Shown here one piece after another: positions 1-64,000 of a stretch of DNA of 64,000 bases (its first letter is position 1; every line of letters starts with the position of its first letter). Origin of the DNA: Paracyclopina nana (lineage: Eukaryota; Arthropoda; Copepoda; Cyclopoida; Cyclopettidae); assembly GCA_019096065.1 (NCBI GenBank), contig JAGUCH010000005.1:3906001-3970000 (forward strand). The letters are read 5' to 3'. A program made the position numbers and the translations under genes. The notes beneath the pieces were generated by a model. It was given only the letters and a program-made list of their open reading frames with translations. It searched no databases and was not told the DNA's origin.

Positions 1-872
1 GCAAAAAAGTAACGCTCTGAGGGCATTTTTCCAATGTACAATGATTTCCAAAGGCCTGGGAACTGTTTCGAGACGTTCACACATAAGCCTTATTGCTATA
101 ATAATACGTATACGTAAGAACTAAGAAAAACTGTTTTAAAAACGGACAGACTAGCTCGTTTTCGGCAGTAAGTTCTGCAAAAATTGTCTCACGATCAAAG
201 ATTCTTTCCCACTTCACAAACAGAAGGAGGAGGGATGCATCCACTTTCTGACATGGTGACGCAAAAATATTGCTGGCAGCTGTAACATGTACGCGAAAAA
301 AATATTGGCATTGAAATTAGAAACTAGATCGCATATTACGCATTGCCTGTTTACCAAGAAGGCACGATATACACCTTGATAACTGAAACATGTGAAATAT
401 ATGCAATATTCAGATCCTCATCACGTCAATTAATTAAAGTTGTGTTGTGCAATGTGCAATTTGATTTTGCATTAATATACTACGTTTAATTCTAATTGTG
501 AATATGCATTGATATGGGTTACCCAGTATGTATAGAAGCTATCAATTGCACTCTTCTCCCCATATATAATCCACAGAAGTGTACCACCAAAGTAAAAGCC
601 GCGCGATGGTAAAAGTGAAAGCTCCTCCCTAGCTCGCGATGCGATTGGCTGGAAGTTGCCGCGAGGCCGCGAACGCAAGGCCGGTCATTTTGGAGGCTGT
701 CAACCGCAGACTCTCCAAAGTTGTTGGGGAGAATCATTTTGCCCACTGCATTCAACTCGAGTTGTCATTTACACAACTAGCTGTACGACATTTGTAGTGA
801 GCCCTTTTGGCAAGGAAACCTCTGCTTTTGGCTCTGACATCTCAACACAAATTGAAAACCTGACTTATAAGA
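1..872. other. Upstream region of the Fer2-like gene
   Basis: No convincing coding exon was seen. The sequence is AT-rich to about 560 and less so afterwards. It should contain the promoter and 5' UTR of the bHLH gene that starts at 873, but no clear TATA/initiator pair was identified. Short open frames on both strands here have no recognisable content. Confidence 0.5.
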
Positions 873-2060
873 ATGGCCTCACACCATCTCGCGGCCTCAG
901 TCGGTGCATCGACGCAACCTCAGCCACAATCTCTGCAATATTTTAATAACAACAATAATTCCTACTACGCCAATGAGGTCATGTCTGCTGGAATGCATGG
1001 AGCATATGACATGGAGGCTGCAGAGTCCAGCCCTGGAGGTCAAAGGCGTAGAGCCTCGCCGACCTCGGCCGGTGGACCTCATCACGGCCATGGAGTTGTG
1101 AGCAGTAGCACGAGCGGAAATCGCGATGATGTGAGTCCAATTCCGCAATGTAGCAGTTCTGGTTATGGCTGCTCCACCAACCACCAAGCCTACTTAGGTA
1201 AATAATTGCATGCATATAGAGATTTTTAAATACCAAAATCGCATATGCGTAGCATTCATCAAATAAGGCATTTTGAATATTGCCTTTTCAGGCATTTGTC
1301 AGCACAGAATGTCTCACAATTTTCGTACTATGATTTTGGGCAAATTATTTTTTCTTTCTGAAGGTGCTCAATTGTTACCCAATTTAAGATAAGGTAAATG
1401 AACTTAATACTCTATCTTTTAAAAGGTGATGAAATTGAAAATTCAGAAGAAAGCGAGTACTTTTCACCTTCTACGCCCGGAGGAGGAAATGGGCAAAATC
1501 ACGGAAATGGGGGCGCGAATTTTCGATACCGCCAAAATTCCACCCCAAATGGACGCGAGCGAAAACGAGTCTTGAGGTATAAAAAGAAATTTCCTTTGTC
1601 GCCACTCAAATGCTAATTTTGGTTCATTAAAAAGTAGCGCTTCAAGCATCAACTCCGCGTTTGATGAGCTTCGCCAGCACGTCCCAACTTTTCCCTATGA
1701 AAAGAGACTTTCCAAAATTGACACCTTGAGGTTGGCGATTGCCTACATAGCTCTCCTAAGGGAAATCCTCGACCACTCGGAGGCCATGGAGCCATTGTCA
1801 TATATTGACCGATGCTTCCGCGGAGAAATTCGTACAGCCCAATCTGCTGAATGGAACACGAGCGATCTTACTGCCAGGCTTGCCTGGATTAATTGGGAGA
1901 ATCTGGGAATCGAGCCAGGACGTCGTGGAGTCCTAGCTAATTTGCAGCTCTCAGGAAATTCCCTGGGCCCGCCACACATGGGACACCCCATGGGGCTTCC
2001 GCCCCACTGCACCCTCATCATGGACATCATCACCACCAGGGATATCACCAGGGCCTGTGA
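873..2060 (+). CDS. Fer2: Fer2-like (48-related 2 / PTF1A-related) bHLH transcription factor
   Basis: Class II bHLH factor predicted to bind E-boxes as a heterodimer with a Daughterless/E-protein. Exons are 873-1197, 1426-1576 and 1638-2060; the phases agree, and the second intron splits the basic region. The basic segment RERKR is followed by helix-loop-helix [10 protein letters not shown]...[27 protein letters not shown] (roughly residues 150-208), then the family's conserved tail [21 protein letters not shown]. The N-terminus is rich in Ser, Gly, Asn and His. About 299 aa if one base is missing from the C run at 2002-2005: without it the frame runs on as unrelated sequence to 2283, with it the protein ends in a His-rich tail at a TGA at 2058-2060. 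In Drosophila, Fer2 acts in clock and dopaminergic neurons; that role is not shown here. The orthology is from recognition of the motif, not an alignment. Confidence 0.85.
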
Positions 2061-2655
2061 AAAGTTCTCACGTGGCTCCCGCTGGGAATCTGTCAGTAGC
2101 CACTGGCTAATTTCCATGTCATTGTTTGAGAGAGGAGCACAACAGGTTCAGCCCTATTATTTATCTAGTCAATCTGAAATGTGTGATATGTACTACAGGG
2201 TGCATCAGATATTGAAAGCATTGAATGGGCGGCTTTGGCGGCGCGCGTATATAGTAAATAGTGTGCACTACTTTCTAAACTGATCTCTTCTTGAGAAAGC
2301 TGTTATATATGAATTGTATGGCGATTGCTAATAATGTACAAATGTTGTTGACCAGCAAATAAACTAAATACCATGATGAACCACTCTGTGATGGTTTTGC
2401 TGTTACAATCTCCACAACAATGTAAAAGCTTCCTGCTGCCCCATGTCACACCTACTCGCGGAAAAAAGAAAGCAGATGCTGAAAAGCTCAAAGACCCCCA
2501 AGGGATACCAGCATTTATGGTCTCGTGCTGGACACAAAAGAACCCATTATTGACTTCATTTTCGTCGCACGTCCCAAAAGATTACAACTTGTTTTGATTA
2601 CAGACTTTAACTTATCTTATCTGCACTTGCCCTATTGCTCGATCAAAAAAATATC
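2061..2655 (+). other. Intergenic region, Fer2-like to GH31 gene
   Basis: About 600 bp that holds the Fer2-like 3' UTR and the GH31 promoter/5' UTR. An AATAAA at 2358-2363 could be the Fer2-like polyadenylation signal. A TATATAG at 2249-2255 is possible promoter material but has no clear initiator. No coding exon was supported. Confidence 0.4.
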
Positions 2656-5065
2656 ATGGAGAAGTTGCAGACTATCATTTTCTTCTGCCTAATAATTTTC
2701 TGTTCAAAAGCTTCTTCTTCTGGTTCAATTAGAATTGATCGCAGCGATGACATCTCCAGCATATCAATCGAGTTCAAAGGAGTGAAGCTACTTGAGCACA
2801 GTGAAGCGAGACCTTTGCTATCTCTGGGTTTTGGAACCTTTGAAGCTGTTGATAACCAGGGAAATTTTGACATCACCGATGAAATTTCAACAAGACTGAG
2901 TCTTAACAAAGCAGATGCCTATCCAAGTTTGATAACATCTTAAAGTGCATTTTGATTTATTTCTAACTATTTTTTTAAAGGCGGCCATCAAATTATCATT
3001 GAATTGAAAAGCAGCGAAGATGAAAATGTCAGCGTGACTCTTGTGCTTGAAGAAAATAGTGATGGCCAATGTGAAATCACTCTGGACTTGCAACGATCAC
3101 AGATTTCAGCATCAAAATTCAACTTGTGGTTCCTCACGCTTCCCGCTGAGCAAAATGAGTACGTTTGGGGCGGGGGAGAGCAGTTCACCTACTTGAATTT
3201 GCGTCAAGGCGCAACTTACCCAATATGGTCCAGAGAACAAGGGGTTGGCAGAAATAAATCGAGTCCTTTAACGCAAGTAAGTTAGCCTTCGATATTTTGC
3301 GGGATTTATATTGGCCTTATCATAAAAACCAATGAACCAAACAACTGATCATCATGGTAGGTTGGGTTTATTCAACATATTTTGTTGCGCTTATTTTGAA
3401 AATATTTTTAGATCGTTGATTTGGTTGCGGGAGCAGGCGGAGACTATCATACTACATATTGGCCTCAGCCAAGCTTTTTGTCATCCAGAGGATACCATTT
3501 TGAGCTTACTTACCCAACTTACTCTGAACTACGCCTACTTCCGCTCAGTGATGACGTCACAAAGGGGCATGAGATTTACTGGCACTACTCGCCTAACAAG
3601 CAGCATCCTTGTGTGGCTTGCAAACTTGTGTTTACTGTAGAACCCACGCTGATGGAAATTGTTCAGAAAATCAACCCAGGCCAACCCGAAATTCCAGAAT
3701 GGACTTATAATGGAGCCATTCTTGGAATCCAGGGTGGAACTCAGAGAATGCTGGAAATCATTGATCAGGCTAAAAGTGCTCAAGTTGCTGTGAGTGGCGT
3801 TTGGATTCAGGACTGGTCAGGCAAAATTGTCACTGATTTTGGATCCAGAGTCTTTTGGAACTGGAAGTGGAACTCAACCTGGTACCCTGACCTGGATGTG
3901 GTAATTCAGGATTTACTAGAAGAAGAGATCAGAGTTACTGCCTACATCACTCCCCACCTCAACACAAATGGAGACATATACCAAGAACACCAAGAAGAAG
4001 ATTTATGGCTTACAGATAATGATGGATCAGTCTTGACTCAAGATTTTGGCCAGTTCAATGTATCCACTGTGGACATTTTGAAGCAAGATCCAGAATGCAA
4101 CTGTCTCAATCCTGCCAGGATCTGGTACAAAGAATTGATCAAGAGTAATCTAATTGATCTTGGATTTGCTGGATGGATGGCTGACTTTGGAGAATATACT
4201 CCCACCAATGGAGCTACCAAATTTGGAGGGAGATGGTGGGGCAATGATGGTGATGAAATTCTGCACAGCTTTATTCCTCAGCATTGGGCCAGCTTGAACA
4301 GGGAAGCCATTGAAGAAGCTGGAAAGCTTGGGGAAATTATGTTCTGGATGAGATCGGGAGGGATATCATCTAAATACGACCAGGTGATGTCATGGGCTGG
4401 AGATCAGACTGTGGATTGGACGAAATCTGATGGTCTGCCGAGCTCTATCATTGCTGCACTTTCCTTAGCTGTATCTGGAATGGGATTGAGTCATAGTGAC
4501 ATTGGAGGGTATACATCTTTACCACAACTTGGTGAAGAGCTAGGACCAATCAGGGACCAGGAGCTCTTATTAAGATGGGCAGAATACTCTGTTTTTACTC
4601 CTCTCATGAGAACCCATGAAGGTAACAGGCCACTTGAGAATGTCCAAGTTTATGATGATAGGAAACTTTTGAAAAATTCGGAAGGCTAACGCGAATGCAC
4701 AAGGATCTTGCCCCATACATAAGAGGGGCTGTGAGACAAAATGCCCACCTTGGTGTGCCTGTGATGAGACCACTGTTTTTGATGTATGAATCTGACTTGC
4801 AAGGATACGAGGCAGAGCACCAATACATGTTTGGTGATGACATCCTCGTTGCACCTGTCCTCGAGCCAGGTGTTCAAGATTGGCATGTTTATTTGCCTGG
4901 TCCTGAGGAATGGATTTGGTTCTGGGACATTCTTGATGATCCAGTTTCCATTCCAGGTCAGCAATCTATTATTGCTTATTCTCCCATGGGACTTCCCCCG
5001 TGTTTTACAAAGCTTCTTCAATTTATAAAGACTTGTTCAGACAAATAGCAATGAATTATCAATAA
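2656..5065 (+). CDS. Secreted GH31 glycosidase, predicted sulfoquinovosidase (YihQ-like)
   Basis: Predicted to release sulfoquinovose from plant/algal sulfolipid (SQDG) or its glyceryl derivative. Exons are 2656-2899 (or donor 2926), 2981-3276 and 3412-5065; about 731 aa. The N-terminus is a signal peptide, so it is probably secreted, for example into the gut. Motif GGEQFTYLNLR lies in the N-terminal domain. The catalytic domain has VWIQDWSG (Q about 313), R at +13 and W at +16 in FGSRVFWNW, nucleophile D in GWMADFGEY (about 438), acid/base D in SWAGDQTVDW (about 511), and Y in GGYTS exactly 36 residues later. These match the catalytic and sulfonate-binding Q/R/W/Y set described for E. coli YihQ. 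Two frame breaks (near 4661-4676 and at C-run 4995-4999) are each repaired by one extra base; after them the reading returns to conserved GH31 sequence, with C-terminal PPVFYK. The introns and leader show it is a eukaryotic gene, not bacterial contamination. Confidence 0.85.
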
Positions 5066-5066
5066 A
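5061..5066 (+). terminator. Polyadenylation signal AATAAA, GH31 gene
   Basis: AATAAA overlaps the predicted stop codon of the GH31 gene. This would give a very short 3' UTR and matches the tight spacing to the next gene, which is convergent. Confidence 0.4.
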
Positions 5067-5275
5067 ATCAATCGAATGTTTGAAGGAAAATCATTGTACT
5101 AATTCGGCTGCCAAAAGGGCGGCTCTGTCGATTTGGTATAGGCAACGGTCTACTAGTCGGAGTGCTGAGTTGGTGTTGTTATCACAGGGAGAGATATGCT
5201 TTCGAAAATATGTAGTAGTAGATTGTTCAACTGTTGTTTGGCCTAATTTGCTTCGCTTGCCAATGTGGCAGCAAA

Positions 5276-7410
5276 TTATGCTTCAGCAGGTGGATCTTCG
5301 CCAGTTTCTTCTGTAGCTGGTTCCTCTGCTTGTGCAGCATCTTCCTCATCGAGTTCTTCTGCTGCAGTATCTTCCTCAGCAGCTGGTTCCTCTGCTGGAG
5401 GTTCCTCTGCTTCTTGGGGAGCTTCAGCTTCTTCTACTGGAGGCTCTTCTTCAGGGGCAGGATCTTCAGGGGCAGGTTCTTCTTCAGGCGCTGGTTCTTC
5501 TTCAGGCGCAGGTTCTTCTTCAGGCGCAGGTTCTTCTTCAGGTGCAGCCTCTTCCTCTGAAAATAGACACAGTTAAATATTTTATAATCCTAAGAGAACA
5601 TCTTCCGTATTATCTGCTTAACCTTTAGGCGAAAATCAATTTATTCTCAATATTAGCCATGCAAGAAAGATAAGCTATAAGCTATGCATTGCAAGGCCAA
5701 GTATTTGTGTACTGAATCAACTCAGACTTGGGGGATTGAAATTGGCAGGTACATTGATTGGCTGCCAGTATTGTTCTCATGCTGAATATTCTAGCATACT
5801 CACCCTCCACAGCTGCTTCCAAGGGCTCATCAGGAACCGCAACAACCACTGGCTCTTCAATAACTGGGGCCACTTCTGTGATGATAAGCCTTTCATTTTT
5901 CTTTAGTGGCCCGGGGTCCTGAAAATGCAACATTTTAGCCTTTTCTTGTGTATGTACCATGCGATGAAGGTCGCAGCGCAGGCTATATATACAATTTTCT
6001 TATTATTATGATTAAGCCAGTCATGCGATTTTTAAGCATATTCGCTAGCTCCTGCTGCTGGTACTCCAGTGTACGACGTACAAATACGTAGTACATATGG
6101 TGGAGCGGCCACTGTTTTCGCTAATATTTGAATAGCTACAATGCAATGCTAATTTAGCCTGATGCGTGATTTGAACACACGCGATGTGTATTTCTGAACC
6201 CCCAATAGAGTATTTATGGGAAAGGCAATTTCGGATCCAGGCTTTTATGGCAGTTCTACACTGCAACATTTGTAATGTAGGAAATGTCCTGTTCGTACAT
6301 ATTGACAACAAAGTATTTGAAAAAGAGGGTGGCCATAATTATTTTTTGAGGAACTTTCAGACTGATTGAGTGAGACTTGCTGCGTGTAGAAATCGATTAT
6401 TAATGGAAGAAGGTCTAAATGCATAATGCACGCAGCAGCAAATCCCACAAGTCACAGTAGCAATTGAAAGTGGGAGGAAAATTCCCTTTTCTTTGGGTGT
6501 AGCTGAAAATAAAGCTCAATAACGATTCAAATGAAGAGTTCGAGATTTGGAAGGGTTTTAAACTGTTCGATCTTGATTGCGGCTTACACATCGACATTTC
6601 GCCACAACAATCGATACGCAGTCACAAAATGCTTGTTTCCAAGTAATTCCAGTCTCTAAGGAGGTAATTTATACTAAATAAAAAATACCAGTAATTGTGC
6701 ACAAAAATACAGAGCTTATATATAATATGCTGCAAGTTTTCGGGTGACCACATAAAAATGGCTGCTGTAATAGCTGCGATAAATTGCAAGGCTGTTTTGC
6801 GCTACACTGAAGTATTAAATGTATAAACTAAAGCATAAAAGCAGCTAAATATAACACAATATCGAAGCCTTTGCTTTGGCCGACCTTAATCAATTGGTCG
6901 TCGTCGTTAGATGGCGGAAGAGGCTTTATTAAGGCAGTATTTGGCCTTGACAACGACTCTGAAGCTCTACTTGACAATGAGCCAGATGAGCCCACTCTAG
7001 AGTCCCCAGTGAAGGCTTCCACAGCCTTGATGGCTCTCATTGGAATTTGGAAAGGCTTATTTCTAGGCCTAGGCGTGTCGCATTGTTTTAGTTTGGAATC
7101 AATGGCCATAGTTAGGGGAGTGTCATCAGGACTAATTAGTTTTTCAGGGCCTGAATCGGCCTTCAGTTTCTCTTCATTTTTGTATTTTGTATTTCAGCAA
7201 GAGACTCTTTGAAATGCTCAGAGATGTTCAGAGATGACTTGGTTGAAGACACGACTGAAGAGGACAACGACGCTTCGTTGATGGAGTTGCTCTGAACATC
7301 GGGTAGAATATCTAGCTTGTGTATCTTACATTTTGTACTGAATGCGGTACCTTGTAATCTTTCGAGAGAGGCTCAATGGCAGTCGATTCAGAACTCGGTC
7401 CACACCCCAT
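5276..7410 (-). CDS. Acidic Glu/Pro/Ala-repeat protein with MGCGPS myristoylation-type N-terminus
   Basis: Four exons on the minus strand: 7351-7410, 6885-7315, 5804-5918 and 5276-5556; about 295 aa. The product begins MGCGPSSES, a good N-myristoylation signal with an adjacent Cys for palmitoylation, so membrane attachment is inferred. A Ser/Thr-rich middle follows, with DTPRPRNKPFQIPMRAIKAVEAF as the most ordered part. The C-terminal ~90 residues are almost only Glu, Pro, Ala and Asp, with a (APEEEP)n-type repeat. One base is missing in the run of five T at 7177-7181 (A on the coding strand); adding it joins the two halves of exon 2. The ATG at 5960 is intronic: an acceptor TTTTCAG sits just before exon 3. 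I recognise no family. The plus-strand Ser/Ala/Gly-rich frame at 5265-5576 is the antisense shadow of the repeat. Confidence 0.65.
5919..6884 (-). other. Large intron of the acidic-protein gene
   Basis: Phase-0 intron of 966 bp between exons 2 and 3. It contains AT-rich sequence and several short open frames without recognisable content. I see no gene or repeat in it. Confidence 0.5.
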
Positions 7411-8436
7411 GTTTTCTGATTCTATACGCTATTATTGAAAATTGTAGCAGGACAATCCAGAGGCACCTAGGTCGAACACAAGACTGAAAGCTTTCATGGC
7501 TCAGGAATGCTACACACATCAATAATTCAGCAGCCACTGTACTACATGCAGTGACGTCCTACTACTAAAGTAGCGCGATACTTAGTATATTCTACGTACG
7601 CTGGTTATGAAAACGAGCTGTATTATTGCTAGTTAGGCCCATATTGTGGGTTTGCGAGCCTGTCTAATGACTTTGAGAGTATCCCTATATTAATTATGAT
7701 ATAATATGCTCTTTTGCCCTATGCAATACATGAGGAAATCCAAGGAGACATTGATTGACCACGAAAGCTTTAATTTTTCAGAGAGAAGAAAAGAGGACTT
7801 TTGAGGAAAAAACTGTGCGTCATAAATCCTATTGTGGACTTGCATTTTCGCGTGGTAAGATACACTAGTAGATTTAGTACCACGCACTCAAGTCTTTTTT
7901 ATATCAAAACGTGCACAGCTGCTGCAGGCTTGGTTTTTAAAGGTCAAACATGTGGAGCTTATTGCATAGAAGAAGCAAGCCAGTGGTTGTAGTATATAAC
8001 CACTTTTCAAGGCACATACCAAATGCTGAAGACTCAGATTCATCAATGCATTTTCTACCAGTTCGATATATATTTTTGGACTGAGCGCAGGTAACCAATT
8101 TCACTTTGGCTTGTCCTATTTCTTCCTTCGTTCTGATCAAGCCTCGAAAATATTTAGCTGGTCACTACATTACTGTGGCTCTTTAAAAAATGAGAGCGTG
8201 GAAAACTAGTGGGATAATTGCTTATTCATGAACTCACTCTTATAATCAAAACATGGCTTAACTGAAAAGCCAAAGACCATATACATAATTGAATTTGTTC
8301 GTCCAAATACTCTCTCTGAATTTTCATTCGAATTGTAATCTGCTTTTCAAAGGTCCGCGTAGTTACTTGACCTTTGTTCTATTATTGATTGTTTTGACTT
8401 CTGAAACAAATGTGCTGAATTGGCTGAATTCATAAG
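7411..8436. other. Divergent intergenic region
   Basis: Between the start of the acidic-protein gene (minus) and the CD36-like gene (plus), so it should carry both promoters. AT-rich, no clear TATA/initiator pair found, and no supported coding exon. Confidence 0.45.
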
Positions 8437-10615
8437 ATGGCAATTTTCTCGCAAAGTTGCAAAACTTCTGCGTTACTGGGCATTAGTTCTAGTGTTTTGG
8501 CAATAGCCATTTTAGTTAAATGGGTGCTTTTGCCAATTGTGATAGAAAAACAAATTAAAACCAACCTTGAACTCATCGAGGGAACTCAAGGCTATGAAAC
8601 TTGGGTAATTATTATTGTCCACTTTTGACAGTTTATTGATTATTATCTTTGCATGCTGCAAATCACGCCTTCTTTTTTGGCAGGTGGAACCCAATAATGA
8701 AATATACACAAAATACTACTTTTATCACGTGGAGAATCCGGACGCAATCAAGAACGGATCCAAGCCGAAAGTGATTGAAATTGGCCCATATGTCTATAAA
8801 GAAGTGAGAAAAAAGCTCAACATTGTTCCATTGGGGGATGACACCTTGGCATATGGTCAATGGATCAGTTACACTTTTGATCCTGATCAAACCAGAAAAG
8901 ACAATTGCTTCAACCCATTAACTAATGATTATTGCAAAGCCAGGTAAATATAAATCGCATTTCGTAGCTAATTAGCTGAAAAACCATAATGCATAATAGA
9001 TAGAAAGCAATTAAAAGCATAGCAAATCAACTAATTGTAATCCCATTTTCAGGGACAACGTGACTGTAATCAATAGTGCCCTGGTTGGTATGATTGATTT
9101 GATTCTAGGCCTGCCAAATTTGCCCAGCCCAATTGAAGGGTCTACCATACAAGACGCGATTTTCTTGCTTTTACAGACATACTTACTTGCTGAAACAGCA
9201 GTCTTCCCAGATGACCTTTTCCACACATTCCCTGTTGATGACATTCTTTGGCAGGGTCACAGTCCTGGTATCATCAAGATGATTTTTTCCATCATAGACC
9301 TGATCAAATCTGTGATTAAATTGGATTTGAATGAATATTTGCCTCCACAGTTAGCAAATGGCACGCTGGCTTTCTTCAGAGGCAGCAATGGCACAGATAC
9401 TGATAACTTTTTTAAAATCAACCGAGGTCGTAGTGACATGAGTAAATACTGCCAAATCGAAGAACTGAATGGGAAATCCGAATTGCCAGCTTGGTGGTGG
9501 CCTGACTTGCCTTGGTCTCCATCAGCACAAAAATCAGGAGTCCACGGTAAGACAATTTTCGACACTTTGTATCCAGGCAATAATTTGTGTCAATTTTAAT
9601 GAAAAATTGCAGACACTTGTCACACACTTCAGGGGTCAGATGGTGTCTACTTTCCTCCACTGCTGGACAAGAACTACCCTTTGTGGCTGTACGTAGCAGA
9701 TTTGTGCCGATCAGTGTTTGCTGACTTCGAGTCTGAGACAGAAATCAAAGGAATCTCAGCGTGGAGATTTCGAGCCAATCTCAACCTTATCAACTACACT
9801 CATCCTGAAAACCTATGCTTTTGCCCACAATTTCGAAAATGTGCCAAACCTGATGCATCTGGTCAGGCATGGGACTTGTCAGGTTGCGAAGAGCCTTGTC
9901 TGGATGGGCTATTGTACGCATCAGGTTGCAGGGGAGTTCCTATTATACTCTCAGCCCCCATTTCTATAATGCTGATCCAGTTTTGGAGGCTTCTGTGGAT
10001 GGCCTGAAAAGTGACATTAACAAGCATGACACTTATTTAGATGTTGAGCCTCTGACAGGTGTTACCCTATCGGCTTACAAGAGAGGACAAGTAAGAGCCC
10101 CAAAATTATTCACGCAACCTTCCACAGATAATTTTCGGTATTTTAAACGCTATCAGAATCTTTAAAAATTGTTTCAGATCAATGTCCATCTAAAGCCAGT
10201 GCAAATATTGAGTGGCTTTGCCAAGGTCCCAAAGGTGATTTTTCCAGTATTTTGGGCTGAGGAAACGGCAACTTTGGATGACGAGAATGCTCTACTGTTC
10301 AAATCAATGGTGACCACTCCCTTGTTGCTTGTGGACATTTTTGTCTATACAGTGGGCTTTGCATTCAGCCCAGTTGGAATTATCGTTGCTATCTTTTTAA
10401 GGTCAAACTTAGATATGACGATCGAGGAGCAAAAGTTATGCAAGACTGATGTACTACGTAACAATCGTTTATCTCCACTTTTAATGCGGTTTTATGCTAC
10501 CCATAAAAACTTTGCAATTAAGCGTGCAAATAAGATTGTAAATGCGCTCTCAATCAAGAAGCCCTCGCTCGTAAGCCTCGCTCATCAAGGAAACGATTCT
10601 AACAACGCATGCTGA
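8437..10615 (+). CDS. CD36 / scavenger receptor class B family protein
   Basis: Two-pass receptor of the CD36/SR-B/croquemort family, which binds lipoproteins, apoptotic cells or lipophilic ligands. Exons are 8437-8604, 8684-8943, 9053-9546, 9613-10090 and 10178-10615; about 612 aa. An N-terminal membrane segment (about residues 11-35) is followed by the ectodomain with family motifs KPKVIEIGPYVYKE, VPLGDDTLAYGQW, FFKINRGRSDMSKY, DGVYFPPLL, CFC, and PHFYNADP. A second membrane segment (VDIFVYTVGFAFSPVGIIVAIFL) is near the end. One base is missing from the C run at 9955-9959; adding it restores the PHFYNADP motif. The cytoplasmic tail is about 75 residues, longer than usual, and its last 66 bases overlap the antisense kinase-like CDS. 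Confidence 0.85.
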
Positions 10616-12021
10616 CTCCATATCGATTGAGTCCATGAAGTTTTTCTGGTAATTTCCCAAAGCTTTTTGCATCTCTTCTTCCGAAGTAATATTGTCCATA
10701 TCCATCACTCCGCCTTCAGAGTAGGATTTTTCATTCAAAATGATCTATAATATTTCAGCTCACATAAGTAATTAGCTTAATAATTTTAAACGCATATTTA
10801 CTTGTGAAATAAATGTGCCAGTGAGAAAGCCAAAAGTGAAGCAGTCGTCATAGTCACTTTGAAGCTTTTCAAAAGGGTACAGGTCCTCGGAATACCCAAA
10901 AGTGACCAAGTTGCTGGTTAATTTTTCATGGTAGTGTCTCAGGAGCTCGGGCAATTTTTCCGTTCGCATGTGCTCGTCAATGCTGGAGCAAAAGAAGTAG
11001 CCTAGATCCAGAGGGAGGCGACTGTAACGAGTGAGTTGTAGATCCAACATTCTCATATCTTCCAGTTTCCCTTTGCTGTCATAGCGGAACATGAAGTTGT
11101 TGGTCCAACAATCACCATGAGCAATAGTACAGAAAAACTCATCTGTAAGAGCAGCCTTTGAGGAATGGATCAAGACCTGAAAAGCCCTTGGAGTGAAGGC
11201 CTCAACCTTCTTCACGAAATCCGGCCTATCTCCACATTTCCTATGGATCCAATCAAATTTTTGCATTGCACTCTTTCTGAATATTTTATTAGATACCTGG
11301 CAACAATTTGTGAAGCCACTCCAAACATCTGAGCCATGAATTGCTCAGATTGCTGTTGAATCACCTCATTGGAATTGGTCATCCAGCCTTCATCAAAGAG
11401 AATGTCAAAGTCTTGCCCAAACTTTTGAAGGCCACCTTCATAGCTGTGAATGAAATGATATGCTGTTGAATGCAGCATAGCCAATTGACCAAGGATCAAT
11501 TTAGCCTGATCCATGGTCACTCCCTTCATTTTGTCAGCCAGCATAAAGCCTCGTGATTTTAGATTTTCCATCACAATGACCTGAATTAGCTCGTGATTAA
11601 GTTGAGTCATGAGAAGATTCATTTCGAATTACCTCTTCGGCTAAGGATGCAAAGTGGCACTTGGGTATTAGCATGGATTCGGTCATCCCGTGCTTTTTTG
11701 CAATCCAAGCAACCTTGGCATGAGCTTTTCGTAGACAAAGCATTCTTTATCGAATATTTTGCTCGACTCGAGCCACTCCCTTCTAGCTGGATTCATGGGC
11801 ATGCACTTGCTCATGAAGGGAAACTCTTTTAGGTCACCCCCATCAATGGTGGCCTTGGCAGTGATGGCCTTCATAACACATGCAAAATTATCGCCCTTCT
11901 TCGACCCTTCCTCAACTTCAAAGCCATGAAGCTTGATTTTGGACACATCTTCTAGCCCCAATTCATGGGCTATAGCTGAGATGACGATTTGATCAGTCAA
12001 TCTGTGGCCCTCCTCTACCAT
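10550..12021 (-). CDS. EcKinase-like / CHK kinase-like protein (DUF227)
   Basis: Member of the arthropod EcKinase-like family (PF02958), distant relatives of choline/aminoglycoside kinases, proposed to phosphorylate ecdysteroids or detoxification substrates. Exons are 11633-12021, 11297-11580, 10802-11276 and 10550-10744; about 447 aa. It shows the catalytic-loop motif HGDCWTNNFMF (His about 278) and the metal-binding DLQ of MLDLQLTRYSRLPLDLGYFF. An extra base in the run of six T at 11694-11699 (A on the coding strand) is needed to join ...RLLGLQ to KHGMTESMLIPKCHF in exon 1. The last exon overlaps tail-to-tail with the CD36-like CDS. The true substrate cannot be inferred. Confidence 0.85.
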
Positions 12022-12316
12022 GGTGTTGTTACAACTACCTCAGTTGTTCAGCTTTTATCAGTTTGACATTGGTGAAAAGTTCATAGCATACATTGCATCA
12101 ATTACATATAATGAGCATGCCAAAGCAAACGTTGCGGCCCTTGAACTGCTCACTCCCGAATTAAAAAAATCATTATATGCTTGAAAAACAGATAAAAGTT
12201 GACGCTCAAAAATTCTAATTGGAAAAATAACGGCCGTTCTCTCATGAAAAGTATATATACTCTCATAGTTGGAATTCTGTAATACTGTACAGATATAGTG
12301 TATCGCATATGTAAAA
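12022..12316. other. Short intergenic region
   Basis: Between the start of the EcKinase-like gene and the end of NF-YA, both on the minus strand. AT-rich; it should contain the kinase-like gene's promoter and the NF-YA 3' UTR. No other signal was seen. Confidence 0.4.
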
Positions 12317-13315
12317 CTACAATGAAAGGTGTGTCAAAACTTGTGAACCTGCGCTAGTTTGAACGTAATGAATTTCAGGCTTGGTGTCAATCTCCTCCGA
12401 CTTCATATGATGATGATTATGGTTACTGTGGTGACCACCTGGCTTTTGATCGTGAGAATTGAACTTTCCTCCTTCACCTCGCACTCTTTTGAGAGCATGT
12501 AAATGGCGAGATTCGTGCAAGTACTTTTTCCTTTCTTTTGGAATGCGACCTTCAGCTTCTAATTTGGCACGGGCTTGTCTTCGCTTGAGAATTCGGTGGT
12601 ATTGTTTGGCATTGACGTATAAAGGCTCTTCTTCAAGCATTTCTGAAACAAATGAAAATCAATAGCAATGGCTCACTGAAAAATATAATCAGGGTTTTGA
12701 CTACCTGGAAGAGGAATACGTTGGATAGAAGGAGAGCTTGCGGTTGCTCCTGGAACCATCATGATGATGTTTTGATTGGACGCTTGTCCACCGTTCGCAC
12801 TTGCAGTTGAAGTTGTCATGGTTTGAGTGGAGAGCTGAGCTTGAGGTTGTTGCCCCATCGAGGAGGCCAATTGTATGACTTGGCCACCTTGGATGGCTTG
12901 AGCTGGTTGCTGAACTAGTGCCTGGGTGCCATCCTGCATCTGGACTTGCTGGTAAATGAGGGTCTGCCCATCAGTGGTTTGAATGACTTGCGGAGCTGCA
13001 GGTTGTAGCATAATATGCTGACCTCCAGCTGAAGTCTGGATGGGTAGCATTTGGACTTGCTGAAGACCATCAGCCCCAGTTGAAACAATCTAAAATGATT
13101 AGGTTAGCGTAACTTCAATGAAATGACAGCATTGGCGCGAGTCTTACCTGGAACTGGCCTGTTGGAGGCAGGGACTGAACCATAATTTGTTGTCCATTGA
13201 CAGTCTGAATGATCTGGTGGCCTTGAGCTGTCTGAAGCATCTAAAAGCGTCAAAACAGATAGAAAGTTACTAATTGTTGATCAGAAATGATTGGTTCGGT
13301 ACGCACCGACGCCAT
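12317..13315 (-). CDS. NFYA: Nuclear transcription factor Y subunit alpha
   Basis: Sequence-specific subunit of the trimeric CCAAT-binding factor NF-Y, which recruits the histone-fold NF-YB/NF-YC dimer. Exons are 13307-13315 (only MAS), 13148-13240, 12705-13089 and 12317-12642; about 270 aa, all phases consistent. The N-terminal half is the typical Gln-rich activation domain ([34 protein letters not shown]). The conserved core in exon 4 has the subunit-interaction helix [20 protein letters not shown] and the DNA-contact segment [23 protein letters not shown]. The start is the ATG at 13313-13315; an alternative is the ATG of exon 2, directly behind its acceptor. The proximal promoter carries several CCAAT boxes (separate entry). 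Confidence 0.93.
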
Positions 13316-13461
13316 TGGCTCTCGAAAGCTAACAAAGACTCATTGGTCGACTAGCGCTCAGAAAAGCCAATCGTTACAAAACCGGCAAAATTCTCACCTT
13401 TTCCCTTCTTTCGATGCGGCCTCGGTACACACAATGCTTTTTTACGGCCTTATAGGCCAAT
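13290..13461. promoter_or_regulatory. Cluster of five CCAAT boxes around the NF-YA start
   Basis: CCAAT pentamers occur at 13290-13294, 13314-13318 and 13342-13346 (as ATTGG on the plus strand) and at 13367-13371 and 13457-13461 (as CCAAT). One overlaps the predicted start codon. In 172 bp of random sequence fewer than one would be expected on both strands. Since the gene encodes the CCAAT-binding subunit, feedback regulation is the natural inference; binding itself is not shown. Confidence 0.55.
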
Positions 13462-14195
13462 CGCTCGCTCCTTATGCGAGGAAATGATCAAAACAATGAA
13501 GAAGCCAAAATAGACGCACGAAAAACACTGAAAAAGTTCAGTACACAGAATGTGACATGTCGAAAATAGCCCAAGTTGGATACTACACTATCTGGAAAGA
13601 AACTGTAAATAAAAATATTTGGTAATTTTAGGGCTTTTTCTGTTTTCAAAAATATTTTAAGTCACCATCATTAAATATTGACACGATTTGGACGAACAAT
13701 TTTTCTGAAACTAGAAGAATACTTGTTTAAATGAACCTAATATTGTAAGCTCGCTTCGTTAATTGCATCGAGTCGTAGAAAAAAAGATCCTAGCGTACAA
13801 AGTCAATTTCATTATGAAAAAAGCTTTTATTTGACTATAAATTGATGAAAATACTTTTAAGATTACAATAATAATAAAAATTAGGACATTTATAAATCTG
13901 ACTCTTTTGTTTAAATCCACAGATGTCTATGATCAAATTTTTTTCACTAATAAATTGAGCTCCGTGGTTTGCCGAACAAACAAAGAAATAAGCAAAACAG
14001 CTTCCAGATATGACCTTTCTGTCATCAGTTGTATTAAAAAAGTCTTTTTACTAGAATCTTTAGTCGATAAAAATCTTTTGAGCCAATATCGAAAAAATAG
14101 GAAAAATTCAAACAAAGAGCGCTGCATCAACTCTCATCTTTTAACATTAGTCACTTAAAAGAGGAGGTTAATTTTCAAGCATTGATTGCCAAAAT
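13462..14195. other. AT-rich divergent intergenic region
   Basis: Between NF-YA (minus) and the DNase II gene (plus). Very AT-rich, with many short A and T runs. Open frames at 13907-14158 and its antisense are rich in Lys, Ile and Asn, as expected of chance frames. Nothing further was recognised. Confidence 0.4.
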
Positions 14196-15287
14196 ATGGA
14201 AAACTATTTGTCTCTTCTTCTTGCCATTTCGTTGCTAAGTCTGATTAACGCTCGATGTGTCGATGAAAAGGGCAAAAATGTTGATTGGGTTGTCATGTAC
14301 AAGTTACCAAAAACAGTGAGATTGAAGCTTTTGAAGAAGATGCTAACCTTGTTGACCAGGGCTTGGGCTATGCATACATCACCTCAGATAATCCTCAAGT
14401 GGGTTGGAGACTGTCTGACTTGAGCATAAAGGATGTCAACTCCATTCCTGGACGTATTCTCTCCCCAATTTATGAGGAAAAATCCAACAAAGACCTCTTT
14501 CATATGTTATACAATGATGAGCACCCTGATGGCAATACAAGCATGACATTGGGACATACCAAGGGAGTGCTAGCATATGATGAAAAATCTGGTTTTGGCT
14601 GGTGCATTCAGTGCCCAAGTTTCCCCACCTGTGGATAACAGCTATGACTATCCCCATACTGGACAAATGTATGGACAGACGTTTTTATGCATAAGTTTGA
14701 GCACCGAGGATACTGCTGATGAAATTGGATACCAAATGATGATGAATCATCCGTTCATTTACTCGGTGAACATCCCAAAATGGGCAGTCAACAAATATCA
14801 ACACTTGTCTTTAGCTGCCATGGGAAAACATTTGAGAACTCCACCATTTATGAAAGTTGCCCCTTTTCAGTCCCTCGGTGGGCTGACTTTTACCAGCTTT
14901 GCCAAATCTGCCAAATTTGGCCATGACCTGTATGCTGATCTAGTGGCACCTCCACTGCCGATGGAGTTGCATTTGGAATCCTGGCCCAATGGGCCGGGGC
15001 AATAAAGCTCCGATTGCATGGGCGTCTATAAAGTCATGAACATAGATGCCATTGATTTCAACATCAAGCCTGACGTATCGTTTGTCACAAAAAAGGACCA
15101 TGCCAAGTGGGCAATTTCACTCAGCAAACCCTTAAAAGATTGGCATGTTTGCATTGGAGACATCAATCGAATGAGCACGCAAAAGAAGCGCGGGGGTGGA
15201 ACCGTTTGCTTCCAAGATAAGTTTGCTTGGAAGGCTTTTTTCACCATCACCAAAGCTGTGGAGTCTTGCCAAAGAACACATTTCTGA
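14196..15287 (+). CDS. Deoxyribonuclease II-like, intronless, with three frame breaks and one in-frame stop
   Basis: Lysosomal or secreted acid endonuclease family (phospholipase-D-like fold). A signal peptide MENYLSLLLAISLLSLINA precedes CVDEKGKNVDWVVMYKLP. Family motifs follow: GHTKGV, LVHSVP, PPPVDNSYDYPHTGQMYGQ, HLESWPNGPG, DHAKWAIS, CIGDINR and GGGTVCF, covering the two N-terminal catalytic His and the C-terminal DH(A)KW His. About 364 codons without an intron. Frames must be shifted by one base at 14309-14313 (A run), 14593-14596 (T run) and 14623-14626 (C run) to join these motifs, and a TAA at 15003-15005 interrupts the conserved frame just after GPGQ. The runs fit the assembly-error pattern of neighbouring genes. 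The stop does not, so an inactivated or retrotransposed copy is a real alternative. Confidence 0.75.
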
Positions 15288-17048
15288 GCCTTAAAATACA
15301 TCTGTCAGATGCTTTTTGATGTAAGTGATTGATATTTTTTAGCCTATTGAACTTGGCCTTTTTTATTTTTTTATCCACCTACTTTACGTAAAATACAGAC
15401 TTATCTTTGTATCATGTTCGCTGAGGCAGAGACAATTCTTCATAGGTTTATGTATGCTACCAACGTTTATGCAAGCATGAACTAATGTCCCCACACGTGT
15501 TGACTTTATTGAAGCATTTTGACCTTCATCAAGTGTTTTTGAAGAAAGACAACAAGCATTTCAAGGCAAAAATTAGGCAAATCTCTCTCGTCCTTCCTCA
15601 CTTTGCCTAAAGATCGTCATATTCAATAACTACTTGACTTCTTTATGATTAGCTACACTTCAGATTTTGACAGCATGCTTCAATGCTCACATAAGTAATA
15701 ATTCCCATGCAAATGTTACAACCGCAACCGTATTAAGACGTTCTCAAAGTGTCAATTCACTCGAATGCATAGAAAATATTCTTACCTTCTAAAATAGTCA
15801 CTCATTTATCACAAGCATCGCAACAGTTTTATTGTGACATCATTTTTAGTGGCTATCCTTTTCGTACTTTCAAGTTCCGTAACTTCGGTACAGCCAAATG
15901 AGCTCTCATCCAATAACTATAAATTGCATTTTATTGGCAACTTCCGACACGTCTCACAGATTTTGCATCTAAAATCGCAGCTTTAATTACCGTCAGGAAA
16001 CGGTTTCTTACTTGCTGTAAAAAAACTCCTGTGTTCTCTGGTGGCTTTTTCTCCCATTCAAAGTTAAGCTGGAGTGAGAAAATGATGGAGGATGTGTCAT
16101 GCTACGTTCAGTGTTGCATTCGGTCTGTAGCAATCTATCAATTATGCAAAAAAGAAGAGAATAAGTGGCTTGTCAGTTACTTTTCTGCCCAGTTGAGCAC
16201 TTGATTTGCATGATTGCGATAAATCGGAAGGATTCCATCATATTTGAATCAGAATTCATTTTATGTAATTCACACTTCCCTAATCAGTCCTTAGTAATTA
16301 CCTCCTTGAACATTTATCATCGCTTACCAAAATTGAAAGATGTCAAGTTGATCACAGTTTTTTCCAATGTCTGAATTGAAGATTTTAGAATTATCCAATA
16401 TTTGCTCACGATATTCCGCAATGATTTATTTTTCTAATTTGAGTACAATCGAGAAAAAAGTTGAGCTGCAAAAAGTGAGCAAACTCGCCATGATACCCAC
16501 TTTTGTCAATGCCATTTTCTAATTGACCCTGAAAACTTTTCTGCACACAGTGGCAGCGCAAAAGACAGATCTTGACACCTCCAGCTTTGCAGGAAGCAAG
16601 GAAGATCCTTTCGGCAATATCTCATCTAATGAAAAAAGTGCATTTATCACATATGCGAATGCTGCAGTGGTATTTTAGTTTTAACCTCTATTTATAAGGA
16701 GGCTTTTTTTCTATCCGTTAGAATGAGAGCCTTTCAGCATGGAATTGACAAACTCTGAGAGTAGTTTCTTTCAGGGAAAAAAATTATTTTTTTTCTTTGG
16801 CCAATTTTCAGTAATTTTTTAAAATAAAACCAGTTTGGCCCAGTGTGCGATCGTCGGACGCAAATTGTGCGACGGACGGACGAAAACGTCTTCTTCGCTG
16901 AAATGGTCGGTGGCTTGAGGTGCGCGCGTCGGTTGAAAGTACTACTTGAAAAATCCGCGGATCATATATAACCTCCGACAATTCTATCGCCAACTGCAGT
17001 TTGTTCTTGGTGATTTCAGCAGGAACTGTAATCATCCCATAACCAACA
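15288..17048. other. Intergenic region with promoter of the Cys-rich gene
   Basis: About 1.7 kb without a supported exon. Open frames at 16165-16374 (+) and 16808-17119 (-) have no recognisable content. The right end carries a TATA/initiator pair, listed separately. Confidence 0.45.
16965..17000 (+). promoter_or_regulatory. Predicted TATA box and initiator of the Cys-rich gene
   Basis: TATATAA at 16965-16971 lies about 32 bases before CAGT at 16997-17000, the normal arthropod TATA-to-initiator spacing. Transcription from here would give a 5' UTR of about 50 nt before the ATG at 17049. Confidence 0.5.
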
Positions 17049-19971
17049 ATGGGCATTAGTAATTTTTGGGTAAGACCACAACAATTTATTTGAAAGTTTA
17101 CATAATCGCAAATGTCCAATAGAAAAGCCTTTTTTTCTAGAATCTGCCTTTGAAGTTTTATCTTTGAGGCAGAGTTTACACAGAGTTTTTATTTTGCTGA
17201 AAGATAAGAAAATTAAGACCTTGCTCGTGTGATTGAATTATATAATCACAGTTCTTCTACAAAGGAACCGGATGAATCTTGAGCGAAAAAAGATACATTT
17301 CGCAATATATTTTACCTGTCTGCTCGCAGAACGAGAAATATGAACGCAATTTCCTCTTTTTCAGATACTTCTGGCGGTGGCCTCTGCTTTGACCTCGTGC
17401 AAAGCAGACACCATAACCAATTGGCCCAGCTTTATGCAGAGGCTGCGACGTGAGGTTGTGGACCTCCATTCCGGTGAATTTTGCGTCGATGTCTCTACCT
17501 ATGGACTGGTTAAATTCGAGGCTGCACCCAGGGAGAAGTGCGACACCGTTTTCAACAAGCAGTGCGAGACAAAAACAGAGCAGGTAATAGCGAAAAAGTT
17601 TGTTGCAACGCACAATTTGTAGGAGTCATTTTTTTGCATTATTAAAATGTGAAGGCATTTATTTGCGGCATTAAAAGTCAACATTATGCTTGCCGGAATA
17701 TTCCATGTTTTTAGGGATGCACATTAAATTCTGCGAAAATTTGCAAAAAAAGCTATGTCATTAGAAGAAGATGAACTTCATGAAGCTGGCTTAATGTGCG
17801 TTGTTGCAGGTTTGTGATGAAGTCACTGAAATTCAATGTGAAATTGTGCCCTATACTGAATGCTCAATGAGCATGGAAGCCACTCCGTATAAATCATTCG
17901 AAATGGTGCCAAAGATTTTCAAGAAGAAGATTTGCAGAGAGGGAATGGATGTGGTTCAGCATACCAAAATGATGCCAGAATGCAGAAATGTCACCAAGCA
18001 AAATTGCATCACTAAATGGGAGACTGACGCTGAAGGGAACCAGGTACACACTTACTGCTAATCATAATAATAAGTAATTTGGGCGGAGTACAATAGATTT
18101 ATCCTTAATGGCCGTATTTTATTTCCCATCAAGCCATATCCTTAGCTGTAGGCAAAAAAATCACTCAAGCTCTCGCGAATGAAAAATTGAACTTTTTCCA
18201 CTTTTTGCGCTACTTTATGATAAATTGACACCGACGATGATATTTGCGTGCCAACTTGCATTCGTAGCAAAGTGTTGTTACTACATAAATCGCTACGTAC
18301 GTGCTTGAAATTCAACCTTTTACCAAAACTCGGACAGAGAAGCTGAACTAATAGCACAGGATGTAAATTCTGATGCAAAAAATAATAATGTGATCTCTTG
18401 TGAGTGAATCGTAGTGGGAATTAAAATTCATTTGTCATCATGGAGTGGCCAAAATCATAATATCCGGACATTGGAAGAAGTGAGCGCGAGGGTAGTTCAT
18501 AACAAGTCTATCTTTCAAATTATTTTTGCCTTTTGTTGCGAATTTTTGCGCCTACAATCCTAGCTGATTCGGCCTTGATCATCATCATCATTAAAGGCTT
18601 TACACTAGAGTACTATTCAAAACGTTGAGCCGCGTCATCTATTATTCAATTAGTGAAACAATTGACGGAAAAAACAAGACTGAAAGTGACAGCCTCGATC
18701 GTGAGACTGGCAAAATTTGGATTGATTTCTACGGGTCTTCTCTCAAATACTTCTGAGAAAAATTCTGCTCATGTCTTCATGATGGAATATTTTATAGTAG
18801 CACCGATTATTCACTTTAATTGGCATCGCACGCAATTTACCGATAAGTCTTCGTCTGCCTTGCAAAAAATCTCTAAGTGAATGTAGTTTTTCTTTCAAAA
18901 TTGCTAATTATTAAAAAGGGCTACGGGTAAATCAGGAAATGGCGATAAAAAGAATGAGGTTGACACCTTTTTTCTCGTAGCAACCACAATAATGCCTGAT
19001 CTTGACAACTCGTGCGTAAACATTTACTCTACGCGAGCTTGGTAAAATTCACGTAAATGGTGATGGATTGATGCAAAGTTCACGACGAGAAACGACGATC
19101 TTTTCCGCATAGGAAAATTGCTCGTATTATCTGTTGCCATTGAAAAATCGCCTCTAAAGAATCCTTGGATCATACTAGAGAGAAAATTATTTAGCCAGTA
19201 GGAAATTACCCATCACTTTACCTCAAATTAGCTATTATGAAAACTCGTCATTTCCCCCGGAAAAAGCAATTTCTTAGATGCTCATCAATTTCATCTAATT
19301 GTCATTAGGTCTGGGCTGGAAACGAAGCCTGTGAGCCTGTGACTTGGCGAGAATGCAAATTGGTTCCTAGGCAAGTCGACTTCAAAGTACCCAAAATTGA
19401 ATGTGACGAGGGCGAAGAGATTCCCTACACGGATTGCGAGGATGCAGAGAAGAGCCAAATGACCACAAAAATGACTTGCGAAGTGAAGCACACCACAAAT
19501 TGCAAACCGATCGCTTCCACTAAATGCCAGAACATCAACTACCAGGAATGTGCTGAATTGCCAGAGGAGAAATGCGAGACGATCGAAATGAAGGTTCCCA
19601 CCCAAGAAAAGGAGCACAAGAAAAAGTGCCTTTTGCCCGACGATGGATCTGCGTTGGCAACCCCACGTGGTGGTGCCAACAGAGCAGCCTCAGTTCCTCA
19701 GCAGCTCGATTCAGCTGATGCTGAGGCCAAGCCACAAGACCTGGATGAAGAAGCTGTGGACGAATCAAGAAGATCCTACGTGGGTGCCAGCCCACTTCCA
19801 CTTAATAACTATAATAATCAAGTAAATAGGCAAGGCAGGCTTTTCCAAGGGCAGCAGCCAAATGCTCGTTTTGTTGTAGCCCCACAACAACAACAGCACC
19901 AGGTCAATCGTCGCTATACTCAGCAGCAGCAGCAGCAAAAGGGAGGCCAATATGTTATTCGTGGTAATTAA
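17049..19971 (+). CDS. Secreted cysteine-rich protein with Gln-rich tail
   Basis: Exons are 17049-17069, 17365-17583, 17810-18043 and 19309-19971, all phase 0; 378 aa. The signal peptide MGISNFWILLAVASALTSC is split by the first intron. The body (about residues 40-275) has regularly spaced cysteines in repeats such as CDEVTEIQCEIVPYTEC and CDEGEEIPYTDCEDAEK, suggesting tandem disulfide modules. The last ~100 residues are low-complexity, ending in Gln/Asn/Arg-rich runs (QQQQQQKGGQ). This type of Cys-rich secreted protein is common in arthropods, but I do not know a named family or function. Extracellular matrix or cuticle association is only a guess. No frame breaks. The second-to-last intron is 1.27 kb. 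Confidence 0.8.
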
Positions 19972-20046
19972 GAAACGCAAATAACAATGGAAGCCATGAA
20001 GAACCTCAAACATTTTCTTATATGTAATATTTATTTATGTAACGAC

Positions 20047-20052
20047 AATAAA
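20047..20052 (+). terminator. Polyadenylation signal AATAAA, Cys-rich gene
   Basis: AATAAA about 75 bases after the stop codon of the Cys-rich gene, in the expected orientation and distance. Confidence 0.6.
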
Positions 20053-20059
20053 TTATCTC

Positions 20060-23000
20060 TAACTACCACTCACTGATCCGATTTCCTAGATGACTTTTAC
20101 ACACTCGAATGGGCAAATCACGATATGAGAATCCCTGCTATCAGCATGATTCAAGGGTGCAAAATTGGAAATCCTCTTCATGGTGTGTGACCTTTATTAT
20201 CGGATCCCACGGAAGAGCAACAGGAGTAGAAGTGTGACTTCTCATGGAGATCGATCTCCAATTTTGGCTAGTTTACAACGATGCTACAGATTTATGAAGC
20301 AAGTTGTCAATACATTAGTAATGATATGATGATTGTTGCCGCATATCTTCGTGGGAGTTCGTTTGGTGGTGAAGAAGCCACCATGTCTTAATAATGATGT
20401 GTGGCCTCGGGTGTCAAGACGTCTTTAGCGTAGTACTTATAATGGCTATAGGACACATAGCATAAAGATATGTACTGCTGCAGCCGACTAGTTGCATTTT
20501 TCACATTGGTCGGACAAATCCATCATTATCCTAACGTAATATCATATCCTCTGCTATACGTGAAAAATAGTTCCTTGAAGACACACCAATAATAATCTTA
20601 GCAATATAAGCACATGGCATGCAGATTAATTGTGCTCGAGCTAAGTTGCTTTTTCGCTCTAACAGAATGATGATGCATTTTGATGCATTCGTGTCACACT
20701 TAATTTATGCATTATATCTACATTGTAGCATACACTGTGTGATGGGGCGCTGGTAAACACAGCGTTTGAAGCTTACTGTGTTTGATGTAAAGTCACGAAA
20801 ACCCACTTTAGAAAATGCCAAGTTCAAAGCAGCACTTTGCGCGTAGGATTTGCATTTCTAGCTACTCTACATTTTTACTTCCACAACTGAGCTATGCTAC
20901 TGCGCGCAAGGTGCCAGCCTAAAGTATAGACGTAATGGTGAAATTGAAATTTCGAGGTCTCAACCTAGAATCTAATCCATGGTGAATGTCTTGGCAAAAG
21001 CCACCTGCAAGGATTTGCATTCTTAAGGGTTTTGCCAATCCTATCAAAAAGCACAGTAAGAGACCGAGTCCCTTTTAAAAAAAAATAGTCATGCATAACA
21101 TCCATCAATGTTGACCATAGCATATATAGAATAAAAATCAAGTTCTTTTGTCAGCACAAAGAAGGCCTATTATTTGCCATTTCTGCGTTGACAGTTACTT
21201 CATCACTGCTACTATTATCATTGTTGTGTTTTTCGCGGGGTGATTTTTTTCAATGAGCTTGTTGATTCAGATATGACGAGTTTGCTTCCGCAAATCGTGT
21301 GACAATAATAATAATTTGGCACAAGAAGCCTTCCAACTTTTATTGCTCCCTCCCCCCAAAAAAGTTATAAAAAAACTGCAGCTCAGACGTTATTAGCAAG
21401 TACGCGCGCATTGTATACAATCAGTAGACCTTGCGAATAAGATGTGTAAAGTTTGACACCTTGACTGCCATTTTCGACTCCCGCTTCGTTCTCTACGCAT
21501 AGAGATGACAAAAAAGTTCCTCGTTCTCACCTAATGGATTTATACGGCCGCAGTTTTCCTTCAAGGCTGTTCATGAACATTGAACTTGGCAAAATTGAAC
21601 TACCGGAGAAAATCTCCAAGTCGAATAGAACAGTCAAAGAGAATGTACTACCTAACCGCAAATCCACCTAAACGCAATCCACTTTTACGCAAATCTGCTT
21701 TTACGCTGTCCACCTAAAAGCAGTCCACTTAAACGCAGTCAACGCATAGTTATTAAACTTTCCAAGCTTTTTAATATGAGTACAAAGTATGAGTATGCAG
21801 AAAAATCTTTAATTGCTCAAACTTAGATATTTGTACTGAGTAGGTAGAAAACATAGCAGGCTTTTTCAGATGAGCTCATATTTGGTTAGTCATAACCAAT
21901 TGAAAGAGTTAGTTGCCTAAAAACTAATCTTCAAGTCTCTCAAATGCTCAGAACCAGAAATATTAAAGCTCAAACTCTATTTGACTGAGCAATAAACTTA
22001 CTCAAAGAAACCAATTTCTTATGAACTTTGATATCTGAATTTTATTAATTTTAATGATTTTAATTCATATCACTCATTGTTTTGTTCACAAATATTGTGA
22101 AATAATTATGTCTGTGTATTGCTGTTTAGGTGGACTGCGTTTAGGTGGACTGCGAATAGGTGGACTGCGTTTAGGTGGATTTGCGGTATGGCAGATATAC
22201 CGTCAAAGACTGCTAGGAATTACGAGCTGATGAATTCCCATTAATAGCAATTTCAAAATGCATGACAGTTATAATATCTGTCTCTGTGCAATTTTATGGG
22301 TAATTTGGGCTCATAAAAACATCTTTATGCCCACTTCAAAGGCCTTGATAAGACAATTGAAAGGCCATGTTTCAATCTTTACACAAGAACTGTCGCGTGG
22401 TTGGCCACCATTGTACGAATTTGCTTATTTTGGCACACAAGATTTCTAGCCTTGGACTTCAAAGCTATATGACTTGGCAAAAGTCTTCTTTGCATTCATT
22501 TCTAATATTGAGCTCAAATTACACACACGATGGCCTTCAAGACGATCGCCATCATATGCTACCACCACTTTACCATTTTTTTAAGGCTCCTCTTTAATTG
22601 AAACGCTACTCGCACGAGCTCAATGTCAGCCTTACATTATTATACTTCAAATCGGGGTGGGTTGAGCAAAGCCCATCATCATTTATTTGGACTTTGAAAA
22701 TCGTGCCCTACAATTTCATCACTCTTTTTTTCGCCCCCGAAAATCCTGATTGAAATTGCATCACCAACCTCATGAAAAATTGGCAAGTTGCAAGCTTAGG
22801 TAACATTTGTCTGAGAAAACTTATAATTCTGCTGAAGAATCGATCAAATGCTATGCAGCAAAAAATGGCAAAGATTGATTGGCCATGTTTTATAGATTCC
22901 ATCTCATTTCTGCACGAGCACTTTGTGATGACAGTAGCGTACGTAAGCATGAAATAATAATGATATTGTCAAAATGGAGGCCGCATAAAGCCGAGCTCTA

Positions 23001-23429
23001 GGTCAAGATCTTCTTTGCTCGACAAAGATGATCCTACCGCGAACGAACAAATAACTCTTTCTTCTTCGACCTGCAGCCAGCTTCTTTTAAAACGAAGATG
23101 ATGCGCCATATTTTTCAAGGATGTGACACTCAGGCCTAAATCAATTGAGCAATCAGTCGGCTCCGTGCAATTTCTAATAATGAATTTGATCGATTTCAAA
23201 TCACTTCCCTCCTTGAGGGCAGAAATATCCCTGCATGGATTTTGTTTAATGAACTTTGAGTACCATTCTTCACCAAGAAGACCAATGTGAAGTGAAGAAG
23301 TTCATCCTAACTAGCGTTGAATTGCGAGCTGGAGAAGTTCCAAATGATACAAGTAGAAATGGTTTCATGCAAATTCAATATTTGTGCAATGTATCGATTT
23401 TAGTAGGAGATTTATTGAAACGGCTAGTT
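20060..23429. other. Intergenic region containing a TIR element
   Basis: About 3.4 kb between convergent genes. Apart from the TIR element at 21655-22187 I found no gene. Short open frames at 22258-22597 and 22708-23199 have no recognisable content; the last part is probably the 3' UTR of the minus-strand matrix gene. Confidence 0.45.
21655..22187. mobile_element. Non-autonomous TIR element with inverted arrays of a ~15-bp repeat
   Basis: A 533-bp element. Its ends are inverted copies starting ACCGCAAATCCACCTAAACG; 27 of the first 28 bases match. The left end (21655-21745) and right end (22124-22187) are each tandem arrays of a degenerate 15-16-bp unit close to AGTCCACCTAAACGC, in opposite orientation. 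The interior is AT-rich and has no open frame for a transposase. Flanks read TAA on the left and TAT on the right around CCGC...GCGG, so a short target-site duplication (TA or 3 bp) is possible but not clear. Confidence 0.7.
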
Positions 23430-26400
23430 TCACTCAAGATCGCTCGCACATTTGTACGCAGTTCTGTACACGGTTTTAATGATGGTTTTGTATTCCGGCC
23501 TGGTCTTTTTGCAAGGGAGGCCATTTTCGCAAATTGTGTCGTACTCCTTTTCCACGACTTGCTTGTACGCTCTCGTGTGGGGCTCTCGTACAGTTTCGTA
23601 GCGACGGCACAGCCTGAAAAATATAGTGTACTAAAATGTATTAAAGTAGCTAGGCCCCTTAATTGGCCTATATTTATTACAGTCAACCCAGCTGCTACTG
23701 GCCAAAAGTTAGCAGCCACCCAGAAGTCAGGTGACCTTTTATTTTATGGTCAGTCTGTTTGCTTTTATGCTAGCCCACAATGGAAAGCTACCACACATAA
23801 TCTATTAAAGTACTAGCTTTTGGTGGAATTGCAAAAAGCCAATTATCCCTTTTCTCCGAAGAAAATCCATAATCAAGTTTAGCCCATAATTGGTCACGAG
23901 TTGGGCTTGTTAAAAAGGCAACTAAATTACTTTTTGTGGCATCTTGCTCCGTAAAAGCCGTCACGACATTTGCATTTGTTGTCGGGCATCGTGCACACTC
24001 CGCCGTTTTCACATCGCACAGTGCAAGTCTTGTCTTGACAGTCGGGACCGCTGAAACCATGAGGACATGAGCAAAGGTTATGGCCAATACAGACTCCCCC
24101 ATTTGCACAACCGGGCTCGCACGAGTCTGAAACGAATCAATAAAAGCATATTTACTCACTTTATATACCGCGTAGCCAGCAGCCACAAAAGCTATTAACT
24201 TAATTGGCCACTCTGCTAGCTGTCAAAGTACTATAAAGCTTTGAATTTGTGGTTTCCATCAGTGAAGAAGAGAATCATCATTCCGTTGTGATATTGAAAG
24301 AAATTCACGTTCTCATTTTTGACGGAGCTTGCAATACGGAAACGTGACTAAATTAGATACGCACGCGCGCGAGTATGCGAGTTATGCTCGAGAAATGCAT
24401 TTTGCATCTGCTGTGATTGATTTCTTGGGACCGAAACTTTTCTCCCAAGTTCAACAGGAACGTTGTTCAAAGAGTGGAAAGAAAGGTTTTTTATGAAGAA
24501 ATCGTATTTTAAGAAACAAATGCGAAGAAAGTTGTTGGTCCATATATGCAACTTCCATGTGGAAGAAAATTCAATTTGGCCACGGTCGTTGCCGATATGG
24601 TACAAAATATTTTCTAGATACTTACAGTCTTGGCAAAATGCTCCTGTAACTCCTAGGGGACATTCACATTTGAAAGGGGCCACGCAGCTTCCTCCGTTTT
24701 GACAGCCAGGATGACAAAAAGCTGCAAAAAGGGAGAAAGGGAAAATTGAATTCAATTTCCTTCAGCACAAGAGTTTATACAGAAATTATTTCGTGCAAAG
24801 CAATTATAGGCAAATGCATAATTGATGCCACTAGAAGAAGTTGTGGGCTTCTGGATATGGCGATAAATGCACTCAGGAAATTAGAATTAATCATAAACTC
24901 CGTATATAGTGTTATTATACCAGTCTGGCATCTCGCTCCAGTGAAGCCATCAGGGCAGGAGCAGACATCTGGATCCACACATAGGCCTCCATTAGCACAT
25001 CCAGGCCTACACAAGGCCTGTTCGCAGTGCTTTCCCGAGTATCCTTTGCGGCATTTGCATGAGGCTACCTCTCGAAGCGGATGATGGTGGCCGTAAATGT
25101 GGTTGTGGTATTCGCAGCTTCCTCCGTTGGCACACCAGCACTGAGGACTTTTTGAGCCTTGAAAAAACGCTTGAAGGTATACATCTTTAACCAAATGCCC
25201 GAAAACAATTACTTGAAGGAGGTTCTTCATCGTTGCTGCGAGAGTCCGGAGCCCAATAGTTGGGGATGCGAGGGATGACATTGGCGTGCTCCTCCGGAAG
25301 GGGAGAGTCTTTGGTGGGACTTGTCGTTGCCACCTCCATAAATAGGTCGTAACTCGCGTTCTTCGAGGTCGGTGGGCGACTGTGCCTCGCGTTTTCCACG
25401 TCCACTCTCGTGACAGTCTCGTATCTGAAGTAGAAAAACATCCGAGGATGAAAGTTACGTTAAAGACATCATATAAGTTAGTATGGCTCAAATTAGCTTA
25501 GACCCCAAAGGCCTCGGGTTTTTTTTAGAGAAAGTTGTAAACATGAGGATAATTGCGTTAAAAGTGGTCCAGGTTGGACAAAAGGGAAACACTATCATTT
25601 GACCTTTCTCCATGACACTATGCACAAGCTTTTGAAAGTAGCTGGGAGAGAAACAACTTGCCTCAACTTATTTTTTGCAACTGGGATCCAGCCAGAATCA
25701 GCCTGGGGACAGGGATGCCTATTGCAGGGCATTGTCTGCTTCTTGAGGCTGCTGGAGGCCATCATGCACTCCTCGAAGAGGCCACCGTTGTCCACGCATG
25801 TTGCTAAACGTGTCTTTAGCCCTCGTTTTCCACAACTTTTGCTGCAGGGACTCCAGGCAGACCAATCCAGATCTGGAACAAATATTTGGCCTTTAAAACT
25901 CACTCGGCAATTTGGCATACAAAGACAAAAGCTGCTTTTGGCAAAGCGCAAAGCTTTTAGGGTCAATTTAAAACTCAGACTCGCGGATTTGCTGTATGCG
26001 TCGGGTAGCAGCAGCGTGAGCACTGAAAAGGCTTTCTCCGCAAGGATTGAGTGCGTCCTTGTGATACGGCCTTATCATGTTCCAGGTGCACTTTGAGCAA
26101 AACTTTCAAAAAAGGCCTCCCCACCCAAATTGCTTTCCTTCAGAGCCCCTAGCTTTTATTAGCCGTAAAACGATGCTCTATAGCAAAGTGCAATTTTATG
26201 CATCATCAGGGATATAAGAGTGCTGGGGAGAAAATCTGACGTTTTTATCATACCAAAGTCACCGGAACCAAAGAGCTCCGTCGGAGTTATTTGCGGAATG
26301 TCGTCTTCCTCGTCATCTGCCATCGAGTCAAAGGAGCCACTGCCATCCTCGTCCTCCTCATCAATGTCATCAGGCCTCTTTTGTCTTTTGAGGAGTGTTG

Positions 26401-29400
26401 ACACCAAACTTGAGGGCTTTTCAGTCGTGGTCACCTCAGCAGACCAGTCCAAATCCACGTATTCCTCGTCCAAATAATCCTCTGGCTTCGCTGAAGCAGA
26501 GCCACCAGCTGCAATTTGGAAATGTGCATTTTTTAAAGGCTCCCTTCAAAGGCCTGACATCAAAGTCAGTCACCGAATTATTAGGCTATCGCCAAATTCT
26601 ATGGCACGCAGCTCAAGCAAAGCCGCAAAGCGGTCAAGCTGCTTTTGTTGGCCTAGCTGGGAAAAAGTGTATTATACCCTTTTTGTGCGCGTTGGTCTTT
26701 TGTGGTGCTTTGTCCTCCTCCTTCTCATCCTCTTGAATGTGAAAGTCACTAACGCCACCACCAGCAAGTTTTTCATCAACTTGGAATGGAACCCTATTTG
26801 GAGAGCATTGTTCTGAGACACCTCCAGAGGTCTCATCTACGAATGTCAGTTGCTCTATTTCACCCTGAAATTTCAGAGAAAAAAGATAGAGCATGACTTA
26901 GGATTTCGCCAGGCTGGCACACTCGCGAGGGCATATAAATTATTCATCAAAAGCCTACTCGTACTGCGCTGCCACAGCTTCAAACTGACATTTTCTGCCA
27001 GGTGTCACGCAAACTTTTCCACAATTTCTGGCAGGATTCACCAGTTTTTCCACCAACAAAAGTACATCCATATCACTCTCTCAATTCAGATGAAGGAGGA
27101 GCTCACTGCATTTTGCAAAGCCTATACTACATGCTATACCTACATATACTATAGTATACGTGCACCACTTGGCACTGAGAGTGGTGCAAAATCCAATATC
27201 TATGTATTGAGGTTTTTTCATCGAAAATGCAACAACAGTGGAAAAATCTAAAAATGTCTAGGTAATATCAGTTTCCCAATTGACGTCCTTTTAAATTCCC
27301 ACGAATTAAGCGCTCAAAAAGTTGAAAACGAAATATCACACTTCGAGTGAGCTTTTATGATATTTGAGCAAAGTGACATTTGTTCAAGTTATGGAACGTT
27401 CGCTTATATATTGGGCCTTAAAATGCAAAGTAGGCATAAAAGGAGAAAAGCGCGGTAGTAGCTGGCTAAAATAAGGGACATATGTGCTTTTAAGAGAGGG
27501 AAGAACCATTTCGAAAAGACGAGTGCAAGAATTCTCATTTCAGGCCAAAACTATAAATTGGAAAGACCTCAAGATGGATATAGCTTGACTATTGACTTAG
27601 AGAGATGGGAGTTACTTACTTTCTAACTTCAACAGACAAATTGACACAGTCCACCGTGAGGCCTCTCCCCCTCAAAAACTTTGTGCATTTAAGTCCTCCC
27701 TTTGACACTACTTCCAACTTTGTAGAATATAACGCTGCTGCAGTTTTGCTATCAATCTTTTTCGAAACGAGAATTTCGCTCAGTGAGTAAATCGAGAGAA
27801 GGAGGCCTAAAGGAATCTATTTGCCCTATAGATGGCCTAAACCGAAAAGGTCAGTCAAGGTGGAACAGTCATTTTGACCCAAGAAAATGAGGACTTGAAA
27901 AGAGAGGCTTTCTTCTATGCAGCTATTTTCTGGCACCGAGTCCAAAGCCATGGCCTTTATTTCTCGTTGAAAATCTGCAGGAGGGAAGTCATAAATTCTG
28001 GCCCCGAATGTAATCCTGGGTGGTTTTGCGATAAGAAAACTATCGAAAATGTAAGAAAGCGAGAACCGAATCCCAGCTATACACTGCTTCGCCAGCAACC
28101 AATTTATGTGCGTTGTTTCGGCGCCGACCACTGTGATATCGCAGCATTAGCTAGGAACTGGATTTACACAATGGAGGGTGCCATTAAAATTCCAGAGCGA
28201 AGTCAGACCATCCCTGCATAATTTCTGTGCTACTTTCATTCGCGCCTGTGTTTCCCTCATTTTATGGCACTCAAAATTGAGGTCATCAGCAGAGAGCTTT
28301 GGCGGTTGCATCACAACACGATAAGTGCTCGAAAGTTGTATCACCACAAAAAATGGATATATCTCCCCAGACAGTGTAGATACTTTAGTGAAAGTCTGGG
28401 AAGTCTTGTAGAGACGTTTTATTATACCTGATACATGTATCCGACGATCAAATCCGTATCCTTAGGCACATTGAGGGCATGCCTATGCAGCACTTGAGTC
28501 GTGATCCAGTGACAGTCAAGGTAAGTCCGCACTGAAGACCCTCCGTGAACGCTGAAAGACAAAAGGAGATTTTTTCTCTCTCTCACTTTCGCAGGAGAAA
28601 AGGAAAAGCTAAAAGAATTATTAGTGCAAAGCTGCCGGCTTGAAACGTCGTCCTAATTGGAAAAATTGGTTGGAGAGCCCTAATAGTAGGCCTTATCCAG
28701 ACCGCTTTGCCACTAGCTGCTATTTAGCTGCAATTGAAAACGAGCAGTAGTATAGGCTAGCAGAAAAACAATCTAATTAAAAACGAGAAAGCTGCTACAA
28801 AGCATAAACGGCGCGCTACACGCACAAATCCATATTTCTCCGAATTGGCAGCTTGCAGGGACGTCTCATTTGCATAAATTTTCTTGGAGCTCTGGATAAG
28901 AAAAAGTTGGTAGTTACCTGATTGCCAGCTGGTGCCAATGGCCGTCATTGATTCGAACCGGAATATCGATGATTTTCGACCCGTTTGGCAGCGAGTGTAC
29001 CAATTCCAAACGCCCCTCGTTCAATTCCAGAGATATGTACTCTTGTCGTGAGTTACGAGCATTCAAACTCAGGAGGATACCCTGAAAATGTATGGCAGAC
29101 ATGAGTTGAAAACCCGTCCTTTTTCCATCGCAAAAGGCAATAAAGTTGCTGACGAGTACGGTCAAAAGAAAGAAAGCCTTAATTTGGAAGACATGCAAGG
29201 CTCCTCCAAATTAAAGGGTTGAACTTGCTCGCTTTTTTATGGCGCCAGAGCCAGCAGCTTTAAATTACTTCAGACTCCTCGGCAGGCTTAATTGTGAGGA
29301 AAATGGTGAAGTCTCTTGGGATTTTCTGGCCAAAGGCTTCCATGAAGGGAAGTAAAAAATAGGAGCCAGGCCTGATTTGCCACGCGTCTGGACCACGTCC

Positions 29401-32400
29401 CACCACCTTGGTAAAGGCCGAAGGTGAGGGCTTGAAGTACCGCTCTTCTTTTATGGATAAAGTGTTGACAGCTCCTGTAAAATAACAAAAGGACCCTCAG
29501 ACTCGGGTAATTTTCTCGTCTAAGCTCCCCTGTCTTTAAGGCCCATCATACTCTTTTTATTAGAGCTCCTCATTTTGAGCAAAGCCTTTCACGTAATATT
29601 GGTAATTGGCTGTCAAAAAGATCTGTAAAAATCCGCCTCTTTGCGCCGTTGAAGTCGGAGGCTACGCAATTTCCTCCCTTTTTATGGCCAAGTATTTCAC
29701 TGCTTTTCTGTTGCTCGGCAAAGTGAAAGGAGACAGATACGACATAAATGTGACTCATCCAAGATAAAGACCAACGAAGCAAAATGGCATCATATAAGTT
29801 GCATTACATACTGCATATGATAGTAAGCTCGCAGATGCTTAGGAAGTTGCAGCATCGTGAATGAATGGACCTTTTCATTCTTATGCAACTCTTGTAATGA
29901 TCTTCCTACACACACAATGCCTTCGAACATATTTTGCTCATGCACCCATGAGGCTACTTATTTCTGTAATAAAACGGCAGCCCGAAAATTAATACCTTCA
30001 TAACATAAAAAGCTTTCATCGCTCTGGTGCGCGCGGCATTACTGCTACTTCACTGTGACAACTCCCTAATTCTAAAAGTTCTAGCTTGTGACAACATCTG
30101 CTACATCATTAGGAAAAGTCTTCAAAAAGTTGGGAAACGAGCTTGAAATTGAATTCCCAACCAACCGCTGCATTTTTCATTCAAGTGTTGGTTTGTTGGT
30201 TGATAGCAAAACTTTGCCAATAGGCAAGTCATCCATATATATACCAAGGTTGGTGGTGGCCACTACTACACCTTCTTTTGTTAAAGGGAATCCATTATCC
30301 CTGATTTCTATAGATTGACTTTCTAAAATTGTTTACGCGCGAAAAACGGCACCATTGCTTCTCCCGCTTTGATAAGCTTTAGTGAGTTGATTTTCATCTC
30401 AAATCAAGTAAGAAAACCTCTCATGAAAGTTTTAGAAAGCCATTAAGAAAAGCAGCCTGAGCTAAGGCAAATATTTAATTATTTTCCTTTATGTAAGGCA
30501 CTCAGCGAATCTTTCTATCAATCTGGATTCTGAAGGATCGCATATCTATTACATGCGCGCAGGCAGAAGAAGGAATGTACTAGATTAATGTAGCGGATGC
30601 AATGAGTGGATTTGGTGCAAGAAAACGTCCAGCAGCTGTGGTCTAATGCCCTGTTCATCTACTCTATTTTTTCGTAACTTTCTTGTCCTACCTTACGGAA
30701 AAAGTTGTCGTAACTCCACGAATTTCTATTAGCTGTCGTAGCTTGTAAGAACAAGTGTCATTTTAGCGATCCCTCTAGGATTGACTAAACTAATGCAACT
30801 TTGCAAAGAATTCACCGAAATGATAGACCTGGTAGAATGTTTTAGTCAGCCCTAGCAGGCCGGCTTTACTTGCTGCAAGCCTCATCCTTACGTTAGGACA
30901 CACTAAATCAAAGGAAGGTTGGAAGTTTGCCCTTGAACAAAGGCAAATCCAAATTGATTTAGTCAACCCTAGCCATTATGTGCATAACTTGACCAACGCG
31001 CTTGCCCAATTCGTACGCTAACGACTGATCTTACGCTCACAGCGGCTCACTTAAGACAATTTTTGTCGCTATAGAATAACGAAAAATTTTCGTAAGACTG
31101 CTAAAGTTAAGACTGAATTTGTCGTTGTAGATGAACAGGGCATAAATATGCCATTTTCTCGAGGGATTTGCAGAGAAGAAGGATGGGGGGACATTCACAA
31201 TAATGATAATATGCATGGTTGTAGCGTATTTCGGTGCAGATGCCCAGCTACTACTACCGAAGCCATTTTTTGGCTTAAATCAAGGGCCATAAAAGAAAAT
31301 GCCATTCTATATAGAAAATGGCCCATATCATGACCAAGGGAAACTTGCACAACAGATGGCTTCTTTCTCTTTATACCAGACTAGAAACACCAACTTCTTG
31401 ATCCAAAAGATAGCTAAAAAATTAGTCTCTGCAAGCTGGTGGATTTGTCTCATTAATCAAGAGCGCATGCCTTACCAAAATGAGCAGATGATGTAACCAA
31501 CTATTTACAGAGAGCTAAAAATTCTTCTGGTGAAGCGCTTTTTCTAGATGAATCTTCATATACAGGTGTCAAGTGTGTATATTGCATACTTCTTCCCAAC
31601 AGAATACTCAGATACAGCTAGGCAACACCATCTATCACCAAGATGAAAATTATGTAGAAAACATCTCAAGGACATATAGGAAGATACATTCGTGCTTGGT
31701 TTCCTATTAGCAATCGGCTCACCTTACCAAGCATAAAAAATCTCGAAAGACAGTATGTTACAATAGCGGATCGATACGCCTACGTAAGCTATCAATGCAA
31801 TGCTGTTATATAAAGATAATTTCTAAGTGGACTTTTACAGTCAAAATTGGTGGATATCAGACGAGATAGAAAAGATAAAGCATATCTTAGTTTATTTACG
31901 CTAAAGAGCAGTATGTCTCAATAACTACATTATCTATTTTTTATTTGTTGAGGGCTGGCAACTCTTTTTAACTTTACAGTGCCCCACAATTTCTGCTTAT
32001 CTTTAGATAAGGCAAAAGAAGTTCAAGCAATTCGCAAATATAATTCTTAGGCATATTTGGTTTGTAAAAGAGCTCGTTGTACTGAAGATGGCAAGATTTT
32101 GCATCTTGTAAGGGATTCTCTCATCGAAGAACATGGCAGCAGCATATGTTCCCGGCAGAAAATAACGATTGTATTCTGTATTGGTATTCAGGGGCTGCCA
32201 GAGCATTCCTCCCATGATCCCATGAATAGAGCAGCCATGGTTATCCAAGCAAAAGGGAAACGGACAAAAGAGACCCCCACCAATGAAATCTCCAAATAAT
32301 ATGTAAGCAAAAAAGGTGCATCGTCCAGGTCATTCCTCGCTAACTTTATTTGCCTAGTTTCCAACAAATGGTGTTATCTGCCTTTTTCACCATAAAAAAG

Positions 32401-35400
32401 AGGGGAAGGAAAAAAGTTTTCTTTTCTCCTACTAATAGAAGTGGGAGGAACCAGATGGAAAGAAGCCTAGCTAAGCCTCACTTGGGACATCATAGCAGTA
32501 GATACTACATAATGTCATATTCAGTTCAGCATGAAATTAGCTGGAACATAGCATAATCAATGAGCAAGCTGAGCTCATTAACCGAGTGCCAATTCAGTCA
32601 GTCGTAATGGGCACTTTTTTTAGGAGCTGAGCTCTTTTTTTAATGAGGCCTGAAATAACTTGGCCTAGCTGTAACCCCAAAGCCAGACAGTTCTTTATCC
32701 TCTTTGTTCAAGGCTCTTCTGGGAAAGAAAATTAGGCTAAGAAATGAATTTTTTCCTGGAAGTCATTCTAGAGGCCTCTCTAGATGTAGAATTCTCTTAA
32801 ACAGGTATTCAGAAAGCTGGATTCATAATGATCTCGATCCCATGGTAATGGATTTACTATCAGCCGTTAGCTTCTACGAATTAGCATGAATATCGCTAAT
32901 ACTATTTGGGAAATTATGCTAATGAAAGGCGAGATACGTGCCTAGCTTTAAAACAATCGCGTAAAAATGTAAATATATTCGTATCCTAAGTATCACTTAC
33001 ACCGTATACTATATAGTACATGGAATGTCTGCTGTGAGAGGAAATGCTTTCAGTTGATGCATTTGTTGCCACATTGGAGAAGTAGCATTGTTATATTGTT
33101 GTCTGTTGTGTATAAGGCCCACTTTCTTTTGTTCGACTAAATAAAAGCAATTATGTCATATAGAGCCAATCCTGCCTTAAATACGAGAGCTTTCGGAATG
33201 CCACCAGAATTGAATACAACAGACAATATACTCTCATATTAGAAACACAGTAAAAAACAGAGGCGAAAAATTGCTCCGCTCAAATGGGGGCTTCAGCTGC
33301 ATGGTGGTAAAAAATTGCTTTACCTGAGCATGAAAAGGAGTTGCAGGTCCTTTTCTCTGCATTGGATGAGCCGCAAAAAGTGGCAGAGTGGAAAAAACTG
33401 CGAGTTAGCGATGATGATGAAGGCCTAGTCAGTAGGCATTCCCGATGGCGTTTTTGTTGGCCACCGTCACAACTTTGGCTACAAGGACTCCATTCTGACC
33501 AAGGCGACCAGCCTAGAAGAGAGAAAAAAAGAAACAATGAAATTCAACCTATTTTCGTTTGCCTCTCTGATCGCGGCTGGCGCCGCGAGCGAGAAAGAAC
33601 CACAAAATCATCCCAATTGGAAAGATCCTACGTACTCTAGCTGGATAGCTAAAACGCTCTTGGGAGTTTCTCCCTTTATGCTACGTCTGAAAATGAACGA
33701 CGTGGACAGAGATGCTCAATTTATGCCAGACATGGAAAAATGCACTTATGTAAAAAAAGGGGGGGGAGATCTTTTCATATCTTCTTACAATTCAGTGGGT
33801 TTTCCCAGCAACTTCATTTGAAAGCTCCCAACAAATTATGCTCAAGCCTACGATCAAGTAAGCTAAATAGCCTTCACTCAACTAGAACAAAACCAAGAGT
33901 TTCAGTTGGGCTTTCAGATTCATCAATTTACCTGAAAGCTTCCTTATGTAGCAGTCAGAGAAGTTGGCGACGAACATAAAATACATAACAAGGCTGTCGT
34001 TTAATAATACAAGAAGGGCCCTCCTAAATTACAGAGAAAGCGGACAAAATGGGATAATCCTCAGCCAGCAAATGCGAAAACCTCGACATAAATCTTAGCC
34101 GCGATGGCAAAGAAGTCACATAAAATTCTTCCACCAAAGTTTCCCTGAATTCCATTACTCTTAGGCATTTGTCACAACTTCTCCTTTCTTGTGACACTTA
34201 ACAGCTGCTGCATGGCTTTTTTCGCTCGCGTTGATTGCAATGAGGTCAACGAATTCATCAAATTCTACACAACCAAGAACTTTTGGCCAAGAACGGCCTC
34301 ATTTCGAATTCGAATGAAAAAAGTAGGAATTTCCCTTTGAAGTCGCACAATTTTCAAGTTCTCTCTCGCCCAATTCCCTACACGATTGGAAGTGAGCACC
34401 CGGCCCAAAAGCAAGCCAGATTTTTCTAACCAGCATAAAAAATTTGGCCTCGTAAGTACATAAAAAAGATGTCATGTCGTAGCAGCTCTAAAATCTCCTT
34501 TTTCTTTTCCTTCCAATCCTTTTTGACACAAAATAAACATAAAACCTTCTGGCTCTTTTTTCAAAGGTGGCTGGGTGAGTTGCCCTTTAAAATCCGACCA
34601 AAAAACCTGCTACTTTGAAGGAGACGAACTTCCAAGGTCTTCAAAGGCTCTCAAATGTCAGTGAACATTACTTGGCATCTCCCCTGATTTTCCTAATTAT
34701 GTTTGCATTCCCTATATCTAGTCCTAATCCGATTATTCGACCGAGCAGCGCAGGAGCAGTGGGCAAATCAGTGACTTTTCCTTATGGAATGATTTGGTGC
34801 AGTCCCACTCACCTAAGGCCTTGAGCAGCCTTTTTTCCGTTTCCTGAGTGTAGTCGATGGCCGCCCCGAATGGATCATCATATCTCCCTTTGAACAAGGC
34901 TCTCTGGCCTTGGTAATATGATGGCTGGAGCAGGATCACGTAAGTCCTTTGGGTCACCAACTCGTTCCAGCATCGGCTGGAGTCACCAAAATGGCTCACA
35001 TTGATTCTTCTGCAAGAGAAAGAAAATTATGAATTATTGTGCCAGCTCCTTTCGGATTGGATGAAAAATTGAAATTCCGTGGGGTAAAATTATCATTTGT
35101 CAACTGGAATTGTGAAGCACTTCGTAAAAAAAGGGGAGAATTCCTTCCATTTCTTTGACGCGAATGCTTCGCATCAGTTTCTGTCTGAAAACGTCAGCTG
35201 ATCAGTAGTGAGTTACGCAAGCCCAGCCGATTTCGCAGAATATGGCCAAAAATAAACGATTACAGCCTCTTTTGTTTTTGATGATGCCACTCAATTTGGC
35301 CGGATTTTCATATTGGATTGGACGCTGCCGAGTCAGCAAATTCGGTGATTTTATCCTCCATCGCTGCCTTTAAAGGGGGATTATTTATCTTCCATCTCAG

Positions 35401-37402
35401 CCTTTAAAGGGGGATTATTTGGAATTGGGCCGATCAGTAGCGGTCTAAGATGGAGAAACTAACGAGGTCGTTGGGTCATATAATTATGCAATTTGTGTAG
35501 TAACTAGGTCAATGCTATTGATGTGTGACCGATATTGACGGATCAGTAAGCCCAAGTCTTGGGAGGCAGCGAATGGATCTAACACCCTATAGGGCTATAT
35601 GGAATGGAAGAACAGAGCCAATGGTGTTTTTTGCTTTCAAGGAAGAATCAAGATTATTCTTTATGCGCCAATAATTTTCCCTCCTGCAGACCTAAATGTA
35701 TAAAGGTCTACAGTGCATCGGCATGAAAATGCTTTCCTGCAGATCACGCTTTGATGAGGATAATGGAGGCTTTCTGGCAAGATAGCCCTGATTGATCAAT
35801 CAAGCCACAATCAATCATCGATTGCAGTGGTACGTGAACTGGAGGCAAAACTTTGTGCAAAAAGCATTTTTGAAAAATGCATATGGTACGGGCGACAGCC
35901 GGAACCTCAACTCAGATAATCTTGGTTAAACAAAAGTTACGACAACTAACCTATTTGAGTCATGTTCTGACTAATTAATGGCACTTTGCTCGAGGAGGAG
36001 AAATTAACATTAGCCGAAAGTCAAAGTGGAAAGAGAAAAATGGGTCTTCTTCTAAATTGGCTCCATGTATTGAGTTAATTACAACTAGTATGATATCCGA
36101 CACCAAAAGAAGAATGCTCCTTTTTGCGAAAGTTCCCCCAAAGTCTAAGCAGCACCTTCTTAAAGTTCTCTCCCCATCGACTAAGTATGAAAAATGAGAC
36201 ATCCATAGGCAAATTTTCATTAAGGAGCTAGTGGAAGAATTTTCATGCAAAGTAGATACAGCTATTTTTCTAGATACTTCTAGGGGAGCTTCAGCAGCTA
36301 GCAACTTCCTTTTTCCCCTCGCTTGCAGCATTTCTGCCTCTGCTGTAATGAAGAGAGGGCTGCTGTTATCTTTACATTTGTCATACTACTCTGCTGGAAA
36401 AGATAATGGAAATGCATTAATGCTCATCATCATCATCAGTATCTTGCTTGCAAATTCTTGATGTGCATCAAAAGTATTCTGCCAAATGATGTGGAAGAAA
36501 GTAGGCAAGTATCTGTAATCCGACACAATACATCAGAGGGGCTACTGACCCTATGCCTCGCAAACTCTATACCGTGAACCCCATTTCCTCATTTTCCTGC
36601 TTTTGGCTATATTCATTAATTTAAGCTATGAACGTTACAAACTTCCAGGGGAACCTTATTCAGCGAAAATGCGAAGCATGTTCTACTATAGACTATTCAA
36701 AAGTTTTACAATATCTTCGGGTGAAGAATCCTTATACACAAATGATTAGCATTCTTGGGCTAAGCTTTCACAACACTATTTGCACATATAATGCATGAAG
36801 CTGAGTAAGTGGATATGCATTTTCCCACGAGGCTCCGTTGATGGTTGTAAAAGTGGGTAGATCGTGTGCATGACTGAGTTAGCCTTGACTTCATAATCAC
36901 TGCAAGGCACTTAATAACCATGATAGACCAGTCATAAATCGACGATGAAATGGGCCATAAATGTCAGCATGGAATCCGCACAGAAGGGGAACAATTTTAT
37001 GCAGACACTTTTGGTAATATGGCACGCGCGTTCCATTTCTATTACATTGCTTTCCAATGTTCATGGCTATATAGTATCTGACCAGATATGGTCAGTACCA
37101 ATTTCTCCTTTGGTAAATTGGAATTATTGGAAAACTTACTGATCTTTCAGGTGGAAAATGGCTTCTGCACCAGTACCAGGCAATCCCAATGCAGCAGCCA
37201 ATTTGTCCTCCCCTTTGTACACATCCAAGATCCACACTTCAGTGGTTGAGTTGGAATGGACTTCAGTCACCAAAGCTTTGATTGCAATTGTTGCTCTCAC
37301 TATTCTCTTTTCAGGGGGCAAAACAGAGGGCTTGCAAGTGTCTTTAGCCCACGAAAGGGTCAAAAAGGCCAAAAAAGTAAGGATTTCCCACTTGTTTCTC
37401 AT
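23430..37402 (-). CDS. Secreted modular matrix protein: NtA-like, TSP1, TSPN/LamG, TSP1, 5 EGF, EMI-like tail
   Basis: Fourteen exons, all phase-consistent, 904 aa: 37140-37402, 34813-35009, 33324-33512, 29269-29474, 28918-29081, 28428-28551, 26678-26864, 26254-26508, 25668-25872, 25213-25424, 24921-25157, 24626-24721, 23931-24126, 23430-23613. In order: signal peptide (1-19); an agrin-NtA-like domain (about 22-153: VWILDVYKGED, NVSHFGDSSRCWNEL); thrombospondin type 1 repeat (WSPWSEWSPCSQSC); a TSPN/laminin-G domain (about 217-410: RPGSYFLLPFMEAFG, INDGHWHQLAIR, GEIEQLTFVDE); an acidic linker; a second TSP1 (DLDWSAWSPCSKSC); a linker; five EGF repeats (CxxGCxNGGxC); and a Tyr/Cys-rich tail (RRYETVREP, EYKTIIKTVYRTAYKC) resembling EMI domains. 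An earlier stop at 23927 is avoided by a GTAATT donor; both ends may be used. Probably an extracellular signalling-matrix protein; I cannot name the orthologue. Confidence 0.8.
26865..28427 (-). other. Intron of the modular matrix gene
   Basis: Phase-0 intron between the TSPN exon ending in GYMYQ and the exon starting GEIEQLTF. Open frames inside it (for example 28147-28347 minus and 27874-28221 plus) do not splice in frame and look like chance. Nothing else seen. Confidence 0.5.
29475..33323 (-). other. Large intron of the modular matrix gene, hosting a MITE
   Basis: 3.85 kb, phase 1. It contains the PIF/Harbinger-type element at 30647-31142. No coding exon supported in the remainder; open frames such as 32003-32248 (-) and 32057-32299 (+) lack recognisable content. 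Confidence 0.5.
30644..31145. mobile_element. PIF/Harbinger (Tourist-like) MITE with TAA target-site duplication
   Basis: Perfect 16-bp terminal inverted repeats TGCCCTGTTCATCTAC at 30647-30662 and, inverted, 31127-31142. Both are flanked by TAA (30644-30646 and 31143-31145), the 3-bp TWA duplication typical of PIF/Harbinger elements. The 496-bp element has no transposase frame. Inside, a second imperfect inverted repeat (CTAGGATTGACTAAA at 30775-30789; TTTAGTCAACCCTAG at 30958-30972, with another copy at 30841-30855) suggests nesting or subterminal repeats. Confidence 0.8.
33513..34812 (-). other. Intron of the modular matrix gene
   Basis: 1.3-kb phase-1 intron between the second NtA-like exon and the first TSP1 exon. 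No additional feature seen. The open frame at 33537-33821 (+) looks like chance. Confidence 0.45.
35010..37139 (-). other. First intron of the modular matrix gene
   Basis: 2.1-kb phase-2 intron that splits the NtA-like domain. It contains a short tandem duplication at 35366-35420, in which CCTTTAAAGGGGGATTATTT appears twice with a 34-bp period. No coding sequence supported. Confidence 0.45.
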
Positions 37403-37471
37403 TATGTAGAACTGCAGTTCATGTTGGCGCCAGTGTTTGAAAAGAGAAAGCAGCCTACGTAAAGGGACTGC

Positions 37472-38118
37472 TTAGAAGGAAAGTCTGAGAAAAACTAATG
37501 CCGGTTTTGCTTTTGATTTTCGCGCGTGTGCTCTCTTATCATCATCGCGCTCGAGCGCAAGAATATGGTTAATACATGCGCAGGCAGCTCTTCTCTTTGT
37601 TGTTGCTTTCTCTTTTGCTTCGGCGGCTTTAGCTATCTCAGTGGGATGTTCAGACACTTTTCCTACTTCCCCATTGTTGTTGTTGTCATTGGAACTCTCT
37701 GATACTCCTAAAACAAACGCTCTTGTGAGTAAGTGTATTACAAATCCTGCAAATACTTCAAATAGGTAAACTCCTAAAAATATAACCTTTGTTTCACATA
37801 AGCTTTCGATATAATTTGCATATCGAGCTTTCTTGCTAATTAAGTGACCTCAGTGACATTTCACCCTTGAGGCGGTAAACAAAGCTTGCACATCTATCAA
37901 CTTGGATTATTGCCCTGTTCTTTTTGCAAAGCCGCTCCAAATAAAAAATGAGCTATTTCTGCGGAAAGCTCACTCGGCTGTAGATCTAGGGCCGGATCTG
38001 GTGAGTTTGGTTCTATATAGCTAACTAGCCAGAGGTGCTGCTGTAGTATATTCCAATGGTCCCCTACAACGCAGTGAAAGCCGGGCGTAGAATTTAGATC
38101 GCTTTCTAAAAAGAGGTG
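37472..38118 (-). CDS. Possible two-exon 3' end of an unrecognised minus-strand gene
   Basis: Two open segments splice in phase 1: about 37894-38118 (acceptor CTCTTTTTAG; reading SDLNSTPGFHCVVGDHWN... DLQPSELSAEIAHFLFGAALQKEQ) and 37472-37707 (acceptor GTTTTAG; reading VSESSNDNNNNGEVGKVSEHPTEIAKAAEAKEKATTKRR...). The second part is charged and rich in Lys, Ala and Glu. No upstream start exon could be placed, and the donor (GTTGAT) is weak. I recognise no family; this may be a chance alignment of open frames. Confidence 0.25.
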
Positions 38119-38409
38119 CAGCAAATATATGTATCTAACATCTTTTTTTGGCAGCAAATATTTCTATATATCTACATACATAATAGGTTTGTTTGCTTTA
38201 GAGAACAATTGGCTCGACACACACCTGCAAAAAAAGAGGAGTAGCTTAGCTCAATTTGGTCCAGGGATCGAGCTTAAATGTGAAAGCCCCTCCCGCTTTC
38301 TTCTTCCGCGTACACGTTGGACAATATTTGGGTCCAGACATTTGATATGAGGTCCACAAAAACCACGAAGCAGCCTAGTACGAAGAAAAACTAGGAGTGG
38401 CACCCAACC
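37708..38409. other. Region upstream of the Shisa-like gene
   Basis: Lies between the matrix gene's start (minus, 37402) and the plus-strand membrane-protein gene. Probably contains the latter's promoter or an upstream exon. Only the uncertain minus-strand exon noted separately was seen. Confidence 0.35.
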
Positions 38410-38946
38410 ATGAACGAGAACCTGCTCAGGTTGTGGCCTTTTATGGCCTTGTCCGCAAGGCCTTGCCTTAGTTACAATCCCAACGCAGTTTTGTGTGCCC
38501 TTAATGAATACATAGACGATGAAGATGAGACTGTGCGTGAGTACTACGAGTGTCCGGGACCTGAAGATCCTTCGGACTTCACTGTGTGCTGCCAAGAAAA
38601 GTGCTGCCAGCTCAAGCATGTCGACTCCATTTTGGGCGTGGACTTGAAGATAGCAATGATCATTTCCCTAACTGTCATAGTCATTTGTGTCATCAGTGGA
38701 ATAGTGCTGATTATTTGCTGTTTTGCACACCCTTGTCCTCTCTACGATACTTGCTCTGGATCTTGGGACAAGGACCAGACCACAATCAGCCCAGGTATGG
38801 TCCTCACCATGCCCCCCATGGACGACGATGAAGATAACCAGGAGAACGTGGAGGAGCAGCAGCTGTTAGCAACCAAGGATCAAAATGGAAAGATCAATCA
38901 TATCGTGGTCAACGACAAAGAGACGGAGAAGGCTGAACTCGTTTAA
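38410..38946 (+). CDS. Shisa-like single-pass membrane protein
   Basis: 178 aa in one open frame. A short hydrophobic leader (weak signal peptide) is followed by an extracellular Cys-rich segment with YYECPGPEDPSDFTVCCQEKCC, the paired-cysteine pattern of Shisa-like proteins. One transmembrane helix (about residues 79-102, IAMIISLTVIVICVISGIVLIICC), a Cys/Pro juxtamembrane stretch FAHPCPLYDTC, and an acidic cytoplasmic tail follow. Shisa-family proteins act in receptor maturation and trafficking; the assignment rests on layout and Cys pattern only, and VOPP1/WBP1-like proteins are an alternative. The ATG chosen is the first of the frame. An upstream exon spliced at the CCTTAG before 38472 is possible and could supply a better signal peptide. 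Confidence 0.6.
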   Translation: MNENLLRLWPFMALSARPCLSYNPNAVLCALNEYIDDEDETVREYYECPGPEDPSDFTVCCQEKCCQLKHVDSILGVDLKIAMIISLTVIVICVISGIVLIICCFAHPCPLYDTCSGSWDKDQTTISPGMVLTMPPMDDDEDNQENVEEQQLLATKDQNGKINHIVVNDKETEKAELV

Positions 38947-39044
38947 GACTGCTGCCATATTTGTGATGACACAAAGCACGAAAAAGACAATTTTACTACA
39001 GCACAAAGAGCTTTTTTCAGTATTTGTATGTTGTTTGCCAAGAC

Positions 39045-39050
39045 AATAAA
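39045..39050 (+). terminator. Polyadenylation signal AATAAA, Shisa-like gene
   Basis: AATAAA about 100 bases downstream of the stop codon of the Shisa-like gene and 130 bases before the convergent malonyl-CoA decarboxylase stop. Confidence 0.6.
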
Positions 39051-39179
39051 ACCTGCCTTACCTTTTGCTTGATTAGGAAAAACGTGGCTTGTCATTCACT
39101 ATTTATTCTGCATGAAGAAAAGCTCGCGAAATAGGATAAATCACAGTGTATATAGTAGAGGGTCATAAACTAACTTACA

Positions 39180-40953
39180 TTACAGCTTGCTAGATTCGCT
39201 ATGAGTTTGCCTCGATAGTTGCCTAATTTGCTCGCTGCCATCTATAAGTGCATTTTCTTGATACTGGCATGAGTTTTCCTCCAGCTTTTCGAGGTAATAA
39301 CGATAATTCACCATAATGCCACAGGAATTTGTCAATCCTCTTGGGGACAAATCTGCCCACCAATTTAGCCTCCACATGGTAGCTCCGTTTCTCAGATGAA
39401 AATTGGCCACAGGATCGAGAGCGAATTTGCGCCGTTTCTCCGCAAACAAATATTGAGCACAAAGCCGCATCAAAACAGGCTCAAGAGCATCTCGTAATTT
39501 CTCATTTTGAGCCCACTGGTTCGACTTCAAGGCAGTGCATAAGCTATCATAAAAATCATCTGTTGGGCCATAAAAAGAGCTCAGTATTTTTGCCTTTTCC
39601 TCCGCAGTGAGCAACTCCGGAATTTCTCCCTTCATCGTCATTTGGAGAGACTTGAGGAGCCAAACACGGAATCCCGGAATGGGCGATAGCGTGGAAAATT
39701 GGTTCATATTTGGAAACTCCTCCTTGAGCTTCTTCACGGCCTGCTTGATGAGAGAGTTGCCCAATTCGATGCCTTGAAGGCCAGTTTGAGTTGATGTAAT
39801 GGAGTAAAAAATAGCGGTCGTGCACAACGCAGGGTCTTCAGTTCCTGCAGAGCCTTTGATGTTATCCATCACCTCATTGTCGACATCGATCGAAGATGTC
39901 TTCTTTACCTAAAAGAGACCACGTTGCCTACACCTTAAGAGGTAAAAATGCAATTCAAATTACTTGTCTGTGATGTTTGACCACACTGCCAATCGATGAT
40001 GATATCTCAGTGGTCAAAGCCACGTGAAGAACCACTATGGGCTCACCAGGCATGCAGCGGTGGGTCAAGACAAAGCAGCGGCGATAAGGCCCAACTCTGG
40101 CCTTCAAATCAGTCCAATTTCGAATTGGGTGGACAGCTTCATAATCCGAGATCTTCTGGAGCATGGCACAGGGTGACTGCCAAGTTATTTGCTCCAGATC
40201 AAGCAAACCTGCAGAGAACCAATGGGCGAGCAAATCTTTGAGGTGACCACTCATGGTGCGAAGGGCCAATCTGTGTTCATTGGACAAAGCCCGTTGGGAG
40301 ACCAAGATGTCAAGCGTATCAGCTCTGAGGTCACTCAAGAACTTGACGCCTTCTTGTGACACTTGTGCAACTTTTGTGTAAAGCCAGTTATACGGCGGAT
40401 CCAAAACGCTGCGAAGTTGAAGCTCAGCTTTGACTAGATTTTCCGGATCAGAGACACTACTGCAGATTTCTTTTGCCTTTGCAATCAACTCAGCCTCGTT
40501 GATCTTCAGCTTGGTGGCCAAATGAACAAGGATCTCTTCCTTGCCATCAATGTTATCGTAAAGTTCAGTAAACCTCTTTGTAAGCCTCTCAATGGTTAGG
40601 GTGCTCGATTTTTTGTCTCGCAACTGAACAATCTCTTCGATGATCTCGATCACTTTTGCAGCCGTTGGAGCTTCTTCTTGATTTTCTGGGACTTCAGTCA
40701 GACTTTTAGCGGCCAATGGTCTTGCAAGGGTGGTAAAGCATTCAGCAAAGCTCAGTTGATAGCTGTCATCCATTTTACCAATGTCTTGACGCAATGAGGT
40801 CAGTTGCTGCACTGACGCGCCCCTTTTGAAAACTTTGATGTCTCCATTCATTTTGCTGCCATAAGTTATTATGCCACGTCTGGAATCTGATAAAGTCCTT
40901 GTATGAAGGCCATGGCGGAAAGCCTTAATGGTGTTCATGGCAGTCGAACTCAT
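39180..40953 (-). CDS. MLYCD: Malonyl-CoA decarboxylase
   Basis: Converts malonyl-CoA to acetyl-CoA and CO2, relieving inhibition of carnitine palmitoyltransferase and so favouring fatty-acid oxidation. Two exons, 39964-40953 and 39180-39908, joined in phase 0; 572 aa. The N-terminal helical domain is followed by the catalytic GNAT-like domain: ISDYEAVHPIRNWTDLKARVGPYRRCF, GEPIVVLHVALT, SITSTQTGLQGIELGN, LSPIPGFRVWL and FHLRNGATMWRLNWWADLSPRG (catalytic His region), NSCGIMVNYRYYL. The N-terminus is basic and Ser/Thr-rich, compatible with mitochondrial import, and the protein ends in SKL, a peroxisomal PTS1 signal. Dual targeting is known for animal MLYCD. The frame is intact. Convergent with the Shisa-like gene. 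Confidence 0.93.
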
Positions 40954-41935
40954 GATTTCTGGCGCATGCGTGCAATCACCACCTCTTTTTCATGCGGAAC
41001 ATTTTAATATTATGTGCCTTGGCTTCATATCTTAAGTGTGCATCTCTCCTATGTAGCAAAAGCAATTAGTGCAAATATAACTAAAAAACAAAAAAGGCTT
41101 TCGTAGATAACATAAAGATGGAAAAGCTATAGTAACTGAGAAATTGGATAATGACGAAACAAAGAATTGAAAAATAATGATAGATAATAAATATACGAAA
41201 ACAAATAAAGTTTTCTCGTTAAGCCACTTGGCCACGACACTCACATTGAAAGCCTTTTTTGAAGTTTTAGTTTTCAGAAGTGCGAACTTTCAACTTTGTG
41301 CTCAAGTCAGCTGATGGGGCGAAAGCGAAAATGCAAAAAAGAAAACTAATTTTTGTCAACAAACTGAACTATATTTTTTTCATGCTTTTTGAAGTGAAAA
41401 AAGTTATCGCTAATTCGTAGTTTTGACAATTTTTTACCCAAGTTTTATTTTGATAACTCTACTTCCGTTTTTGGTCGCCCTCTTCCTTTTTTCCCGACAC
41501 TGTTTACGGCTGAAACGTAAGTAAATTTCTCGCTTCTTTTACTCGGGTTTTGGCCCAAATCTGAGCTTGGAAACATAAGAAATTTGTAGATTAAGTTAGC
41601 AACTTTGTCAGAATAGCTAATTTGATGTAAATGAAATTGCCGTGATTGCAATTGAAAAAAACTCGTATTTGCCTTAAAAATTTCTTTAACTACATCAAAA
41701 GCTGCGATCATAAATGAAATTAGAGGCCTTTCAGATAAAACTGAGGCCATCTCGCATCTAAAATCTTTGCTCAACTTATGTTAATGCTAAGTATGCGATA
41801 TGTCAAAATCATCAGGTCTAAAACACAAGCCAATTGGCTCATTTTAAGCTCAAATCGAAAATACTGCCGTCACATGTCAATTACATTAAAGCAATAAAAG
41901 CAACCTCTTGCATATTTCAGGTAATCCAAGCCAGG
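40954..41935. other. Divergent promoter region of MLYCD and RpL11
   Basis: About 1 kb, AT-rich. It should contain both promoters and the non-coding first exon of RpL11, since an acceptor TATTTCAG lies at 41913-41920, just before the RpL11 start. A minus-strand open frame within it is listed separately. Confidence 0.45.
41445..41774 (-). CDS. Hypothetical ORF with AT-hook-like end
   Basis: A 109-codon open frame, usable from an internal Met (MASVLSERPLISF...) directly after a good acceptor (GATTTTAG). The last residues NSVGKKGRGRPKTEVELSK resemble an AT hook or a basic ribosomal-protein tail. It sits in the MLYCD/RpL11 divergent promoter region. No homologue is recognised and no partner exon was found, so it may be non-coding. 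Confidence 0.2.
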   Translation of the reverse strand: MSKDFRCEMASVLSERPLISFMIAAFDVVKEIFKANTSFFQLQSRQFHLHQISYSDKVANLIYKFLMFPSSDLGQNPSKRSEKFTYVSAVNSVGKKGRGRPKTEVELSK

Positions 41936-42528
41936 ATGGTGGTTGAAGCGAAAGCAAAGAACTGTATGAGGGATGTCAAAATCCGCAAATTGTGTATGAA
42001 CATTTGCGTTGGTGAGAGCGGTGATAGGCTGACCCGTGCTGCCAAGGTCTTGGAGTCCTTGACTGGTCAGACCCCCGTTTTCTCAAAGGCCAGATACACC
42101 GTTAGGTCTTTTGGTATCAGGCGTAACGAGAAGATCGCTGTCCACTGCACAGTTCGTGGTGCTAAGGCTGAAGAAATTCTCGAGCGTGGCCTGAAGGTAT
42201 ACTAGTTATCACTCATGCATTGGATGTGTGCTGTAATGGTTATCTATAGGTCCGAGAGTATGAGTTGCGTCGTGAGAACTTCAGTGAGAATGGCAACTTT
42301 GGTTTCGGCATCCAAGAACACATCGATCTGGGCATCAAGTATGATCCCTCAATCGGTATCTATGGTATGGACTTTTACGTTGTCCTTGGCCGCGCTGGCA
42401 TGAATGTGAGGCACCGAAAGAAGAAGACCGGTCGTGTTGGATTCCCTCACAGACTTGTCAAGGATGATGCTATGAAGTGGTTCCAGACCAAGTATGACGG
42501 TATCATTTTGAACGCCAAGGCCAAGTAA
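41936..42528 (+). CDS. RpL11: 60S ribosomal protein L11 (uL5)
   Basis: Component of the large-subunit central protuberance, contacting 5S rRNA. Coding exons 41936-42196 and 42250-42528, phase 0; 179 aa. The whole protein is typical: [98 protein letters not shown], and a Lys-rich C-terminal half ([11 protein letters not shown]). The start is the ATG 15 bases after an acceptor, so a non-coding or very short first exon upstream is likely. Codon use is more GC-rich than in the neighbours, as expected of a highly expressed gene. Confidence 0.97.
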
Positions 42529-42565
42529 AAAAAATACAAAAATGCTATGACTCCATATCGAAATG

Positions 42566-42571
42566 AATAAA
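42566..42571 (+). terminator. Polyadenylation signal AATAAA, RpL11
   Basis: AATAAA 38 bases after the RpL11 stop codon, giving the short 3' UTR usual for ribosomal-protein mRNAs. Confidence 0.7.
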
Positions 42572-42766
42572 ATCGGTGTGAGTTCTGTAAGAATGGTCTA
42601 TGTTTCTCAATCCATAGAGCCTACTTCGTATTGGAGCTATTGAAGTTTCTCCTTACACGGTTTTTGGCAGTCAAGGAAAAGAACTAAAAGAAGTACATGA
42701 TTAAAAGGCCGAGAGAAAGCTACACTGTCACCAATTCTGGTGTGTTACCATTTTGAGTGGGTGCCA

Positions 42767-42865
42767 GTACTTTGATCTAAAAAGATCTAAAAAAATCTAA
42801 AAAAATATGTTCGTAGATCGTAAAACATAAACACCCTGTAGATCTTAAAACGTAGATCAAAGTAC
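42767..42865. repeat. Small foldback with 13-bp inverted repeats
   Basis: GTACTTTGATCTA at 42767-42779 and its exact complement TAGATCAAAGTAC at 42853-42865 enclose 73 bases with further short GATCTA/TAGATC and TCTAAAAAAA repeats. It could be a tiny foldback element or a degenerate MITE. Confidence 0.45.
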
Positions 42866-42871
42866 GGTTTC

Positions 42872-44589
42872 CCTTTAGAGCCAATGGTTTATACGTACGA
42901 GCGGATCCGCCATATTTCGACAAAATTAAACCGAACAAAAGCTGTCTTCTGTTTTGCTGCACTGTTGTTTCTCGATTTCGGTTTGATTACCAGTTTTGAT
43001 TGGACTTGTCAATTGGGACATTTGCTTTTCATAAATGACATGATTATTGCTAATCTCGGCTAGGATTTAATTCATAAAAAAAGTTCCGTGCAAAGAAAAT
43101 TCAACGAATCACACAACCTTTCCTAAGAAGTTTCTCGCGTTGCCAAAGCCTGAGCTGTGTTGAATCGGTTTTTTCGGTTCAAAAACCGCAGTTTTTATTT
43201 TGCTCACCGGCAATTTCTGGGCTGGCATGCGGAACGCAATCAAGAGAAATTGTAAAAAAAACTTTTCAGATGGAGACATTTTATCCAAAGCTAAGAGTAC
43301 CTCGTAGTTGAATGACTGTTCGGATAAGATCTTGTCTTCAACCAACACAGACGCAGCTCGTAGAAATGCAATCAAGATGAAGTGTGAAGCACACATGAGA
43401 AGAACCCACAAATCAACCAGAAGCTTTTGCCACTTTTAAAAAGCTGTTATGTCGCAGCGCCTGCTAATCCTTTAAAAATTCAGCAATTGGTTAATGGCTA
43501 TTTTTCTCGCCAAAACCAAAGAAAAAAGTAAACAAAGTTATGAACGTGTCATCTCAGCCTAAGAATGCGCCTGGCAACCCAGAATCCGTAGGGGGCAGAC
43601 CCATACTCGTAACTCAGCGTTTAACTGGCATTTGGACGTCTATCCGCCGCTTGGGAGCAGTCTCAGTTACGGGCGTCCACTTCAACGACGCGCAATCAGC
43701 TGCCGAGCTGAGTACTGAGTAGATCGTGTGCGCGCTACTCAGTTCGGGAGCTGAGCGAGCGCACGCGTTGAGCGTTTTCCAGCGTGGAGAAAACCTGAAT
43801 GGCTGCGGCCGACGCTTCGCGGTCGGCCCGGGGCAGATTTTGGCTGGGTCAGACTTGAATCTTGCCAGCTCCGACGACGCGAAGGACTGCAACGCTAGCC
43901 TCTATCGCTTGGCATAACCTCTGGAGGCCGTTTTCGAGGTCGTCACATTATAGGACCTGGCGGGCGTGGATCCTTAAATCAAAAGGTAGGCCTTTTCAGC
44001 CTTTTTTCACCACCCAAATCGGGCTCGTTTTGACGTTGTTGGGGCCGTTAGGGCGTGATGCGGGACGTTGTGTACAACGACTCTTTGTGTACGTGTGTCC
44101 CACTGGCGCTAGAGGACACACAAATCAAGGTAGATTTAAAAGGGGAGCTTTAAAAAATGCAGGAGGAGAAGATGTCACTTCATGCCTTAAAGTGGCTAAG
44201 TTGCATGTCGTATACAAAGCAGCGTGCGATTGATTAATGTTTTCCATAATAAGCTACGTCGGTGATGTATATAGGTGATTTTGACAAAAAGTGGTGATAC
44301 GAGGCCCTTTTTCCATATCTGTCATTCGATACCTTATTAGCTGCGTTCAGCTGCGAAAATGTCTCAATCTTGTGCCTCGTATTCAACTACAGTGCCCGAA
44401 GTGCTAAAGCTGGAAGCTCAATGATTTAACCACGTACGACGCTCACTTTGTCGCAAAGGTAGCAATTTTCGTGTAGACTTCGTGATGAATGCGACCTAAT
44501 GACGTACGATCTCAATCACCACGCATGCATGCATATGCTGTAGCATATATGCTATGAAAGCGAACCCGCATCAAAGACTTCTGATGTCA
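42872..44589. other. Intergenic region with a CpG-rich structured island
   Basis: Mostly AT-rich except for a conspicuous GC- and CpG-rich stretch, listed separately. The minus-strand open frame at 43109-43411 reads LLMCASHFILIAFLRAASVL... and has no recognisable homology. Confidence 0.4.
43555..43925. other. CpG-rich island with several strong hairpins
   Basis: This ~370-bp stretch is rich in CG dinucleotides, unlike the surrounding AT-rich DNA. Foldable segments follow one another: GTGCGCGCT...AGCGCAC around CTCAG...CTGAG (43728-43765), GTTTTCCA...TGGAGAAAAC (about 43774-43794), and GGCCGACGC TTC GCGGTCGGCC (43807-43828). No conserved protein frame was recognised. It may be an unmethylated promoter island, a structured non-coding RNA gene or a GC-rich first exon. 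Confidence 0.4.
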
Positions 44590-44624
44590 TATAAAAATGT
44601 GGCTTGAATTTTGAAGCCGGCAGT
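44590..44624 (+). promoter_or_regulatory. Predicted TATA/initiator promoter, possibly of the innexin
   Basis: TATAAAA at 44590-44596 lies 31 bases before CAGT at 44621-44624. A GT donor (CGAAG/GTCAGT) at 44808 would close a ~187-nt first exon, and an acceptor (TTTGTTTTCCAG) at 48341, 65 nt before the innexin ATG, could receive it. The 3.5-kb splice is an inference. Confidence 0.4.
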
Positions 44625-47600
44625 CCTAGTCAGCAGTCAGCGCTAAAAGTGATCCGCGCAACGTGTTATTTGTTGCTTTTTCGCCACTTTCCCATTTTGG
44701 CTGCAAGGAAGAAATCGATTCACCACCCTCGGTCGTTGCTAGGCTTTCGCAGAACAAAGATAGCCAACAACGTACTACAAAGGGGGTGGAAAAATCGCAG
44801 CTACGAAGGTCAGTTCCTCTCATATGAGCTTTCTAAAAACACAGTTGTGGCAGGAGAAAAATGAGCAGATGTAAGTAAAAGTTACTATTTCCTGCGCGAG
44901 CATCTGGAAATTTTTGGACGTCGTTCGTTCTCTGATCCCAAGTTCAAAAGTTGACGTCTCGAATTGCATACTACGATTTTTATGGCCCTACCTTAATATG
45001 CTTATGCTTTATGGCTGAATGCATTGATTTCTTGTCTTAACAAGCAAATTTGTTGAGTTTAATTAACATTAAGGCTTGGCTGCACGTTCCATCAATAACA
45101 AATATATTATGCCAAAGCCTTGAGGAAACCGAGATCTGCGAAAGTGAAACCAATATGGAAATTCATGATCAAGATTGAAAAGTTGAGGAATTCTATTGTA
45201 GGAGGCTTATAAAAGCACCCAGCATCTGGCTTATGTGATAAGATTCATAAAAGTCAAAAGTGAGCTCTATTTTTATCCCTTTTTGCGATTGAAAAAAGGG
45301 AACAAATCCTAGCTAGCTTTAACGTACTTTAAAATATGCATTCGATGCTTTTTTTTTTAAAAAAAAAAAGCCGTTGATTGCCACAGCAATTCATCTTCGT
45401 GCAAACTTGCTCAATGTAAACGAGAATTTTGTAATTTATTCCCTGCTGCCTCCTTCTAGATTTTTGAGCCCAACTCAATTTTGCACAGCTTTAGTTGGGT
45501 GTCATGTCAGTCATTTTTTCGCTTGGCTCTTGCAGGCACCCAGGCATTGTACAGTTACAGGGTGATTTAAAATTGCTTATAGTATAGAAAATGGTTGACT
45601 AGGTCGAAATTGTCGTTTTTGTTCAAGAAAAATACTGTAAGAACCATCTGCTTGAGGAACAAGGCAGGTGAAGCGTGATTATTATTTTATTTTTGATCTG
45701 TTTGTTGTGGCTTTTTTGGTTTTCAACTTGGCACACATTTAGCTTAAAGAAGCAGATTCATCTAGTGAATTTTATCTACGAAAAAATAGTCATTTAAATG
45801 TCAGAGATGCATGACAAGGAAGCAATTGCCTATTTACTTGTAGGGGAAAGTATCTGTTTGAGTTCCAATTTTTTCCCAAGATAATGCAGATATATCTAGA
45901 ACTAGTGCTTTGATACAGCACAAAATTGAAGCTATTTGAAGTTGCCAGAAGCAGCAGCAGCAGCCAGGTAAAACCCTGTTGCATGTCAGTGATTTCGGTC
46001 TAGATTCTTTGCATGACTTCTCAGACAGCGTACTACTCCCCTATATACTTGCTATTTTCCTCCACCACTGCCCATTATATTTTGCCAGCTTAAAAAAGCA
46101 TGCTATATAATGATGCTTTTCTTCGTTGCAAAAAGCTCAGCAATAGTGAGAAAACTCCGGTTATATGATTACCCCAAGATTGTAAAGTGAATAATAGCCT
46201 TGCTATACAATTTGATTTTGATAACTTAACGATTACGATGAGTGCCAAAATAGCGCTAAAATCGTTTTCCAGCTCAATTTGAGAATTTTAGATAAAGACA
46301 TGCCAACTATTGAACCGAATTGGAATTAATTTGCATAGAGATTCTTGTACTAGAGATATGCCCTATTTTAATTCATTCTGCCAATGTTTGAATGCCTAGA
46401 GGGATTTTTCTTCCATCATCTTTGAAATTCAATGTTTGTATTATGATCCCATAAATAAGCTCAAGTCGTGGTCGTAAAAAGTTACATGCTCCAATTTTAG
46501 CCTAGCTGGCATGGCATAATTATCATATAAATTGTTTGAAAGTGAAGTTGTTGGGGGCGACTTTTGTTTTCCTTGCTAATTACTTTTAAATGAACATTCT
46601 CGGAAAATCCATCATTAAAACTGGCCTTGTTTCCCATCAGTGTAAGAGACTTGTTGATGTTTAGCTTTTGGCGCATCTCTGCTTTAACCAGACGCTCCAG
46701 ATGAAAAATAGACACAGCAAAGGACTCTCCATAAAAGTCAAGCTGAGATAAAGACTTGAGATAATTGTAACCGGTTTACTCTGCAGTCCATGGTGACTAA
46801 AGTAAAAATGTCGTTACTGTGGTCTTCAACTTCTCCACTCTTGCCAAGTGAACACCTTTTCACGTTCAAACGTTTTCTCATATGATTCTATAAAGGAGGT
46901 GGGCTCATGACTCAGCAAAACTCTATAAGAATTAGCTTTAATTTTGCTCCAAGTCATCCTTGCACTGAGAAATATTTCAGATCGAAATATGCTGTACCCA
47001 AAAACTAAGTCTACCAGCTAGTTGCCTTTTTATCCCAGCAGGTGGCGCTAGCCTTCAGTCATGCTTTAGAATCAATCAAATAACCAACAGTTGAACTGAA
47101 CGTTTTCCTTTCAGATGTTTTTCTTCCTCCTCATCTTTCAGAGTGTGGAATTTGTGCGGCCATTTGCTTATTTTCATGGCTGCAGTGAATCTCCATGTCT
47201 GATATTTTGTATTTACTTATGTGAGCCAACAATTTGTTCAGCTAAAATGTAAGACCTTTTTGAGCGCACAGTGGGCATTTTGGCCATCGATCATTGAGTT
47301 TTAAACTTTGCATAGTACGAAAAACACCCAAATGTCAAAGATGTATATGGCTGTCGGGATGAATGTCAAAAATACTAAATTCTTGCTGTATTTTAAAAAA
47401 GGACTTAATCCCAGCACGCAGAGTTGAGTGCTGCTATGTATAGAAGGCCAAAACAGGCCAAACTGGATTCTATTTCTCATTTACTACTTTTACATGGGCC
47501 AAAGTGAGGCGAAATGAATATGAAAAAAAATACGAGTGGAATTTTTGAAGCTCGCTTGATGATAATTTCCACATTAGTAATATTGAATTATTTTCTGCTA

Positions 47601-48406
47601 CATTTCAAAACATGAGAGGTCTTTTTTAAATAGACTGGGCTGGTCCAATTTGTGTGATACAATATGCATCACACCTCACGCAAGATTTCCATACAATAGA
47701 TACTTGTATAGCATTTTAGCGCAAAATAGGGCTCCGCGCTCAACTTTCACTGTTTGAGCAATTTTTTTTTTTGCATCAGTTGTTGGCCTTAAATTGGGGC
47801 CGTCATGAACTGGAAAAAGTGAGCGAGCAGCCTACGTATTGAATACGTCGATATTTGGACACAGCAGCTCAAATGTGTTCCAGTTTGAGAGACGAGTTTA
47901 GATTATCTAGCTCGATTTGGAAATTTTTTGCTTATTAATTCCACATGAAATTTTCGAAAATAGGGACGCGCACAAACATTTTCAAATTAATAGCATTTTT
48001 GATAAGAGGGGTGGGGTGTGAAGAATGCGCACTTGTCGCTCTATAAATGAAAAAAAAAAAAAAACAGCCCGCAATTGAAACTGTGTGGAATTTCGCCCAC
48101 TCATAAGTATTGAATGAAGCTCTAGTTGCGATTATGCATTGCAAGTGGAAGAATCTCATTATTTTAAGTGTTTTCAAGGCTCCTGAGAAAAAATCTCTTT
48201 GTAGCGGCAATTAAACAAGCGCCAGATTAGTCGATGCCGCGTTGATGCTAATTGCGCGTCCCTCGTTCTTCTCGCGTCTTTCTTCTTCGAGTTTCCGTTG
48301 CTGAGATTATAAACCATAAACATACGCCATTTGTTTTCCAGAAGAGGATCCTTGAAGATCTCCGAGAGTTCACCTAACATCACAAAGTCTCCCAACGTAA
48401 TCAATC
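44625..48406 (+). other. AT-rich region, probably the first intron of the innexin gene
   Basis: No supported coding exon. Low-complexity tracts include T10A11 at 45349-45369 and a long A run near 48050-48064. Open frames at 45790-45984, 46497-46715 and 47935-48210 have no recognisable content. Confidence 0.4.
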
Positions 48407-49878
48407 ATGGCTGTGGCAAAGCTTTTGATGCCAGTGGCCGGACTCATTAAAGTGCGCTACAAGGGTGACAAGGCCGACATCGACTCCCCATTTTTCAAGC
48501 TTCATTATCGAACAACGTCGACAATCTTGTTCATTTCGTGCATTTTGGTCACCGCCAACAACTTGATTGGAAAGACCATTGATTGCATGAGTGACAATAT
48601 CCCTGGCAATGTCCTCAACACGTACTGTTGGATCATGTCCACGTTTTCGATACCGAGTGAGTATTTTCTTCATAAATCCAGTTGACGAAAATTGAATTTG
48701 AACAGGAAATTTGAATGAATGAATTTGGAGTTCCCTAGCTGGAGCTTGATAGCCACGCTCAATTTTGACACTTTTAATTAAAAGCTCCTATCAATTTTTT
48801 GCTCTGCTTTAGCTTCCTATGATTGAACTTGATAAAAAATTGGGGAGAAGTGCACTTTTCATCTTAGCGGCCATAAATTGGATCACAATTGAAACGAAGC
48901 AAAAAATAAGCTGGGGAAAATAAAACACCCTATAAATTGGCTCTTAATGGCATTTCCCCCTTCCTCCATCAATAAAAGTCATCTCTTTGAAGAAAATATT
49001 TTCGGGCATGGCCTTCATAGCGTTTATTTCCAGGTAAACATGCGGCAGGTCAAGGCGTGAATTATGCATACCAGGGTGTCGAGCCTATTGAATCTCGCGA
49101 CGAATCCGAATACATTCGTCATGCCTACTATCAGTGGGTTCCCTTCGTGCTATTTCTGCAGGGAATGATGTTCTACTTTCCTCACTATCTCTGGAAAACT
49201 TTCGAGGCTCGCAAGCTGAGCAAGATCACGGATGGCTTGCGCGGACGCACGCTGACTCTGGATCAAAGAAAGGACCAGTGCGAAACACTCGTCAAGTACA
49301 TCAAGGAGACGTTCCACATGAACAATGCTTACGCTCTCATCTACTTCATTTGCGATCTCATGAACTTTATCAACGTCGTGGGTCAGATGTACTTCATCAA
49401 CTACTTCCTCGGAGGCGTGTTCATGAACTACGGCACGGATGTCCTCCGTTGGTCCGATGCTGAGGCTGAGGAGCGCACTGATCCGCTCATCCAGGTCTTC
49501 CCAAGGCTGACCAAGTGCACCTTCTACAAGTATGGTCACTCGGGCACGCTGGAGAGGCACGATGCCATGTGCTTGCTGGCCTTGAACATCATCAACGAGA
49601 AGATCTACGTGATGCTCTGGTTCTGGCTGATCATCTTGGCCATCATGACCGCGCTGTACTTGCTCTACACCATCGCTGTGGTGCTGATTCCGGGCATGAG
49701 GAGGACCATGCTGGAGCGCAATGCCAAGACGGACTACAAGGATCGCGTGGACATTCTCATGAAGAAGGCCGACATTGGCGACTGGTTCGTGCTCTTCCTG
49801 CTCTCCAAGAACCTCGACTCGATCCTCTTCCGGGAGTTCATTTCTCAGCTGACAGAGAAACTCAAAACGGAACCATAG
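48407..49878 (+). CDS. inx3: Innexin, inx3-like gap-junction protein
   Basis: Four-pass subunit of invertebrate gap junctions. Coding exons 48407-48656 and 49034-49878 join in phase 1; 364 aa to the TAG at 49876. The N-terminus LIKVRYKGDKADIDSPFFKLHYR, ILVTANNLIGKTIDC, and the first extracellular loop CMSDNIPGNVLNTYCWIMSTF with paired cysteines, are inx3-like. The YYQWVPFVLFLQGMMFY signature of all innexins begins TM2. TM3 is YALIYFICDLMNFINVV, the second loop has FPRLTKCTFYKYG, and TM4 is IYVMLWFWLIILAIMTALYLL. The second exon is unusually GC-rich. The conserved frame stays open beyond the TAG into an acidic tail exon; see the next entry. Confidence 0.92.
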
Positions 49879-50439
49879 GATGATCTAATCTGGGACACAG
49901 ATCCTAGCCAGGTGCTGCTGCAGGTAATCACGGCTTCTGAATCTCGTATGCAATAATCATTCCCTTTTTAAACATCCTACTTAGCGAATTAAACTGAGCA
50001 GCTTCAAATGCTTCATGGATGATCTTGCTTGGTCGAATCTACCCATGATTGACGTAATCCTTCAAATTAACGTGTTGCAACTTTCTGTAATTAAGTCTCG
50101 TCTACTTTCTCCAAGAATGTGCGTCAACTTTTCAAAAGTGGTGTAGTGTCTTCATGTGCTCACTTAAAATTGCTGCGAGCAAAGTTCTACACAATTTTCC
50201 TGATATTTTAGGCTGATGTTGAAGACGATGACGACGATGAAGAATCTGAAGATGCTGATGAAACCACTAGACTCAAGAAAGACTCCGAGGACGAGGCTAA
50301 AAGTACTGAGGATGACATTGACCCTGAGAAGGGCTTGGGCTCGCCCAAGGAGCCTCAAAGGTTATATCCCACTGCCCCAGCTTTGGAAGAATCTGATGAC
50401 AACAACTCCACAACTTCAGCCCATTCTACATCGGTATAG
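49879..50439 (+). CDS. In-frame acidic extension of the innexin after the TAG
   Basis: After the TAG at 49876-49878 the same frame continues DDLIWDTDPSQVLLQ to a donor at 49923 (CAG/GTAATC). A phase-0 exon at 50212-50439 then reads ADVEDDDDDEESEDADETTR... and ends ...STTSAHSTSV with a TAG. The 90 codons have a clear acidic Asp/Glu/Ser/Thr composition typical of innexin cytoplasmic tails and carry no stop. Either the first TAG is a base error, it is read through, or an alternative splice skips it. A shorter donor at AGC CAG/GTGCTG is also in phase 0. Confidence 0.55.
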
Positions 50440-52130
50440 AATTTGCAAAGATTTGGAACGTTCGATTCCAAACAACCTTTCCCTCCCCACTCTTGCAGCA
50501 CCTTTCGAGAAAATCTCACAATTTTTCTTTGGGCTAGGATTTTTGCTCCAGATTGAGACCACGTAGAACTCCTTAGTAGCTAATTTTTTTACGATGATCT
50601 ATAAAGAAACCAAGAAAGCATTTGTGCTTTTTTCAGCTTTTTTGTATACTACACTACTAATGCGCGCAAGCAAGCAAGCGCATCACACTTTATTATATAC
50701 TCAAGTAATCAAAGTCAAGTCGCCCAAGATCTGTTCTTCTCGCACCTTTATTGTATCCAGCTGCAACCTTTATCTGACAAAATTAACCAAGCGACGCCGT
50801 CGTTATTCTCAATCACTGCCTTGCTGAAAAACATCACTTGTTGCATTTGACAATCTGATACGACGACTTTTCCTTAAGATTACGGGCACTACTATTCTAC
50901 TTTATATACATAACCTCTGTGTGAAATCAAAATTGCACTGAATCTGCCTCATTTGTGAAATGCAAGTGAGAAGCAGCTCATTTTTTCTAACTTTTTAAAT
51001 GCACGCAAAAATTGTGTATCACTGATTATTGTATGCTTCTTCTCCTCTGATCAATTTTTCTACAATTTCCCATGATTTCTGCACCTTTATGCTTCATTGC
51101 AAGCTACCGTACTTTGGTACACGCATTTTCAAAGCAACTTTGTGATGAAAGTTTTCACATCAGACGAAATGGACCAATTTTATATATACACGGACGTGAT
51201 GGACTTCACCCACGAAACGACTCACATTTATACTAACTTAGTTTGTAAGGTGAAAAATACGAAAATGTCTCAGAATAATTATTGAAAAACTAGAAATCAA
51301 AGAAAATGTTCTCTACGACAAAAAATGAAAATGTTCTCAGAAAAATGCATGAAGATTGTTTGATAATGGTATGAACAATCCCTCAGAATGTCGAAAGAAA
51401 AACCATTATAAATGGCCAACCAAGAAAGTTGTCCAAACAACGAATCAACGAGAAATGTATTGTGTGTAGCATGCCCCATTTATTTTAATAACATGTAATA
51501 TTATTGACCACACGGACATTAATGACAACTGACCCATCATCTCACAGTGGTCGTCAGACCATAGGAGGACTCACACACGACTTACCATTTTTTGATCAAA
51601 GTTGCTTGGAATTTTCGTACTAATTCAAACTCTCACCCTTCCCACTTCTTGCATTTTTAAGGCCCTAATGATTTTTCTTCGAAATGCAAAAATAAAAGAA
51701 TAAAACATATCAAAAGATCAAAAAATGATTGCCCCCTCCTCCAAGCATCACAATAATTAATTAAAAATATATTGTATTTTTGTACTGCAACAGCGCCAGA
51801 ACTGTCAACAATGGAGAGATAATTGTGTAATAATAGTGCTATTTTCTTCTGAGCTTTGAGAAAGAGGAAATTTGCTTGACATGAGTATGATGATGAATAA
51901 AGTTATACATGTTTTGAACGACTTTCATGTTCACATTGTGTGACCTGTAGATCTTTAATTACAGATATCATTAAAAATCTACAGGACATACCGTGCATTC
52001 GACCTATTATTATTACTATTGATATCCCGACGACCAGACATAGCAATTATGATATATGAAACGAATGAATTCAGAAGAAGGGAAGAATGGCTGAAAATGT
52101 GAAAACATCCATAAACAGAGTTGAAAGATT
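50440..52130. other. 3' region of the innexin
   Basis: Convergent intergenic stretch, AT-rich. An AATAAA at 51896-51901 could end a long innexin 3' UTR. No coding exon seen. Confidence 0.4.
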
Positions 52131-55012
52131 TTAAGTGAAGCCAGGGCACATCATAATGATATTTTTTCTGTAGTCCACATCTGCATCGGTGGCTTCCTTC
52201 ACAAGGACAGTAACAGAGTTATCATAGTATCCGGATGACACGAGCCGAACTGACGAGGAATCGCATAGCACTGTCAACCCCTGCAAAGCATTCAAAGAAA
52301 GCGTGCGTCAGTTGCAATGAATTAGATATTAGCCCGACACGAAAGCAACAGGCTAATTTCATCTCTCTTTTGTGTGCTACAACGTGAATGAATATGCAGC
52401 AATACTTTTCCAAATGCGTCGCAACAGAACTCACAAAAGCAGCTTGTTGTCTGCGCTGGGTCAATTAAAGCTATTTTTCAATATGCTGAGCGCCCTCTAT
52501 AATTCCATGTATAGGTTTATATGTTAAAAACTATTTGAATCAGAAAAATAGAAGAGGGCGCAGGAATGATTTAATTCAAATAGAGCGAAATGACCCAACC
52601 TGGCTGTATTTTGAAAGTTCTTAAAAAATTACCATTTTAGCTGGTGTAGGCTCCCTTCCACAAATACTTTCTTTCACCTCCATTTGGGATGGATCAAGGT
52701 TAGAGGCGCCACCAATATCCACATAGTCACCATCAGTGCACTGAGAAAATAAATCTATCAATTGATCTCATGGGGGTAGGGAAGCTGCTCTCTATTGGGG
52801 ACATGGTCATGAATGAAGGACACAAAAATGCTTGTTCCAAGAAAGCCCAAATTGGAAAGCTCAGAGCTTTTCTGGCTGACCGTCCAATGAAGCTTTTAAT
52901 ACTCTCAAGTGTTAATTTAGAAGATTAACTTTTTCTTGGAGCAAAAACTCGGAGATTAAGCCTTTCCATGAAGAGGGCTTTATCAAATTAGCGCGGAAAA
53001 GGATAGCACAGCTAAGATATCCTGCTGAACCAAGTGAAAAACAATGCTAACAAGCCTAACACAATTGGTATTGAATTTCAATGCATTGGAGGAAAATCAA
53101 TCTGGATCAAGAACCAAATCCAAATTTCACGCAATCACTTACAGGAGATATGAGTCCGATGTCAGGTCTTGGTTGGCCAATTTGGAACTGGATGAGCTTC
53201 AGATTTGGTGGGCTTAGAACAGCAGATAAACTGCAATTGCGGGCTCGTCCAGCATTTGTAAGGGTGAATAGGCGCTTTTCTTCCGTAACGAGGACATTGC
53301 AAGCTGGAAAGGAGCATTAAAGCTAATTTCACTGCCAAGATATTGTTGCCAGCATATAGTATTTGCTACAGTACATGCGGCCTCAGAAACTAAGCCTATA
53401 AAAAGGCTTAACCCGCTCAATTAAGAAGAGCAAGACAGCATGATATCTTGATCTCCTCATAGAAAGTGACGTTTACTCAGTCGTCACGCATTATCTGCTT
53501 ACGGTCATGATTAGGCTCCATGGTCACTCTAAATATAAATCCTTCTCCATCTGTGGGTATTCTGTACTGAATGAGAGCAACATTTTGAGATGATCGAAGC
53601 CTGAAAAAATTGTCTATCATTAGATCTCTGTTGATTTGGTCTTTTGTTTCACTGCCTAAATTTACCTCAAAATTTGGTTCACTGGAAACGTTTCCTTGCA
53701 AACCTTGACCACTCTCTCAGAAATGAAATATTTATGGTCATGTTCAGCTGGAAAGATGTGTCCGTTCATTTCCCATCCATCGAAAAACTGCAGATAAAAG
53801 GTACAGAATTGTCACACTTACTTTTCATAGCATTAAAAACGAGCTTGGGTTATACAAGATATGCCTATCTTATAACAACGCTTCATGATGATGATATCGA
53901 TTGGGATGCAATGCAGCACATTCTGCGATAATACTTCCGTCAAGAGCTTTATGAATATTCCCTTGGTAGACCATGTGTGGAAATACCACACAAAATTACA
54001 AAATAATGTGCTGCTGACAAATTACAATTCATAAATACATTATCAACATCAAAGAATATAAAAAGTGAAAAAAAGCCTGAAGGACAAATTCTATGTGAAG
54101 AGTTCTCAAAAAATGAGTGGATGCAAATGTATGCTTTGAGGCTGCTTAATTGCATCATACAAATCCTTTTTCTCGATGCAAATTTGCTAAAAAAAACCTA
54201 CAAGAAAATGTCATTCATGACATTTCCGCAAGGGATAATTTAATTTTTTGGCTGTCAATTGCTGACCTTTCTCGCTCATGACAGCAGCCAAATTATGCTA
54301 TAAACAATTCTGACGTTAGAAAGCAATTCTAAAATACATGAGCTAGGGCGTTAATAACGAAATTACCGCGACAAGTCCAGAGTTTTCGCAAGAGACATCG
54401 ACCAAGCTGATGTCCACTCGAATTCGCTCATTATGAAGGCCAGCCATGTACACACCACAGGCTCTATCGTTTCCTATGCCAGGCCTGACCACATAAGTAC
54501 CCGGCGAGGCCACCACTTTCACACAATCTGTGCCGTGGCAATAAAAAGTTGACAAGTTATTTATGCGGCATGTTGCATAGGCCTATAATGCACTTGCCTT
54601 TTATGTAAATTGAGTCATCAGGGCCTCCTCTTTGCCTTAAGCGACCACCGCGTTTACTCAAATTTCTGGCTGACCTCAAGTTTTCTTGCTGTTCTGCGGT
54701 GTAAAATAATGGCCAGGGAAGGCCATTTTCCCCCTCTAAAATGTTCTGAAATATGGTAGAATGTAAGCTCATATTTCCCTTGGGACTTTGAGTATGACAG
54801 TCAATCACATAATTAAATGTGCACGTCGCTTGCGAGCGAAAACACAACGAGCACTCGTTTTACGTAATTGAAAGCACAATGCTTACATTTTTCCTGTTGA
54901 TATCAGAGATGATATCCTGTTCTGACCAGGATGGATCGGCATAACCAGTTGCAGAAATGCTTATTACGACCAGGAGAGCATACAGAGAGGGGAAAGATGT
55001 TTTGTGGGCCAT
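52131..55012 (-). CDS. CRHBP: Corticotropin-releasing-factor-binding protein
   Basis: Secreted binding protein that sequesters CRF-type peptides; in arthropods the likely ligand is the CRF-like diuretic hormone DH44. Eight exons: 54887-55012, 54594-54745, 54367-54527, 53666-53787, 53503-53600, 53143-53303, 52633-52740, 52131-52280; about 358 aa. A signal peptide is followed by a basic linker and two CUB-like halves: DCVKVVASPGTYVVRPG, DRACGVYMAGLHNERI, FFDGWEMNGHIFPAEHDH, SSQNVALIQYRIPTDGEGF, then PCNVLVTEEKRLFTLTNAGRARNCS, DGDYVDIGG, VTVLVKEATD. These match vertebrate CRF-BP in order and cysteine placement. All phases agree except exon 2 to 3, where one base is in excess; either exon 2 has an inserted base, or a weak GTGGTC donor at CGCG is used. 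A 5' UTR intron (about 55038-55093) is likely. Confidence 0.9.
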
Positions 55013-55434
55013 TGAAAAAAAACGACAACAAGGTCCTGAAATGAAGCAAACATGATTAGAGATTGACTTCAGATAAACGATGAATTTGTTTACCTATAAA
55101 AATATGGGTTCAATTTAGTTGAGCATTCGGCGAGGGCGTTACTTCAACTTTGTATGGAATTAGTCAAGGCCAAAAACGAAATTTCTTTTCATGAACCAAC
55201 AAGTTTTACCACTACAATCCTCAGTGACTTCCGCGGCTCTTATATAGCGACTTTCCTGTTCGAGAAAGCGCCGAAACATCACACACGCCCGTCTTTCTCC
55301 TCGACACTCGAAAAAAAGGAAGCAATGAAAAATTGCAGGAGAACAAACAACGCGAGGCCGATGCATTTGTATTATTATGATTTCACAGGTTTCAAAATAA
55401 ATAAATCACAGGGACAATTTAAAAGAAAAAATCC
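55013..55434 (-). promoter_or_regulatory. CRHBP 5' UTR/promoter region
   Basis: An acceptor TTTCAG before the CRHBP ATG and a donor TATAG/GTAAAC near 55093 suggest a non-coding first exon. A TATATAAG on the minus strand at 55239-55246 lies farther upstream and may be its TATA box. The plus-strand open frame here (55154-55453) shows no recognisable content. Confidence 0.4.
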
Positions 55435-58400
55435 TCATTCGGTTTCCTCGTAAAGATTGGAGGCCTTGAGTGTTGCCTTGAACGCCTCCAAGGACTTAGA
55501 AAGGGATAAGCAGAAACCTTTCGAAGCAGGAATCAATGGGAATTCCGGCAATTTTTCGGAGACACCCTTGAATGAGTCTGGACCTGAAAAGGAAATAACA
55601 TGAAGATAAAACCCAATATTAGCAAAATGATTAAGCTTACCTTTGCAAGAGGCTAGGTCATCTTCAGGAGTTGTAGAAGATGAGCAATTCATGGCATTCC
55701 AAGAGATTTGCCTCCACGACTCGATCCTACTGAGAAGCCTGCAAAGATTTCCTGTCATTAAATCCTTCTTCTATCGAGAAGGAAAAGTGGAACGTGATAA
55801 CAATACATTGATTGAGGTAATGCCAATAACAACGCAAGGCAGAAAAAATAACCAATCTACTTTTCCTCACCTTTGAGAATGGGCTCTGAGATGATCCTTA
55901 ACCTCGTCTTTAAAGGCTTCTGGTGGTTGCACAGCCAACCTGGTCATGGCTTGAACGAGCTTTAGAATCACCATTTCATTATACATCCTTGAGTTCTCCA
56001 GTCCTTGTTGGGTTCCCTTTTGTCTCTCGTAGCCAGCCTCATTGAAGTAAGGCTCAGAAACCAAAATGAGGCCTTGGATTGATACCAGTAACTGCAGCAA
56101 ATTCGAGTTGGGCGTCCACGTCTCAGTGCCCTTACCAGACCACGTGCCCAAAAGGCTCACGCACACCTTCCCATCCTCGTAGAGGTTGGGGTTGAGCCTG
56201 TCTGTGACGTAACTATGATAGTGGCAAATCGGAGGAGCTTTTGGGTAATCAGCAGAGAGCTGGAAATCAAAGAAAAAGAGACCGTCTTCATAGGGCGTCC
56301 TTTCCGGCCCCTTGATCATGACTGAGTACAGATCCTAAAAATAAAGAGATGACGTCAATCAACAAGGAAAGAAAAAATACAATAATATAGCACCATTCTG
56401 TCCTCAAATCCTTTCACATAGATTCCCGCTGGTAGACTCGTTCTAAGTAGCTTCACCTCCTTCCTTACAAACTTAATGAAGTTTTTCGGATCATTGGGCT
56501 GAAATACTGACAGCTTGAACTTGTGCGTACTTGGAGCTGCCTCCATCATGGTGAATTCTCCAGTATCACCAGATATTGCTGGGCAGCTGTCATCTTTGGT
56601 ACCATACAGAGCATTTGAGATGTCATAATTCGATACAACTTTGAAGGCTTTATAGAGGCTACCAGTGGCATTAGCAGCAGCCCCAGACTCATAGTCGTCA
56701 GCTTTGGGTGAAGTCGGAGAGGTCAATTTTGACATGAGTCCTTCAAGGTCGATTTCCTCCTCACCTGGACTTTGGGTGAGATCATCCGCTGTAAAATTAG
56801 CTGCTTGACCACCACATCTTGCCATAACTTCGTCGTGACTCTTGACGAGTTGAGCTTTGATTAAGCCACACAACTTTGCGCAAATCTGATTCAGCTCAGA
56901 TTCTTGCTGTTGATCTCCTTTCCCATCTTGTACTTGATTTGGGGGTTCATTACTAAACAGCCGCTGCATCTGATCCTGCACGGCTTGTTGAGCAGAGCTG
57001 GTTTTGGACCTCTCCCTCACTTTGTCGAGGAGGTCTCCAAAATGGGCTTCATTGAAGAAATCCGTGTTCATTAGCTTGTCAAGGCATCTGCAGTTTTTGT
57101 ACACATCCAAAAGCTGCTTAACAACGAGGCTAGTAGTTACAGTGCTAGATTTGTCGTTAAATATATCTTCTAATTTAGTCATGGCAATCCGAGCGCGCTC
57201 AATATTAGCGGCCAATCTGGATCGCGACTTGTTCTCATCCAGATCTTCGCCGCAGGATTGGTTAGCACCAACGTCAGAGTCCGACTCTGTCTCCCAAGAG
57301 TCTTCACTCGCATTTTCATCGTCGTCTTCGTCATCATTGTCATCCCAAAGCTCTCCATCATCGCTATCATACTCTCCAATCTGGGACAAAAACAAAGCCT
57401 CGTTTTTTAGGTATATTTCTCAAAAAGAAAACTAAATTACCTTATATAGATCTTGCGGCCAACATGCAGAAGTGGTATTATTAGCCCACCAAACAAGTAC
57501 TTGTCCTGAGGTATAATTATCAAGCACTTGTCCCCCGGTCGACTGGACCATGTCATTGAAATTTGCAACCCGAATGACAATTGAACCTGGTCGATATTTG
57601 AAATCCGGATGATCCTTGAGGTCATACACTGGCTCCAAGCTGGTGCCAACAAACAATGGCTGCGGCTCATTCCCGGAGGTGTAAGTCCTGAACCACTTTA
57701 CGCTGCAAGTTCGTCCAGCGTGGTCCACATTTTGAATTACTCCATAAGTGTGAAGATCAAAGCTTGTGCCATCGTTGGCTGATCTGATGACAAAATCCCC
57801 TGGGAAAAATTCCTAAATAAAGCAAAATATCTGGAAAATGAACAACAGGCCGAAAAGCAGAATTCAATACCTGGTCATCAAGGGCATGGATTGGGTACAA
57901 CTCTCTTGAGGCTATGGACGTCTCGATTGAGCCATCCTGCCAGACAACATTAGCCTCCGATTTGGTGCACAGTGTCTCCACGATGACCTTATCGCCAGGC
58001 TTCAGATCAATGAACGAAGTTGCTACAGATCGATCACTGGTTTTGCGGCTCCTCTTCAGCTTCTTCTTTTTACTCAATGTGGAAGCTGGCACAGATGCCT
58101 TCGAAGAGGTTGAAGTAGCGGCCGAGGAGACATTTTTTGGCTCAGCGGATGAAGATGCATCAACTTCGCTCTCTTCGTCAGCAGATGATTCTTCCTCACC
58201 CTCTGGCCTCTTTTTAATGGAGTCTAAATTTTTCGACTTGGAAGCCACCGAGGCAGAGAGAGCAGCCCCTTTCTTGGAGCTCTTTTTGTTATTGATGACC
58301 TTAAGGAACGACTCCTTTTCCAGCTTTCGCCACTCATCCTTCATCATAATGATGTCATCAGGCTTAAGCGTATAGTAATTACGATCTCCTATTTGTAAAG

Positions 58401-59632
58401 TACATGGCTCGAACACATTTAGCATTTTAAGCCGATCAAGATCAGGGCCCTCAATCACGGTCGGAGGCTGACCTTCGCTCAGATTTGACAAGGTGGAATC
58501 TTTGGCATAAGCTCGGCATTGCCACGTGACTACAACACTCACGACTTTCACTTTTTCTACGACAGCTTGGATAGCTTTGCTGCTCGTCTTTCCGCCAGAG
58601 TTGCGCAAATTCTTCATCTCATCTGTGATGTGAGTGAAGTTGGCAAGCTCAAACGTCTTCAAGAGTCCTAACAAGACTTGGCCAGGGAAAAAGTCGTATC
58701 TTTTGAATTCACAATCCCCATCCCGTTGATCACTAAAGTCTTCAAGGACTGAGGCAGCCTCATCTTTCATTTCGCAAACGGATCCGTCTTTGAGCTTCAA
58801 CGTCACCATTGAAGTCATTGATTTAATCATGCCAACCCATGAGTCAAGGCAAACAGCAACGTCAGCAGTAAACTCTTCAAGGGGCACTAAATCCTTGCTA
58901 TCCACGTCGAATATTACCTGCAAAAGCAATAAATTGGAAATCCAGAAACATCTTGATTTTTTCATACCTGTTGGGTGCCAACAATTCCGACGCTGGCTCG
59001 GACGTTCACATCGCGGCAATAGCCTCGCTGAGTGTCCTTGCCATAAATGAGCCTTCTGACCACATCACCAGGCATGAGACTTCGGTCAGCAAGGCTGACA
59101 TGTTTCTCCTTGACCACCTCTTCTTCACCGTTAGGATGCCAAGCGACTCGTATTTTGCCAGGAGCTAAAGCTTCGTATTCTTCCTCATCACCATCATCCT
59201 CATCAGAGCTAGCAAACTCTGAGTTTTCAATGACCATTCCGAACTGAACCACTCCGTTTCTTTTGACTCGATACACCTAAAAAAAGAAGATTTCAAGATT
59301 CAAAAAGGTGGTTTAAAGTAAATAAAAAGTTGGACTTGAAATTCTTGTCACGTAAATTGAGCGATTCAGTTAATTTTCATGGCACAAGACGGTCTTTCTA
59401 ACCAAACTTGAAAAACGTAAGAAATGGCCGTAAGCCTTACCACTGTCAGAGTTAATCAAGCTAAAGTATTAAGGATATGAACTGCTCAAGCACACGCAAT
59501 TCTGGGAATCCAAATAAAAAATATCATGATGAAATGGATACAGAAAGTATCAGAGAAATTAATGAAACTTACTTCATCTTCGTAAAAATACCGGACTTCA
59601 TCTTTTCGCAACAGTCCTGGATTTGATGTCAT
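55435..59632 (-). CDS. UBE2O: (E3-independent) E2 ubiquitin-conjugating enzyme UBE2O
   Basis: Large hybrid E2/E3 that ubiquitinates basic, unassembled or misfolded proteins such as orphan ribosomal subunits. Eight exons, all in phase: 59573-59632, 58968-59276, 57871-58917, 57441-57812, 56394-57380, 55871-56334, 55641-55738, 55435-55583; 1161 aa, no frame breaks. The N-terminal conserved region CR1 holds [37 protein letters not shown] and [12 protein letters not shown]2 contains [49 protein letters not shown] and [22 protein letters not shown] coiled region follows, then the UBC domain (about residues 885-1060): [25 protein letters not shown], and [19 protein letters not shown] with the active-site Cys at about 983. 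Acidic and Lys/Ser-rich linkers separate the domains. Confidence 0.95.
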
Positions 59633-59984
59633 GATGTAGAGATGGCAATGCAAAGAAACATCAAAACCAATATCAAGGATTAGTGAGATTGGCCTTTCTT
59701 TTCTGTTATTATAAGGCCTTATTTGCTGCTGTAATCAGTGATCAGAAAAAAGACTAATTTTACGAGAAAAAGCCATGAAATGAGGCTGCTATTCTCATTT
59801 GGGCTTTAACATCAACAACTAATGCTGGCGCGTGATTGAAAACAGAATAACGTTCTTTTCTGTTTGTTCCTGTTTTGATTCAGACCCACATGAGCCTATT
59901 TGGCGGAAAAAGAAATGTTTGCTCACAGAACCTTTTAACAAAAAATTATATAGTTTATTGATGATTTATCAGAGCAAAACAGAA

Positions 59985-60200
59985 ATGAAAATACATTTTT
60001 TATTACTTGTTCTTTTTTCATCTACTATAAACGCACATTTATTTAATTTTTCTGTATTCTCTAATACGATAATTGAACTAACTTCTTCGGAAAAAATGGA
60101 ATATTATTTAATAATTGACTCTGTAAATAGTTTCGTTGTTGGAGGAGGAGACGAGCTAACCTTTACTTCTGTGAAGTGGAACTGGAATGAAACTGCGTAG
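59985..60200 (+). CDS. Hypothetical small secreted protein
   Basis: 71 codons from ATG at 59985: MKIHFLLLVLFSSTINA reads as a good signal peptide, followed by a short polar chain ending VKWNWNETA. The frame is open from 59832, so upstream extension is possible. No homologue recognised; AT-rich chance frames often resemble hydrophobic leaders, so coding status is doubtful. Confidence 0.25.
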   Translation: MKIHFLLLVLFSSTINAHLFNFSVFSNTIIELTSSEKMEYYLIIDSVNSFVVGGGDELTFTSVKWNWNETA

Positions 60201-60203
60201 CTC

Positions 60204-60479
60204 TCAGTTGATGAGACATTTTGAAAAATATACTTGATGGAAAGACCTCAATTTTTCCTTTAAAAACCGATTTTGTAGAAATTCGTAAGAAATATAGTTT
60301 CCATTTTGCTCGCTCATACGTAAGAAACGATCAGATGGCAGTTTAACCTCTCCCACTTCCGAAAATAAAGTCTTCGTGACATATAGTTCTGTGGGTGTAA
60401 ATGATGGTGTTAGGTCATTTGACACGCCAATAGTCCGTTGTTCAAGCTGTGACAAATTCAACATGACCTCCAACTGCAA
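60204..60479 (-). CDS. Hypothetical terminal exon
   Basis: Open frame of about 90 codons preceded by a good acceptor (ATTGCAG). It reads LEVMLNLSQLEQRTIGVSN... DRFLRMSEQNGNYISYEFLQ, a composition more protein-like than most chance frames here. No upstream exon was found before the FRRS1-like gene, and no family recognised. Confidence 0.22.
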   Translation of the reverse strand: MQLEVMLNLSQLEQRTIGVSNDLTPSFTPTELYVTKTLFSEVGEVKLPSDRFLRMSEQNGNYISYEFLQNRFLKEKLRSFHQVYFSKCLIN

Positions 60480-61240
60480 TGATTTCCTGTAGCACTAAAA
60501 TCCGAATTGGTCCCCGAAAAAACTCAACACGTGCCAACTGTCAAGAAAAGCCAAATAATCCCAAATGGCCCCAGTCCAATTCTTTACAGCTCTTATTATT
60601 GGGAAGTTAATGAGCACATATCACCATATACTGGATCAATGACCAAAACAATTAGCAGCCATATGCTTACGACGTGAAAGCCAAAAGAGAAATAAATTAC
60701 ATTACAGAAGAAGCAGCTAGTAGTCGATCGGCAGCATCGAGATTAGATGAAATGTTGCTTTTACAGCCATTAAAGCGCTCAGTTTTCTTTCATCCTCCAC
60801 AGATTAGAAGTACAAGAAATATGATCTGCGACACCACGTGTTGAGATGAGTTCTGAAGTGGACTCCACTATGAGAACAAAACTTTGAAATTACTTGCCTT
60901 GACTATATTCACCAACAGATCCCTTTAGTTGTTGCTAGTGATCTTGAATTAGCATGCACACTAGCTCTCATTGCTGGTTTTGGGTGAAATAAATGCCACA
61001 CTGTGCACAAATGAACAAAAAAGCATACTCTTCTCCTAGCAAATATTTAGCACATGTTTTCTTTTCATTCGGGGGAGCTAGATGAGGAAGTGTGAGAAAA
61101 GAATCCATTTGTAATTTATATGGAATAATTTTCGGCAACCCAAAAGCTAAAATTGTTGTGAGGAATTTATTGTCAAAAAAGTGTAAGAAGCACTACTTGT
61201 TCCAGTCAATAGCATATAAATCAAAGGCAGTATCTTTTTT

Positions 61241-63285
61241 CTAAGATTCGGGCTCCGCTTCGCCGCTCTCGTCATGGTGACTTCCATCGCTGGCTATTCT
61301 TCGATTAATGACCCAGCTCAGAATGACAAAAGTAAATATCCATACAATACAAGTGTAGATGAAGGCGAAAGCCTTACGCAGCCCTGATCCCCATGCATCT
61401 TGTGGGAGTTCAGAGCTATCTATATCTTTAACTCGGTTTTTCTCGTGATTTTCAATGTAGCACCTTTGAATGGTCAGCACCACGTGGACGGCAATGTGAA
61501 AGCACACGTAGGCAATTAGAACATAGGTGACTTGCACTGGCATATGCATATCATCATATTCCATGCCAAGGAAGATGGCTACTATGGCACAAATGAAGCC
61601 TACGTTGCCAACAAACCAATGAGCCCAATTGAACATCCATCTATAGTCAGCGTCCGGACTTGGTCTCAAAGCAGCCATCAGAGGTTGGATTAGGGTGGCA
61701 GCAAAGCAGGTGATTCCAAATGCTGGGTGAGGATTGATTTTGATTTCTTCCATTGAGAGGGGGTCCACTCCCTCCTTGCCAACCATGACAAAAAATGCTG
61801 TGAACGTCAGCAAAAAGGTCAATCCCATTGAAAGTTGATGCACCCTGAACCAAAGGTCTTTGCCACCCGGTTTCACTGCCGTCCAAGTCTTTTTGTAGTA
61901 TCTAGCAATGAGCATTCCTGTGGCAGCACATCCCATCCATGCCAAGATCATGAGAACAGCATGAACTTGAGCCAACCAGCCCTCTCCTTTGACAGCTATG
62001 GTTGATATAGATTTAAAGGCGACTGGTTCTGCAGATCCCAACTTAGAAGTATGGTATTGCAAATCCCCATCTACCAAGTCTCCAAAAGCTATTAGAGCAT
62101 GGAGTTCACCATTCCCTAGGTTGTATGAATTGCCTTGGCCATTGAAAGTCCAATTAGCTGACTCTGGCAGAGTGAATTCGCAAGACATGGCCTATGTGAA
62201 GATTTGCAATTAAATACTTAGCGTGAGTGTTAATTAATGAATACACTTACTCCATCCACTGATTTGGTGGGTTTAGTGCCGACAAAGTTTAGGCCTGTCA
62301 CTCCACCAACATTGCTTTTGCCAGAATTCCACTTCACTCCAACTTGTCCTCCAGTTTTTGTGGGGCAAAAAATCACCAGGTCCGAGCCCATCTCGGCATC
62401 GGTGGACAGGCCCAGTGCCATATACTTGTTCGTCTCCGAAGTTTTTGCATGTAGCAAAAAGCTATATTGTTGAGTATCCTCGGCGTAAGAGTAGGCTAAG
62501 AGAATAGAGCAAGTTCTGGAAGTTGTGCAACCCGAAGGTTGTCCAAAGCAGCCTTTGCTTGAACCACACCCATCATAGTCTGGATGGGAAGGCGAAGAAA
62601 TGGGAGCAGATTCTCCTATAGGAGAACCTGAGGTGGTGGTTGTAGCTTCTGTAGAAGAAGTGCTAATAGATGTAGGTGTCGTATCTGGATTTCCCTTTGT
62701 AGTTTTGGGTACAATCTGCACTGTAGGCCCAGCTGCCTTCACCCAAAAATTCGAGTAGTCTTTGACAACGGAGAAACGAAAATCCACCGAGCCATTTGCA
62801 GAGTCCGGCGCCAACCAGGACAAAGCCATGCTCGACTTTCCGGTCTTGCCATTATGGGTAACAGCCGAATTTGTGATTGTACCGCAAGACACTCCTTTGG
62901 CATTAGCGCTTAAAATATTATGGTAGGAAATTAATCAAGAGCCACACATACATTAAAACACAAAGGATGTTAATTACTTGTTGTCAAGGTTGAAGCTTCC
63001 AACTCTCTGGTTTGTGCTCGAATCGAAAGCTTGAACGATGAATCCTTTAAAGGTGTCTGAGCTCGAGATGCCCTCCAAGACCAACTCGACATTTGCACCT
63101 GCTTCAACAGCTTCAACACTTTCGGGACTTACTCGTAGGCGAAAAGGGGGAGTGGAGGTCAAGGCTGCGAGGGTGCCGTGTCCAGGTTTCATGGAATCGC
63201 ATGCTGATGCAGGAGCTCCACTGCCATAGGACTCATAAAGGCCAAAATTGGCCTTTAGAATCAGCAGCAGTAGGATTCGCTTCAT
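61241..63285 (-). CDS. Ferric-chelate reductase 1-like protein (reeler, DOMON, cytochrome b561)
   Basis: Membrane ferric reductase of the FRRS1/SDR2 type, passing electrons across a membrane through two b-type hemes. Three exons, 62978-63285, 62251-62908 and 61241-62191, all in phase; 638 aa. Signal peptide, then a reeler domain (about residues 28-165, with GSGAPASACDSMKPGHG), a Thr/Ser-rich mucin-like linker, a DOMON domain (about 210-380, CSILLAYSYAEDTQQYSFLLHAKT, KYMALGLSTDAEMGSD), and a cytochrome b561 domain with five or six membrane helices. Conserved heme-ligand histidines are visible in QVHAVLMILAWMG, RVHQLSMG, NPHPAFGI and NWAHWFVGN. The C-terminal tail is short and acidic. No frame breaks. 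Confidence 0.92.
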
Positions 63286-64000
63286 ATTATTTTTATCACC
63301 TGTTCGTTTGACGGAGAAAAAAATAATGAGGCAATGCATAATAAAAGAGCGCTATGTGATTGCTATACCTGCCTGACTGAGTTAGCGTCCTGTTCAGTAC
63401 TAAGATCCTCTTTTCGATAGAGGCCTCTAGAAAAGCAGTGCAGTATATGTGCACAGTGGCCGTATGGTACTTTTTGAACTTTGAACATGAGTCATGCAGA
63501 CCAAACCAATTCGGCAACGAAATCATCTGTTGCTCACTCGAAACTATTTTTGCGTCACTGAACTGAACCTAGAAACTGAAACATTTTTAAGTTTAATTGA
63601 ATAATTAATATTGGTGAAAAAGCACCTTGTGCATGTTTTTGGAAAAATTGTATTTACGCTTATTGTGCTAAATTTGTATAAGGGTAAATGAAAGCCAATT
63701 AATGCTCTTTTGTACTTTAAAACGCTCATTGTTGTCCTGTAGTTGTCACTTTTGTTGATGCTCTTTTTTCCCTAAAAATACCCTAATTACCAGGTAGGCA
63801 AGGGAGACCTGTTTTATATGTTCTTTCGAAACCTACGTTTGAGGAAAAATCCACTTTTCAGGTACTCTTGGCAATTAGAGTCTCTTTTTAGATCAGAAAT
63901 ATGATCAGGTGCTGAAGTATTAGTACAGCTATGGACTCGGACTTGGCTATAAAACTTGATTCCTTTCAGCTTTACCCGCGCTCGCAAGTTTCAAAGAGAA
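63286..64000. other. Upstream region of the FRRS1-like gene
   Basis: AT-rich sequence to the window edge, presumably with the promoter of the FRRS1-like gene. No coding exon was recognised on either strand. Confidence 0.4.

Follow-up and report, generated by a model that had tools for sequence, protein, structure and literature searches.

We describe a GH31 gene of the copepod Paracyclopina nana which, with a probability that we put at about 0.72, encodes a secreted alpha-sulfoquinovosidase (SQase) that digests SQDG in the gut and descends vertically from an ancient bacterial transfer. The release of sulfoquinovose (SQ) from algal and plant membrane lipids is a step usually credited to bacteria. 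A 2026 review states that no SQ breakdown pathway has been characterised in eukaryotes, and a 2025 paper reports that animal SQ degradation had been unclear and that neither germ-free mice nor a human cell line degraded the sugar (PMC12330013). Databases already give invertebrate relatives of the gene this name, and as an annotation the family is therefore not novel; in the open-licence literature, searched by title and start of abstract, we found no study of an animal SQase, and as far as found the animal family is named by annotation only. The P. nana gene makes eukaryotic SQ breakdown a testable question.

Gene model and genomic setting

The window, that is the whole stretch of 64,000 nucleotides that was analysed, belongs to a 7.6 Mb contig in a 92 Mb genome of 10 contigs. 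The gene has three exons (Table 1), separated by introns whose lengths are each a multiple of three, and the preliminary description had placed its start and stop codons correctly. That stop is reached only across two places in exon 3 where the assembled frame breaks by one base, and on these the same description was silent.

Table 1. Features of the P. nana gene, numbered from the first nucleotide of the window
Feature	Position	Strand	Remarks
Whole GH31 sulfoquinovosidase-family gene, ATG to stop	2656..5065	+	740 aa, X at both frame breaks
Exon 1	2656..2926	+	
Signal-peptide-like stretch, codons 1 to ~20	2656-2715	+	hydropathy heuristic, no signal-peptide predictor
Intron 1	2927..2980	+	54 nt, GT...AG
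Exon 2	2981..3276	+	N-terminal part
Intron 2	3277..3411	+	135 nt, GT...AG
Exon 3	3412..5065	+	GH31 TIM barrel PF01055 and C-terminal domain PF21365
C256-x-x-C259	3610..3621	+	cysteine pair of copepod-like clade
Q296	3730..3732	+	YihQ Q262, sulfonate-site set; alignment
Q322	3808..3810	+	YihQ Q288; alignment
R335	3847..3849	+	YihQ R301, +13 from Q322; alignment
W338	3856..3858	+	YihQ W304, +16 from Q322; alignment
C418-x-C420	4096..4104	+	second cysteine pair of copepod-like clade
D447, catalytic nucleophile	4183..4185	+	YihQ D405; alignment
D520, acid/base	4402..4404	+	YihQ D472; alignment
Y556	4510..4512	+	YihQ Y508, +36 from D520; alignment
First one-base frame break	4660..4661	+	assembly; P0001 intact there
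Second one-base frame break, at end of C run	4998..4999	+	assembly; P0001 intact there
Candidate polyadenylation signal AATAAA	5061..5066	+	overlaps stop codon
Stop TAA	5063-5065	+	end of exon 3

The two breaks are likelier to be base-calling errors than marks of a dead gene, since the copepod-like protein P0001, 83% identical to the P. nana protein over the 74% that is covered, has an unbroken frame at both places. The opposite reading, a gene recently broken in P. nana in a family that is active in its relatives only, has the two breaks themselves in its favour, and we regard it as improbable. Identity to P0001 is 357/412 before the first break, 80/112 between the two and 21/21 after the second; being high past each break, it indicates that the downstream code is still conserved. 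Also, the second break sits on a C run, a place where base-calling slips are common, and a genome search with the 425-aa open part as query returned a single match, so no spare copy is evident. A very short third intron (about 40 nt) as the cause of the first break was rejected, as by eye it would delete the conserved EGNRP stretch.

Upstream of the gene the window carries a bHLH factor, downstream of it CD36-family and ecdysteroid-kinase-like genes and, further on, an innexin. With these animal neighbours, its introns and a contig of 7.6 Mb, the gene is a genuine animal gene, as had been claimed. By eye, the tail of the bHLH gene (1990-2060) could switch to a His-rich frame after a C run, perhaps through another one-base assembly slip, a weak indication.

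Family assignment and the sulfonate site

The open pieces of the protein match PF01055 with 119.5 bits and PF21365 with 65.9 bits. Against the NCBI model of YihQ (NF007746, curated cut-off 553) the 740-aa reading, with X at the breaks, scores 661.5 bits and the 425-aa open part alone 424.7 bits, below the cut-off. With this open part as query, YihQ in the PDB is matched with 326.9 bits and an E value of 1.9e-96, so the likeness is not due to chance. Among the 18 PDB sequences matched by the same query, the best six (E <= 8e-79) are SQases by title and the next stands at 6e-13; MYORG is not one of the 18. The P. nana protein and E. coli YihQ are 41.6% identical over 654 aligned positions, and the fold, approached via that of a relative, is closest to solved SQases.

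A tree with YicI and MYORG-like, GANAB-type and GAA-type proteins as outgroup places the P. nana protein with the YihQ-type SQases (99*), apart from all of these. The GAA-type gene is the maltase/lysosomal alpha-glucosidase-type gene of the genome, and its reading is incomplete around the nucleophile; tree and alignment left out a fifth GH31 place of the genome (L008, maltase-like). The outgroup branches are very long, and we do not trust the root so obtained, which lies among arthropods and leaves bacteria deep inside the tree.

The catalytic Asp pair and the five sulfonate positions align to YihQ without gaps, the latter in a pattern, QQRWY, that we take, like KERWY, to be the name of a YihQ-type sulfonate-site motif; KERWY is present in three proteobacterial rows of the alignment. 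The spacing that had been read from the sequence, a Gln followed by Arg at +13 and Trp at +16, and a Tyr 36 residues after the acid/base, is exact, these residues coincide in the alignment with the sulfonate set of YihQ, and Q296 adds a fifth matching position. The accompanying claim that ordinary GH31 enzymes lack the set holds for the MYORG-like, GANAB-type and GAA-type genes of the same genome, and the alignment finds it missing from E. coli YicI too. Tree placement and residue alignment thus bear out the GH31 sulfoquinovosidase identity. That the protein could be an ordinary animal GH31 enzyme of the MYORG, GANAB or acid alpha-glucosidase type, resembling SQases by chance, draws on a common superfamily and fold, and we give it next to no credence: the genome has those three types as separate genes, all three without the five-residue set, and tree and alignment together rule this identity out.

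The copepod-like rows P0001-P0016 and P. nana have the YihQ residue at each sulfonate position that they cover (the fragment P0016 is without 262). Among the 41 animal rows counted for site variation (40 animal-named plus P. nana), QQRWY is found in 31 and 10 depart from it. Eight of the 41 have F at 508 with the other four positions intact, including Pseudolycoriella, where in addition the acid/base falls in a gap; in the barnacle row 262 is E, and of the two Nucella copies one reads QMKWF, with three positions changed. P0061, P0112 and P0152, outside this count, also depart from QQRWY. The sulfonate site is therefore not frozen in animals, which counts against our preferred reading.

Some neighbouring observations concern other members of the family. 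Nucella lapillus has two SQase-like genes (P0050 and P0030) with neighbouring locus numbers, 021586 and 021587, and an equal-sized contig; 021586 has lost the sulfonate set and kept both catalytic Asp, and may act on a new substrate. In P0208, P0210, P0213, P0226, P0232 and P0277 a Gln replaces the sulfonate-site Arg (QQQWY, 6/6 rows); their clade (100/98), which takes in Alicyclobacillus, Thermotogaceae and a Bacilli MAG, may have a differing substrate. Two proteins are fusions with a GH31 SQase-like part: the 1074-aa metagenomic P0230, with PF01408, PF22725 and PF02894, presumably Gfo/Idh/MocA-type domains, and the 830-aa P0216, with PF07221, which we take to be the isomerase family of YihS.

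Export, relatives and descent

The signal peptide of the preliminary description stood as a hydrophobic, signal-like N-terminus, while secretion is predicted by a hydropathy rule of our own (threshold 2.2) that is not a signal-peptide predictor. By this rule a strongly hydrophobic N-terminus is found in 36 of the 41 animal rows versus none of 20 named bacterial proteins; once 21 bacterial locus rows, which can lack their first residues, are included, 1 of 41 is at or over the threshold. Seven of the 11 other copepod-like rows pass, and the four that fail (P0001, P0010, P0011 and P0012) are all shorter than 660 aa. P0036, P0112 and P0155, which lie outside the animal clade, have hydrophobic, lipoprotein- or signal-like starts too, which means that export is not confined to animals and may predate their branch. 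The four cysteines of Table 1 are present in all 11 other copepod-like rows, in P. nana and in Tigriopus, and in none of the 43 rows of the bacterial group, two of which are animal; putative disulfides between them would be in keeping with secretion.

Many invertebrates have SQase-like genes, which are thus no peculiarity of P. nana. Of its best 120 matches 38 are animal-named, 27 of them labelled 'sulfoquinovosidase'. Homologues occur in arthropods (copepod, Daphnia, decapods, barnacle, springtails, fungus gnats) and in molluscs, the brachiopod Lingula, echinoderms, hemichordates, lancelets and tunicates; the ciliate Paramecium sonneborni has an SQase-like protein as well. Names of vertebrates, cnidarians, sponges, annelids or nematodes are absent from the 280 distinct matches listed, which come from three sequence searches (best 120 each), are mostly nameless and are not evidence of absence. 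The P. nana gene falls in a copepod branch with Tigriopus (P0004), to which it is 53% identical and whose frame, like that of P0002, is unbroken. The copepod-like P0003, P0005, P0006, P0008 and P0009 are full-length frames whose contigs measure 2.2-2.7 kb, a transcript size with little room for introns, which hints at cDNA as their source.

In a tree of 78 rows, which omits the GH31 outgroup, 49 animal rows form one side of a branch (100/99; 100% of 200 bootstrap trees), 13 of them so counted after falling among animals in an earlier tree. Within it we recovered protostomes (34 rows, 100/97), arthropods (24, 100/100) and the copepod-like branch with P. nana (11, 100/100). Tunicates lie outside all other animals and not with the lancelet, and lancelets group with echinoderms (84/89); the order within the animal clade matches animal phylogeny only roughly. 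In a second tree, which takes in 21 bacterial loci and has its root, by our choice, on the KERWY-type proteobacterial rows, 32 animal rows and two others are nested among bacterial, mainly Bacillota, SQases (100/98). Resolution is weak for the bacterial rows closest to the animals (82/30, 84/94, or on a long branch). When the long row P0206 is removed, 33 rows (the 32 animals and P0209) hold together (98*), and a grouping of animals and P0209 with the ciliate and its neighbour is rejected (p-AU 0.02, tested post hoc on the tree). The Paramecium protein (the P0205/P0204 pair) joins proteins of Paenibacillus, Clostridium and Tepidibacillus (94/82) and stays apart from the animals, suggesting a separate, second transfer into eukaryotes, in this case a ciliate.

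The simplest reading, which fits best and is most likely on these trees, would be one ancient bacterial transfer into an early bilaterian followed by vertical descent; a deeper eukaryotic origin of the gene, with losses, is conceivable. The chosen root, the weak resolution of the nearest bacteria and the place of the tunicates weigh against our reading of the descent. Contamination by bacteria, or a gene newly acquired from a gut bacterium, would draw on the identity to YihQ given above and on the nesting of animal rows among bacterial ones; it is very improbable, and we consider it ruled out by the introns, the surrounding animal genes on a long contig and the position inside the 24-row arthropod clade. 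Acquisition from bacteria, which had been left as a possibility, thus gains support in the trees as an ancient, shared origin, and loses it as a recent event through that arthropod-clade placement.

Proposed function and known systems

By analogy with the residues of YihQ, D447 would attack the anomeric carbon and D520 would act as acid/base in a retaining double displacement, with Q296, Q322, R335, W338 and Y556 probably holding the C6 sulfonate. The site of action is most likely the gut lumen of the copepod-like grazer, where lipases would free the algal SQDG of the diet from its fatty acids, giving sulfoquinovosyl glycerol, which the enzyme would split into glycerol and SQ. The order is modelled on the mammalian gut, where lipases are reported to act on SQDG before bacterial SQases do (PMC12330013). 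The glycerol could be used by the animal, and the SQ would probably pass to gut bacteria or be excreted. E. coli YihT and YihS, used as queries in a search without a positive control, gave zero matches in the genome; no way to burn SQ is thus evident, which weakens the nutritional reading. In bacteria, genes of SQ catabolism often, though not always, accompany the SQase.

The family and the sulfonate site could also be as we propose and the job be other than digestion of dietary sulfolipid, for example on another 6-sulfonated or anionic alpha-glycoside, or on SQ lipids that have been swallowed and reach a compartment like the lysosome. The animals concerned differ in diet, with filter feeders, fungus gnats and predatory snails among them, and this, together with the F508 rows, speaks for such a job. 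Against it, copepod-like rows keep the YihQ residue at every sulfonate position present and the C-terminus of the P. nana protein is, by eye, not KDEL-like, and we hold it unlikely, though worth keeping in sight. Digestion of SQDG in the gut is thus the function that we favour. If animal SQases are indeed secreted and well conserved in grazers, the first step of sulfolipid breakdown would lie partly in animals. A wider version, which we offer tentatively and at somewhat less than even odds, is that an early bilaterian gained from a Bacillota-like bacterium an SQase whose secreted descendants in crustaceans, molluscs, echinoderms and others free SQ from eaten sulfolipid; if true, the ocean sulfonate cycle would have a real step in zooplankton guts and SQ release would not be only bacterial.

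Compared with known systems, the P. nana protein shares with bacterial GH31 SQases (5aed, 5oht, 6pnr, 8r56, 5ohy) the Asp pair, QQRWY and the fold, whereas its gene has introns, an N-terminal signal-like stretch and no sulfoglycolysis gene cluster around it, and the copepod-like branch has two extra cysteine pairs. For three bacterial SQases, kcat/KM values of 1e5 to 6e5 per M per s are listed (PMC11968277). With animal MYORG, GANAB- and GAA-type GH31 enzymes it has in common the TIM barrel and the positions of the catalytic Asp. The NAD+-dependent sulfoquinovosidases of GH188, reported from bacteria, algae, plants and a few archaea, carry out the same net reaction but belong to another family with an oxidoreductive mechanism (PMC10755693). 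The invertebrate proteins that NCBI calls 'sulfoquinovosidase-like' (Daphnia, Homarus, Diadema, Branchiostoma and others) are direct homologues, as are those of Tigriopus and Lottia, which carry other database names; from these the P. nana copy differs in being assembled with two frame breaks.
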